Source: Tubulanus polymorphus (lineage: Eukaryota > Nemertea > Palaeonemertea > Tubulaniformes > Tubulanidae). Taken from it: a stretch of DNA of 64,000 nt. Each line of letters begins with the position of its first letter. Within the stretch, counting starts at the first letter, position 1. The position numbers and the translations under genes are program-made. Below the pieces are notes generated by a model. The model did no database searches. It was not told the DNA's origin and saw only the letters and a list, made by a program, of their open reading frames with translations. Positions 1 through 64,000 of the stretch are shown one piece after another. The stretch spans positions 4,075,001 through 4,139,000 of the forward strand of contig NC_134031.1 in NCBI RefSeq assembly GCF_964204645.1, written 5' to 3'.

Positions 1-280
1 ATGAATTGTTATAAATATTACAATAAATAAAAAATCTATTCTGTTATGTACATGTACGACATTTTTTTTTCGTTTACGAGCTGGAGTTCAGGTCTTGTAT
101 GCTTTATCTCAACGCCATAATTCGGTCAGGATTTCTAAATCGTTTTATCAAACAACATAAAAATATGAGTCACACAGGGATAGCATATTTACTAAACCTA
201 TTTGATTACATAGTGGTATATGAAGAGCTTGAAACAACTAGGACACGAAATTTTCATGTCACCATTTGTGTACATTCAAA
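1..280. other. Left-edge noncoding DNA
   Basis: No convincing coding exon is visible before the LITAF-like gene. The stretch is AT-rich. An AATAAA near position 24 could be the poly(A) signal of a gene lying to the left, but no coding end is present to confirm this. It should also hold the promoter and 5'UTR of the LITAF-like gene; I see no clear TATA box. Confidence 0.4.
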
Positions 281-1269
281 ATGACAGACACCAAGGTTCA
301 TGTGGAAGAAAAAGTTACTGCTGTAAATGAACTGACGCAGCCTCAGTCGCAACATTCAGGTTTGTCTAGGGGAGGGATACGCGGGCGGGCGATGAAAAAC
401 CAAAGGCTGAAGGCCGATCCAGCCTGCCGCTACTTCCGCTCGAGCGGTACTCAGGTTTGTAGAAGTGCCCTCCTTTTTTTGAAGTTCGTCGTGAAAAATC
501 CCGTTTTACCAGGCAGAAATTATCTCTTGCAAATGAGTCCTTATCGCTGAGTTGATTTGACTTTGATCAGGGAAATGTGAGTCTGACTTGTACTGACATC
601 TCATATTCCGAGCTAGTATTCTGGTAGTTTTGATAACGCTGGTCAATTTGAATAATCGAAAATGGTCAACTTCTTTTATGAATAGTATTTACTTCAACAG
701 GTCAAAATGCCATATTTTATAGATGGATGGATGGAAGGATAGATTTGATCCTCTAAATATGCTCAGATTGCATCTCAGAGCCCTAATCTTCCAGACCCCG
801 TATTGGCTGTGCCCTTCCACAATTGAGCAGTACTCAGTAACCTAGGCTAGATTCGCTACAGATATTCAATTCGTGAACAAAGTCTACAAGATTTTTCAAC
901 TTCATCTGAAATTTGCTTTTACAGTGGCAGCAGGAACCGCAACTGTGGTGGTCGCCCGAACGTCGTCATTCCCGGAATATCCAGTAACAGTTTTCTGTCC
1001 TTCGTGTAATACAGATGTTTTAACAGTCACCACCTATAAACTGGGCGGGTTGGCTTGGATCGGTTTTGGGGTCATGGTGTTTATCGGGTACGTGATTTTA
1101 AGCACGCACGATTCATGAATTGTCATCTCTCAATAAAAATATTTTCTTTTTCGTTTTAAGATGTTGGTTCGGTTGCTGCCTTATTCCTCTTTGCGCGAGA
1201 GCGTTTAAGGACGTGGAGCACAGTTGCCCTACGTGCCATGGCCGGTTGGGAGTCTGGAAAGTTATCTAA
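281..1269 (+). CDS. LITAF: LITAF-domain membrane protein
   Basis: A three-exon model gives a small LITAF/SIMPLE-type protein: 281-446, 925-1087 and 1161-1269, about 145 residues. LITAF proteins are zinc-binding, membrane-anchored proteins of late endosomes and lysosomes that interact with ESCRT and ubiquitin-ligase components. Exon 2 holds the first Cys pair (VFCPSCNTDV) and the hydrophobic insertion (LAWIGFGVMVFIG). Exon 3 completes it with CWFGCCLIPLC and the second Cys pair (HSCPTCHGRLGVWKVI) directly before TAA. This is the expected CxxC, hydrophobic, CxxC layout. The donor at 446 (GTACTC) is chosen because the nearby donor at 454 puts exon 2 in a frame with an early stop. The N-terminal segment is basic and lacks the PPxY/PTAP motifs typical of vertebrate LITAF, so exon 1 is the least certain part. 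Invertebrates have many LITAF paralogues; one-to-one orthology is not shown. Confidence 0.85.
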
Positions 1270-4200
1270 CAATGATAACTAAACCTTATATTATTAACGA
1301 TTTGAGAAACGATCTAAACGAATTATCGAACCTGCCAGATTTAGTATAAACCAGCGATACAATGAGTTTTAAATGCTTGTATTCATTTGCATCAGATATT
1401 GAGTGTGGGTATTGTAGATAATGAAACGATGATGATGATAATGAACAATAATTCATGATGCATCACTCGACACATCACAATGTATATATGCCAATAACAA
1501 TTTAAAAACGCGTAATATATATGCGATTTCGAGGTTGTCACACAAGAGAAACATCAGCTGAGCTAATATTCTCAGCAGATTACCGCTAAATTCTGATTTG
1601 CATTTATACGTTAATCAAAATATAGAATGAAATCTGAACTTGAACTCAGAAATGTATATTCCAGATACCGTCATCATGGCCTCATGATAGATTGCAATGA
1701 GAATTTTTTTCAACATTTCACAGGAGCATCTATTCCTGAAATACGCGAATTCTTTATCATTCAAAAAGAGCCGTTCGTTGACCTGCAGTGTCCAGAATGA
1801 ATCCACGCATGAACAACCATGCGTTATAATGAAAGCGCAATCGTGATTTTGACGGTTTTCCAGATGGGCGTGCGATTTCAAAGTGTATCAATTACATAGT
1901 TTATAAGGCGTCCGAAACAATGTAATTAGCTACACCACAGCAGCATCGGATCATTGTCTCGCACCCCGTGTCACAGAAAGCCCGAGGGAAATTGCAAAAA
2001 TTACAAAAACTATCGTCAATATATTTTGTTTTGTCAGCAGTTCTATCTGCTAATACTTGTTTCCATCCTTAACATTTTATATTTGATCAACCACAGTTTG
2101 TTCCTCGAGCTTAAACGATCTTAGTTCCCGAATGTAGGTTAAATTCCCCTGGTTAAAAATCGTCCAGGTAAAAATTCCCCGCTTGGCGATTCAAAGAGAA
2201 CATTTAAAAGCAAGAGATATTTCTCCAATTCTAATCTTCAATTTGCAATAATAAAACTGCAATGCTGTAAAACTGCATATATTTTCCGATCTGGATTTTC
2301 GTTTCTAACTGACATTTGAAGATTTGAAGATTTTACTTAATTGCTCTAATACTGGTTTTGACTGCTGCTTAATTTATTCAGTATTACATTTCAATTTTAT
2401 CTTAATTGTATTTCTATGTATATTCTGTTAAGCTCTTTAGAGTTATTAAGTTTTAAATAATGATGAAGCATAATTAATGATAATAGCAAAAATGCATGAA
2501 GAGGATGTATTATTGATGATAGTAACAGTAAAAATAATAATTTGGATTATATCAATTTGGATTTATTTGTTTCTTGCTGTATGTTCGGATATTTGCAAAA
2601 TGTAACCATGCGAATTATCAGAAAACTTTGAAATGATAAAATCAAACGTTCCAATTTCAAAACATTTGTCGAAGTCAGATAACAATGAGCGATAACAGCT
2701 GGTTTGTTATAAATCTCCTATAATCTAAGGGATTATAGGTTTGCCAATCGGACAAAGAAATACTGCGATAAATATGTAATAATCCCCATTAGTACTGACC
2801 GCCAGGGTCCAGTATTATAATCCCGCGCAGAGATTGTTCTATTGACTGATACTTTCAAACAGATGTTTATTAGAAAACTGTTGATGGATAATTAACAAAA
2901 TACCTATAACGAAGACAATCAAATGGGTCAGACAGATAATTCAGCATGGGATGACCAATTCGGTAATTTGGCTCTGAGTGTTTGGCGGGATCGCTCGGGG
3001 CCCTGGCTAATTGCGACATAGTGATTTGAACATTTGAATGGTGTTAATTGATATGGGACAATGGTGAAGCCAGTTTCTAACCCTCGACTCGAGAGAGATT
3101 CCATATCCGTGTCAATTCCGCTACAAAGGTATCCGAATTCTATCTGTATCTTGAATAGGGATTTTCACATGAAAAATGATACGACGATTTAAAAGCCCGT
3201 TTCACATCCTGACAATTTGTGTTTATTAAGTGCATGTGAAATTCGATAAAGCTTGGACGAGGTTCACAATAATTCATTCATGTAATTATCTGCATATTCC
3301 TTATTAAAACCACATACAAGGCTAAGATAAAATGATACCTTGTTTCTCCTTATCTGGCGGGTCTCTTTTGTGAACTGCAATAAAATTTGTAATCTGTTAG
3401 TTTCTATCGCTACCGTGATATGGCTAGCTCGATCGTGATTTAAAAAAAAGAAATAATGTAAGGGGTAGATAGGTGCCGGCCGGGTCAACTTATAAGCTCA
3501 GCAGAAATGAGAGACGAGGTATCAATTTTAGCCCCATACGAAGACCACCATTGAGTGAAAGATAACACCGATACTAACTTCGAAATGTCATGATACGTAT
3601 CATCAGTTTAGTAAATGATAACAGCTAAAATCAAACAATTGATTCCTACAATGTTGAGTAACTTTTAAGGAGACTTTTAGGTGCGCCGTTTTTATCACAT
3701 TCGCCTCCGCAGTTGTATGTGTTCGTTGTACGGAAGATTGAAAAATTAAAGGAATTGTTTTTATCCATATTTGTACTAAAAGTTATTTTTAACGTATGGA
3801 TATGAAATATAGGTTTATGGTTTATATTGTGATGATAAAACATCAAAAAAATCAAGTTTGAAAAAAAACCTGTCACAATTCCTTTAAAATTGGAAATAGC
3901 TTTAATACCTCATTCATCGGCAATCGCGTGAATTATCGTTTCGAAAACATCTTCGTAGAAAAAGTTAAAATATTTTGACACGCGCATTGGAAGATATTGC
4001 TAGGATTACAACAAACGAATGCCCGCAAAATGTCGAAAACATATATATGACGAATTCGATTGTGAATGATACTCGAGGAAAAATATATGAAAGCTGGAGA
4101 ACATTATACGCAGCGAATAGGCGGGGTTAATTAGTGATTGTGTAATTTTGATCTTTGAGCGGTTGATTGCTTCTGTGGGGGTTTTGTTAGCAGATTATTT

Positions 4201-4390
4201 CGCGCTGTAATTGTTAAGAACACCCGGGGGATATTGGCCCATTATTCAGTTCACTGTGGATTAATTTCGTTGCAGAAGACTGGTCCTATTGACACGACTG
4301 TCAAATAATTGACCCTTATTTCTGCTAAATCGAGAGAGTGGGAACAATGTTCATCTCTCAGTGTTGTTTGTAAGTGCTAATGGCGATGCG
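1270..4390. other. Intergenic region, nothing coding seen
   Basis: About 3.1 kb of AT-rich DNA between the LITAF-like gene and the zinc-finger gene promoter. Open frames here (for example 1615-1881, 3264-3488 and 3646-3876 on the minus strand) lack domain-like composition, splice context or codon bias. No RNA gene was recognised. Confidence 0.5.
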
Positions 4391-4402
4391 TACTGAGCGC
4401 CT

Positions 4403-4486
4403 ATTGGTTCAGAAAGTGTCGACGGCGGGAAATTCAGATTTGACACAGCCTTATAAAATATCCATATCAGAGCAGGATTGTCAGTT
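4403..4486 (+). promoter_or_regulatory. Core promoter: CCAAT, E2F-like, TATA and Inr
   Basis: Four elements stand in canonical order and spacing. An inverted CCAAT box (ATTGG) lies at 4403-4407, a perfect E2F-type site (GGCGGGAAA) at 4424-4432, a TATA box (TATAAAA) at 4452-4458, and an Inr-like TCAGTT at 4481-4486 whose A falls 31 bases after the first T of the TATA. A strong donor (AAG|GTAAGG) at 4708 follows, so transcription from here would give a 5'UTR exon of about 226 bases for the zinc-finger gene. Elements and spacing are seen; promoter activity is inferred. Confidence 0.6.
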
Positions 4487-4708
4487 GTGACTGCACTGTC
4501 AGCATTGTCACAGCGTTAACGAACCGGGAACTGTGTATTTCATACGACGACGAGAATTTCAGAATCTACAAATCATCGGAACTGAGAGATTACATACCGG
4601 AATACTTGGATTGCGAAAAGTTTATGCCGACACGCGTATTGGTGCACCTCTAAGATATAACGATATTATTGATAAATAGCCGGATACTATATATATGATA
4701 CTATAAAG
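4483..4708 (+). other. Predicted 5'UTR exon 1 of zinc-finger gene
   Basis: The exon runs from the predicted start site near 4483 to the donor GTAAGG after 4708. It contains two short upstream ORFs: 4624-4653 (9 codons plus stop) and 4695-4706 (3 codons plus stop). The link to the coding exon rests on splice consensus only. Confidence 0.5.
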
Positions 4709-5239
4709 GTAAGGGATAATTTCGTATTCTCAAATGCTATCTTATATACGTTAATACATTTTGTTAATCTACTACACAAAATTAGCAGTTTGTCATGCTA
4801 CATTTTAATGAAAATAATAGTTTTGATTATGATTAAGATATATATAACATTGAATTTCTGTGTCTCTTTCTAAAATATTAACTTTAGACTCACTGACACT
4901 GACAGCAGTATAAAACATTGAAAAAAGAATAAAATAAATAACTTCTGAATAAAACAATTTTCAAACAATTTTAACTTTTAGTAAAAGTATTACAAAGGTT
5001 TTACGGCCCCGATTATAAGATATTCGACATCCGCCTCACCAGACGTCAGAAAAGCTTATGTATCAATTTGATTTTTTACATTCCAAGTTTTATTAGATTA
5101 AATGAAAATAGACTTATTATGGGGGACGCAATTATGTTTTGAATATTAAGTTAGGTCAGTGGCTAACAATCGAAAAATGAATAGAGGTACAAAGTTTCAA
5201 AAGGCGGTTTGATATTTCGATGGACCTGGTACTAGAATC

Positions 5240-5563
5240 TCATCTATTCTTGTAAACCATGGACTTTAGAGTACATAAGACTAATTTGAATGGGTTTGTG
5301 ATACCCATTTTGATTGATGAGCCTAGTGAGCATAGATAGATAGATAGATAATTTATTACTCTCCAACCATTTCCATGGTACGTGGAGAAGGAGGTGCTGC
5401 CTTCTATCGGCAGTTCAATGAACTTTTTGATGGCAGCGCGCTGTTGCGGTAAATCAGCGATCATGGCGGCAACGAAGAAATGGGTGATGGATAGTTGCAT
5501 AAATTGCAGCGTATTTCTTGTAGAAATCATCGTTTGAACGATGATGATTGAATCTTTTAGCAA
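5240..5563 (-). repeat. Possible LINE relic with TAGA tail
   Basis: A GC-richer patch on the minus strand keeps a 107-codon frame that runs into a short (TAGA)n tract at 5336-5352. A short open frame followed by a tetranucleotide repeat resembles the decayed 3' end of a non-LTR retrotransposon. I recognise no reverse transcriptase motif. It lies in the predicted first 5'UTR intron of the zinc-finger gene. Confidence 0.25.
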
Positions 5564-6151
5564 TAATTAGGTACGTTAGATTAATTTTCGATTGGGTTCA
5601 AGTGGCGTCATTTTCGCGTTGAAGCGATATTTTGATATCTATCGGTATTTACTGATTCGGCGTGGGATCGGGATGATGACGAAGGAACCGCGGGATGGCG
5701 CGCTGCTGCAGCTATGATTGGCGGTATATTTACCTCGGCAAATCTATTTCATTCGTATTTCATATTTTGATTACAATGCCATGAATAATGCCAGCTTCAT
5801 AATCTTACTTAGGATTAACAGTAAGATCTATTGGGTTACTTACAATACAATATATTAGGTAGGCCTACTTTGATTTACTACTGTAACTTTTTCTTTTTAC
5901 CTTTTATTGATTTTGTTTATGTACTAATTGTTACAGTTTATTACTTTCATTTACTGTAACAGTTTATGATTAGTCAAGATTTCTTTTGGGCTTATTAAAA
6001 TTGTTTCCGCCTTGGCTTATAGCAATTTCTCATATTTTTAAGAATTAATTACATTAGTAGGCAATATTCTTGTGAAATGCGCTAACGTGAACACTCTGAT
6101 TTCTAGAATATAATTTTGTTACTATGATTGTATATTTTTCTCTATTTTCAG

Positions 6152-6241
6152 TTTCACTCTTCATGTGAATTTATTCCTGATGAAAGATTATTTGATTGAG
6201 CCGCAAAATTTTGTTTTAAGTTACTTTCACTTCATGAAAAG
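6152..6241 (+). other. Predicted 5'UTR exon 2 with upstream ORFs
   Basis: The acceptor TTTTCTCTATTTTCAG ends at 6151 and the donor AAG|GTAAGC follows 6241, defining a 90-base exon. It holds an ATG immediately followed by TGA (6163-6168). A second ATG at 6180 opens a frame that crosses the splice to the coding exon at 6967 and ends at 6991. That gives a 28-codon upstream ORF overlapping the main ATG at 6979 in another frame. Confidence 0.55.
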
Positions 6242-6486
6242 GTAAGCATGAAAATGATATCCCGTAACTTGACTTTTAAGATTAATTCAAAAGTGAAAAC
6301 CACAAGATCATAATTCAAATTAAGCATAGATTATAATGTAATGTTTTTGCTTAGTTAAGTTGACTTGAAAAATGGGTTCATTATTTTAGTTAAACAATTA
6401 TGATTTATTAAATCAAGCAATTTTGTTCAATTATGCTACTAGTTATGTAAGCTGATAATGAATAAATAAAAATAGTCAAGCATAAT

Positions 6487-6739
6487 CAGGGAGGCCACTG
6501 ACCAAGAAAACCTGGAAAATTCAGGAAATAGGACAAATTTTACCAAAAACCTGGAAATCTCGTGGAATTCGGATACTGACCACATGTTTCTTCATCAATA
6601 TGTGATTCATTTGAAAATGAATGAATTGTAACATTTTAAACCTAGAAATTTCTCAGATTCTCTCGCAGAATTTTGAATCACATGGATAAATCAGGGAAAA
6701 CTCGGGGCTTTTTTAAATGGGCAGAAAGTGGCCATCCTG
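6487..6739. repeat. CAGGGTGGCCAC-type short transposon copy
   Basis: The copy starts CAGGGAGGCCAC and ends GTGGCCATCCTG, which are inverted ends. The interior is rich in 'cctggaaaattcaggaaa'-like text. The same ends recur near 32703, 41824, 42681, 52685 and 52997. CAGGG termini are typical of hAT elements, so these are probably non-autonomous hAT derivatives. Confidence 0.65.
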
Positions 6740-6978
6740 ATAATCCTTTGGAACCAACTTTGTAATGTGATGTAGAATTTCTTAATATCTTGAGTCATAA
6801 GCATAGTAAGTGTACTTTGATTCTTATTATAATTATGAGCTGAGATAATTAATGGGAAAAAAATGAATGGAAAAAATATAGTTAATATGTTAAGTGATAA
6901 AATTTGATGCGCATATCAAGTTATATTAATATTTTTTATTCATTTCTGGTAACATTGTCATTTTAGTTGTTCCTCGCC

Positions 6979-9900
6979 ATGTCAAATATAACCAAATCGA
7001 AATTGCACCCAAATATGGACCATTTCAAACTGAACAACCTTCCAACTAACTCTCAACATCAACATTCCACTACCAAACTAGAATCCTGTGATATTTGTGG
7101 ATTGACATTCCATAATTTTTCGCTGCTGAAACACCATCTGCGTTCGCACGAGCGTCCGCACCGATGCGTCGATTGTTACCAAACGTTTCGCTTGCTATGG
7201 CAACTGAAAGCGCACGAGAAAATTCACAAAGTTCACCGCGAACGTCGTTTACCGTTTTCGACGCGCGCAGCGGTCATCGGAATGAATAAGCGTTTACGCT
7301 TGAACGAATCCGGAGACAATAAAACGAACGCGACGACCGATTCGGAATACGGTTCCGATTTGAGACATAAATCCAGGTCGAATTCGATTGATTCCGACGC
7401 TGAATCGAGCAGTTGTGATAGTCTGATTTCCGCATTGCCGGATAAGGAAAATGATCCTTCGTCTGCTAGCTGTGATAATATTGCCTCGACGAAACATCAC
7501 CACAATCTCCAGCAGAAGTTTTCCCGTCGCAAAATATGCAAGAAGACGTTCATTGGTAAACTCAGTCTGCAACAGCACCTGCGCAACAAGACGACGCTGA
7601 ATTTTACAGGTGGTAAGAAACAATTGTCTCCTGAATATCATTCCTCATTACGTTGCGATCTTTGCAACAAGTCGTTTAAATTCGTCGCTCAAATGAAGCG
7701 ACATTTAACATCTGTCCATTGTTCTAAATCTGCTACTAGCCCGAGCTGTAAGTGTAAGCATTGCTCGGCCGTATTCAGCTCGTTAAACGATCTGAAAGCT
7801 CATTTAGTAAACCACCGGGCCGAATTTAGTCGCACGTATCCTTGTAAACATTGTAAAAAAGTATTCGGTCAATTGTCGGCGTTGACGGAACATCTGAAAT
7901 CTCACGCCTATAAACCACACGTTAATAATGAAAATCCGATTCAAACTCATAGCTCTATAACCGATTTCCATTGCAATATTTGTCCGATCGCATTTACTAA
8001 ACTCGATCTCTATCGGGCACACGCTGATACTGAACATTCTAGATCCCATCCCGTTCAGTGTTCAACTTGTCACGATCGGTTCCATGCCGATTGCGAGCTT
8101 AAAATCCATTCCGCGCAACACTGCGTTCAACTGTCGCCCGAAGAAATGATTTTACCCCGCGAATACGCCGCCCCCGTGAAATGTAACGTTTGCGAAGAAA
8201 CGTTCAAAACGAAAGGCTTCGATAGTCTGTTTAGGTTACACATGGATCAGGCCCATCGCGAAACGCATCCGCATTATTGCGCGACGTGTTTCGCGCGCTT
8301 TGAAACTAAAGTCGAGTATAAATTGCATAAAAAGGTCCACCGCAGTACGCGTGCGGTCGTCGACAAACAACTCTGGTATATACCGGGTTCGTCTTGTAAC
8401 TTGTGTTTGAAATGGAATTTTTCCTATCGAGGCTCGAAAGGTCATTATAACGAGCACATGGAGAAATACCACGACGATTGTCGTTTCAAATGCGAAGTTT
8501 GCGAGGACCGTTTCGATAAACAGTCGGATCTCGACGAGCACATGGTCGATCATAATGATGATGATGATGATGATGATATTTCGAGCGATGATGAATTCGA
8601 TTATCCTCGCCGACGGTTTCACTGCAACGTCTGCAATACGTACTTCCTATTCGGACGAATGAGTTATAAATTCCATTCGGATCGGTTTCATTCGGGAACT
8701 CATCCGTTTCGCTGCGACGTCTGCTACGACCGGTTCGAAAACGAGTTACTTTTGAAGATCCATTCGCAGACGCACGGCGTCGTGCTCGCCGAGAAAGAGA
8801 AGTCGGTTCCGCGCGTTTACGCGGTACCCGAATTCAAATGCACGATCTGCGATCATAAATTCGGCGAGAAAGGCTTCGACAGCGAGTACCGATTTCATAT
8901 GGATCAACTGCACGTTTATTCGCATCCGTTTCGATGCGAAATGTGCGCGGAAAGATTCAAAACCAGTTCGGAGCTTTGGTGGCACGAAAAATACCACGTC
9001 GGCAAAGAACCGGTCTACGACCCGCTGCTGACGCACGTGCTCGAATATGAATGTAACGTCTGCCGAAAACCGGGTTTCATCTACCGCGGACCCGGTTCGC
9101 AGTATCGCAAACACCAAGACGAAACGCACGAGAAAACTCATCCTCATCAATGCGACATTTGTTTTGATTCGTTCGAATCGGAACGCGATTTAAAATGCCA
9201 CGAATTCGACACGTTGCATTTGCGCCCGTTCAGATGCAGCCTGTGTCCGACGTGGGGATTCGTCAGCTGGGGTCCGGACAGCCCGTACAAGAAACACCAA
9301 GACGAATTCCACGCGAGTTACGCGCACCAGTGCGAACGATGTCACGACCGCTTCGAGTATCAGTACGAACTGTACGAGCACATCCGCGACGGGCATCCGG
9401 ATCTTCGAAAGCGTATAGTCAAGTCGTATTGGGCGGCGCTCGAAGAGGAGAAACGAAAACAGCCGGCAAACGCGACGAGAACGGACGCCTCGTTAGCGAA
9501 AGCGGAAAATCGATCGGCTTCAAACAACGGAAATAATTCTGATCCGGTCGCCGATTTGCAAAACAAAGAAAATTTCAAACCGACTCGTAATGAAAGTGGT
9601 TCCGCGTTCGATGAAGTCGACGGTGAAATTTTGTCGACCGGAAATGTCATCAAAACAAATTCGCTCGTCGAGTCGTCCGGTGATCGAAGAAAAAAACGAA
9701 AAGGAATACCTCGACGCATGGACGACTGCTCGCTGAAAACTCCGACGACGGCGAATGAAATCGAAACGGATAATTTACAAACGAAAACGAAGAAGCTGCT
9801 CGGTGGAAAAGAGGTCACCGATGAATACGCGGATGGCATCGCGGAAACTGGACAGGGCTTGTTAGATTTTATCGGTAACCTAGTTATCGATATCAACGCG

Positions 9901-12900
9901 GAAAAAGCCATGAGCACCGACGACAGCGTAAGCAGCATCGAAGGCTTGACCCAAAAACTGAATCAGAATAACTCGACCAACGGCGACCCGAACAACGCTA
10001 TATATACGTGCAATCAATGCGGACGCGTGTTCACGAGGAAGGCTTCGTATTCGAGGCATTTGAAGTTCCACTCCGGGGTGAGGCCGTATAGCTGTCACTT
10101 CTGCGAGCGGCGGTTCATCCAGTCGTCCGATCTGAAGCGCCACATCCACACGCACACCGGCGAGAAAACTCATCTCTGCGTTCGTTGCGGCGACAAATTC
10201 CTGCATCTCACGCAGCTTCATCGCCATCGCAAGAAGTGCACCGGCGAGTTGAACCTGCCTCTCGAGCCGAAAGCGCCGCGTTCGCTGCCGATGAGGAACG
10301 TGTTTCCGGAAAGCTCGGCGTCGATGGGTCTCGCTTATATACAGAGTATGATGCTTAAACAGAAAAACCTGTTGCCCGCTCCCAATCTGACCAGTCTACC
10401 GGTTATCGGCGTCGCCACGCCGATGCGTCCGATGAAGCTGGAAATGAATAATCTGCCCGTGTTCCCGGGCGCGGAGATGATGATGTCACCCGTTTCGCCG
10501 ATGTCGGAAAATGGTGAAGCGTCGAAATCGAAGCATACGCCGGGAGAATATACCGACGACAGCGACGTATCTAATATGTCGGCAGAAATTAAAAAAGAAA
10601 ATACCACTCGAGAAAACGAGAGTATTTCGTCGGCGATTGACGTCGATCAAGTCGACGGACTGATGATGATGGAATCTCCGAATTCGATGAATTCGACCAA
10701 AACTGAAAATCTATCTCCGCAATTGAACTACGCCTCCCCACCGACGACGACGATGGCGGCGACGAAAGCGATGTCGAAAAATACGTGTAAAATCTGCGGG
10801 CGCGTTTTCAATTGTCAGAACAACCTGGCGCGACACATCCGCGCGCACACCGGTGAAAAACCGCACGGCTGTAAGTACTGCGGCAAACGATTCATACAGT
10901 CGTCCGACCTGAAGCGCCACGTCGGTATTCACACCGGTCAGATGCCGTTCAAGTGCGAAATCTGTCAACAACAATTCGTGCACAAACATCGTTACTTGCA
11001 GCACATGGAACGTCACGGAATCGACGCCGATAACGTGGCCGCTTTTTCCGCGTCGCCGAAACTTCAAGAAAACGGAGATGATTCGTTCGGGACGGCGTCA
11101 GGCGCGAAGGATTTGATCCGCATGTCGATTTTGAAGAAGATCGTCCATCGGCCGGACGGTACGGAGATAAGCGAAGCGACGGCGAAAATGGCCGCGTCGA
11201 GTTTAGATATCAGCAGCAGCGACGAAAACGTCTGCGCTACGAAGGAGAACGACGTTCGCAGAGGTAAATCTTTCGACGGAAATGATGTCGTTAAAGACGA
11301 GGTCTCGAAACCGGATACCGAACCAGAACAGGGCGACGGTAAAAAGCAAACGTTCGAATGTCAGTATTGCGGGAAGAATTTCAAGTTTCACGCTCTGTTG
11401 GCTCGGCATATTCCTAAACACACCGGCGAACGCGCGTTCAAGTGTTCGATATGTAATAAAGGATTCATTCAAACGTCCGATTTGAAGCGTCACATGCTAC
11501 GACACAACGGTTACACGCCGCACATGTGTAAGTTGTGCTTCAAGGAGTTCGTGTTCGAAGATCGCATGTTCGATCACTATAGAACGGCTCATAAAATGGC
11601 CAAAAACTGGATCGAAGAACAAATGCTGAAACAGAAAAATCACATGTACAACAATGAGAATATACCGGAAGCAGCGTCGGTCGGTAAGAAGACGATGAAA
11701 CTCGATGTAGCCGCCATGCCAGCGAACAAGAATCCTTTTCCTCTTAGCGATAAAATGAATATCAACTACAACGGACCTGTTTTACCCCTGACGTCGCGAC
11801 CCGACGATTGGAAGTTTCTGTCCGCGCAGAATCCAATGGTTTTCAATCCGAATTTGGTTTCCTATCCGACGATCGCGGCCCAGTTACGCGTTTCGCAGAT
11901 GAACAACAACGGCCTAAATCAAGATTGTCCGCTCGACCTTTCGGTGAACTCGCTGAAAATGCCGAAGATGAAGGAAATCAAAAATATTCAACCACTGCAG
12001 CCGTCGATGAAAGAAAACAATGCCCTTCATATTGGAAAAGTTAAAAAAGGCATTGAAAGTCTCGGTAAAAAATTCAAATGTGATATTTGCGGACGGGAAT
12101 TTCCATTGCTGACGAGTTTGAGACGCCACATGATGTCTCATTCCGGCGAAAGGCAAGTTTTCTGTCACCTGTGTGGTCAGGGATTCTTGCAAGTTGCCGA
12201 TTTGAGTAAACACATGACGACGCATCTGACGCAGCCGTTGAATATCCGTTGCAAGGAATGCAACGCCGAATTCCTGACCGAGCAACGACTTCTCCAACAC
12301 ATTCAGATAGTGCATCGGCCGTACCAGACTCAGCTGCAGGATTTAGCCCGCGACGACAACGCGATCAAGAAGAGTTTCTTTACCGACGATGCCGGCGGCA
12401 GAGACATGGTCGACGGTGCGCCGGCGATGCAGATGAATAACGGCAACAAAGCGATGTTCAACTTCCAGAAAACGAGCACGCCGTTCAAACTAGAGATGAA
12501 GAGTAATCTGATGAGTCCGACGTCTTCCGACGAGTCACCCGTGAACGAGGACGAATCGCTGATGAAAGACGGCGGCAAACCGAAGAAAGCTCCGTATAAA
12601 AGACCGCGCGGTATTTACCCGTGCGATTATTGCGGTCGGGTTTTCCCGTATAAAGCCGCGCTCGTTCGTCACGTTCGAGTTCACACCGGCGAACGACCGT
12701 TTAAATGCCACGAGTGCGGCCACGGTTTCATACAATCGTCCGACTTGAAGCGCCACCTGTCGAAACACGCCGATAAAAATCTGAAGTGCATGTTCTGCCC
12801 GTTGCTGTGCACGACTCGCGAAGATTTAGAAACGCACGCTAAACTCGAGCACGGGTTTACGTTGAGTCCGGTGGATTTGAACGCGGAGAAAATGAGTCCG

Positions 12901-14142
12901 GGAAATATCAGCGCGGAGATCGAACGCAAGTTCAAAATGAACGGCGCCGAGCAATCGACCGTCGGAACCGCTGAAGTGAAATGTGGGCGAAAAAGTCGCA
13001 AAGGTATCCCGAAAAGACACGTAGCCGAGGAGATCGAAGATGTTACAACTTGTGCAGAATTAGACGAAGATATCGACAATAACGAAGACGATAGTTTCGC
13101 GATTGATTTTTCCGAAAAAGAATCGCATGCCGGTTACGACGAACCGGACGGTCTCGTGATGGTCGAACCACCGAAGTTGGTCAGACAGTCGCCGCTGTGT
13201 TTCGATGCTTTGCCTCCGTTGGAAAAAATGGACATCGACGAAAATCACAATTCGCCTCATAAAGTTCCGCTTCAGATGCCCGTACTTCAGCGAATGGTTC
13301 TGCCGCAACTTTCGCTGCAAGAATGCGATGCGACGACGAAAAATGAAAAAAATAACATGTCTCTACTGAGTAAGCTGCCGTTCGCGACGAGCGATCTGGA
13401 GAATAAGTCGCCCGGTCGGCCGGCGGCGGCTTCGACGACCGCGGGACAAGACGTTCCTAAACCGAACTCGGAAGGCTTATACCAGTGTACGTATTGCGAT
13501 AAGACGTTCAGGTGGCCATGTTTGCTGACGCGCCACGTGCGAAAACACACCGGCGAGAAACCGTTCCCGTGCACGATCTGCAGCAAAACGTTCCTGCAGT
13601 CGTCCGACCTGAAGCGTCACATGTACACGCACAGCGGCAACAAACCGTTCAAGTGCAACGTCTGCAACATGGAGTTCGTGCAGCGCGCGAAACTGTTGTC
13701 GCATCTGAAAAAACACGGCCAGACGGACGAGAACTCGCAGATGATCGCGAATCTAATGAACACGACACTGAACGGTCGGCTGCAGTGCAAGTTCTGCAAG
13801 AAGAAATTCCGCAACGAGATGACGCTCTCCGAACACATGGCCGATCATAAGCTCTACAAGTGTCAGCACTGCAACATGACGTATTTGAGTCTGCATGATT
13901 TGCAACAGCACGAGAATTCGAGTCACGCGAATAGCAAGGCGTTACTCGTCGAAACGCCGCCGATACTGGACGTGTTGCGATCGCGGTACCCGCAGTCGAC
14001 GACGAATACGGCCGTGTTTCCGGGACCGATGGTGCCGTCTGTAGATGAAAACAGCGATGTTTCGTATTTGTGCAGTAACTGCGATAGATTCTTCGACGAT
14101 AAAGTCGCGTATGACATTCACGTGATGAAATGCGAAGCCTGA
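6979..14142 (+). CDS. Giant multi-C2H2 zinc-finger protein, single coding exon
   Basis: An uninterrupted 2387-codon frame. The ATG at 6979 (CTCGCCATGT) is preferred; it follows the acceptor TTTTAG at 6966. Product: probably a nuclear DNA-binding regulator. Two fingers lie near residues 37-83. From about residue 226 to 805 come further fingers including seven tandem two-finger units, where the first finger has an enlarged loop (15-16 residues instead of 12 in several units) and the second looks like C..C.DRF...EL..H. Six three-finger clusters start at residues 1011, 1270, 1461, 1701, 1882 and 2170. In four the middle finger has the helix QSSDLKRH; the others have QTSDLKRH and QVADLSKH. Three more fingers end the protein, the last with Cys in place of the final His. 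Linkers hold a PLDLS motif (1651-1655, CtBP type), two RKGIP(R/K)R basic motifs and acidic runs. I do not recognise a named orthologue. Coding GC content is clearly higher than the flanks. Confidence 0.97.
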   Translation: MSNITKSKLHPNMDHFKLNNLPTNSQHQHSTTKLESCDICGLTFHNFSLLKHHLRSHERPHRCVDCYQTFRLLWQLKAHEKIHKVHRERRLPFSTRAAVIGMNKRLRLNESGDNKTNATTDSEYGSDLRHKSRSNSIDSDAESSSCDSLISALPDKENDPSSASCDNIASTKHHHNLQQKFSRRKICKKTFIGKLSLQQHLRNKTTLNFTGGKKQLSPEYHSSLRCDLCNKSFKFVAQMKRHLTSVHCSKSATSPSCKCKHCSAVFSSLNDLKAHLVNHRAEFSRTYPCKHCKKVFGQLSALTEHLKSHAYKPHVNNENPIQTHSSITDFHCNICPIAFTKLDLYRAHADTEHSRSHPVQCSTCHDRFHADCELKIHSAQHCVQLSPEEMILPREYAAPVKCNVCEETFKTKGFDSLFRLHMDQAHRETHPHYCATCFARFETKVEYKLHKKVHRSTRAVVDKQLWYIPGSSCNLCLKWNFSYRGSKGHYNEHMEKYHDDCRFKCEVCEDRFDKQSDLDEHMVDHNDDDDDDDISSDDEFDYPRRRFHCNVCNTYFLFGRMSYKFHSDRFHSGTHPFRCDVCYDRFENELLLKIHSQTHGVVLAEKEKSVPRVYAVPEFKCTICDHKFGEKGFDSEYRFHMDQLHVYSHPFRCEMCAERFKTSSELWWHEKYHVGKEPVYDPLLTHVLEYECNVCRKPGFIYRGPGSQYRKHQDETHEKTHPHQCDICFDSFESERDLKCHEFDTLHLRPFRCSLCPTWGFVSWGPDSPYKKHQDEFHASYAHQCERCHDRFEYQYELYEHIRDGHPDLRKRIVKSYWAALEEEKRKQPANATRTDASLAKAENRSASNNGNNSDPVADLQNKENFKPTRNESGSAFDEVDGEILSTGNVIKTNSLVESSGDRRKKRKGIPRRMDDCSLKTPTTANEIETDNLQTKTKKLLGGKEVTDEYADGIAETGQGLLDFIGNLVIDINAEKAMSTDDSVSSIEGLTQKLNQNNSTNGDPNNAIYTCNQCGRVFTRKASYSRHLKFHSGVRPYSCHFCERRFIQSSDLKRHIHTHTGEKTHLCVRCGDKFLHLTQLHRHRKKCTGELNLPLEPKAPRSLPMRNVFPESSASMGLAYIQSMMLKQKNLLPAPNLTSLPVIGVATPMRPMKLEMNNLPVFPGAEMMMSPVSPMSENGEASKSKHTPGEYTDDSDVSNMSAEIKKENTTRENESISSAIDVDQVDGLMMMESPNSMNSTKTENLSPQLNYASPPTTTMAATKAMSKNTCKICGRVFNCQNNLARHIRAHTGEKPHGCKYCGKRFIQSSDLKRHVGIHTGQMPFKCEICQQQFVHKHRYLQHMERHGIDADNVAAFSASPKLQENGDDSFGTASGAKDLIRMSILKKIVHRPDGTEISEATAKMAASSLDISSSDENVCATKENDVRRGKSFDGNDVVKDEVSKPDTEPEQGDGKKQTFECQYCGKNFKFHALLARHIPKHTGERAFKCSICNKGFIQTSDLKRHMLRHNGYTPHMCKLCFKEFVFEDRMFDHYRTAHKMAKNWIEEQMLKQKNHMYNNENIPEAASVGKKTMKLDVAAMPANKNPFPLSDKMNINYNGPVLPLTSRPDDWKFLSAQNPMVFNPNLVSYPTIAAQLRVSQMNNNGLNQDCPLDLSVNSLKMPKMKEIKNIQPLQPSMKENNALHIGKVKKGIESLGKKFKCDICGREFPLLTSLRRHMMSHSGERQVFCHLCGQGFLQVADLSKHMTTHLTQPLNIRCKECNAEFLTEQRLLQHIQIVHRPYQTQLQDLARDDNAIKKSFFTDDAGGRDMVDGAPAMQMNNGNKAMFNFQKTSTPFKLEMKSNLMSPTSSDESPVNEDESLMKDGGKPKKAPYKRPRGIYPCDYCGRVFPYKAALVRHVRVHTGERPFKCHECGHGFIQSSDLKRHLSKHADKNLKCMFCPLLCTTREDLETHAKLEHGFTLSPVDLNAEKMSPGNISAEIERKFKMNGAEQSTVGTAEVKCGRKSRKGIPKRHVAEEIEDVTTCAELDEDIDNNEDDSFAIDFSEKESHAGYDEPDGLVMVEPPKLVRQSPLCFDALPPLEKMDIDENHNSPHKVPLQMPVLQRMVLPQLSLQECDATTKNEKNNMSLLSKLPFATSDLENKSPGRPAAASTTAGQDVPKPNSEGLYQCTYCDKTFRWPCLLTRHVRKHTGEKPFPCTICSKTFLQSSDLKRHMYTHSGNKPFKCNVCNMEFVQRAKLLSHLKKHGQTDENSQMIANLMNTTLNGRLQCKFCKKKFRNEMTLSEHMADHKLYKCQHCNMTYLSLHDLQQHENSSHANSKALLVETPPILDVLRSRYPQSTTNTAVFPGPMVPSVDENSDVSYLCSNCDRFFDDKVAYDIHVMKCEA

Positions 14143-17100
14143 GAGATTCTCGATTAGTTACGAAGTTGACCGCCCTTTAGTACTCGCGGTGGCTAATTTA
14201 TTCAATTTTCTCATCTAGGTTTCTCAAAGTATTAAAAAGATGATCTAGGTTGCGAAAATGACAATTCCCATTTAATAGTTAAAATTCATACTCGACGTAC
14301 TACTACTGACTAACACTCAACGCCTGTGCCCTCGAAACTATGCATATGGTTCATGAGATTCCTTATCAGTTGAGGTTCTTTTCTAGATTTGATTTCATAA
14401 GATTCCGAGAAAATCAAATACCCGTAAAGGATATAACCGGGGCTTTTACGAGTTGTGGAAAGTCTTGGAAAGTTTTGGAAAATGGGAATTTTTTCCAGGC
14501 CCTTTCAGATAAGCTAATGAGTGAAATAATAATGAAAATATAGTTTTTTGCTTTATGGCCATGGAAAATCAGAGAATGGTCTCAAAATCAAATTTTCCAT
14601 CAATATTGTCCTATATTGTATAACATAGGGGTTTGGAAAATTTATAATTCCGTAATAGAAAAGTCATGTCAGTGTGTGTCTCGGTTACATCAAAATTATT
14701 TGAGATTTGAGTCATTTTTTTCTTTGTTTTGAAATTCGATCCGAAATCCGGGATAATCAGCTTTTAAAACACGGAACATTTGATTAACACCTGGAAATTT
14801 ATATCGGTAGTATATATTTGTTCTTGTGGGAACGGCAGCGGTTAGAAGTGCGCAACACGTGGTCGGCGATGAATTCGGTTTTCCATACTGCGCACAAAAG
14901 ACCTGATAGAATCACGCTAGCAATGCGTGGTTGTGGTACAGGTATATTGCAGTGTGGCCCGGTGGTGACAATATGAGTAATGCGGCGTCCTAAAATATTC
15001 CGCTTGTGTCTCAAATCTGAAAGACACCCGCAGATAATAAAAGCCCTTTCCTGCGTGGCAATTGTTCGATATAGGTCAGCTTTTCATGCGCGTAGCTGCA
15101 TCTTTGAATAGCTGCCATTTTGGGGGATGACTTACTGATGCAGCGCGCCATTGTTAGCAACAGGCAACTAAAGTAATATAAAGTGCACGCACATATACGC
15201 GCACACAAGTTTCCACAACATAAAAGAGTTCGAGAACAATTCGATATCATTCAAACTGGGTTATTTGGAATTAGATTTTTGCCCTATCACAGTGCCTTAG
15301 GTGTGTAAACATCCTTCACAAGTTTCAATAACAACCCACTCAGATCCACTGATAGCTGACATCACCCAATATTTGATGATCAAACGTTGATAATAGATTC
15401 GCTAGTTGCTCGGTTGAGTTTTTGAGTAGGAAGATGTCGACTATAGTCTATAATGAGGGCTTGCTAATTTTAGCATAACTTCTCAGTGTAAAGTTCACTG
15501 CATCGTCTCCCAAACAAAAGACGCCGAAATACTAATGATTCTATAGACATCTGTACAATAGAGGGCCCTGTCGTTATATCCCATTGAAAACGCCCAGAAC
15601 AATGACGCATCCAACTCATTTACCAGGAAGTTATTTCATCATCTTTTATCTTCCTATTCTATGGAACTCTGCAATTTTCTCCCTGTTTGAACCTAGCAGC
15701 TAGGTTATTTCGATTCCGGCTTTGTTGAACAAAGACATCGATCTATTCCAAGTACACGAATTTTCAAACTTTCTCCGACCTATAGTTATTTCCATGAGAT
15801 CATTCTCAACTTCGAATCTAGTAGTTCTTCTTCAGCTTTCAGAATCTCGGAAATTTTCCTTTTTAAACTTGACTGAAAAAATACGTAGCATTTACCGATT
15901 ATGATAACCAATGGACAGATGTTAAGGTGCTTAATTTGAGCATATACTCAAGGTTATCCAAATTCTCAAGTGAGATTAAAGGGAATTATTTAGATTGTTT
16001 GAGATAAGGCTGGATTTATGGCTTAGATTCAGATTTAAGAACTGATAACGTTAATCCATTTCCATGGTTAATCCTACTCACGGGATCATGGTTGAACAAC
16101 TATTTATATGAACTGCCAAACTGTATTTACAATTTTGAGACTTTTTTTCGAACAATGTATTTTATATTCGAAACATTCCATGCCGAACTTTTTTACTTAT
16201 TGTTATAATGGTGATTTACATTACTGATTTGTTGATGATTTATTATAATTAATTAATGCCAATTAGTTAATGAATCCCGCAAGAGTGTACCAGTACACCC
16301 TGTGCTAGAATTCTAATTAATTACCTGGCCTTGATTACCTCTTACCGAGGTAAAATAAAGGTCAAGGTTTATTATCGTATGGATAAAATCTTGTAACATA
16401 CTTTAAAAAACATTCCAATGAAGCGATTTTTTTTTTTCGTGTAAATTTTAGTCAAATTTTTCCAAGCGTTACGGACTGAATAGTTTCGTATTGCATTTAT
16501 TTGTAAATAAATTCGAACACGATTTAGTGTTGAAAAGCATTTGTGTAAGTATAAATCTGTATAAATTCGTATTCGTACTTTTACTTTACATCAAAACCCG
16601 TGCATTTAGAAAAGCATTCATTTGTGATTTTTGTGTATGACTAGCAGTTAATGGCTTCAAACATATCAGCATTTCTTCGATGATAGATCGACTCGTTATT
16701 CTTTTTTTTATACACATTATATACTTATATTCTCATTACATTCCAAACTGCGAAAACGGTCATTTATTGAGTATCGAACGATGACATTTTTCGTTTTTAT
16801 GTCTCGTAAATCGAGCTTAAGAAATATATAATCAAATGTATAAGTTGATTTTTCACGTAGGGAGCATTTTTCCATGTTTTCGCATTTGTTAATTTGTTGT
16901 TCATTTAGATGAAAAATGACGATTTCAAAAAAAAGAAAATCGCCTTACGTACCAGAGTATTGCATTTAAAAAAAAAACGCATTTATTTTGCATCAGAAAA
17001 ATTGACGATACTCAAAATAAACGCCGTTTGGACTGTTAATCTTTGTATTGTATCCATTTCTTTGATATATATTGTTTAGTAGTATAAGTTACCTACCAGA

Positions 17101-17950
17101 AAGACTGCATTTCATAACATAGAATTTTCTCCGTTTCTGCTGATGGAAACTTGTTGAATTTTCTATGTTTGTACATAGGAACCATTATACCCACCTATAG
17201 TTGATCTAGATTTCAATGTAATCACGTATAAATATATCTATTTTTTATATCTTTAAACCTTTATGATAGAATATGATTGAACGAAGAATGTTGATGAATA
17301 TAAAATTAATGAACAGATTAGTGTGTATCAAATTTTGATCTCTATTCTTGAACAATTTGAATAAGGGGCTGTCCATAAAAGACGTACAAACAAAATTGCA
17401 AAATTAGCAAAGTTCAAAACCACTCCTCCCCCTCGACCTTGGACGTCTTTTTGGACAGCCCCTAACATATCCTTCAAATTGGTTGTTCAAGAAAAAAATG
17501 TATATAACAATTTGTCTTCCGCTCGAAAAGTATATTTTACATTGTATGAAAAATGTATTTGTTCACGTTCATGAATGCTTGAAAGTTATATTAGATAATG
17601 TGTACACGATATTGTTATAGGAACTGTGATGTTAACAATTCAATCAAAGCGAATATTTTGTGAAACGGCGAAAAAAAAATTGTGTAAAGAATTGTGTAAA
17701 AATTCTTATGCATATCATGTGTTATTTTTTACGATATGATATTGTAAATTTTGTAGAAAGAAAATGGTCGGTATTTCGTTGTAGTTGTTTTTGCTTCGCG
17801 CTTTAAACCAACGTGATCATTTCATGATTGACATCAGTAGAAAAAGCAATGGAAATTTTTTAATGAAAATTTATATATATATATTAAATGGTTTCGGGAA
17901 TATTATACATTTATTCTGAAATTGAAAATAAAACAAAATATTTTGTTAAA
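14143..17950 (+). other. Long AT-rich 3'UTR of zinc-finger gene
   Basis: After the TGA at 14140-14142 there is about 3.8 kb of AT-rich, T-run-rich DNA without credible exons. A canonical AATAAA at 17927-17932 is the most likely poly(A) signal, but earlier sites could be used. A short hairpin element (17363-17465) sits inside it. Treating the whole stretch as UTR is inference. Confidence 0.4.
17363..17465. mobile_element. About 100-bp MITE with GGGGCTGTCC ends
   Basis: Left end AGGGGCTGTCCATAAAAG and right end CTTTTTGGACAGCCCCT form inverted repeats of about 22 bp around a core of about 55 bp. No clear target-site duplication. It lies in the presumed 3'UTR of the zinc-finger gene, so the transcript may carry a stable hairpin. 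Confidence 0.75.
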
Positions 17951-20194
17951 ACGTAATTTTATGAAGACTTATTTAAATGATTTTTACCGGCGGATTTTTC
18001 TCTGTATCGTTGGAATCATTCATTTTCATTGACAATTGAGGATATGGACGAGGACCAGTTCCACAGTAGTAAGTTTCAGATCCAACTTAATAAACAAGAG
18101 TTAGTAACATTTCGTTGTGATTTTCAATCGTTTAGTTGAAATCAAATCAGTCATTCTTTAAAAATGGTTTTCAGTGGAAAACAAAATTCGGATTTTATAA
18201 TAAATTCTAACATTTTGATATTTTAACTTTTCGGCTTTCTCATTGTGGGGACTTTGATTTGTTATTCATTCGCGACACGTTGGGAAGTTCCACCTTATCT
18301 GTCAAATCTAACTTCCAACTGTGGAATGGAACTGGCTCCAGACATTTTACCCGTACAGATAGTGTCATAGAGTCTTCCCGATGAACATAGGGCTCATAGA
18401 ACGAGGATCCACTCCTAGAATGAAGAGAGGCTTCCAGATTTTGATGAAAGCCTGGTTTTCTGCAGATGAACAATTGAGGACCAAGCCTTTTCTATTGTTA
18501 ACTCAATGGAAGTATTCAGGCGGTTTGCTGTCTACGATGAAGTAGGACACAAACTGTTGATTCAGCATTACCCATTGTTTCCTGAATCTCAGTTTCCCAT
18601 TGGGAGTTTCAAATGAAATTCTTATATGACAGGGTTTCATCAAGTGGTTGCTGATATATGACCGCATCTGTATTTGCTGTTCAAACAAATATATAAAAAG
18701 CAATTTAAGCATACCAGCGAGCTGCACCTATCTACATTTTTCTGAAATTATAATGTATGTTTGTTTGATTTGAAGAAAGTGAGTTTAACCATGGACTTTA
18801 AAACGATTCCTTATAAAGTCCATATGGTTTAACTACCATTGTCATATACTTAAAGGTCCTATGTGATTTTTGCTGTAAAGAATAATCATGTTCAAAAGAA
18901 AGAAATACTTTTAATACAATTGTTTACAGTGGTATAACTTGTTTTTCACAAAACGCCAGGTTTTATTACTCGGTTCTCAAATTTGAATGAATCAACCGAA
19001 ATGACATAAACCTGTAAGGCAAAGTGACAATATAGTTTTAGTTAGTTGTAGCACCATATGGTCCAGGTGCCTTTGTTTGCTGGCAGGAGAAATGAGTCAC
19101 TGTCCCAAATTCGAAACTCCATCACAATAGATGGAACTTCTTTCAACATACACAGTAGTAGTAATCACATCTCTATTTAACATAACAATAGCTACAGGTG
19201 ATAAAAGTACAGCAGCGTCTGAGCTGAACGGGTCATGGTGAATAGTGTCACTTATTGACACTAGATGACACCACGATCTAACCAGTCGGGACATCGGCGA
19301 CAAACCCAAATAATGGTCCGAAAATCAGGCCTGTACCCTATCATTCTATTTGAACCTTTTGAATACACTTAACCTTACCAGAAGTGCGTTACAAAGGAAT
19401 GTCGTTATAACGCGTTCAAAAAATCTGTTTGTTATAACCGAGTCCATGTTATAAATATAGTTCATAATATCCAGTATGAGATTAATTGAATTGTCTTCTT
19501 GGGTCGAAATTCTATATTTAGTCGTATTTGACAAATCGATGTATCTGAGTCATTACAATGAGGTTCCACTGTACCATTATCAAAGGTACCGGTAGATATC
19601 TAGGGCCAATTACAATAAGGGTATATGAATTACGGGTACTCCTTTTACCAGCAGTAGTAGGGAGAAACAATCAAAGACTGTTTGAAAAAAGAACACACTA
19701 CATATGCTTCGAATATTATCTGAAAAAACTTTATTTCATAAAGCAGAATGTAAGTGAATAAATACAAAGTACATATCTATTACATATTCTAAGTGCAGTC
19801 AACCTTGGATAAATCGTCACTCTAGGGACTGTGATAAAAGTAACGACTAACACTCGGCAAATTGAAGGAAATACAGCTTGGGACTCAAAAATAGCGATGT
19901 TTGACTTATCTGATGAAGACTTAACCAAGTTTGACTGTATAGGATCATTGATAATTGATTAACAGGTAAGGTTAGTGTTTTCATGATATTTTCAAGATAA
20001 TCTCTTTAGAATGATAAAACATGAATAACAATTTCGTTATAATAGCACATAATCACGAGAGCACTAGACTAAAAAAATTGATATATTGTTTCTCAAATCT
20101 GCCGAGCTTAAATTTGACCCTGCGAGCCGCCTACCGTGTACATTACATTTTTAAATCATGATCAAGCTGGTGGTGAGGAGAAACGAAGTATCAC
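17951..20194. other. Intergenic, decayed repeats only
   Basis: Between the zinc-finger 3'UTR and PGLS. The segment 18046-18335 is bounded by CCAGTTCCACAG and GAATGGAACTGG and looks like a degenerate copy of the AGTTCCACAG inverted-repeat family. Minus-strand open frames at 18240-18473 and 18503-18727 have no consistent splice model and partly read through this repeat. I see no gene. Confidence 0.45.
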
Positions 20195-20200
20195 TTTATT
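20195..20200 (-). terminator. PGLS poly(A) signal
   Basis: AATAAA on the minus strand (TTTATT on plus), 57 bases beyond the PGLS stop codon. This is the usual hexamer and a reasonable distance for a short 3'UTR. Confidence 0.5.
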
Positions 20201-20256
20201 TTAGCATTAGATATAAATTTCATTTAAATGATTCAATGAATAAATTATTGGAGACA

Positions 20257-21907
20257 TCATTCCCTTCTATCTAGTAATTTAGCAGCTCCTGAATCCAGAA
20301 ACCAATGAACATCTCCGTCAGTCGGTCTGACACGACCCGCAGGAAGTGGAAACAGATCGTTTCCTTCTAGAACTCTCTAGAAAAAGAGAAAAAAGACGAG
20401 ACATTCTTTTATCGAACAGCATCGAGATCAGCAACATCAGACTAGTACAAACCATCTCAGATTAGTATATTTTACCTTTAAATTTTGCGCTTTACTTTCT
20501 CCGCAAGCTACAAATATCACACAACGAGCATTATTCAGTAAAGGATAAGTCATCGTTACCCGACCTGGAGGAGGTTTCGGAGAATCACTAATCGCAGCAA
20601 TCGGTTTGGTCTTTTCCTGAAATCATTACAATAACAAATAGCGATGAAGTACCGGTACATTATATTACAACTGGGTTTGAATCTGATCGAAATAATCACC
20701 TCCAACAATGGATGCCCGGGGAAAAGTGAGCAGGTATGCCCGTCAGGACCCATACCAAGAACGAGCACATCAAATTGGGGTAAACCTTCTCCTGGGAATG
20801 TTTGTCGTAACTTTTTCTCATAATCTACAGCGGCTTCTTCAACTAAAATATTCGAAAACGTAGCGTAAAAAATCAGGAGTCTACAGTCGTGAGTTAAGAG
20901 TTAACTGTGGGTTAAATTTAGTTCTTTTTCAAAATGAGTTAACTCTGAGTCAAAAGTGAACTTGCAACCGTGGAACCAAGTCCAGGGAACAGTCTTAAAG
21001 ACTGGAGTTAATTAATGAATTAATTTTAACCCGGGGGCTAATTCATTTTCAAGTCCGTTACCAGTCTTTAGATACCAGTCTATAAAACCAGCCTCAGGTA
21101 CTATATATGTTCTTATCTCGGCAGATTTGAAAACGACAAGGTGTCATAGACTACCTGACACTGATGGATCAATTTTAAAAACGTGCTCGTCGGAAAGAGG
21201 AGCTTTAGACATCAAGTTTTCCTTGTAGTATTTGTAGGTACATTCCGAATCAGTGAAAGGAACATGGCGCTCATCACAAAAGTAAACTCTCCACTCATCA
21301 TAGTTAAGTTGCGTTCCAAGTTCTGGAAGACCTTGACTCAGATATTTAGCGACACTGCCACCTAAAATGGTACAGATTTCATTGAGAACATCAAATCATG
21401 GGTATCGGTATGTTCTTATTGTTGTATATGACTGTGGTCCAAACAGAGTATATCCGACACATACCTATGAATAGGATTTAGGATAAGGGTTAGGATTTGG
21501 TTAGGTACTATATGAAGTTACAACATTTAGCACGATTACAATAGGCCTTGGGTGGTCTAGTGGGAGACGCTGCGCTAACAATATGTGCTGGTCTATTTTA
21601 CCATTCCTCAGAACACGCGAGCCCTAGGGCCAATGAGCGATGTGAATTAGACAATCACAGGCCAAAACAGGCTAATATCTACATGACATGCGAAATAAAA
21701 CCGGATCTGGCAAAAAAATCATATCCAATTCTCCCCTCTCAGAGATTGATCTTTTGAATGAAATAAAGCTATTCATTTACCTGAGACCCCGATGGAGAAT
21801 TTACGTTTTTCGCTTACTGCATCATTTTGTTTACTTAAAATAAGCTCTGTGAGCGATTTAATCAATTTAGATTCGTCGTCGATAATATGAAGTATGGGCG
21901 CCGCCAT
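20257..21907 (-). CDS. PGLS: 6-phosphogluconolactonase
   Basis: Hydrolyses 6-phosphogluconolactone to 6-phosphogluconate, the second step of the oxidative pentose phosphate pathway, in the cytosol. Five exons: 21907-21781, 21361-21155, 20842-20700, 20616-20476 and 20376-20257. They keep phase and give 245 residues (human PGLS has 258). Hallmarks in order: SIGVSGGS near the N-terminus (phosphate/sugar site), YFCDERHVP, the family signature [17 protein letters not shown], and a C-terminal [13 protein letters not shown]. The start is ATGGCGGC at 21907. It lies 67 bp from the ATG of the divergent UPF0488 gene, so the two must share promoter DNA. A degenerate inverted-repeat transposon copy occupies intron 2. 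Confidence 0.96.
20881..20990. repeat. Degenerate AGTTCCACAG-family MITE
   Basis: Contains the diagnostic GAGTTAACTCTGAGT core and an end resembling AACCGTGGAACC. Related copies lie at 27685, 27926, 31402 and 54777. It lies in PGLS intron 2. Confidence 0.5.
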
Positions 21908-21974
21908 TTTGCGATCATGTGATCCCTGCCTAACCTTGAGCGGCTCCACAATTCTCGACTGTATCGCGCGCAAG
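21908..21974. promoter_or_regulatory. Bidirectional promoter PGLS / UPF0488
   Basis: Only 67 bp separate the two divergent start codons. The gap contains GATCATGTGATC, an E-box-like palindrome (CATGTG), and CpG-containing TCGCGCGC. No TATA box is visible. Core promoters of both genes, and probably their 5'UTRs, must overlap here or extend into each other's coding sequence. Confidence 0.6.
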
Positions 21975-24315
21975 ATGTCGTCCGTAAACCAGCGCAATCG
22001 GACAAAACGGGAGCAAAAACCTCGCATACCAGCTGGTAAAGCCCCGAATGAAGTGAGTTCACAGTTTGCAGTCATTTTTTTAAAATGGAAAATCTAAAAG
22101 CTTTAGTGTCAAGTCCAAGACCCGCATTTTCAGACAGGACAGAGAGAAAGAGGGTGCCAACCTATTTTGTTGGTCGTACTAAGTATCGCCGTACACACCA
22201 ACAAGCATTAAAAGAGAGTTTAGTTTGTTTTTGCAATATCATCGTTCGGATCTTTGGTCATCCACATATGCTCCTTCAGCAGGGATTCGAACCTGCTGAT
22301 GGCATCGCTAGACTCACTCATCATCAGCAGCCTCATTACAAAACCCTTTGGCAACGGCCTCAGCCCAAGGGTGTTGGAAGCAATTTCAGATTACTGCAGC
22401 CAATTGCCGATTTTTGACAGGTTCTAATTATTGACGCGGCAAATTTACTTCAATTTCGTACACCAACATGGTACAGTCAGAAAAAGAAACATTCAGAAAA
22501 TTATGGACATGCCTTTCATCGACATCATTGCAATTGATACACTTCCAGTGCCCATTTGTGGCTTAAAATGGGGTCCCAAAATTAACTTTTTTTTCATATT
22601 ACATGTAATTTGTAATAAAGTCCCTGGCTTCATTTAGCCTTATTCAGCATAGGCCTAAACTCAATTCATTATACAGGCATACATCAAATAGCCAAATGTT
22701 ACTAGGTTTTATCTGGTTATTACAGCTTATTACACTTTAATTACAGCGAATTACATTGAATTACAGATTTATGCCAAATATTACATATTTTTATATGGTT
22801 ATTACAGCTTATTACACTTTAATTACAGCGAATTACATTGAATTACAAATTTATGCCAAATATTACTAGGTAGTTTACATCAAGATCTTTATGTATTTTT
22901 GATATCATGTATATAGGGCTATATCATGAATTGAGTTTAGGCCTATGCATTGCGTATATCTGAGGCTAAATGAAGCCAGGGACTTTATTACAAATTACAT
23001 GTAATATGGAAAAAAAGTTAATTTTGGGACCCCATTTTGAGCCTTATATACCAGTGCCTGACTAGCCAGTGTGCCATCTCGCTTGCCAGATTGACATAAA
23101 ATATAATCAATCTCTTTTAGGGCTGTGAAATGGATACTGAAAATGGTGGTGGTGGTGGTGGATGTGTAGATGATGATTATGATAGAGAATTGTACTGGTG
23201 TATACAGGAGTTAGAGCTCAGTCAGAAAAACATGAAACAAGGTCTAAAACACGGTACGTTAACGTCGAGTGATCAGTTTATGATATCAGCGTTTCGGGAG
23301 TTAAAAATATCTCGTATAATTTCCAACTAAGCTGAAGAAACGATGAAGTTGTTGAAAGTACTTCGCAATCCGAAATCGTCACTGGTTAAAAAGCGACAGA
23401 TCATGAGATCGGCTTTCGGAGATTATCGTAAAAAGATGAAAGACCAAGAGAAACAATTTCAAAAGGGTAGGTGAAAAAATTGTTGAAACTTTTATTTGAT
23501 TGCTTTTCCCTGACTATTCCCTGACATGAACATAGATTTCCCTGACTTGATCTGCGAAGAATGCAATCAATCATTACAGTCAAATATGTAAGTCACCAAT
23601 GGAAAGTGTATGATTTTACATTATCAACAAATTTCCCCTGACTTTTCCCTGATTTTTTAGCTTTTTAATGATTATTCCCTGATTTTTTTTAACAAAATTC
23701 CTTGGCTATTCCTTTACTTTTTTAAAAGAAAAGAAAATTCCCTGACTTCTCCGTGTGATTACCTCCCAGAATATGAACTAACCTGTGGCCGTCCTCTTTA
23801 TATTCTGATCTGATCTCATTCGTTGTTCGTTCTTCTATTATTTAGACTTCAAAAAGATGACATTGGAAAAAGCGGGTGAAAAGAAAACGAAAGGATCGAC
23901 GTTTTACAAACGCAGCAATCGAACGACCCAACTAGGAACGGGCGCGACGAGATCTGTCGCCGAAATCGACGCGAATTTGAAATTCAACGGATCATCGGGC
24001 CAAAATTTCGCGTTTAATTTCGAAATCTCTCCATCGACTGTCGACGGTTCGACATCGGTGACCTCGGCAACAGCCGATCTGCAGCGGATGGAAATATCGG
24101 GAAAAAGACTCGAATCGAATTCAAATCAGGGCGACTCTGCGGAAAATTTTGGTTTGAAATGCGCAGCAATCGACTCTAAACCCGCGGTGTCTAGTGAAGC
24201 GTCCGGTCTTCCACGAGATTTTCAAAACTCTGATATCGTTAAAACTGTGACTAGTGACAATTCATTCCATTGGACTCCGTCTGCTAACCCGTTTGCATTT
24301 AATTTCTCTGTATGA
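21975..24315 (+). CDS. C8orf33: UPF0488 (C8orf33-like) protein with in-frame stop
   Basis: Homologue of the uncharacterised vertebrate protein C8orf33. Exon 1 is 21975-22052 (MSSVNQRN..., donor GTGAGT). Exon 2 starts at 23121 after TCTCTTTTAG and carries a Gly run then the family core ELYWCIQELELSQKNMK. The core continues in the same frame with VLRNPKSSLVKKRQIMRSAF and GDYRKKM, ending at 23466. The last exon is 23846-24315, ending with FAFNFSV; vertebrate members also end in an Phe/Asn-rich FxFNF motif, and a second FAFNFE copy lies upstream. A TAA at 23328-23330 interrupts the core in frame. Either a 78-base intron (23254-23331, donor GTACGT, acceptor ACTAAG) removes it while keeping frame, or the copy is broken. 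The head-to-head neighbour is PGLS. Molecular function of the family is unknown to me. Confidence 0.85.
22240..22390 (-). repeat. tRNA-derived SINE fragment
   Basis: Read on the minus strand, the region contains a pol III B box, GGTTCGAATCCCTGCTG, about 50 bases after an A-box-like GGCCGTTGCC. That is the internal promoter layout of a tRNA-headed SINE. It lies in intron 1 of the UPF0488 gene. It does not fold as a complete functional tRNA as far as I can judge. Confidence 0.55.
22553..23050. mobile_element. 498-bp foldback element with 8-bp target duplication
   Basis: Flanked by identical 8-bp direct repeats CCAGTGCC at 22545-22552 and 23051-23058, as expected for a hAT-type insertion. The ends form inverted repeats of more than 100 bp: left GGCTTAAAATGGGGTCCC at 22560 is mirrored by the right GGGACCCCATTTTGAGCC ending at 23043. 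The loop contains an approximately 83-bp tandem duplication rich in GAATTACA. There is no coding capacity. It sits in intron 1 of the UPF0488 gene. Confidence 0.8.
23500..23790. repeat. 'ccctgac' repeat copy
   Basis: Shares CCCTGACTTGATCTGC and CCCTGACTTTTCCCTGA with copies at 49138, 52041, 52685 and 59640. It lies in the last intron of the UPF0488 gene. The ends are worn. Confidence 0.5.
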
Positions 24316-24694
24316 TTTACTAGATTAAATGATGGGATTGTTACGAAAAATAACGATTTGAATAACGCGTTTATTGCTGTTTTCTACTCTGGAGAGTATC
24401 ATGGATTTATTCACTGTATTATATCACAATACTGATACCGATAGCTACAACATCTCACAAACGCGACGCTTGCTATCGAAGCGTGGACACAAAATTCTAG
24501 TAAAATATGCAAAAAATAACTAATCGTACAAATAAATAATGATATGTATCAAAGGACGGTTTCTGAAGTTCCATAGTTGTAGGTAAGCATTACAGATGAA
24601 ATACGGCTAGCGTCGGTCGCTTATCGGCAACTGTGGAACTGGCCTAGTTTAAACACATTGATAGACTTCACACGACAACCACAAAGATCCATAT
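24316..24694. other. Convergent 3' ends of UPF0488 and WDR31
   Basis: The plus-strand gene stops at 24315 and has AATAAA at 24531-24536. The minus-strand WDR31 stops at 24695 and has AATAAA complements at 24406-24411 and 24370-24375. If these signals are used the two 3'UTRs overlap by roughly 120 to 160 bp. Confidence 0.45.
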
Positions 24695-27600
24695 TTAAAA
24701 CATTGCTTTTCGCGTTAGAGTTACGCCATCGGTTAATGATACGATGTGTACGCCCATGTTGAAACTACCGACTGCCATCCTGAAATGATTAGAATACATC
24801 AAAATTATATAATTTCACTTTTTTGAATTCGCTTAATTTTTGGGCGATTTGAAAAACTTACGTGAGATCTGAAATATGAGCTATACTCGTTAATGGTCCC
24901 GCTCCACTTATAGACAAACAACATAAACATTCTGAAATGCAGTTACTTATTCTATCAATGTCTAGGAAGCTTAGGTTTTGTTTAAGTAAGCAGTCAGTGG
25001 CTTAATTTCATGATCAGATCATTAAGCCATATCGCTTAAAATAAGTTTAACACAAATGATTATGTCACAGACTTTTAACTCCACCATTGATGATGAGAAC
25101 CGAAAGAGAATTTGCCAACTTGGGCTGTAATCAACTTGTGCCATATTCAGATGAATCAACTAGCTTCTAATTTAGCGATCTCTCACCTTTGGTATTCTGG
25201 TCCCAAACTCTCAACGAACTATCGTTTGACGACGTAGCCAAAAGATGGCGACCTCGGTGACTAGGTAAAAAGGTACAAGATGCCGCACTCTCCAGATGTC
25301 CTTTGTATTCGCAGATCGGTTTAGTAGTTCTTAAATCCCATAGCTGTTAAAAACAAGATTATCGTATATTATGTGCAGTCCAAACTATAACATAATGGCA
25401 ACGAAACTAAGGGGCCCATAGTAAGATTTACTATAATTCAGTTTTGAATGTCTTAGTTAGAAACAATTTGATCGAAATGATAATGTAATTGATATTGGAT
25501 ATAACTAATAATTTTTTCTGTCGCCTAAGGTTCGATTTTAAAGATTCTTTACTATTACGATTTTTGGAGCTAAATTTAGTACTTCTGAATAGGACTTGCC
25601 CTTTCGAATTCCAATTGTTTTAGCCAATATTCTCTGAATTTGGATAGATTGCCACATATTTTGTATATGGCCCCTAGAAGTATACTTACATCATTCAGGG
25701 GGTAAAACACAGTCCACAATTATACCACCGAAGTGGAGTCGGAGGATATGAAGCCCACTATAGGAAAGGGTATGTACTATTCGGATATACTAAGTTAAGT
25801 TCCAAGAAATTGTAATATTTCCTTCTCAAGTACAATGTACCGTTAAAAATTGTACTATTTCCTTCAAGCACTGTACCCTTTCCTATGGTTCCACCTAGAA
25901 AACTAGTTAAAAAGCTAAGCAGAGAATATTGGCAAGAGCCATCGGGAAGGGTAGAGTACTTGAGGGAAATACCGGTACTTACCGTCGCTTCGCAACCGTT
26001 TCCTCCAAAACCATTACTAGTAGTAATACACAGCGTATTATCATCGTTCAAATCGCAGCATGTTTGTATGTACTGTTTGCGAGGGAATTCCTGCGCGACT
26101 CGCAACGTCCTCGGATCCCAGATTCTGACCACTTTATCCTCGCTCGTCTGCGCTATGATATCCGCATTTTTACCCCATTTCAAATGCGTTACCTATTAAC
26201 GAATAGAAGTTGATTAACATCTTTGCTTGAGAGAATATTGGTTCGCCTAGCTCAGTCAGTTTTAGTAGTACATACCTGATATAGCACAGATCGACAGTTG
26301 TAAAACATTGATTTTTAATTTTACACTGTATTACAGGATAACCAATAAGTCTCCTTTAAGTGTGGGGTTGTCTCAGAGAAAAGCGACACTATTTTCTTCA
26401 ATAAATCAAGTTTAACAAAATCATTCCATGCCTACCAACTGAAGTTATCGAAATTCATCAAAAATAATGGAATGCATGCATGGAAATAGGAAACAAATTG
26501 TCAAACATTTAAATCATGGAGTCGGTTTTCTCTATTGCACCCCGTTCAATGACAATTTTTGGTAATCCTTCAACACAGTAAAATGGATGTTAGATATGAG
26601 AAGTGAAAATTGATTTTGTTCAAACTTGAAGGATGAGGATTGTGAACACTTACTAGATTACGAGATATCGTGTTTTGTAATTTACACTGGCCAGTTTCAA
26701 CGTCCCACAGTCGTAATGAGTTATCTCGTGAACCGGTACACAACGTTCCATTATCTGCGTACAAAATAAAACATAAACTACCCGTATTAATACGCGAATA
26801 TCGCGGACGGGTTTCATAGTAATTAAAACTAAGGCTAAAGGAATTGATACCTCTTTTCTCATTTTTGCCGAGCTTAACAGTTGACCGGCTGCCTATATAT
26901 CCTGTAAATTACCTTTAAAAAGATTTTTCAAAAAGTTTTCGAAAAATCATGACAGACCGGCAGTTATAGAAATGAAGTGATCACAAATTTCATTGTAGTT
27001 TACAAAATGACACGGAGAAACAAGGTATCATTCTTTTTTAGCCTAATGTAGACAGTGTTCGACTCAGATCTCACAAGACCAATAAATGTTCTCGGAGGTC
27101 TGCGAATTATGGGACAGTTCATCAGCATCATCGATATATCATGGATAGAAAGGGGCTGTCAGGGCTTCTATGAAAGCTCCCTCGAATTAAAATTGATTTT
27201 GATTCGTAAATTGATCAGTAAAGATTAAATCATTTAGTTTTGATTGGTTGGAGCAGGAATGGGACTTATCGCGATGAATTGGAATTATTCAAATAGCGGG
27301 CGATAATCCGAGCTGCCCGATTCCGAGATAAACGCAGCCAACTGTAAAATACAATACAAACCGTTATCGACGGCGAGACCGGTTACAACTAGTTCATGCC
27401 CGGCAAAGGTTCGTACGGATTCATGTTTACCCGGCTGCCAGAGTTTCACTAGTCGATCTCTGGAACAACTGAATACACCGTTCAAATGATCAGCATAAAT
27501 AACCTTGAAAAATGGAGAAAGAAAATCATTTTCACGTCGAACAATATTCTTTTCACCTAATTAAACGAGCAACTGAGTGAATGAGTCAATTGTATTTTAT

Positions 27601-28648
27601 TGCAGTGTTTGGATTTAGGTAAGGTATGGTAAGGGGATAAGGTTATTTAGTAAGAACAAGGGTTTTCTATCATTTAACCAACAAGATCCAGTTCCACAGA
27701 CAGTTCTGTTAACTGTGGCAGTTCTGAGTTAAATTTGACTCGAGAATTTGAATAGAGTTTAAACATTGAAAATGTCCTGATTTTAACTCTGAGTTAACTT
27801 TAAAATCATAACTGTGGAAACGGGCGCCATGGGAACTATCATCAATAGGTACAAGGGTCTTTTTCAGTATTAGAAGAACTTCGACCAGGAAACTGTGACC
27901 TCTAGGTTTCAAACTACATGATTTGTGAGACCAGACCCAGTTGTGAGTAAAGATTTGACTCAGAGTTAACTTATTGAAAATGAACTGATTTCAACTCGGT
28001 TAACTATCACTCACAACCGTGGAACTGGATTCAGAGCGTCGAAGACAGCTTCAGTGTTTTCAATAAGAAATTAACAAGCCAGGTCCCTTTGAAAAACAGG
28101 AGGGTCCCATAATATGTCACAGTCCCGGAAATGAAAGCTGGTTTGAAAAAACAGGCGGGTCCTATACAAACGACAGACGGGTCTGGGACCTGGCTCTTAT
28201 TGAAAACACTGAGCTTGGTCACTCCAGAACCATGGGTAAAGTAAGGTAAATCCAAGAAAACGCGTTCGAACATCGTTTTAGTACCTTCGTCACTTCTTTT
28301 TCATGCGCCAGCCATTTTTGTTCAACGGTTCCAGTTGTAAAATCGAAGATGACGACCGTCTGGTCTTTACTGCACGATAAACACCGACTACTATCTATAC
28401 ACGAGACACTCGTGACGGCATCCTGATGGACGCATGGATATTCTATGAAATCATTACGAGACTGTTGCGGTTTATGATTAGATTCGGCTCTACCGGAATC
28501 GACGTCTCGTTGAGGCGACCTGAAAAATTACACAAAATCGTAAGAACAAGACGAGAGCAAAACATTTATCTTAACTTTCTTTGAACCCGTATATAGATTA
28601 TCCATACCTGGCACGTTTCTTTGAGAATAAACTAAAAATCTTCCCCAT
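24695..28648 (-). CDS. WDR31: WD repeat protein WDR31
   Basis: Orthologue of WDR31, a seven-bladed WD40 propeller protein linked to cilia. Eight exons: 28648-28608, 28519-28285, 27503-27362, 26754-26654, 26192-25983, 25343-25187, 24931-24862 and 24779-24695. All phases agree and give 346 residues (human about 367). Diagnostic stretches: [55 protein letters not shown], the family-typical [16 protein letters not shown], and a short ending [10 protein letters not shown]. The N-terminus [11 protein letters not shown] has Gly2, Ser6 and a basic patch, fitting N-myristoylation as the human MGKLQS start also allows. Introns contain several short transposons. WDR31 is divergent from ATAD3, with about 820 bp between start codons. 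Confidence 0.95.
25757..25888. mobile_element. Short MITE with AGGAAAGGGTA ends
   Basis: CTATAGGAAAGGGTA near 25757 is mirrored by TACCCTTTCCTATGG ending near 25888, giving inverted ends around about 100 bp. It lies just 3' of WDR31 exon 5 (in transcript sense). Confidence 0.5.
27685..27823. mobile_element. AGTTCCACAG-family MITE
   Basis: Begins CCAGTTCCACAGAC and ends AACTGTGGAAACGG, inverted ends around paired GAGTTAA and TTAACTC motifs. It lies in intron 2 of WDR31. Confidence 0.65.
27926..28033. mobile_element. AGTTCCACAG-family MITE
   Basis: Second family member in the same WDR31 intron, starting AGACCCAGTTGTGAG and ending CACAACCGTGGAACTGG. Only about 100 bp separates it from the previous copy. 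Confidence 0.6.
28052..28211. mobile_element. CAGTG-ended MITE
   Basis: CAGTGTTTTCAATAAGA opens the element and CTTATTGAAAACACTG closes it, with a second paired motif GCCAGGTCCC and GGGACCTGGC. The flanks share AGCTT on both sides. It lies in intron 2 of WDR31 beside two other MITEs. Confidence 0.7.
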
Positions 28649-29468
28649 ATCGCGAACATAATTCATTTAAGCTCAATTCAAATTCATTCAGCATCGCCAG
28701 CATTCTAAAATTAAATGATCGTAATGATCAATCAATCTTTCATTTCAAATTATGCATTATTTTTCTCACAATCACAATCTCACAAGTGTTTTGTACCAGT
28801 CAGTAAAATTGAATTGATTTGTAGACAACAATTTAACAATGCTCGATAACACTGATATTTAGTCTCTAGTCTCATGAAATGCAGTGACTGGCCACGCAGC
28901 ACCACGTTGGCTATTTATTAGTAGAACTAAGTTTGTACTGTCTTATTAGACTGTCTGTCTTTTTATTTTTAAGTCTAAGCCCTGTTCCTGTTTTATGGTA
29001 CCGGCCCCAGGGGCCACCAGGGGCTTAGATAAATGTTACGATAATGTTGTATAAATTGACAAAATACGTACCACACGAGGCCCATAAGCAGATAAGGGTG
29101 TCGAGATCAACAAAACGAAACAGAATTTGACAGTTCAATTCAATTCAAAATATTTGACACTTGCAAAAATGGCGAATGTCGGAATCGCCGGTGACGAGGA
29201 AACATCGCAGCCAGATTCGAACCCCATATTTGAAATCACTCCAAGTTAATAAAAATTGCAATGATATATTAGCAAAGTATATACTTCGTCTATTCTGCAC
29301 TGATGGCATTATTTGAGTTGCTACATATATAAAAAATCAGATAAAACTATTCGCAGATTACGCCGGTTAGAGGGCGCCAGCTGACGGTAGCTCCACACGT
29401 GAAAATTGTGAAGGTTATTGCATGAGAATAAGATTATCGGCTTATAGAACCCTCGGATTTGTCGTGAA
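28649..29468. promoter_or_regulatory. Divergent WDR31 / ATAD3 intergenic region
   Basis: 820 bp between opposite start codons. It should contain both promoters and perhaps a noncoding first exon of WDR31. No TATA box with good spacing was seen. A 26-codon ORF on the plus strand lies at 29169-29249 and is listed separately. Confidence 0.45.
29169..29249 (+). CDS. Candidate 26-codon small ORF
   Basis: Starts GCAAAAATGGCG, a good initiation context, and encodes an acidic peptide beginning MANVGIAGDEETSQ and ending at TAA 29247-29249. It is GC-richer than its surroundings and lies 220 bp upstream of the ATAD3 start on the same strand. It may be an upstream ORF of an extended ATAD3 5'UTR, a tiny independent ORF, or chance. 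No known family recognised. Confidence 0.2.
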   Translation: MANVGIAGDEETSQPDSNPIFEITPS

Positions 29469-35543
<6,075 letters not shown>

Positions 35544-36591
35544 TGAGTGTTTCGCTTAGGTGTAAATTTGTTTTTGGAAAGTTTTAACGAAATTTGAAAA
35601 TAAGAAATAGCGCTAATTACGAACAGTGGTCGCCCCAATATCTGTAGATGTTGGCAGCAAGGAAACTCAGAAAACTGGAATGATAGTAGCGGGGAATGCT
35701 TCGTTCGTGCAGTAAAATGTATAAAATATGCAAATATTTAGCCCCGGTAGATGCCGTACAGAAAATTAGATTTCTGAATGCAATGCAGGCTCCACATTCC
35801 AATGTAAGCGCGTGGAAATGATTTGATATCCTCCTGTTTTAATTGATGATTGATAGAATTGTTGTTGAAAAGTTGTTACATGATATGTAATTATGTAGAA
35901 ATCGTGTGTAAGTTCTAACACTGCCATGCAATAATAGATATTATTAGGTAATTTAAGAATATTTATCGTTTTGGTGTTTATTATTTCTTCTTTGGTTGAT
36001 ATGATTCTGATGCGGGGGAAGCTTCAGGGACCAGTCGATCAACATACGTAATGGTTGCACTTTCTGGTGTTGGGAAAAGCCTCGCCTCGTTTATTGCAGA
36101 AGTACTAGCCAATGATACTGGCTTCAAATCATTGTATTCTCTTTAACATAAGGTATTCATTCTAGACAACTGTGTGCACGCCTCCGCAGATACGTATTGC
36201 ACTATCCAGCCAGGTCCCGCCCCACTATGTTCAAATTAAAATAATTTTAAAATCGAGAATTCCTATATTCAAAAAATCGAAAATATATAAAATACACGAC
36301 GTTTCGATCTCGCCGTCCGGTGTACATAGTGGGTTTTTATCTTATTATCCGTTCACCACGTTTAAGTGTGGTTATTTTACTACTACTAAACTGAGAAAGT
36401 TTACAATTGAGAAATACAAATTGTTTTATTTATCATTTATCAATATTAATTTTACACTTCTATACAACCCAAATTTGGGGACAACATTTTACACATTATT
36501 CATGTCCTTATAAATAGAATATTTTAATTGTAGTATATGTATTGTATGCACCGCATCCATCCAAATAAAGCGAATAATGCTATTTTACCAA

Positions 36592-36860
36592 TCATCTGAG
36601 CGGGGGCAGATTTAGGGGGTGGTCTCTCGTCGGGGTCCGGACTCCTGCCTTCCCATTCATGGCCCTTTTCGTCAAGACAGAGATTGTTTTAACCTGTAAA
36701 CTTGATACTTTTGCTCTCGGAAATTGCAACCTTTTGGATGTATTCAAAACTGAGGGCGGAACCTCAATAGAGGCCTTTGAATAGGCTGCTTTATCTGAGA
36801 AATGCTTTCTCTTTCCTCTGGACCCCAGCCTTCCAATTTTACTAGATCTGCCCCTGCTGA
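36592..36860. mobile_element. MITE with GGGGCAGATTTAG ends
   Basis: GAGCGGGGGCAGATTTAG at the left mirrors CTAGATCTGCCCCTGCTG at the right. No open frame of note. Confidence 0.5.
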
Positions 36861-36861
36861 G

Positions 36862-37058
36862 GCCAGTTGCACAGTCACACTTCAATGTTCAAAAGTGTTC
36901 TTTAATCGTAGGGAAGACCAGGGGAGTATAATGAGATCATTACACCCTGGTAAGACCAAGTTGTTAGATTGGCTCAGGGATTGGCTGTAGCACTAGGTTT
37001 TTTCTTAGACTGGTCTTAAATCATGACTTCATCTTAAGCCTTGACTGTGCAACAGGCA
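36862..37058. mobile_element. MITE with GTTGCACAGTCA ends
   Basis: GCCAGTTGCACAGTCACAC is mirrored by TGACTGTGCAACAGGC. Related text (CAGTTGCGCAGTCGGG) recurs near 45408. It sits directly beside the preceding element. Confidence 0.6.
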
Positions 37059-40000
37059 CCTGGAATTTACATTCAAATTTAGAATTTAACACCATTACTA
37101 ATACATCTTGTTATCTATATGTTTTTAAAAAATTTTCTGGGTTGAATTTTTTCCGTGTATACAGTTTTAGGTAACGAGTACTAATCTGAAACTATCAGTT
37201 GCATAACTACAGTGTTCAGTTCCGCAAAGCTAGTATAGGAGTTGTCATTTGCAGCTCCAATGAATCTGGTTCCTGGGGTATAAGTAGATCGGTAATCTAC
37301 TTGAAAGACAAACTTCTCTATATAATTATCACCATACCAGGTAAAAAACCATGCTTTTTCACCTCCATGAATAGATAAATTCGAAGATTTTCATGATTGA
37401 ATAAAGCATTCTTAATAGCATCGACCGTTTATGGAAAATGTCAAATTTTATTTAATGGAGCATCACTTAACAGTAAACTAACCAGTTTTCTGTTCCAGCC
37501 GATTATAAAATGGATCTCCAAAATTAAGCAGTACAGGTCATGCCCCCTGGTGTCTGAAATGTGCGTTGCGACAATAAATAAACAGATACCCGGTTTATAT
37601 ATCAATCGACTGATACATGAAACCGACAGTAGGAGGAAAAACCCGTGACTTTGTTGTAAGAAAAGTATGAAATAAATTATACAAACCATATTTAAGAAAA
37701 CGGCTCAGATTACAAAAGGACTAGTAGACTACATATGACCTCGCTTCTCATACACGGAATTTTGACATAATTTATATCGTAGTACGTACGGTAATGACAT
37801 TATATATAATACGAACGCACGCAGGCCATAAAACCTCTTCTGAGCACAAATATCGAGGCCCCGACCTCTTCTTACGAGACTAGAGTTATCGAACGGAAAA
37901 CTATTTCAATCAGCCACCGTCTCATTTCGCGCTGTACGAAAAGCAGCTCCACCGAGGAGACCCCTATATGCGTATGTTCCAATTGCTATTCGTCACAGCC
38001 ATTTCGAGATCCAGGAAATATATTGTTAGCACACAAGCGCATAATAATAGCTCACATATTATTCTATTTAAGTCATGAATGAACGTTCCAAATTTTTGAA
38101 TGATATGATCGATTTTTAAATGGATAGGGGTAGATTGATGTAGTGTATAATGATTTCGATAATGTTTCAACATCTATTTAATAAGAACTACATAACAACA
38201 ATGCCATCGTCCATTATTATTGCCACAGTTATGAATGCACCCGGTACTACTACACAAAAATAAACCCCAAATTCAAAAAAAAAATGAGCACGCGATTGTA
38301 AAACAAACATTACCCTGGCAATGATCCAGATCAATCTGGCCTACACTGTAAGGCTACAAGCGGTCCCAGGCGTAACAAGATTCTAAAATGAGTAAAACAA
38401 TGCAGTCGTATGATTCAAACTAATTCAGAGTTGATCTTCGGTAATGAAGTTTTTTTTTCCTGCAACGGGATAATTCGTTCTTTGAACCGACAGGTGACAA
38501 TTTATATAGCACAATGACATAACAATTTATAAACAATAAGCTATCATAACAGTAGGTCCTATAGCCGAATACGAAAAAACATTTCCCAAAGTTCTCTCAT
38601 CAATCCCGGTATCAGCTTCCGTTCATCGAAATATCACTACGTATAACATCTAACGATCGTTCCCGGATAACGGACATTTCTCTCGCGATCATACAGCTTC
38701 CACGGCGATCACGGCGCGCCTTCGTTAATTTCGATCGTTCTCTGCGCGGTCGGTCGTCGGTAAACGCTACACGCACGACGCGGCGCGACGACGTACATCA
38801 TGGCAGTTATCACTTCAGAAAACGCGTAGTAGAATTGTACATGTTTTTTTTTATTTGTAAGACTAGAATAACTATATCCAACTGGCCTTTCTCTGACCAA
38901 TCCTAATGCTATCATTCACATCTGAAATGAACAATAATATCGCGTATTTATCATTGCAATTTTTTACGTTAATTGGGGAACTGCCACATATTACGTTCAG
39001 CAAACCAGTGTTATCAACGACAGGTGTTGGAGGGGTGGCTACCCCTTTCATTTACACATCCGCCCCTCTGAATATCAGCTACCCCTTACAAAATATCTTC
39101 TGCCCTTACCATAGTGTGGACGTCAATATTCTATCAATGCTGATAATTGCTTTGAAATATATTGAGCTAATGTGAAAAATAGAAGATTGCACTGAAAATT
39201 AATCTTAAATTTTCGGTACTTTTTGGGGGATCGAAAGCCTCGCTACTTCAGCAGCCACGATGTCATACACTTAATTGAATTCTGCCCCTTTGAAATTCTG
39301 GCATAATGGGAACACTGGTAACTGAAATTGATTGGCATGAACGAGCTGGAGAACGGGTGTGGTGGTAAGATATATATCTCATGCTTGGAAAAAGACTTCA
39401 ACTACGGGAACTAAATGTGGCATGCCCCATTGTACGTCGTATGTCTCCAGTTTCTTACCTACCGAGTTGTCTTCGCCATTCCTCGTCCATTATCGATAGG
39501 GATCGTACCTACGGGGTTTCATTTTAAACCCGTCCACATCGATTTCATGCTAAATCGGAAAACTCCCCGAGAACCACGATTTTTTTCACCTACCCGAATA
39601 ACTGACCAAGGTTCAGTTACATATCAAATTCTTTCACAACTGAAAGCGGGATTGCGCTAGTGACAATTCTAAGATGACTGACAGCTGTGGTGGCTATTAT
39701 AATATTTGTAAATTCCCTAATTTTCTCTAGCATTCTGTTTTTGTGCAGCAGAAGAATTGGTTGGGTTGTTGCGACTAACTAAAACAAATTAACATTACCA
39801 ATTTGCAGCCTGGACCCAACTACATACATTTCACTGAAGTATGAAGTTTTGAGGTAGTGGCATTTACATTTGATCAAAATAAGGTGACAGGGTTCTTACA
39901 GGTTTCCCAATTTCATTTTCCATAAAAGTTTGTAATAAAATGTATAAGACATTTAGGGATATAGCCCTAAAATTGAAAGTACAATTTTCTGATTTTCCAT

Positions 40001-40155
40001 ACCTTCTCCATAGGCATTGAGAAAAAAATTTCCATTTTCCAAAACTTTAAAACTTTCCAAAACCGGTAAGAACCCTGAGGTGAGATTCTGACCACCAGCG
40101 AAAACTGGTTTATAAAATCTTACCAATGAGTGGGCGGGTCCAGGCTGCTGATTGA

Positions 40156-40405
40156 TTAGCTGCATTAGTTGGAACGAGGAAGTGAGTTGGGTCGGGTTTC
40201 ATATCGAAAGCTTACCTATTATTGACAGTACGAGGGGCTACAGGAGGGGGCGCTGGAGACATCAGCTGTGGTTGAGATTGTTGGTACTGCTGCTGTTGTT
40301 GTTGGGATAACACTGAATTCTGTGTTGTGAAGTACGACGTTTTTTCTCCGTTCGGAAGTCTACAATTAAAGCATCGTGACGTGACGTAATACGAGACAAT
40401 AATAA

Positions 40406-40436
<31 letters not shown>

Positions 40437-43400
40437 AATAACAATAATAATAATCTATCGTGAAAAACACAAGACTGAAGCAAACAATATCGCGTACACT
40501 GAGTGATCCGTATGACTAGTGGAGTCACTACTTGCATAACATATCAAATACACCTGAATACACCAGTTTTCAAGATAGTAAATAATGACGGGATTCGTTT
40601 TGGTGCTAAACCTGGCCCTGTCACCCAAACAGCTTGAACTCATGCTAGCGGCCGTAATCTCTGAGAATCAATCATAATTTCCCGAGAAATAAGCTACTAC
40701 TAGCACTCAAACTTCTTCAGGCCAGGCATTGCTCCTGGGTTGAGTGAAAATAATGAGGATCAGTCTTGCCCAGGACACTACAGTGTACTTTGACTGATAC
40801 TCCAGCGTCGAATTCTCTAAACACTACTGTTTGATAAAACGTTTTTCAGCATAAATTTGACTACTATAAAAATTTCTGAATAGAAAAAAGTCATACGGTG
40901 CTCGCTTCACCAATACGCATGCTGAAGTAATGTTTTCAAAATGACAATGTGTGCATGAAAGCCAGACTATAGATCACTTTTCGGTTCAGGACAGTTTTTT
41001 CAATGCAGCATACGAGAAGAATTTACCATTAAACCCACAAGAAAATGATGTGAAAATTACGATGAAATTGTCGATCGTTACAAAGAAATTCTCGATAAAT
41101 GCAAAAAAGTTCAGTCAACATCGGAATCGAATAAGTATACAATGTATTATAAAATAACATATGAGTAAATATATCATATACCGACATACAAATTCTAATG
41201 CTCTAGCAATAGTCAGATTTGCATAGACAGCATAATATAACTAAGAATATCTGAAGGGAAAATTTGATCTAAGTGTTCCACTAAAAATGCTGACGGCCAT
41301 ACAGAAACCTAAGCAAAGAGGCAGTTCTATGTAGGTAAGAAAATCCCAGAAGTCACAAGATTCTGAATGCCAATGCTTGCCCTGAATCATCCAAACACTT
41401 CAACACATCATCAGAAACTTTAACCAGAAGAAAAGAAAATTTATGTTGTGGTTTAGTCCTTTAAGAGTTACCCATATTTCGATAAAAAACACCTCGAAAT
41501 TCAGTTAGGTTCACGTATATTCCGTAGGACAATCAAGTTATCAATTAACTCCATAGTTATTACAGGTAAACTCTACCCTGGCAAGCGAGGACGAGGTAAT
41601 GTCTCTATGAATGATGCGTGAATAACGAGACGATAGATAGAAATAAAACGACGACAATCGGCATATTAAACGCAAACCTCGTAAAAGCGCTGCTCCGCCA
41701 TCACTGGCTCGTCTATGTATAAAAACACGAATATAAAACAATATATATTCTCAGCAGAGGGCGCCACATTCACGCTAGTATAATTTAGATAGCGGGTGGG
41801 TTTCTCAGCAGGGGGCACTGTTACAGGGTGGCCACTTTCCACCCGTTTAAAAAACCTGAGTTTCCCCTGATTTTTCCATGTGATAACACAAAATTCCCTT
41901 CTGAGAATCAGAGAAATCTCTAGGTTTAAAATGTTTCAACTTGTTCATTTTTCTTTGAATCACGTACTGATAAAGAAACAGGCGTCTATAGCATCATCAC
42001 AATTGCCAGAGTTTTCCGGGTTTTCGGTAAAATTTGTCAAATTCCGCGCGTTTCTCCTGGTTTTTCCGGTTCCCTGAGTAATCCAGGATTTTCCAGGTCA
42101 GTGGCCACCCTTGTTGCGACTTTCACCAGGGATACTATAATTGGCAACTCATATCTGGATGAAGGCCTGCTAGGCGAATTAATATTTTCTCAACAGGGGG
42201 CACTGTGATTCAAATAATGCTTGGCCTCTCGATACCGGGGGCACTTCAATTTCAATAAACCGGTAGGTGGCAGCCTTCGATATATTGCTTCAATCGGTTC
42301 ACTCTCGCCACCTGGTGGTAATTCTGAAATTAGTAACTACGCACGGTAGCAACGACTTACCTCGGTAGTTCTTTGTGTTTTTGCATCCTAGGTGGCGCCG
42401 GCGGAGGTGTGGATGGAGTATTAGTCGTCGATGAGGCGAGTGAAGCGGCCATTAACTGACGTTGTATATCGCCCCCGCCGACAGCTTCGCTTGAATATTT
42501 GATGTTCGTGTAATCGCGACCGGTTTTCTGGTATTTCTGTCGAATAAGCGTCGAGAAGATTAAACATAACACGTGAAACAAGTCACCGATTGATTTCCAC
42601 TGGATTAAAGTTAAATATTGAGTCAACGCAGCGTTCACTGTCAGCTCAATATCAGATATCTCTTCTGGTTCTGCCATGATCAGGGTGGCCATTTTTCGCC
42701 CATTTACGAATCCCCTGATTTTTGTATATGATACAAAATTCCCCTCAGTGAATTAGAGAAATTTTTCTGTTTAAAATGTTTCAGTACATTCATTTTCCAT
42801 TACTCAATAACATTATCGGAATTCCCTGAGTTTTCAGGTTTTTGGTATGATTTTTCAAATTCCCCAAGTTTTCCCTGATATTTCTGATTCCCTGAATTTT
42901 CCAGGTCAGTGGCCACCCTGACCATTGCCACTAAGGGTCTTGACACTCATTATCGATGATCGTCATCATTAACGATTATTCAAAGAGCTTCTCCCGGTGG
43001 AAAATGGTCAGATTTTCAGCGTAATTACCTGTTCTTCCTGCATTCGTTTCGATACGGTTTCAATGTAATGTTGAACTGCTAAATAAACGAACTTGTACTG
43101 AGCTTCGGTTTGCACCATTCCAGAACGCTGAGCGCGTACCATCTGTACCGTCTTCTGTATATCAATCTCTACGTCCAAACCTGTCCGTCGAAATGCATCA
43201 TTTAATGATAATCGAGAACCTACTAAGTATGATACATATACGGATAAATAAAGCAATGACTATTCCTATTTCCATAAGGGGATTCAGATGCAGAATGAGA
43301 TGCAAGATTTTGAAATTTTCACATTTTTTTCATTTCCATTTTCCACTTTGTTCACATTTCTTCACCCCAAAAATTGGTTGGACTTTTCACACTAAATTTT

Positions 43401-46400
43401 TCAAAAGGAACATATACCTAACACACGATCTCTTCATTTTCGACATGGTTTTATGGAATAATTGCATCGGTTAACATGTAAACAAGACAACGTAACAATT
43501 TTGACCTGTAATTAGGGCGTACAAATCTAGCACTTTTGCTGGATTGCATTCTTTCGTTTTCGATAATATGGTACATTCTTAACACTGATATATTTGCAGA
43601 CAGTGTATTGTCCGTGACGCGGTAGATGACGACAACTCACGTTTGAATAACAAAAGTCAAAGACAGACGTCACAATGGATTAATAGATACTTTTTTAAGT
43701 GCTGCTTTATTGATTGCAATAAGCTCACAGCTGTAGCTAATGTTTACGCAACAGACCACAATGTAACGATCTATCTATGTGAATAGCAGATCATCTTTAC
43801 AGAAATTGCGCGTGTCAGAATAAATAACAAACTCATATACAACTAGCATAATTTTATTTGCCCTGTCTTCTAGCATTGAAGGGATCTACCTTCAGCCAAT
43901 CACTTAAAAGGATTTTTATGTAAGGACCATCTAGACGGAGTCCCTACAGATCAGTCTATCCTGGAGTTCTTAAGGAAAAAATTTTGTATTTTTAGGAAAC
44001 ATCTGAATCACTTTCATGTCCCAATAACAGTGGACTCCTCCTAAATTGGTACTGGTCTCATTAAACCATCAATTTGGTGTTTTTGTATGCAAATATTCAA
44101 CATTGACACTACTAAATTCTGTTTTTAATTTGGCAACCACCTCGGTAGGCGTACAAATTCTACCTTCAAAAGGATTTTCTGTTTAGAAGAATTTTTTAAG
44201 GAATCAAGGAGTTTTAGGGACCCTTCTAGATCGGACCGCGAGAATAATATGTTTAGTTGAGAAGGAACTTACCAAGTTGACAAATCTGATTGATGATAAT
44301 GTCTATCACAATGAATGTGCCAGTTCGACCAATGCCAGCACTGCGTAATACAACGAACAAATATAAAATATAAAATCAGCATCGCTTTGAATATCAAAGT
44401 ATTTTTTGAATAATTTCACATCCGGTCAACTTCGTTTCGAAAGCTACTCGATTCAATAACGTGAACAAACAACGGACAAACCTGCAGTGAACAATAATAG
44501 GACCAGCCTGCGGTATATTCTCCTGTTTTTGGTTGATATCTTGAAGGAAGTTGAGCACGCACCCGGGATCGGCCGGCACTCCGTGATCGGGCCATACTTT
44601 AAACTGATAATGATAAATAGCTCGCGTTGATGCTTTCTGCAAAAGAAAAATACATCGTATTTCATCAACAATTTTGTACAACCTACTAACAATTCTAATA
44701 GCCTACTTCTCAAATTAAAGGAGCTTTCAGCACCTTAAAAAGCATTTTCTATCTCGCCAGAGTTTTTAAGGAATCGAGGAGTTGTGGGGTACCTGTGTTA
44801 TCTAATAGCAAACCACTTATACTGAAATTTTGAGATATGGAAGTTTTTTGTGTTTTTGGTTACCTGTCCATCATTTTCTCGCCTGGTCAACAGAAATTCA
44901 CGCAACGTGTAATCCGTAGTATCAACTTCTTTAACGCCATGAAGCACCAGTTTAGCACCAAGTATTTCCATATCGTGAGACTCTGTTTCGTCGGGCCAAT
45001 ACTTGACACATTTTATCTGAACGGGAGCCATAAAAAGAAGGATCGCATCAATCGTTATTCCAATTCTAAAAGTTATCAGACGAAATTTCATCCGTCGATT
45101 TTTTAAATCTTTTACCTTTCCGCGTTCGACTTCTTTTGTTGTCATGACGATGACTCGCGAATTTTCCTGCCAGACCATTCTCCAGAAATCCGTTATCGTA
45201 GATTGTAAACACCCCTGCGCTGCTATGTACATTTTCTTCGCTTCGGGCACATCTTCATCCGACTGGCAATGAAATTTCGAGGAGTTTTTTCAACAAACCT
45301 TTTTTCAGTTTTCACAGTTATGTAAACTATCATTGAAATGCTGACGGAGGCACGCAAGACCTGACCAGGCTGATTTCACTCCATTCTGATGAACCAACAA
45401 CCCTGGTCAGTTGCGCAGTCGGGATTTGTACTTAAGACCAATCTAAGCATACTTTTGGTGAAGCCACGACAAAATAACAACAATAACAAAATTCATCCTT
45501 GAAAATAGTATGTTTATAGCACAATCGATTTTGCCGAGTCACTTCAGCCTCATCAGGTATGAAATAAACTATGTACAGAAGAGCGTATAAGCCCACAGCA
45601 GAAATAAACAACTATTTGGAATATGAATACAATATTTACACACATCAATGGGTGTGTGACAGTAAACATTTTAGAATATATTGAGGGTGTAAATTGAGGC
45701 TGAAACGACTCAGCGTAATTGATCGTGCTGTAATATAATATTGTCAAGGATGAATCTTGTTTTTGTTGTGGCTTTATTGATCATTCGACTATCTACCAAA
45801 AGTCTACTATTTTCGGTACTATAGCAAATCTAACAATCTACAACCAGCTCATTTTTCAAATTAGTTAATTGCAACTGTGCAAATGACTCTGCTATTGTTT
45901 TAAAATCTCAAGTCTTGAATAAGTCTCGAAATTGAAATATATTCTGGATTCGCGTTATAAACAGAGAGCGAGATTAAAAGCACTTGAACTTACCGTGATG
46001 TAATTTGCATTGATATAATCAGCTCCGATTTCATCTTCAAGTCCGTCCCTCAACGTAACCCTCGTGTGATCAACTGTAAGTAATGAATAAATCTACAACC
46101 TGTAAACTATTATCTGATGAACAATAATGTTTGCATCGTAAAACATAAACGCCTGGATGGTCAAGATAATAGCCGGATAATACACATCTCTATGAGATTA
46201 TTCATTGTATCCCTGATCTGATCTATTCATTACATACTTTCGAAAAGAAGATACACTTACATGGAAGTATATTTTTATAACGATTTTTGTTTTTATTCTC
46301 TGGACGTTTTCCTTCTTTCCGACTGTACAAATGTTTGCATTCCATTTGTTGTAGTTGCTGAAACATATTTCGAACGAAGATTTAGAAAAAAAAAACACAA

Positions 46401-49400
46401 AATGGATTTCGAAGAAGAACCTGGAATCGACTACGCGATAAACGACCGACAGAATTGAAGACTCTTGAATTTAATAGAGTTTTCTGTATGATGACAGATG
46501 AAGACAGAAAAATATAATGAATAGAAATTCTTAAGCTCCACAGCTGTAACAACTGTATTCGCAACAGACTGAAAATGCAATAATCTATCTATCTATGTAT
46601 ATCTAAGCATATGACCTCGGCCATACTATCCATGATCTTAGCCAGGCATACTATATACGCTCTTAGCCATATTACCTATGATCTTAGCCACATTATCTAT
46701 GATCTTAGCCATATTATCTATGATCTTAACCATACTATCTCTGATCTTAGCCATACTATATACGATTTCAGCAATACTATCTACAACCTTAGCCATACTA
46801 TCTACAACCTTAGCCATACTATCTACAACCTTAGCCATACTATCTACAACCTTAGCCATACTATCTACAACCTTAGCCATACTATCTACAACCTTAGCCA
46901 TACTATCTACGATCTTAGTCATACTATCTACGATCTTAGCCGATACTATCTATGTAACTGTACCTCAAACTCTTCCCAGAAACCGGCTTTCTGAACGCCG
47001 TTCGAGTTTTCTTTCTGCAACTCGCGAACGCGCGATTCGATACCGGACGCGCTGATACGCGTCGCGTTGAACGGCATTTTTAAATGAACGACGATTCCCG
47101 ATTTCTCGACCATCGGATTCTTTTTATAATGATCAACGAGGTCCGACAGCGTGTCGAATTGCGGCCCACCGCCGATATCATATTTACCATCCTGAAATTA
47201 CAGAGTTGTGTGTAAACTTTCATTTGCGTTATTCTACTATTGACACAAAATTCCGTCTACCCGATAACATATCCAATATCCCTGAGTTTTTTAGGTTGTT
47301 TTTTTGCTAAATTTGTCTAATTCCCCGAGTTTTCCCAAATTTATTCAAGATTTTTTGCGATTGCCTGAGTTTTCCAGGTTTTCCAGTTCAGAAGCCATCA
47401 CGCCTGCCTGAGTTACATCAAAATAAAGACTTCTAGTTAACTATATCTATAGAGAATTGTACTGAACATACGAGGAGCGCTTTTTCGTTTTAACAAGGAC
47501 TTACCTGACATCTGATCATGATATGTGTGACTTTATCATCGACTCTGACGGATAGTACATAGTCACCGGGAGCACTCATACTCTCTCGCACTAAATAACT
47601 ACCATTCTTTCCTTTATCCATTAAATACTTCTCGGCTTGTTTCCCCGACAAATGACCGTGAAACCATCTAGAAATATCAACACACAATATCAGCCCCCCA
47701 ATAAATTAAGGGTTAGACTCCGCCTAAGTTGGATCCGATCAACCCGGATAACCGTACAAATCAGACGTTTTTTGAAACATTTTTTGTGACACCATATGAA
47801 ATACGTAATATCCAACTCGGATATCAACCAAGTCAGACACATTTTTACAGTCCCAAAAAATCTGATCGCTAAGTCTACAGTAGATGTAATATTTCAAGCC
47901 CCTTGGTTTCTAGTATTTAGCTAGACTAAGCAAACTTTTGTGAACTTGGCCCCCGACTATAGCCACGATCACACGATTGGGCCTGGAAAAATTGGCCCAG
48001 ATCGGGACCAAGTCAAATTTGGCCCGTGCCTAATAATAGAGTACATTCACACGCAAACCACTCTCAATATTAAACAATGCTTAAACAGAGCCAAGTGAAT
48101 CACTTCCTGGGCCAGTAGCAATTCAAACGCAATAATTTAACTCTTGTTTAAATTTGGCTCGGGTGATCGCGGCTTATTGTACGGCATACAATATGCCCCC
48201 ATGCACTAATATTATTATCAATTAAATATCAATCAAAACAAACGAACATCAACTGAACGAGTTCTTTCTGTTTTAATACCTTTCAGTGGTCGGGTCAGCG
48301 GAACTGAGCGGATACTTCAATTCGATGATTTCGCCATTCTTTTCTCGCAACTGTCCGAGATTCTCCATGTGATGCTGCATCAGATCGGTCAAAGTGGCAA
48401 ATTTTTCACCGCCGTACAAGTCGTAATAATCGCCGGTATTCTGTATTTTTATATGAGTCACTTGTCCTTTACGTCTATTAGAGAGAAACAAATATGAAAA
48501 ATATATTTCCATAACAAATACGTAGGAAAAACATTGTTAATACAAGTTAAAAATATCTTTAACGGTCATAATGATTATGGACTGAACTCGAGGGAACTGG
48601 TATTTAGAAATTACTGGTATTTTCGGATATATTTCTTTGAAATTTTCCTTCCGAGGGGGACACACTGGGCCTTCGGGGACTCCGCTACATGAATCATTAC
48701 ATTTGATATTCATATTCTTATGATTTCATGCTACAAGTAAATTACAAAATCAGCAAATCGAAATAGGCCTTATAAATGATGGAACTTATTGATATCAGAT
48801 CAGACAGTCTATTTCTGAAGATGGCTACCCACGGCTGCCAACTTCTAAGAAGTGCTATCAGTAACAAATTGAATTTTTTCAGTAAAATTTCATTTTCATT
48901 GAAACATGAAAGAAAATGTTCAAATTAATCAATAATCAACAAAAAGACCTTCATTAACATTTTTCATATTTTTGTATGCATCAAACAAATCAAATCAGTT
49001 TTTGCCGACATAAACTGATAACAAATACTGAAAATCCGGAACAATTGGCAGCTCTGTTTACCTAATTGCATCCGCTAAAAAATATAGATCAATTATCATG
49101 GCACGCTGAATTGTGATTTTTTGGACAATCTATCACTTTTGTTTGACCTGTTTCTTCCCTGACTTTGTATTCCCAGTCATGGTCTGCTAAGAAACTGATT
49201 GATTTTACGCGCGATCAAGCGATTTCGACAATTTCCCCAACTTTTCCCTGAATTTTAGCTTTTTTGTTCAAAATTCCCGACATGATTTCCAGGAAGCGGC
49301 CGCCCTTTCTATTTCTGCTCGGTGTACTTTCCATTTCTAATAAGGGAATAGAACTCATGATCGAGCAATTCAATCAGCGATGCGTGCGCGCAAATTCAAT

Positions 49401-49627
49401 CTACACGCATGCATACGATAACTACAGGTATATACGTAGAATACGCTATTAAAATAATCCTGCGTAACATACCGTGAACGTACGCGTTTCACAGAAAGTG
49501 TTTACTCAAGAATTACTTGAGAAATCAAATCGGATTAAACAACCACACGATCAAAAACTCAAACATACCCATCCCACATTTTACACGCTAGATTAACGCG
49601 AGAGGGTAGCTTTCGAGCGCGAAACAT

Positions 49628-49689
<62 letters not shown>

Positions 49690-52600
49690 CACAAATCACG
49701 AAATTAGATATAAGTTTTACCATGTGAACTAGATCATTTTGTACATCGAAAAAAATCAGAAATGTTTCTTACGGTCCCTACTGATCCGTCAATCCGGAAT
49801 ATAAGGCGTTTTAAAACATTTCATATTTCAAGGAAGCCTTTGCATCACTTTTATATCCCAATTACGGTAGATGCGCCCTACGGTTTATATCAGTAAACCG
49901 GTAATTTGGGGGGTTTCGTAGGCAAATTTCTATCCTTTATCCTTTAGTAGGTGGCGTAACCGTACCTGACTGAAAGCGTAAAATCGCCCGGGTTACTGCG
50001 ACTCCGACGGAACAGAAAACTACCATCGAATCCGCGATCCGACAACAACATCTCGGCATCGACCCCGGAGATATTCGGATGAAATATCCGACTCGCGATC
50101 CTGAAAACCAAAAAATAAAAAAAAACAGATAGAAGATAAAACAAAAAGGTAAATAACATTTCCTGAGATTACCGGAGATTATCTTACATTTTTACTGAAA
50201 GAAGTTAAGCGAGTAACATCCGAAGACAAGGTTCACTAGTCGATATATATATATATATATATGAATAAAATAAGTCTGAAAAACTTGCTCTATATAGCCG
50301 TGTATACACCGCTACGTATTGATATAATATAGCTCCCGCATGAATACACAATTTGAATACATCGTCGACAGAAATACCCAACCTGAAAACCTTTTCTTTT
50401 TTTTTTACATAACCGGAATTCGTTTCGTCAATTATAATCGAGTCCGAATGAACGACTTCTTTTTTACCGCGATTGTTCGCCCCGTATTCGGGATTTTTTC
50501 TATTGTCGATTTCATCGATTGATTTTTCGAGTCACAGAGGGCAAAAAAGATTCGAGCCATTCGCGAATATTAACCCCCTCGACATGCTTTCGTTTGTGGA
50601 ATGTTTGTCGAACTAAAGTAGTGCTTTCAAATGAAGAGACACCTGCATCAATCCTTTGTTGAATTGAATTTTGTTCACCGAAAAAGGGAAGTATCAAATT
50701 GTATCGAAACAGACGAGGAAGCACCTGGAATTTGTTTTCTCTTTTTAGGAAACTGACAATGATGCGCGATCAATGCATGACTAAAAATCATGCGAAATAT
50801 CCTAGGGCTCGGATTTATAACGAGCAGGCTCGACGAAATGAAAAAAGCGGTAATCACTGATGGAAATAAGAATAGTCCGATGAAATTTAGATTTTAAGGT
50901 TTATTTCAGAAACCGAATTTTTTCCACCGGCCTAAACGCTTGAACCGACACGAAATTGAAAACTTGAAAAAGTAGCATTGAAAAGAATTCCAAGCGAAAA
51001 ATACGCGATATACTGACTGCACAGTAAAATATAGACTACTGCTGTGCTCGGTGGTGCTCTATGATTCACATGATGCTGGCAGTTTCAGTATATTATAAAA
51101 AATTAAACGTTATGAAATGAATCATCAGTGTGTGGGAATTGTGCGTTATTATTACATGATGCAAATAGAGAGGAGAGGAAAGAGAGGAGAGAGGAAAGGA
51201 GAGAGGAAATAGGAGAGGAGAGAGGAAAGAGGAGAGGAGAGAGGAAAGAGAGGAGAGGAAAGAGAGGAGAGGAGAGAGGAAAGAGGAGAGAGGGGAAAGA
51301 GGAGAGAGGAAATAGGAGAGGAGAAAGGAAAGAGGAGATGAAAGAGGACAGGGAGAGAAGAGAGGTGAGGACAGAGGAAAAAGGAGAGTAGAGGAGAGGA
51401 GAGAGAGGAAAGAGAGAGGAGGAAAGAGGAGAGAGAGGTAAGAGAGAGGAGGAAAGAGGAGAGAGAGGAAAAAGATCGAATCATTTCATAAATACATAGG
51501 CCTACACTAAACAACCCACATCACTGTTGATTAGATACAACCGACCGTCAAAAATATACATATAGGCTACATATGTTCCGGTATGATATACTTTTGATAG
51601 GCTATAAAATCATGTTTGTTGATTTGCGTCATAACATAAACAGAATAATCAGAATAATGAAACTGGCTTCAAAGCCAGGCTCAGGTCGACTAACGACCCG
51701 ATCAGATGGTCCTAACAATAGCGTCAGCTAGTACGCGCATCACCGCATTTGCCACGCGATCTTTAGAGAACTCACGTCGACTAGATCGTCGCTGAGTCTA
51801 AAAATCATGTAACGCAATACTCATCGCTGATTGGCTACAACGTTAAGATTGGTCATAGAAAATTGAACTTGTTCTATGCTCATGATTTGGCTTAAGATCA
51901 GTCTGTGATAGACCAGTCGCGGTCGTAAACTGATGTCGAAATGGTTTGCTAAAAAATTGCTGACTCGCCTCCTATCGATCTGATCAGATCTAAGTCGACC
52001 TGAGCTTGACTGAAGGCATCAAAGTTTGGACCATCTTAATCAGGGTGGCCACTTTTATTTGACTTGCTTTTTAACTGCAGCGACTTTCCCCCTGACATGC
52101 GCGTTGTTTTCCCTGACTTGATCTGCTAAGAATCTGACACAGTCAAATATGTAAGACATAGACGGAAACTGTTTGATTTTATGCACGGTTTAGCAATCTC
52201 AACATCAATCTAGCTATCTTTCCCTGACTTTTCCCTGATTATTAGCTTTTTCGTTACAAAATTCACTGACTATTCCCTGACTCTTTTTAAGATAATAAAA
52301 TTCCCAGACTCCAAAACTCCCAGTTGATTTCCATTCATTTGTAAATGAAAAACAAAAAAAGTTTCTGGACAAAATGAAGATTGTGAAAATCGACTGACGA
52401 TGTAAATTATTCATAGCCGCTTAAAAAAGATTATTTAGTGCTTTCTTTGAAATATTTCATTTACCGTACCAAACTTGCGACAAAACTTGCCCTCAAGATA
52501 CATTAGAAATCAAATGATTCAACGACCTTAACGAGATTAATACTGATGTAAATGTGACCAATATTTATTGAGTAAATATCGCACTAAGTGATGTGTACTA

Positions 52601-53849
52601 ACAATCCTTGTTTAAATACATTTTATCATGCCTTTCATGTTCAATGGGATTAGTTCATAGTGACAAATCATAGACCATGTATAACAGGATGGCCACTTTT
52701 ATTCGACTTGCCCCTTCCCTGACATGCGCGTTGTTTTCCCAGACTTGATCTGCTAAGAATCCAACCAATGAACACAGTCAAATACGTAAGACATAGATAG
52801 AAACTGATTATACGCATGATCTAGCTATCTCAACGTATTTCCCTAATTTTAAGGTTTCCTATTTTTACAAAATTCCACGACTAATCCCTGTTTTTTTTTT
52901 TTTTCAGAAAGAGAATTCCCTGACTTCCAGGTAAGTGGCCACTCTGTAAGTTTAAGAGCCATATGAAATCACCAGATGATTTCCTATTGTTCACGTCAGT
53001 GTAGCCACTTTCCGCCAATTTTACAAATTCCCTGATTTTCCGTGTTAGGCCTATATCACTTAATTCTCCTGAGTGAATTGGCAGGTGATTGGAGAAATTT
53101 ATTGGTTTAAAAAGTTAATTTATTCATTTTCCACGAATTAAGTTGATAAGGAAAGGCTTCGTCAATAGCATATCCAAATTCCCTGAGTTTCCAGGTTTTT
53201 TTGCAAAATTTGTCAAATTACTCAAGGTTTTCCGCAATATTTTCTAGATTTTTCCGATTCCTTGAGTTTTCCGGGTTTTCCCCCCAGTCATTGGCCATTC
53301 TGCTAATGGGTCCAACCCGACAATCGATACCTGCCAATTTATTGTGAAATACCAATAATGTCTATTACCACTGCAAAAATGACCGTACTATTAGGCTTTT
53401 GGTATCAATAAGTTGTCACCTATTGGTCTAAATTTGCAGTAACCAATATGCTGAGCCGATTGGATACTACAGGTATTCCGATTGAAGAGGTTACCGGAAT
53501 AGGAGAAAGAAGACGAACGAAACGAACATGGCATAAAAAGCCGACTGTCAGTCTGGTTGCGGCGCTGGAGCCACGAAATTTTGTTAATGAACTGTCTTGG
53601 TGTAAACAAGGATCGTAGAGCAACATTGCACGGATACAACCACTTCTAGGACTGGGTGAATTACATGTAAACAGAGCACAGCGAAACCTAACATAGCTCG
53701 CTCAGACTACTTTTATTTATTTTAGGCCCGAAGATTCGACTTATTCAGATCGATGTTTAAATAAATTGACACCGGGTCAGTGGAACCAGTTACGAATATC
53801 AATTAGTTCAATGATTAAATCGGCGCGATACTCACCGGCGACTACTCAT
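40156..53849 (-). CDS. PTPN11: SHP2 / corkscrew protein tyrosine phosphatase
   Basis: Cytoplasmic two-SH2 phosphatase acting in receptor tyrosine kinase to Ras-MAPK signalling. Exons: 53849-53836, 50100-49966, 48474-48280, 47667-47505, 47191-46964, 46357-46261, 46073-45994, 45262-45116, 45016-44864, 44636-44482, 44340-44273, 43180-43029, 42536-42361, 40359-40216 and tentative 40159-40156; about 636 residues. Exon 1 encodes only MSSR plus two bases, like the 14-base first coding exon I recall for human PTPN11. N-SH2: [39 protein letters not shown]2: [23 protein letters not shown]. Catalytic domain: [28 protein letters not shown], the P-loop [10 protein letters not shown] split across an intron, and QTEAQYKF. 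The tail keeps DYTNIKY, a GRB2-type site, and Pro-rich PPPAPPR. The last stop depends on a 54-base intron and is uncertain. Confidence 0.96.
40384..40455. repeat. AAT trinucleotide microsatellite
   Basis: Imperfect (AAT)n run of about 60 bp, about 40 bases upstream (transcript sense) of the acceptor of PTPN11 exon 14. On the transcribed strand it is a TTA/TTG-rich tract that overlaps the usual polypyrimidine and branch region. Confidence 0.85.
41824..42112. mobile_element. CAGGGTGGCCAC MITE
   Basis: CAGGGTGGCCACTTTCC at the left and TCAGTGGCCACCCTTG at the right are inverted ends; the interior is 'ttcccctgatttttcc' text. PTPN11 intron 13. Confidence 0.7.
42681..42920. mobile_element. CAGGGTGGCCAC MITE, intact ends
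   Basis: Perfect inverted termini CAGGGTGGCCA and TGGCCACCCTG. PTPN11 intron 12. No matching 8-bp flanks were found, so the target duplication has decayed or is not used. Confidence 0.75.
43715..43780. repeat. Retroposon 3' tail ending in ATCT repeats
   Basis: CACAGCTGTAGCTAATG, then CGCAACAGACCACAATG and ATCTATCT. The same order recurs at 46530-46600, indicating a shared SINE or LINE 3' end with an (ATCT)n tail. Confidence 0.45.
43905..44240. repeat. 'aaggaatcaaggag' repeat copy
   Basis: Interspersed repeat with CATTTCAT/GTCCCAATA, GGTAAACC/AATTTGG-like and AAGGAATCAAGGAGTTTTAG motifs. Related copies lie at 31560-31850, 44725-44800, 49770-49925 and 60175-60325. No coding capacity seen. Confidence 0.4.
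45464..45775. mobile_element. 312-bp MITE with about 90-bp inverted ends
   Basis: GCCACGACAAAATAACAA and following ATTCATCCTTGA at the left are mirrored by TCAAGGATGAATCTTG and TTTTTGTTGTGGC at the right. Inner paired motifs GAGTCACTTCAGCCTCA and TGAGGCTGAAACGACTC extend the stem. PTPN11 intron 7. Confidence 0.8.
46530..46600. repeat. Retroposon 3' tail ending in ATCT repeats
   Basis: CCACAGCTGTAACAACTG, CGCAACAGACTGAAAATG, then ATCTATCTATCTATG: same tail as 43715-43780. It abuts the minisatellite that follows. Confidence 0.45.
46612..46955. repeat. 21-bp minisatellite in PTPN11 intron 5
   Basis: About 16 tandem copies of a 21-bp unit (ACCTTAGCCATACTATCTAC plus A), nearly identical between about 46785 and 46915 and more diverged to the left. 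Because 21 is divisible by three, several frames on both strands stay open and mimic coding sequence. The array ends about 8 bp from the donor of PTPN11 exon 5 (intron starts at 46963). Confidence 0.92.
47236..47400. repeat. 'ccctgag' repeat fragment
   Basis: Shares CCCTGAGTTTTTTAGG and GAGTTTTCCAGG text with the CAGGGTGGCCAC family. PTPN11 intron 4. Confidence 0.4.
49138..49305. repeat. 'ccctgac' repeat fragment
   Basis: Contains CCCTGACTTTGTATTCCC, TGGTCTGCTAAGAA and TTTTCCCTGAATTTTAGC, as in the copies at 52041 and 52685. PTPN11 intron 2. Confidence 0.45.
49629..49687. repeat. TA dinucleotide microsatellite
   Basis: Uninterrupted (TA)n of about 59 bp in PTPN11 intron 2. A shorter (TA)n run lies at 50243-50262. 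Confidence 0.97.
49770..49925. repeat. 'aaggaatcaaggag' family fragment
   Basis: TCCCTACTGATCCGTCAATCC, TATCCCAATTACGGTAGA and GTAAACCGGTAATTTGG match the copies at 43905 and 60175. Confidence 0.4.
51165..51475. repeat. 311-bp polypurine GA tract
   Basis: Almost pure purine on the plus strand, built from GAGAGGA and GGAAAGA units. In PTPN11 intron 1; the transcript carries a long pyrimidine tract. Frames through it code only Glu/Arg/Lys or Ser/Leu and are not genes. Confidence 0.95.
51674..51998. mobile_element. MITE with GCTCAGGTCGAC ends
   Basis: GGCTCAGGTCGACTAACG at the left is mirrored by AGTCGACCTGAGCTTG at the right. Inner GATCAG motifs also pair. PTPN11 intron 1. Confidence 0.6.
52041..52323. 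mobile_element. CAGGGTGGCCAC MITE, 'ccctgac' subtype
   Basis: Starts CAGGGTGGCCACTTTTATT and continues CCCCTGACATGCGCG and CCCTGACTTGATCTGC. The right end is worn. PTPN11 intron 1. Confidence 0.6.
52685..52946. mobile_element. CAGGGTGGCCAC MITE, 'ccctgac' subtype
   Basis: CAGGATGGCCACTTTTATT to AAGTGGCCACTCTG. Close relative of the copy at 52041, about 360 bp away. Confidence 0.65.
52997..53302. mobile_element. CAGGGTGGCCAC MITE, 'cctgatt' subtype
   Basis: CAGTGTAGCCACTTTCCGCC to TTGGCCATTCTG; the third member of this cluster in PTPN11 intron 1. Confidence 0.55.
53448..53618 (+). CDS. Candidate 56-codon ORF, unknown
   Basis: ATG at 53448 and TAG at 53616-53618. The peptide is basic in the middle ([13 protein letters not shown]) and ends [17 protein letters not shown], a composition more protein-like than the surrounding DNA. 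It lies antisense in PTPN11 intron 1, about 230 bp from that gene's first coding exon. It could be a transposon remnant. No family recognised. Confidence 0.2.
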   Translation: MLSRLDTTGIPIEEVTGIGERRRTKRTWHKKPTVSLVAALEPRNFVNELSWCKQGS

Positions 53850-54403
53850 TTCACTACTTAAACCTAACTACTAATCGAACTGGAAGAAATAAATGAAGCG
53901 ACATTATTATAGACGACAGGAGCCAGGATCCGGACTTAACATTATCCGCCGGTATATTGAAAATTCGGATATGGACTTTATAAAAGAACCGGACAGGTTA
54001 CTATCCTCGATTGCCACAGTAGGCAATGTACTTTAGTTTTCAGTTTTTTAGGCTTAAATAGCCCACACAGAAAGCTACTTTTCTTTCTCTTATAATTTGT
54101 GCTTAAAAAAATTGTAAATTTATTGTTAGTTTTTCTCTCCCATTTAATCTCTATATAGCCCGTCTTGCTCTCCATTATGAATTTGAGCTTGTCGCAAACT
54201 TTTGGCAAACCAAATGAATGAATCTCAATTTGATTCAAGCTCAATGGAAGGAACATAATCGTTGGTAGTGAACCTTTTATAACCAGTTGGGCTGTCAGAA
54301 AATATCCGATCATGAACCCTAAAACAGTCAACTGCAATCCTATCCAATCTGAGTAGAAAGCCCGGTCACAAAAGACGATACAGCAGATTTATAAACAAAC
54401 AAT
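53850..54403. other. PTPN11 promoter / EXOSC10 3' flank
   Basis: About 550 bp between the PTPN11 first coding exon and the EXOSC10 poly(A) signal, both genes on the minus strand. It should contain the PTPN11 5'UTR and promoter. No clear TATA box; the open frame at 53978-54337 has no coding character. Confidence 0.4.
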
Positions 54404-54409
54404 TTTATT
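54404..54409 (-). terminator. EXOSC10 poly(A) signal
   Basis: AATAAA on the minus strand (TTTATT on plus), about 50 bases after the predicted EXOSC10 stop. Confidence 0.55.
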
Positions 54410-54458
54410 CTATACAGGCTTTGAAAAATACATGATTTTTGGGGGTTCCTCACGAAAA

Positions 54459-57400
54459 TTATCTTTTGGGCCACTGAGATTTATTGTTACTCGCACCAAA
54501 CTTCGAATATGTGAGACTTTTTTTCCCGCTGTTGCCGCGTCCTCTAAAACTCTACAAAATACATCAGAAGTACAAGTTAATTAACCTTTCTCAGCGGTTT
54601 TTTATGAAAACTGTTAGATTACCGGGTAGGTCTTACCTTCGTAGATTTGCCTTTTCCTTTTCGATCTTTCTTTTTACCATCACTCGTTTCTGATTGGAAA
54701 AAGAGAACATTTCTGAATCATTAAATTACTGCAACATTATAGCTACTGAATCGCAACACATTTTTAAGAAATGCCACCAGTTCCACAGTTCTGAGTTAAG
54801 ATTTGACTTTGAAAATGTACTAATTTTAACTCAAAGTTAACTCTGCCTTATGACTGTAGAACTGGATCCCGGTTATTCTACATAACGTGTCTTACCTTCA
54901 AAAACCTTCATATCAGCTTTGCCATAATCGAATGCTTTGAATTCTTTCAGCTTTTCTTTTACAACATCAAGGATTTTCGACCGTTTCACTAAACCTTTAA
55001 CCGTTTTATTTGTAGTACTACAGGATGCCTTTTCATCTTCAGGCGGAGGTGGAATTTTTCTTTTCGGGGCAGGCTTCATCTATGTTTGAATGCAAAGACA
55101 TGTATAGAAATTAATATACAGAGATTGTTACTTGCTTCCTTCATCTCAATCCAACATATTCCCTGAATCAACCAGCAGCGGACAAACTCAGCCTCACAAA
55201 TGAATGCGACTATAGTTTGTAGCATAAACAGAAATACCAATGTAATTCAGCGGCTAAATCTACATACCTGGCTCTTCAGTGAATCTTTAACCGATGCAGT
55301 ATTATCAGATTTCTCCGACTCTATAGAAAAATATAAATCGAGGATACATGAAATGCGGCTTGAAATGAAGAGAAATCATTATCATTATCACTATTATCTA
55401 ATTCTCTGCATTGCACATCTTTGGATTCGAAGCACTGACATGCAGCGACATGAACAGTCTGACTGCTAAATGAAAATAAACTATTGTTCTGAATATATTG
55501 TATTCGAAATCAAATACCTTGTACTATCAATGTATCATTCGGACACCTCGTGGCTACTGCATCTAAATAAGAGCCCCATTTCGATTTAATCTGTGAAGAA
55601 ACATAAAAATACGTTTTATCGAAATTTCTATGAAGTTTTTTTACAAAAGAGAGGGAGAGTATATTCACATCATTAATCTGTTGATTCCAGGTATTTTCCG
55701 GTGTCTTAGCTTCAAGTTTTAGTTTCGGCTCTTTGATCCACTCTTCTGCTAATCGTGGTTTCTGGTATTTTTCGAATGGACTGTTTAAAGACTTCATGAT
55801 ATTCTCTACTTTTTGTTGAGCCGCAGTCAATGTTCCTTCCCGACACTACAAACATGCAACAAGCAATCAGTCAGTTGATATATCGCAGCTGTGTTTCGTT
55901 AACTGTGTCATATTTTATTTATCTAATGGCCCCACCACTAAACGGATCAAATCCAAGAACAGCTAGTTAGTCAAGACTCAACCCCATGCGGGTCAAAAAC
56001 AGCTCCAAGTTGTTTTAAGCCTTGGACCGCATAGGATCATTGGTACCAAGGTTCATCTGGATTATATATTCACTATAAGACTTATTATAGCGGTTTGAAG
56101 TAAAAGTTGACGGATGGAATGATGAGGGAGAATCCCCTAAACCATCAGCTCCACGCAAGTTTTGTCACAGCAGAGCTAGAGAATTATTAAATCAATTAAT
56201 GCACGAACTAGATTATACTAAGACGTAGAAAAAGTTCCAACAAACCTTGCTCAGTGCCTCAAATATTGAAGTCGCTTTGGAATAATCACCTAAACCATTC
56301 TTCTCCGGAAATAAGTGGCATTTAGTAGCTACCAACGAAGTATCTATTGGATAAAACAAAAGAGACTTCTTAATACACTTTTCCAAGCTCAATACATAAT
56401 GATTTTTCACCAGAGAGTTACTAACCAATGCTTAAACTGAGGCGATCGACAATGTCTCCGATCTCGGGATGGCTTGTATCGTGATTACAGTGTAACATAC
56501 TAGAATCATATTTTGGGTGTTGAGTTTTCGTTGGTTGAATTTGATTCTTCGTTGCTTCTACCTACAAAACACGAATGATCCAGTGAATTCTCGGTCATGA
56601 AAAATTTGAAGCATAAAACAGTTAAATTTGACTGCTTTAACAAACATGAAGTAACAAAATGCAGCATGTGAGATGGGTCCGAATTTTGGCAAAGCTATAA
56701 AAAGTTCAGACTATACTAACCCTGAGTAGCGTTACGTCACGAGCGTCAAGAATGATTCGGTGTAGTTCAGCGATGTATTGCCTAACTAATGGGGGTATCG
56801 GATTGCAGCACGCAAGTATACCCTGACTTTCTCTGAAATGAAAAAGATAAGACATTGAAATATACCCTTAGATTTCTCATTGATCAGCTGCGTTCTGCTG
56901 ATACAGGGAAACACAAGATTGATTTGCGATCCTTTTTTGGCGACTCAAAATGCACAGGTCTTTACATGACGAATTACCTGGGTAAGAATTCAGCTATCTG
57001 CAGCAGCATATGGTTGGGTAAGACATAACCGGTGCTTTCATCTTCCAATCTGGCCACGTTGTCTCTCCATTCGAACAAACCTCGTAGTCCGGCCATTTGT
57101 TGCGAATTCAGAACCTTGCGACTTTTCAGATAAACTTTCTGAACATCATTTTCAGTACAAGTCGGTTTCTCATATGTCTATAGAACATAAAGCAAATAAC
57201 ATATTACCTTTCAGTATACGTATTTCTTGTCAATATGCATGACAGAAAGTAACCAATATCCGAGGAAATCTTGGAATGAACTTCATACCTTCAGACAGAT
57301 ATCTTTACTACGGTCTATGACTGCAATGATTAGGTTATTATTCGAATTTCCACGTTCCAGTAACAACTTCTTCAAACGATCGTAAATATACAACAAATAT

Positions 57401-60400
57401 CTCGTATCTTCGCGGGCGTAATGTAACAGTTCATTCGGTAGTGGTCTGAAATACAGTAGAGCTCACGTTCAATTGTTACAGAGCTAACTTGCACGCCTAA
57501 ATAACATACATATGGTAAAATGCATTGGAAATCAATCCAATTTCATCATTTTCATATATTTTTCATCATAAAAGTGATAAGGTTAGGAAACAGCTTTTAG
57601 ACAACCTTCTGACTACTTTTTCAAAAGGGAACATTTATTCATTATACGTACGCATGAAATTTTTTTTCAACCCCCCCCCCCCTGTATGCAAAATCGGCCA
57701 TTTTTTTCATACACATCAAGCATTACAGTTCGAAATTTAACTTACCCCTCCTCCTCCCCCTCCCCTAATGCGTATGTAATAAATGAATGATCCCAAACTA
57801 AATCATCCGCACACTCCTATTATACTCCAGTACTGAGCAAGTTGGTAAATAACTTTCACTAATCTCAGCATGCGATCAATTTGGTGAAACTACATGTCCT
57901 AAACTCAGTGAAGAGTCATCTTTATTCGAAGTTCCACTGACTTATGTCTAATGAACAGTTCATCATCTTACCTGATTCTCCAGTCAGCAAGTTGATATTG
58001 TTTATCGGCCTCAACGTTACAGAAATACTGCAGTAAATAGGCGAGCGAATGGCGCGGGAAACCGAGTAATCGCGAAGCTTGTCCTGTATCAAACATGTTC
58101 ACTAGATATAACCCGAAATCTCTCTGTAACCAAATCACATCGCTGTCTGCACCGTGTAATACCTGGAAAATAACGAAAACTTTGACGATGGAGATAAACT
58201 AGGAAAATTTGATAAAACAGTTGAAACTCAAAAGTGATCACACTTTTGTGTCCTATCATACTGTACAACTTCGACCGCATTGACATAAATATCATCATTG
58301 GTTTCACAGCAAGAGAACGTCTGAAATAAGAACAATCGCGAGTAATACGTACTTTGACTATTTTTGGATCGGTGAAGACGTCATTTAATAAATGCATTTC
58401 TGATCTCAAAGCGAGCGTGTCGACGACCCAATCTTCATTACGAGTCGAAATCTGCATCAAACACGTCAAACCTTGATACGAACGATACGTGTGAGCCTGT
58501 GAGAAATAAATATAGCATTCGCACAACTAAGACATCGTTTCATCAATATAGTACAAGAATCCGATAGAATACAGTTCAAATGTGCTCATTCTTCTGGTAC
58601 TATCGCAATTGACCTATCTCTTAATTTTCCTTGGATAGAAATGATACATGAGCCACAACTAGCCATTTAAATTCAAGATGGAGACAGGCAACATTGATGT
58701 GTTCTGCCTAAGGCTTCAATCGCTTTCACAAAAAGTGAGAAAGTTTTTTATGTAACCCAGTCCAGGACTATCCTGTATTGTACAGGGTTGCATTCAAATT
58801 CACACGTTTTATATCATTTACTACGGTGTTCTTCAAAGTATCGATATTTTAAGTTCTTTTATGATTCGACCAAAATCTAAGGAACTGGTTGAGTCATCAA
58901 CCTTTTACCTCTAAATCAATGGCAATTTCAGTTTGAGTTTTCAAGTGCTCGCACAATTCCTTCAGTTTCGCTTCAGTTTCAACATATGTAAATTGCGTTT
59001 CCTCGACACTACTGGGGAACTGCAATAAACAGAACACGATATCAAATTTTATTTCATCGAAACGATGTCTTTGACATCTTATCTACAATGTTTAAAACAG
59101 CTGAGAGATCTTACCTGAGGTTCTTCGAGTTGAAGTTGTTGCGCAGTTGGTTTAAAGTTCTCAAGCTCAAACTGATAAGGATTTAAGAAGCTGAAATATA
59201 AATAGATCAAATTAATAAACATTTCGAACATTTCCAAACACTGACTTGAACAATTTGGCAAATCTATTGAAAACTTACGATTTGTATTCGAAATCTACAT
59301 CATTCACATCAAGATCGCAGACATCTTTTATCAATAAACTCTCTGAAAGGAACACAATTAAATTTGACTAAAATTTCCTGAGCCGAATCAGAATAGCCAT
59401 TTTATGTTGGATATATCACATACCTGTCAACGATTTCAATGCATTAGGTTTCGTTTTTAACCGAGGCACGAACGGAACATTTCTGTTGTCGACTTTCTCC
59501 TTGAATTTAGTCTGTGGTCGTTGAACGAATCGCGCCGTTAACAAACGGAAATTTGAATTCTTCGACGTTGGAGTTTTCTGAAAGCATACAATAGCAACAC
59601 TCATTTATTAAAGTTCCATACATTTATAGTTATTTGATTTTTGCTTCTTCCCTTTCCCTGACAAACATGTTGTTTTCCCAGACTTTATCTGCTAAAAATT
59701 CAATCAATTAACACAGCCAAATATGAAAGACATATCGGTACACGGAAACTGATTTTACACATGATCTAGCAATAGCTGACTTTCCCCTGTATCTGAGGTA
59801 TTTTACAAAATTCTCTCACTTTCCCCTGATTTCCAGGCCACCCTGTAGTTTAGTTTGGTTTGTGTATATTTCTGTCTGATCGGTACAAATTTGCAAAATA
59901 TCTTGAAAATCTTTTTTCTTGAATATACACACTAGATTGAAAAATCAAAATAACCAACTCCAGTAAAACTTTCTTCCAATGATGAAAATATCTTACCTTT
60001 TTATTCCAACTTGCATTAGTCGGAGTCTGTTTAGGAGTCAAACTAGCGATAACTAACGGCGTTTCTTGTTTCTTTATTCCGGATGCTTCGTCCAGCAGTG
60101 TACCCTTAAAAGGCAGTAGAATTAAGTCAATTTTTTATCAAAACTAAATAGACTATGAGCTGCTATCATCACGGGCCCTGAGTCTTTCCCGGATATAAGT
60201 AGTTTGAAAGGTGAACATTTTTTCAAGTATCTGCATTACTTTATTATCCCAAATATGTCAGTAGACTCTTAATCAGTATCTTGGTAAACCGATAATTTGG
60301 TGGTTTTATAAGCACATGTTTATCCTTAACTCAACTAACAAATTCTCTTTCTAATTCCGTCACTGTCTAATAGGGTATTACCCTATTAGACAGTGCCTGA

Positions 60401-61411
60401 ATTAGAACCAGAATCTGTTTATAACTGTAACTTAAAGATTCTGGTTCCAACTGTACTAATTTAGGAGTAGTCTAAAGTACAACTTCTAATTGCCTATTTC
60501 TCAAAATGGTCAAGGGACTGTGTATGTATGTACTAACCACTCGTTCTAATAACTGATCATTAGCGTCGACGATCGCGTCAAATTTATCTTCGATATTTTT
60601 GTGGTTGTTCACGGTTAAACTTCCCTTCAACGCCTGGTGTTTCATAATCGATTGCATCCTGTATAAAAACGAGAAGAAAATCAAACCCATAATCGACAAA
60701 CATTGGGAAAAAACACAGAACAGCAAAACAATATAAGGCTCATTATAGGGGGAAGCAGAACGAAACGAAATATTCTCACAATATTAAGGTTTAGTTCTAC
60801 AAAAAAAACACGTTTTCTTACATATCTAAGATACGTTTTCCTTCTATGTCCATCAAATCACGGAATCCTTCGAAGCTTGAATAGTAATCAAAATCATCGC
60901 CATGAGCCGGCAGGTCATTCGATGACTTGATCGCTCGCATGACTCCAGATAATGCATGCTAAAATGAAAATCAAGATAACTGTACATTGACTATCCCACA
61001 CAACAGGCCTGGTTGATGGATACGGGCCGGCCCAAGGTCAAGCACCAAAATAAAAAAGCATTCAAATAGTAAAGATCCTAAATAGTGTCTTCTTTGGAAA
61101 CGTTTCAGGAATCGGGCCCTAGTCAGGTTGAGCTACATTTTATTCACACTATATTATGACAATTGGCCGAACTATATTTTACGAGCGTAAAAAACCCAGA
61201 CTAATCAACAAACTACAAATCATCAATTTCCCTCCAGTTTAAAAAATTGATCGCGAATATTGACCTGATCTATCGGACAATGAACGTAGAATGAACGTTA
61301 AAATACCTGTGAAAATTCCGTAACACTTTTAAATCCGGGCAAAAACTCATCGTCTTCGTTTTTCATTTCCACACTTTTATTTTCCACGTTGGATTCGGAG
61401 GAGGACGCCAT
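54459..61411 (-). CDS. EXOSC10: Exosome component 10 (Rrp6) 3'-5' exoribonuclease
   Basis: Catalytic DEDD-Y subunit of the nuclear RNA exosome. Exons: 61411-61307, 60958-60822, 60658-60538, 60104-59997, 59577-59424, 59342-59279, 59190-59115, 59019-58909, 58496-58353, 58162-57972, 57445-57289, 57177-56978, 56832-56721, 56561-56426, 56343-56246, 55845-55669, 55590-55518, 55320-55268, 55079-54896, 54689-54623 and 54543-54459; 850 residues (human 885). N-terminal PMC2NT-like region ([14 protein letters not shown]), then PYQFELENF, Exo I AIDLE with [16 protein letters not shown], Exo [18 protein letters not shown], Exo [37 protein letters not shown], and a Lys-rich tail ending QWPKR like other Rrp6 proteins. 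Every catalytic Asp, Glu and Tyr is present. The penultimate exon has two possible donors (54637 or 54623); only 54623 gives the conserved ending. Confidence 0.97.
54777..54872. mobile_element. AGTTCCACAG-family MITE
   Basis: CCAGTTCCACAGTTCTGAG at the left and GACTGTAGAACTGGATCC at the right, with the GAGTTAA-type core. EXOSC10 intron 19, ending close to exon 19. Confidence 0.65.
59640..59847. repeat. 'ccctgac' repeat copy
   Basis: CCCTTTCCCTGACAAACATG, CTTTATCTGCTAAAAATTC and an end reading TTCCAGGCCACCCTG. EXOSC10 intron 4. Confidence 0.5.
60175..60325. repeat. 'aaggaatcaaggag' family fragment
   Basis: CATTACTTTATTATCCCAA, GTAAACCGATAATTTGG and following text match 49770-49925. EXOSC10 intron 3. 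Confidence 0.4.
60361..60395. repeat. Perfect 35-bp hairpin palindrome
   Basis: Arms of 17 bp (CACTGTCTAATAGGGTA at 60361-60377 and its exact complement at 60379-60395) are separated by one T. EXOSC10 intron 3. It may be a young foldback or the tip of a larger decayed inverted repeat: GATTCTGGTT and AACCAGAATC text follows nearby. Confidence 0.9.
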
Positions 61412-62240
61412 TTTATAATATTACGTTTCGGACGCGGCAACGGCCTCGGAGCCGCCCTCATTCCACGCCAATCAATGCAATTAACTTAACTATATTACGT
61501 CAGATATAAACAAACTGAAAACCTAAACAAAACTTAAAGTTATTAGGCATATTATACTTTTCTAACGATATATTAGCTATTTGTAGATAGGAAACACGAT
61601 AGGTAAAGTGCACAACCTACTAAATTTAGAATATTTTTCTTCATTTGGACTCTGGTAGAGAAAATAGGCCTAGTGGAAACTGAAAAAAGATGGGGCCTCC
61701 AATCCAGGCTAACTAACATTTCAGTATCTCATGTCTTGGTTTGCTTTCAAATTTCTTGCTTATCCAAGTTGCAGGTAATTTTTGTTCAAGGCTTTTGAAG
61801 TGTCTGTTGGATTATATTTTACAGGTAGACTGCGGTAATAAATTTATGAAAAAGGAAAATGACGTTTTTTTACTGCTGGCCGCATTTCTCATATCATCTA
61901 CTTAATTCTTTCCCGAAGAATAACAGATTTAAAGTGTAAGTAATAACAATGGACTAATAATAGCATTCAAGTTCCATCAAATATCCATAATTTAGGCTTT
62001 AATATTGGCGGCGTTATCCTGACAATAAATCAGTTAGGCCTAACCTTTCAGTGGTGATTAACTAATACCGGTACCTGTAAGTGGATATAATTTGAAAATT
62101 CCACCTCGGTATTTGAATAACTGGCATACTGCTTTGATGTGTCTACACTGCAGTGCGATGTATAAATTCATGATGGACTGTTATTATACACTGCAGTGTA
62201 GATGCAGTGAAAGGTTAATATTCAAGAAATTCTTTTGCAG
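61412..62240. promoter_or_regulatory. EXOSC10 / four-pass protein divergent region
   Basis: About 830 bp upstream of both genes. It should hold the EXOSC10 promoter (GC-rich, CpG-containing 61411-61460, no TATA) and the 5' exon or exons of the membrane-protein gene. Two CACTGCAGTG inverted motifs lie at 62145-62215. Confidence 0.4.
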
Positions 62241-63886
62241 ACGAACTGTGATTTTATTGATGAGTATCCTGTTGATGGTTCCGTTGTTGCTGGTTTTATT
62301 TCTACCAAACACGATGAATCGATATTGTGAACAGCCATTGTTTGAGTTGCTAATTGCTTCGATCATCTTTCTCATGTTCACGATGAGTAAGTAATATCAT
62401 ACTGCATCTGGAACCTCGTTGTAATTAGTGAATGTGAATATGACTTTACCATAATAAGTAAACGTCATTTAGAAAAAAAAGAACAAAACTTGAATGATGA
62501 GATGGTACTGGTATGCTAGACCAGTTCCAAAGTTCTGGTTAAGATTTGAGTCCACAGAGTAAACCTCCACCTTACTCAGACATAGCCAACTTGGGACTAA
62601 CTCAGACAAAATTAATAAATTTTTCTGACATCCTGATATATTTCCCTATGCTTAACTCAGATTTAGCTTACCCGAGACTGATTTTTCTGGTCCCAATTTG
62701 TCTGACTTAGGCAAGGTTTACTGTATTTTCCTGGGGCTGGTTATATATGGAATACCAGCCAGTATTATCAAATTGCCCTATTATGAAATCACTTTTTTCT
62801 CGGGATCATAGTAAAACGCCACATCACCGGGACCCAATCATTCTGTAAAACCAGCCCTAGAAGTTCGATAAGAAGATTAACTGGGTTTTGTTGTTTTCAT
62901 TAATCAGATATATTTAAAACTCTCAATATTTTGTTTTTTCTATTGCAGGTTTTACGTTGTTGTTTATTATTATGGATCCGGTTCCGTGGCAGGTGAAGGC
63001 TTTGTTTCACGTGTTCGGCATTTTTTCATTGGTTCTAACGATCGTACACATTATCTATTTCTTCACTGGATTTTATTGCGTAAGTAAACCTCGGTTAGTA
63101 ACAAATTGTTGCTGTTTTACTTCATATATTAGCTAATGCGTCTATGGAGATACCGGATAGCCCCCCCCCCCTAAAATTTTGAATGCCCTTAAGAATTTCG
63201 TTCTGAACATTTTCTGAAGAAAAATCACAATTTAGCTTGAACCACTGAAAAAAAAAAGAAAACTTGAACCACTAAAACTAGGGTGTGATTATTTCTAATA
63301 TTGGATTAAAAAGAGAGTACAATCTCATCAATCCAATCATCTGATGCCGGTTCCACTAATTAACAGACTGTTGGTCCATTTTAACATTCTAGTAGATCGA
63401 AAAAATTATTGTGTATGTGAACAAAGAATTCATGAAAAGGCCCTAAATTTTTAAGTGGACACCCCACTTCCTTTCTCACCATGGATCCACCAAAGATATG
63501 TCCTTTATACCACAAAACAGTCCTTTACTTGATTAAACTTCAGCCTGTCGCTGGTCGAAGCTGCTTTGTGTCAATTTTTCATGATTGAGCTTTCATATGT
63601 TGTAGAAAACCTACACCCCTGGATTGTTCTATGTATCGATGGGTATCGTAGTTTTCGACATCATAGGAGCAGGTTAGTTCATCTATAACTGCAAATACAA
63701 CAGTCAATATCATTTCCAATCAAATGAATTCAATTTCAAGTCATTGTTGTTACAGTTTGGTTCGTGTTCACCGTTCCATTTTGGATTGCTAACCGAGCGA
63801 AATACAACTCCGTCTTGGATCCGAAAATACGAAGCGGAATTTGTTACGAGCCGGTGAAATGTTGTCCATGTGTCTGGCACGTTTAG
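62241..63886 (+). CDS. Unrecognised four-pass membrane protein
   Basis: Four exons with matching phases: 62241-62386, 62949-63079, 63606-63672 and 63756-63886. The first in-frame ATG is 62260, giving 151 residues; because the acceptor at 62240 leaves coding sequence open upstream, a short 5' coding exon may exist and the start is provisional. Four hydrophobic segments can be seen: MSILLMVPLLLVLFL, LFELLIASIIFLMF and onward, VFGIFSLVLTIVHIIYFF, and a last one including MGIVVFDIIGAVWFVF. The C-terminus is Cys-rich (CYEPVKCCPCVWHV), suggesting palmitoylation or metal binding. The compact tetraspan layout is shared by many small animal membrane families (MARVEL-like, LAPTM-like, TMEM), but I do not recognise this one. 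It is divergent from EXOSC10. Confidence 0.75.
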
Positions 63887-64000
63887 AATATAAAACCTTA
63901 GTAATCTCTCTTTATAGCTTTATTTGTATATTTATCTGTCTATTATAGTATTATTAATTTCAAACTGCTGATTATTGAAATATCGTATGTGCAATGTGAT
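63887..64000 (+). other. 3' flank of the membrane-protein gene
   Basis: AT-rich sequence after the TAG at 63884-63886; probably 3'UTR continuing past the window edge. No canonical AATAAA is visible in this piece. Confidence 0.4.

Follow-up and report, generated by a model that had tools for sequence, protein, structure and literature searches.

The window analyzed here, a stretch of 64,000 nucleotides, contains on its + strand a reading frame of 2387 amino acids (aa) that runs uninterrupted from an ATG at 6979 to a TGA at 14140-14142 (Table 1). These limits of the zinc-finger gene had been given in the original prediction, and start, stop and open frame were each verified. GC3 within the frame is 0.42-0.84, compared with ~37% GC in the noncoding parts of the window. 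Since an in-frame TAG (6964-6966) lies within an acceptor-like ttttag upstream of the ATG, an untranslated leader exon is probably located upstream of 6979. Neighbors detected by Pfam are included in Table 1. At window positions 46584-47055, a ~21-base tandem repeat is open in two frames (SHTIYNL and AILSTTL repeats).

Overall layout of the protein

The protein starts with isolated fingers, continues with seven two-finger units (dyads, aa 332-806) and then with six spaced three-finger clusters (triads, aa 1011-2246). Both the seven dyads and the six separated clusters had been predicted, and all were located. Missing from the earlier description were the two N-terminal fingers, the three fingers before the dyads, the two fingers after the last triad, and the terminal finger. 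The original interpretation as a whole was upheld in part: the existence of two distinct modules stood and was strengthened by the charge, loop and duplication data given below. In Pfam searches with curated cut-offs, PF00096 matched the whole protein with 208 bits over 20 stretches, placing it among the C2H2 proteins. The dyad block alone scored 23.4 bits, below the PF00096 cut-off of 25.2, but passed that of PF13894. Pfam returned generic C2H2 models only and no family-specific one, and no relatives were found in the prokaryote and viral collections.

Table 1. Coordinates of the zinc-finger gene, its modules and motifs, and neighboring features in the window
Feature	Residues (aa)	Position	Strand	Remarks	Basis
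LITAF-like zinc ribbon		846-1118	+	neighbor	Pfam
Putative splice acceptor		6961..6981	+	ttttag, end at 6966; start codon 6979-6981	sequence; predicted
Coding exon	2387 in total	6979..14142	+	open throughout	
Two C2H2 fingers	37-83	7087..7227	+	N-terminal	sequence
Three C2H2 fingers	226-309	7654..7905	+		sequence
Dyad D1	332-381	7972..8121	+	normal loop; D4 counterpart	sequence, pairwise comparison
Dyad D2	402-454	8182..8340	+	GFDS loop; D5 counterpart	sequence, pairwise comparison, motif search
Dyad D3	473-525	8395..8553	+	YRG loop; nearest D7 and D6	sequence, pairwise comparison
Acidic run		8557-8577	+	DDDDDDD, directly after D3	sequence
Dyad D4	549-599	8623..8775	+	loop +1	sequence, pairwise comparison
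Dyad D5	621-673	8839..8997	+	GFDS loop; modeled	sequence, motif search, model
Dyad D6	692-747	9052..9219	+	YRGPGSQYRKHQ loop; modeled	sequence, model, overlay
Dyad D7	753-806	9235..9396	+		sequence, pairwise comparison
Basic motif	903-913	9685..9717	+	RRKKRKGIPRR; likely nuclear localization signal	sequence; function predicted
Triad T1	1011-1087	10009..10239	+	middle helix QSSDLKRH; third finger C2HC	sequence
Triad T2	1270-1346	10786..11016	+	middle helix QSSDLKRH	sequence
Triad T3	1461-1538	11359..11592	+	middle helix QTSDLKRH	sequence
CtBP-binding type motif	1651-1655	11929..11943	+	PLDLS, between T3 and T4	sequence; binding predicted
Triad T4	1701-1779	12079..12315	+	diverged middle helix QVADLSKH; net charge +1	sequence
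Triad T5	1882-1958	12622..12852	+	middle helix QSSDLKRH; third finger without core F	sequence
Second basic motif	2004-2013	12988..13017	+	RKSRKGIPKR	sequence; function predicted
Triad T6	2170-2246	13486..13716	+	middle helix QSSDLKRH	sequence
Two C2H2 fingers	2270-2316	13786..13926	+		sequence
C2HC finger	2365-2385	14071..14133	+	terminal	sequence
6-Phosphogluconolactonase/glucosamine isomerase exon		20556-20900	-	neighbor	Pfam
Protein-tyrosine phosphatase exon		44798-45289	-	neighbor	Pfam

The two basic motifs share RKGIP(R/K)R, and one lies before T1, the other before T6. The RKGIP likeness between the two spacers was rejected as significant: its score was reached by 5 of 300 shuffles and it was one of 36 comparisons, which is insufficient alone.

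The N-terminal dyads

The dyads had been described as units of about 50 residues with an enlarged first-finger loop and a C..C.DRF second finger. This length fits the finger pairs, which span 50-56 residues, but not the repeat period of ~70. The C-to-H loop of the first finger is enlarged (x13 to x16 instead of x12) in six of the seven dyads (in dyad 4 by one residue only), D1 being the exception, and C..C.DRF is exact in four of seven, the others carrying ARF, ERF or DSF variants. Genome-wide, the pattern GFDSx[FY]RxHMD matched twice, each time within this gene (control, 0). A single-sequence search of the animal's own genome revealed no close paralogue of the dyad block. The best other matches were ordinary fingers with ~26-44% identity, and those inspected had normal loops.

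Pairwise comparison of the dyads gave the highest scores for D2-D5 (154) and D1-D4 (150), followed by D3-D7 (120) and D3-D6 (107). The linkers after D1 and D4 are also alike (PREYAAP and PRVYAVP), with a score of 38 against 15.9 +/- 3.6 for shuffles, none of 5000 of which reached 38, and D1-D3 can be aligned with D4-D6 over ~200 residues with small gaps. The pairing and the linker likeness suggest that a three-dyad block was duplicated, giving (D1 D2 D3)(D4 D5 D6/7), and that the last dyad was probably copied one further time.

The dyad fingers are acidic to neutral, with a mean charge of -0.9 per finger vs +2.7 in 112 other fingers of the genome (Mann-Whitney p 2e-6). An AlphaFold2 model of D5-D6, built with the other dyads (five sequences), was of moderate confidence (mean pLDDT 74, pTM 0.43). 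In this model, which carries no metal, the beta-beta-alpha order is kept in the enlarged-loop fingers, so that the structure prediction does not bear out the view that these fingers cannot bind zinc. In the two enlarged fingers the modeled helix begins at the first His minus 4, after GFDS or GPGS, while in the partner finger it begins at F+3. The enlarged loop would thereby delay the helix, and the usual DNA-contact positions would fall in the loop. Modeled D6 overlays the fingers of ZBTB7A (PDB 7n5w; Z 8.7, 1.5 A, 56 residues). This best structural overlay is a likeness of fold alone; in ZBTB7A the loops are of normal size and the fingers are DNA-binding. A zinc-finger fold with an altered surface is plausible for the enlarged-loop fingers. 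From sequence and model, the front half of the protein looks suited to gripping other proteins, and the dyads would form a protein-binding array.

The triads and their repeated middle helix

As predicted, the middle helix QSSDLKRH is exact in four triads, and the two variants are those of T3 and T4 (Table 1). When the 268-Mb genome was searched with the degenerate pattern Q[S]SDLKRH, six matches came up (reversed-pattern control, 1). This gene accounts for five of these and a small finger gene located on its contig for the sixth. Across the middle fingers, identity is 73% at the six variable helix positions vs 20% in the scaffold, showing that the helix is more conserved than the scaffold, the reverse of ordinary finger arrays. 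Corresponding helix/scaffold values over the six triads were 0.24/0.24 (finger 1) and 0.12/0.10 (finger 3). In the comparison arrays of up to 13 fingers, helix identity over the best five fingers reached 0.43; for a 24-finger array only the all-finger helix identity was obtained (0.22). Large tandem clusters of C2H2 genes are present at C8:11.40-11.65 Mb and C10:10.90-10.93 Mb, within which one frame (L039) encodes more than 20 head-to-tail C-x2-C-x12-H-x4-H fingers.

The likeness of the middle helices could stem mostly from duplication or gene conversion in the recent past, instead of from selection on recognition. The 24 helix bases are indeed near-identical between triads, the Ser codon is TCC in 5/5 cases, and codons for the same residue agree in 64 of 103 cases against 42 expected. 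However, the remainder of the triads is just 33-45% identical between clusters at the protein level, indicating old duplications, and synonymous changes occur within the helix (CAG/CAA, GAC/GAT, CTG/TTG, CGC/CGT). Moreover, this gene prefers TCC where the next codon starts with G; this preference accounts for some of the codon excess and weakens the all-TCC serines as evidence for conversion. We regard this explanation as distinctly improbable.

Fingers 1 and 2 of the triads are basic (mean charge +2.75, close to the +2.7 of other fingers in the genome) and are joined by TGEKP-like linkers of canonical length. The finger 2-3 linkers and the third fingers are degenerate.

Relation to known zinc-finger families

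Like this protein, SALL/Spalt proteins are large C2H2 proteins with separated finger clusters, long low-complexity spacers and, within clusters, a TGERPF linker. In the genome's own SALL gene, located on a separate contig (C3:46500-51000, L046), the second-finger helix is near-constant over three separated clusters (0.78 vs 0.30 for the scaffold). The spaced clusters with a repeated second-finger helix found here therefore have a precedent, and judged by sequence the logic is not new, since SALL does likewise. Identity with SALL was nevertheless rejected, because a distinct SALL gene exists and the triads carry QSSDLKR instead of the SALL helix TTKGNLK/STRGNLK. SALL reads AT-rich sites and lacks enlarged-loop dyads. 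The present protein departs from SALL in its reading finger and in having an unusual front half.

The genome's PRDM3/PRDM16-like (Evi1) proteins resemble the present protein in having C2H2 clusters that are dispersed and a motif of the PLDLS/PLDLT type, and differ in their fingers and in lacking dyads and QSSDLKR. Identity with this family was rejected as well: the best match (33-40% identity) is through generic finger positions, and Evi1-type helices were not found. The genome has two such genes on the contig of the gene studied here, C7:290935-294303 (L003) and C7:333974-337552 (L002), ~43 kb apart, in opposite orientation and with near-identical finger clusters. By its sequence, this pair is a local duplication. 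PRDM3/16 is usually a single gene in invertebrates.

It is quite possible that the gene is the local copy of some other known, named bilaterian family, as SALL, RREB1, ZNF462 and HIVEP are generally known as large, ancient, dispersed C2H2 proteins that are often single copy. Against this speak the purely generic Pfam matches, the separate SALL gene, and a full-text literature search in which the helix QSSDLKR had no match. The literature search also gave nothing relevant on annelid or enlarged-loop C2H2 families.

The proposed spiralian origin is supported by the presence of Lox5, Lox4, Lox2 and Post Hox genes in the genome, which mark the animal as a lophotrochozoan. No mitochondrial COX1 was found in the assembly. 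The Hox cluster (C6:5318228-5634747) is compact and collinear, with ten genes on one strand over ~316 kb, which we take to be in the order lab, pb, Hox3, Dfd, Scr, Lox5, Antp, Lox4, Lox2, Post2. A homeobox gene that we assume to be Post1-like lies apart from it (C7:16160411).

Predicted DNA reading by the triads

Recognition codes are unreliable for natural zinc fingers. The predicted preference of the QSSDLKR helix for GCA agrees with published modules, in which GCA is paired with QSGDLRR (PMC5260015). The engineered modules are synthetic and have the same contact residues Q(-1), D3 and R6; in the natural helix, position 2 is S instead of G, and position 5 is K. Finger 2 may possibly prefer GCT instead. 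All six first fingers carry R at helix position 6 (28% in the background, P about 5e-4), which together with the QSSDLKR helix predicts a common core 5'-GCAG-3'. Finger 2 would read GCA and finger 1 would supply the next G in each cluster, and the third finger and the spacers would tune affinity. In five of six first fingers, position -1 is hydrophobic, suggesting weak base reading by these fingers. T4, diverged and almost uncharged, counts against uniform reading by all clusters.

The hydrophobic -1 positions, the degenerate third fingers and finger 2-3 linkers, and the wide spacing of the clusters would also suit a protein- or RNA-binding surface formed by QSSDLKR in the six clusters, with the whole protein acting as a scaffold. 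We consider this unlikely, because conservation is limited to the base-contacting helix of finger 2 and absent from its scaffold, and because the clusters are basic with canonical finger 1-2 linkers. In addition, SALL has the same pattern and is reported to bind DNA by means of a finger pair of this kind (PMC9838217). The original prediction had left open whether the clusters bind dispersed related triplets or have a protein-binding role; the evidence favors the triads as DNA readers and the dyads as binders of proteins.

Other zinc-finger repressors are known to recruit CtBP through motifs of the PLDLS type, and PxDLS motifs arise by chance in proteins of such length. Here PLDLS is the sole PxDL[STVR] match in the protein, of the type found in CtBP-recruiting repressors, and from its position between T3 and T4 it would recruit CtBP. 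ZNF516 is reported as one example among CtBP-linked zinc-finger proteins (PMC5612949).

Discussion

We propose, with a probability of about 0.5, that the gene encodes a single-copy, SALL-like spaced-cluster spiralian regulator that binds proteins through its front half, reads DNA through its triads and most likely acts as a repressor. One protein would hold several GCAG sites simultaneously, whether dispersed or clustered, in the way that SALL does on AT-rich sites. A more specific version of this proposal, in which the protein represents an unnamed spiralian-specific family whose duplicated acidic enlarged-loop dyads bind proteins and whose six SALL-like clusters read a common GCAG core, letting a single protein bridge many sites and a partner complex, is less likely.

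If the proposal is true, the SALL-type logic of repeating one helix across separate clusters arose in evolution two or more times, each time with another helix, and the two proteins allow a clean comparison of the ways in which multi-cluster zinc-finger proteins read short sites that are dispersed. The dyads with enlarged loops would then provide a natural example of a zinc finger moved from DNA contact to another task, a change made by an insertion of three to four residues at the start of the helix.
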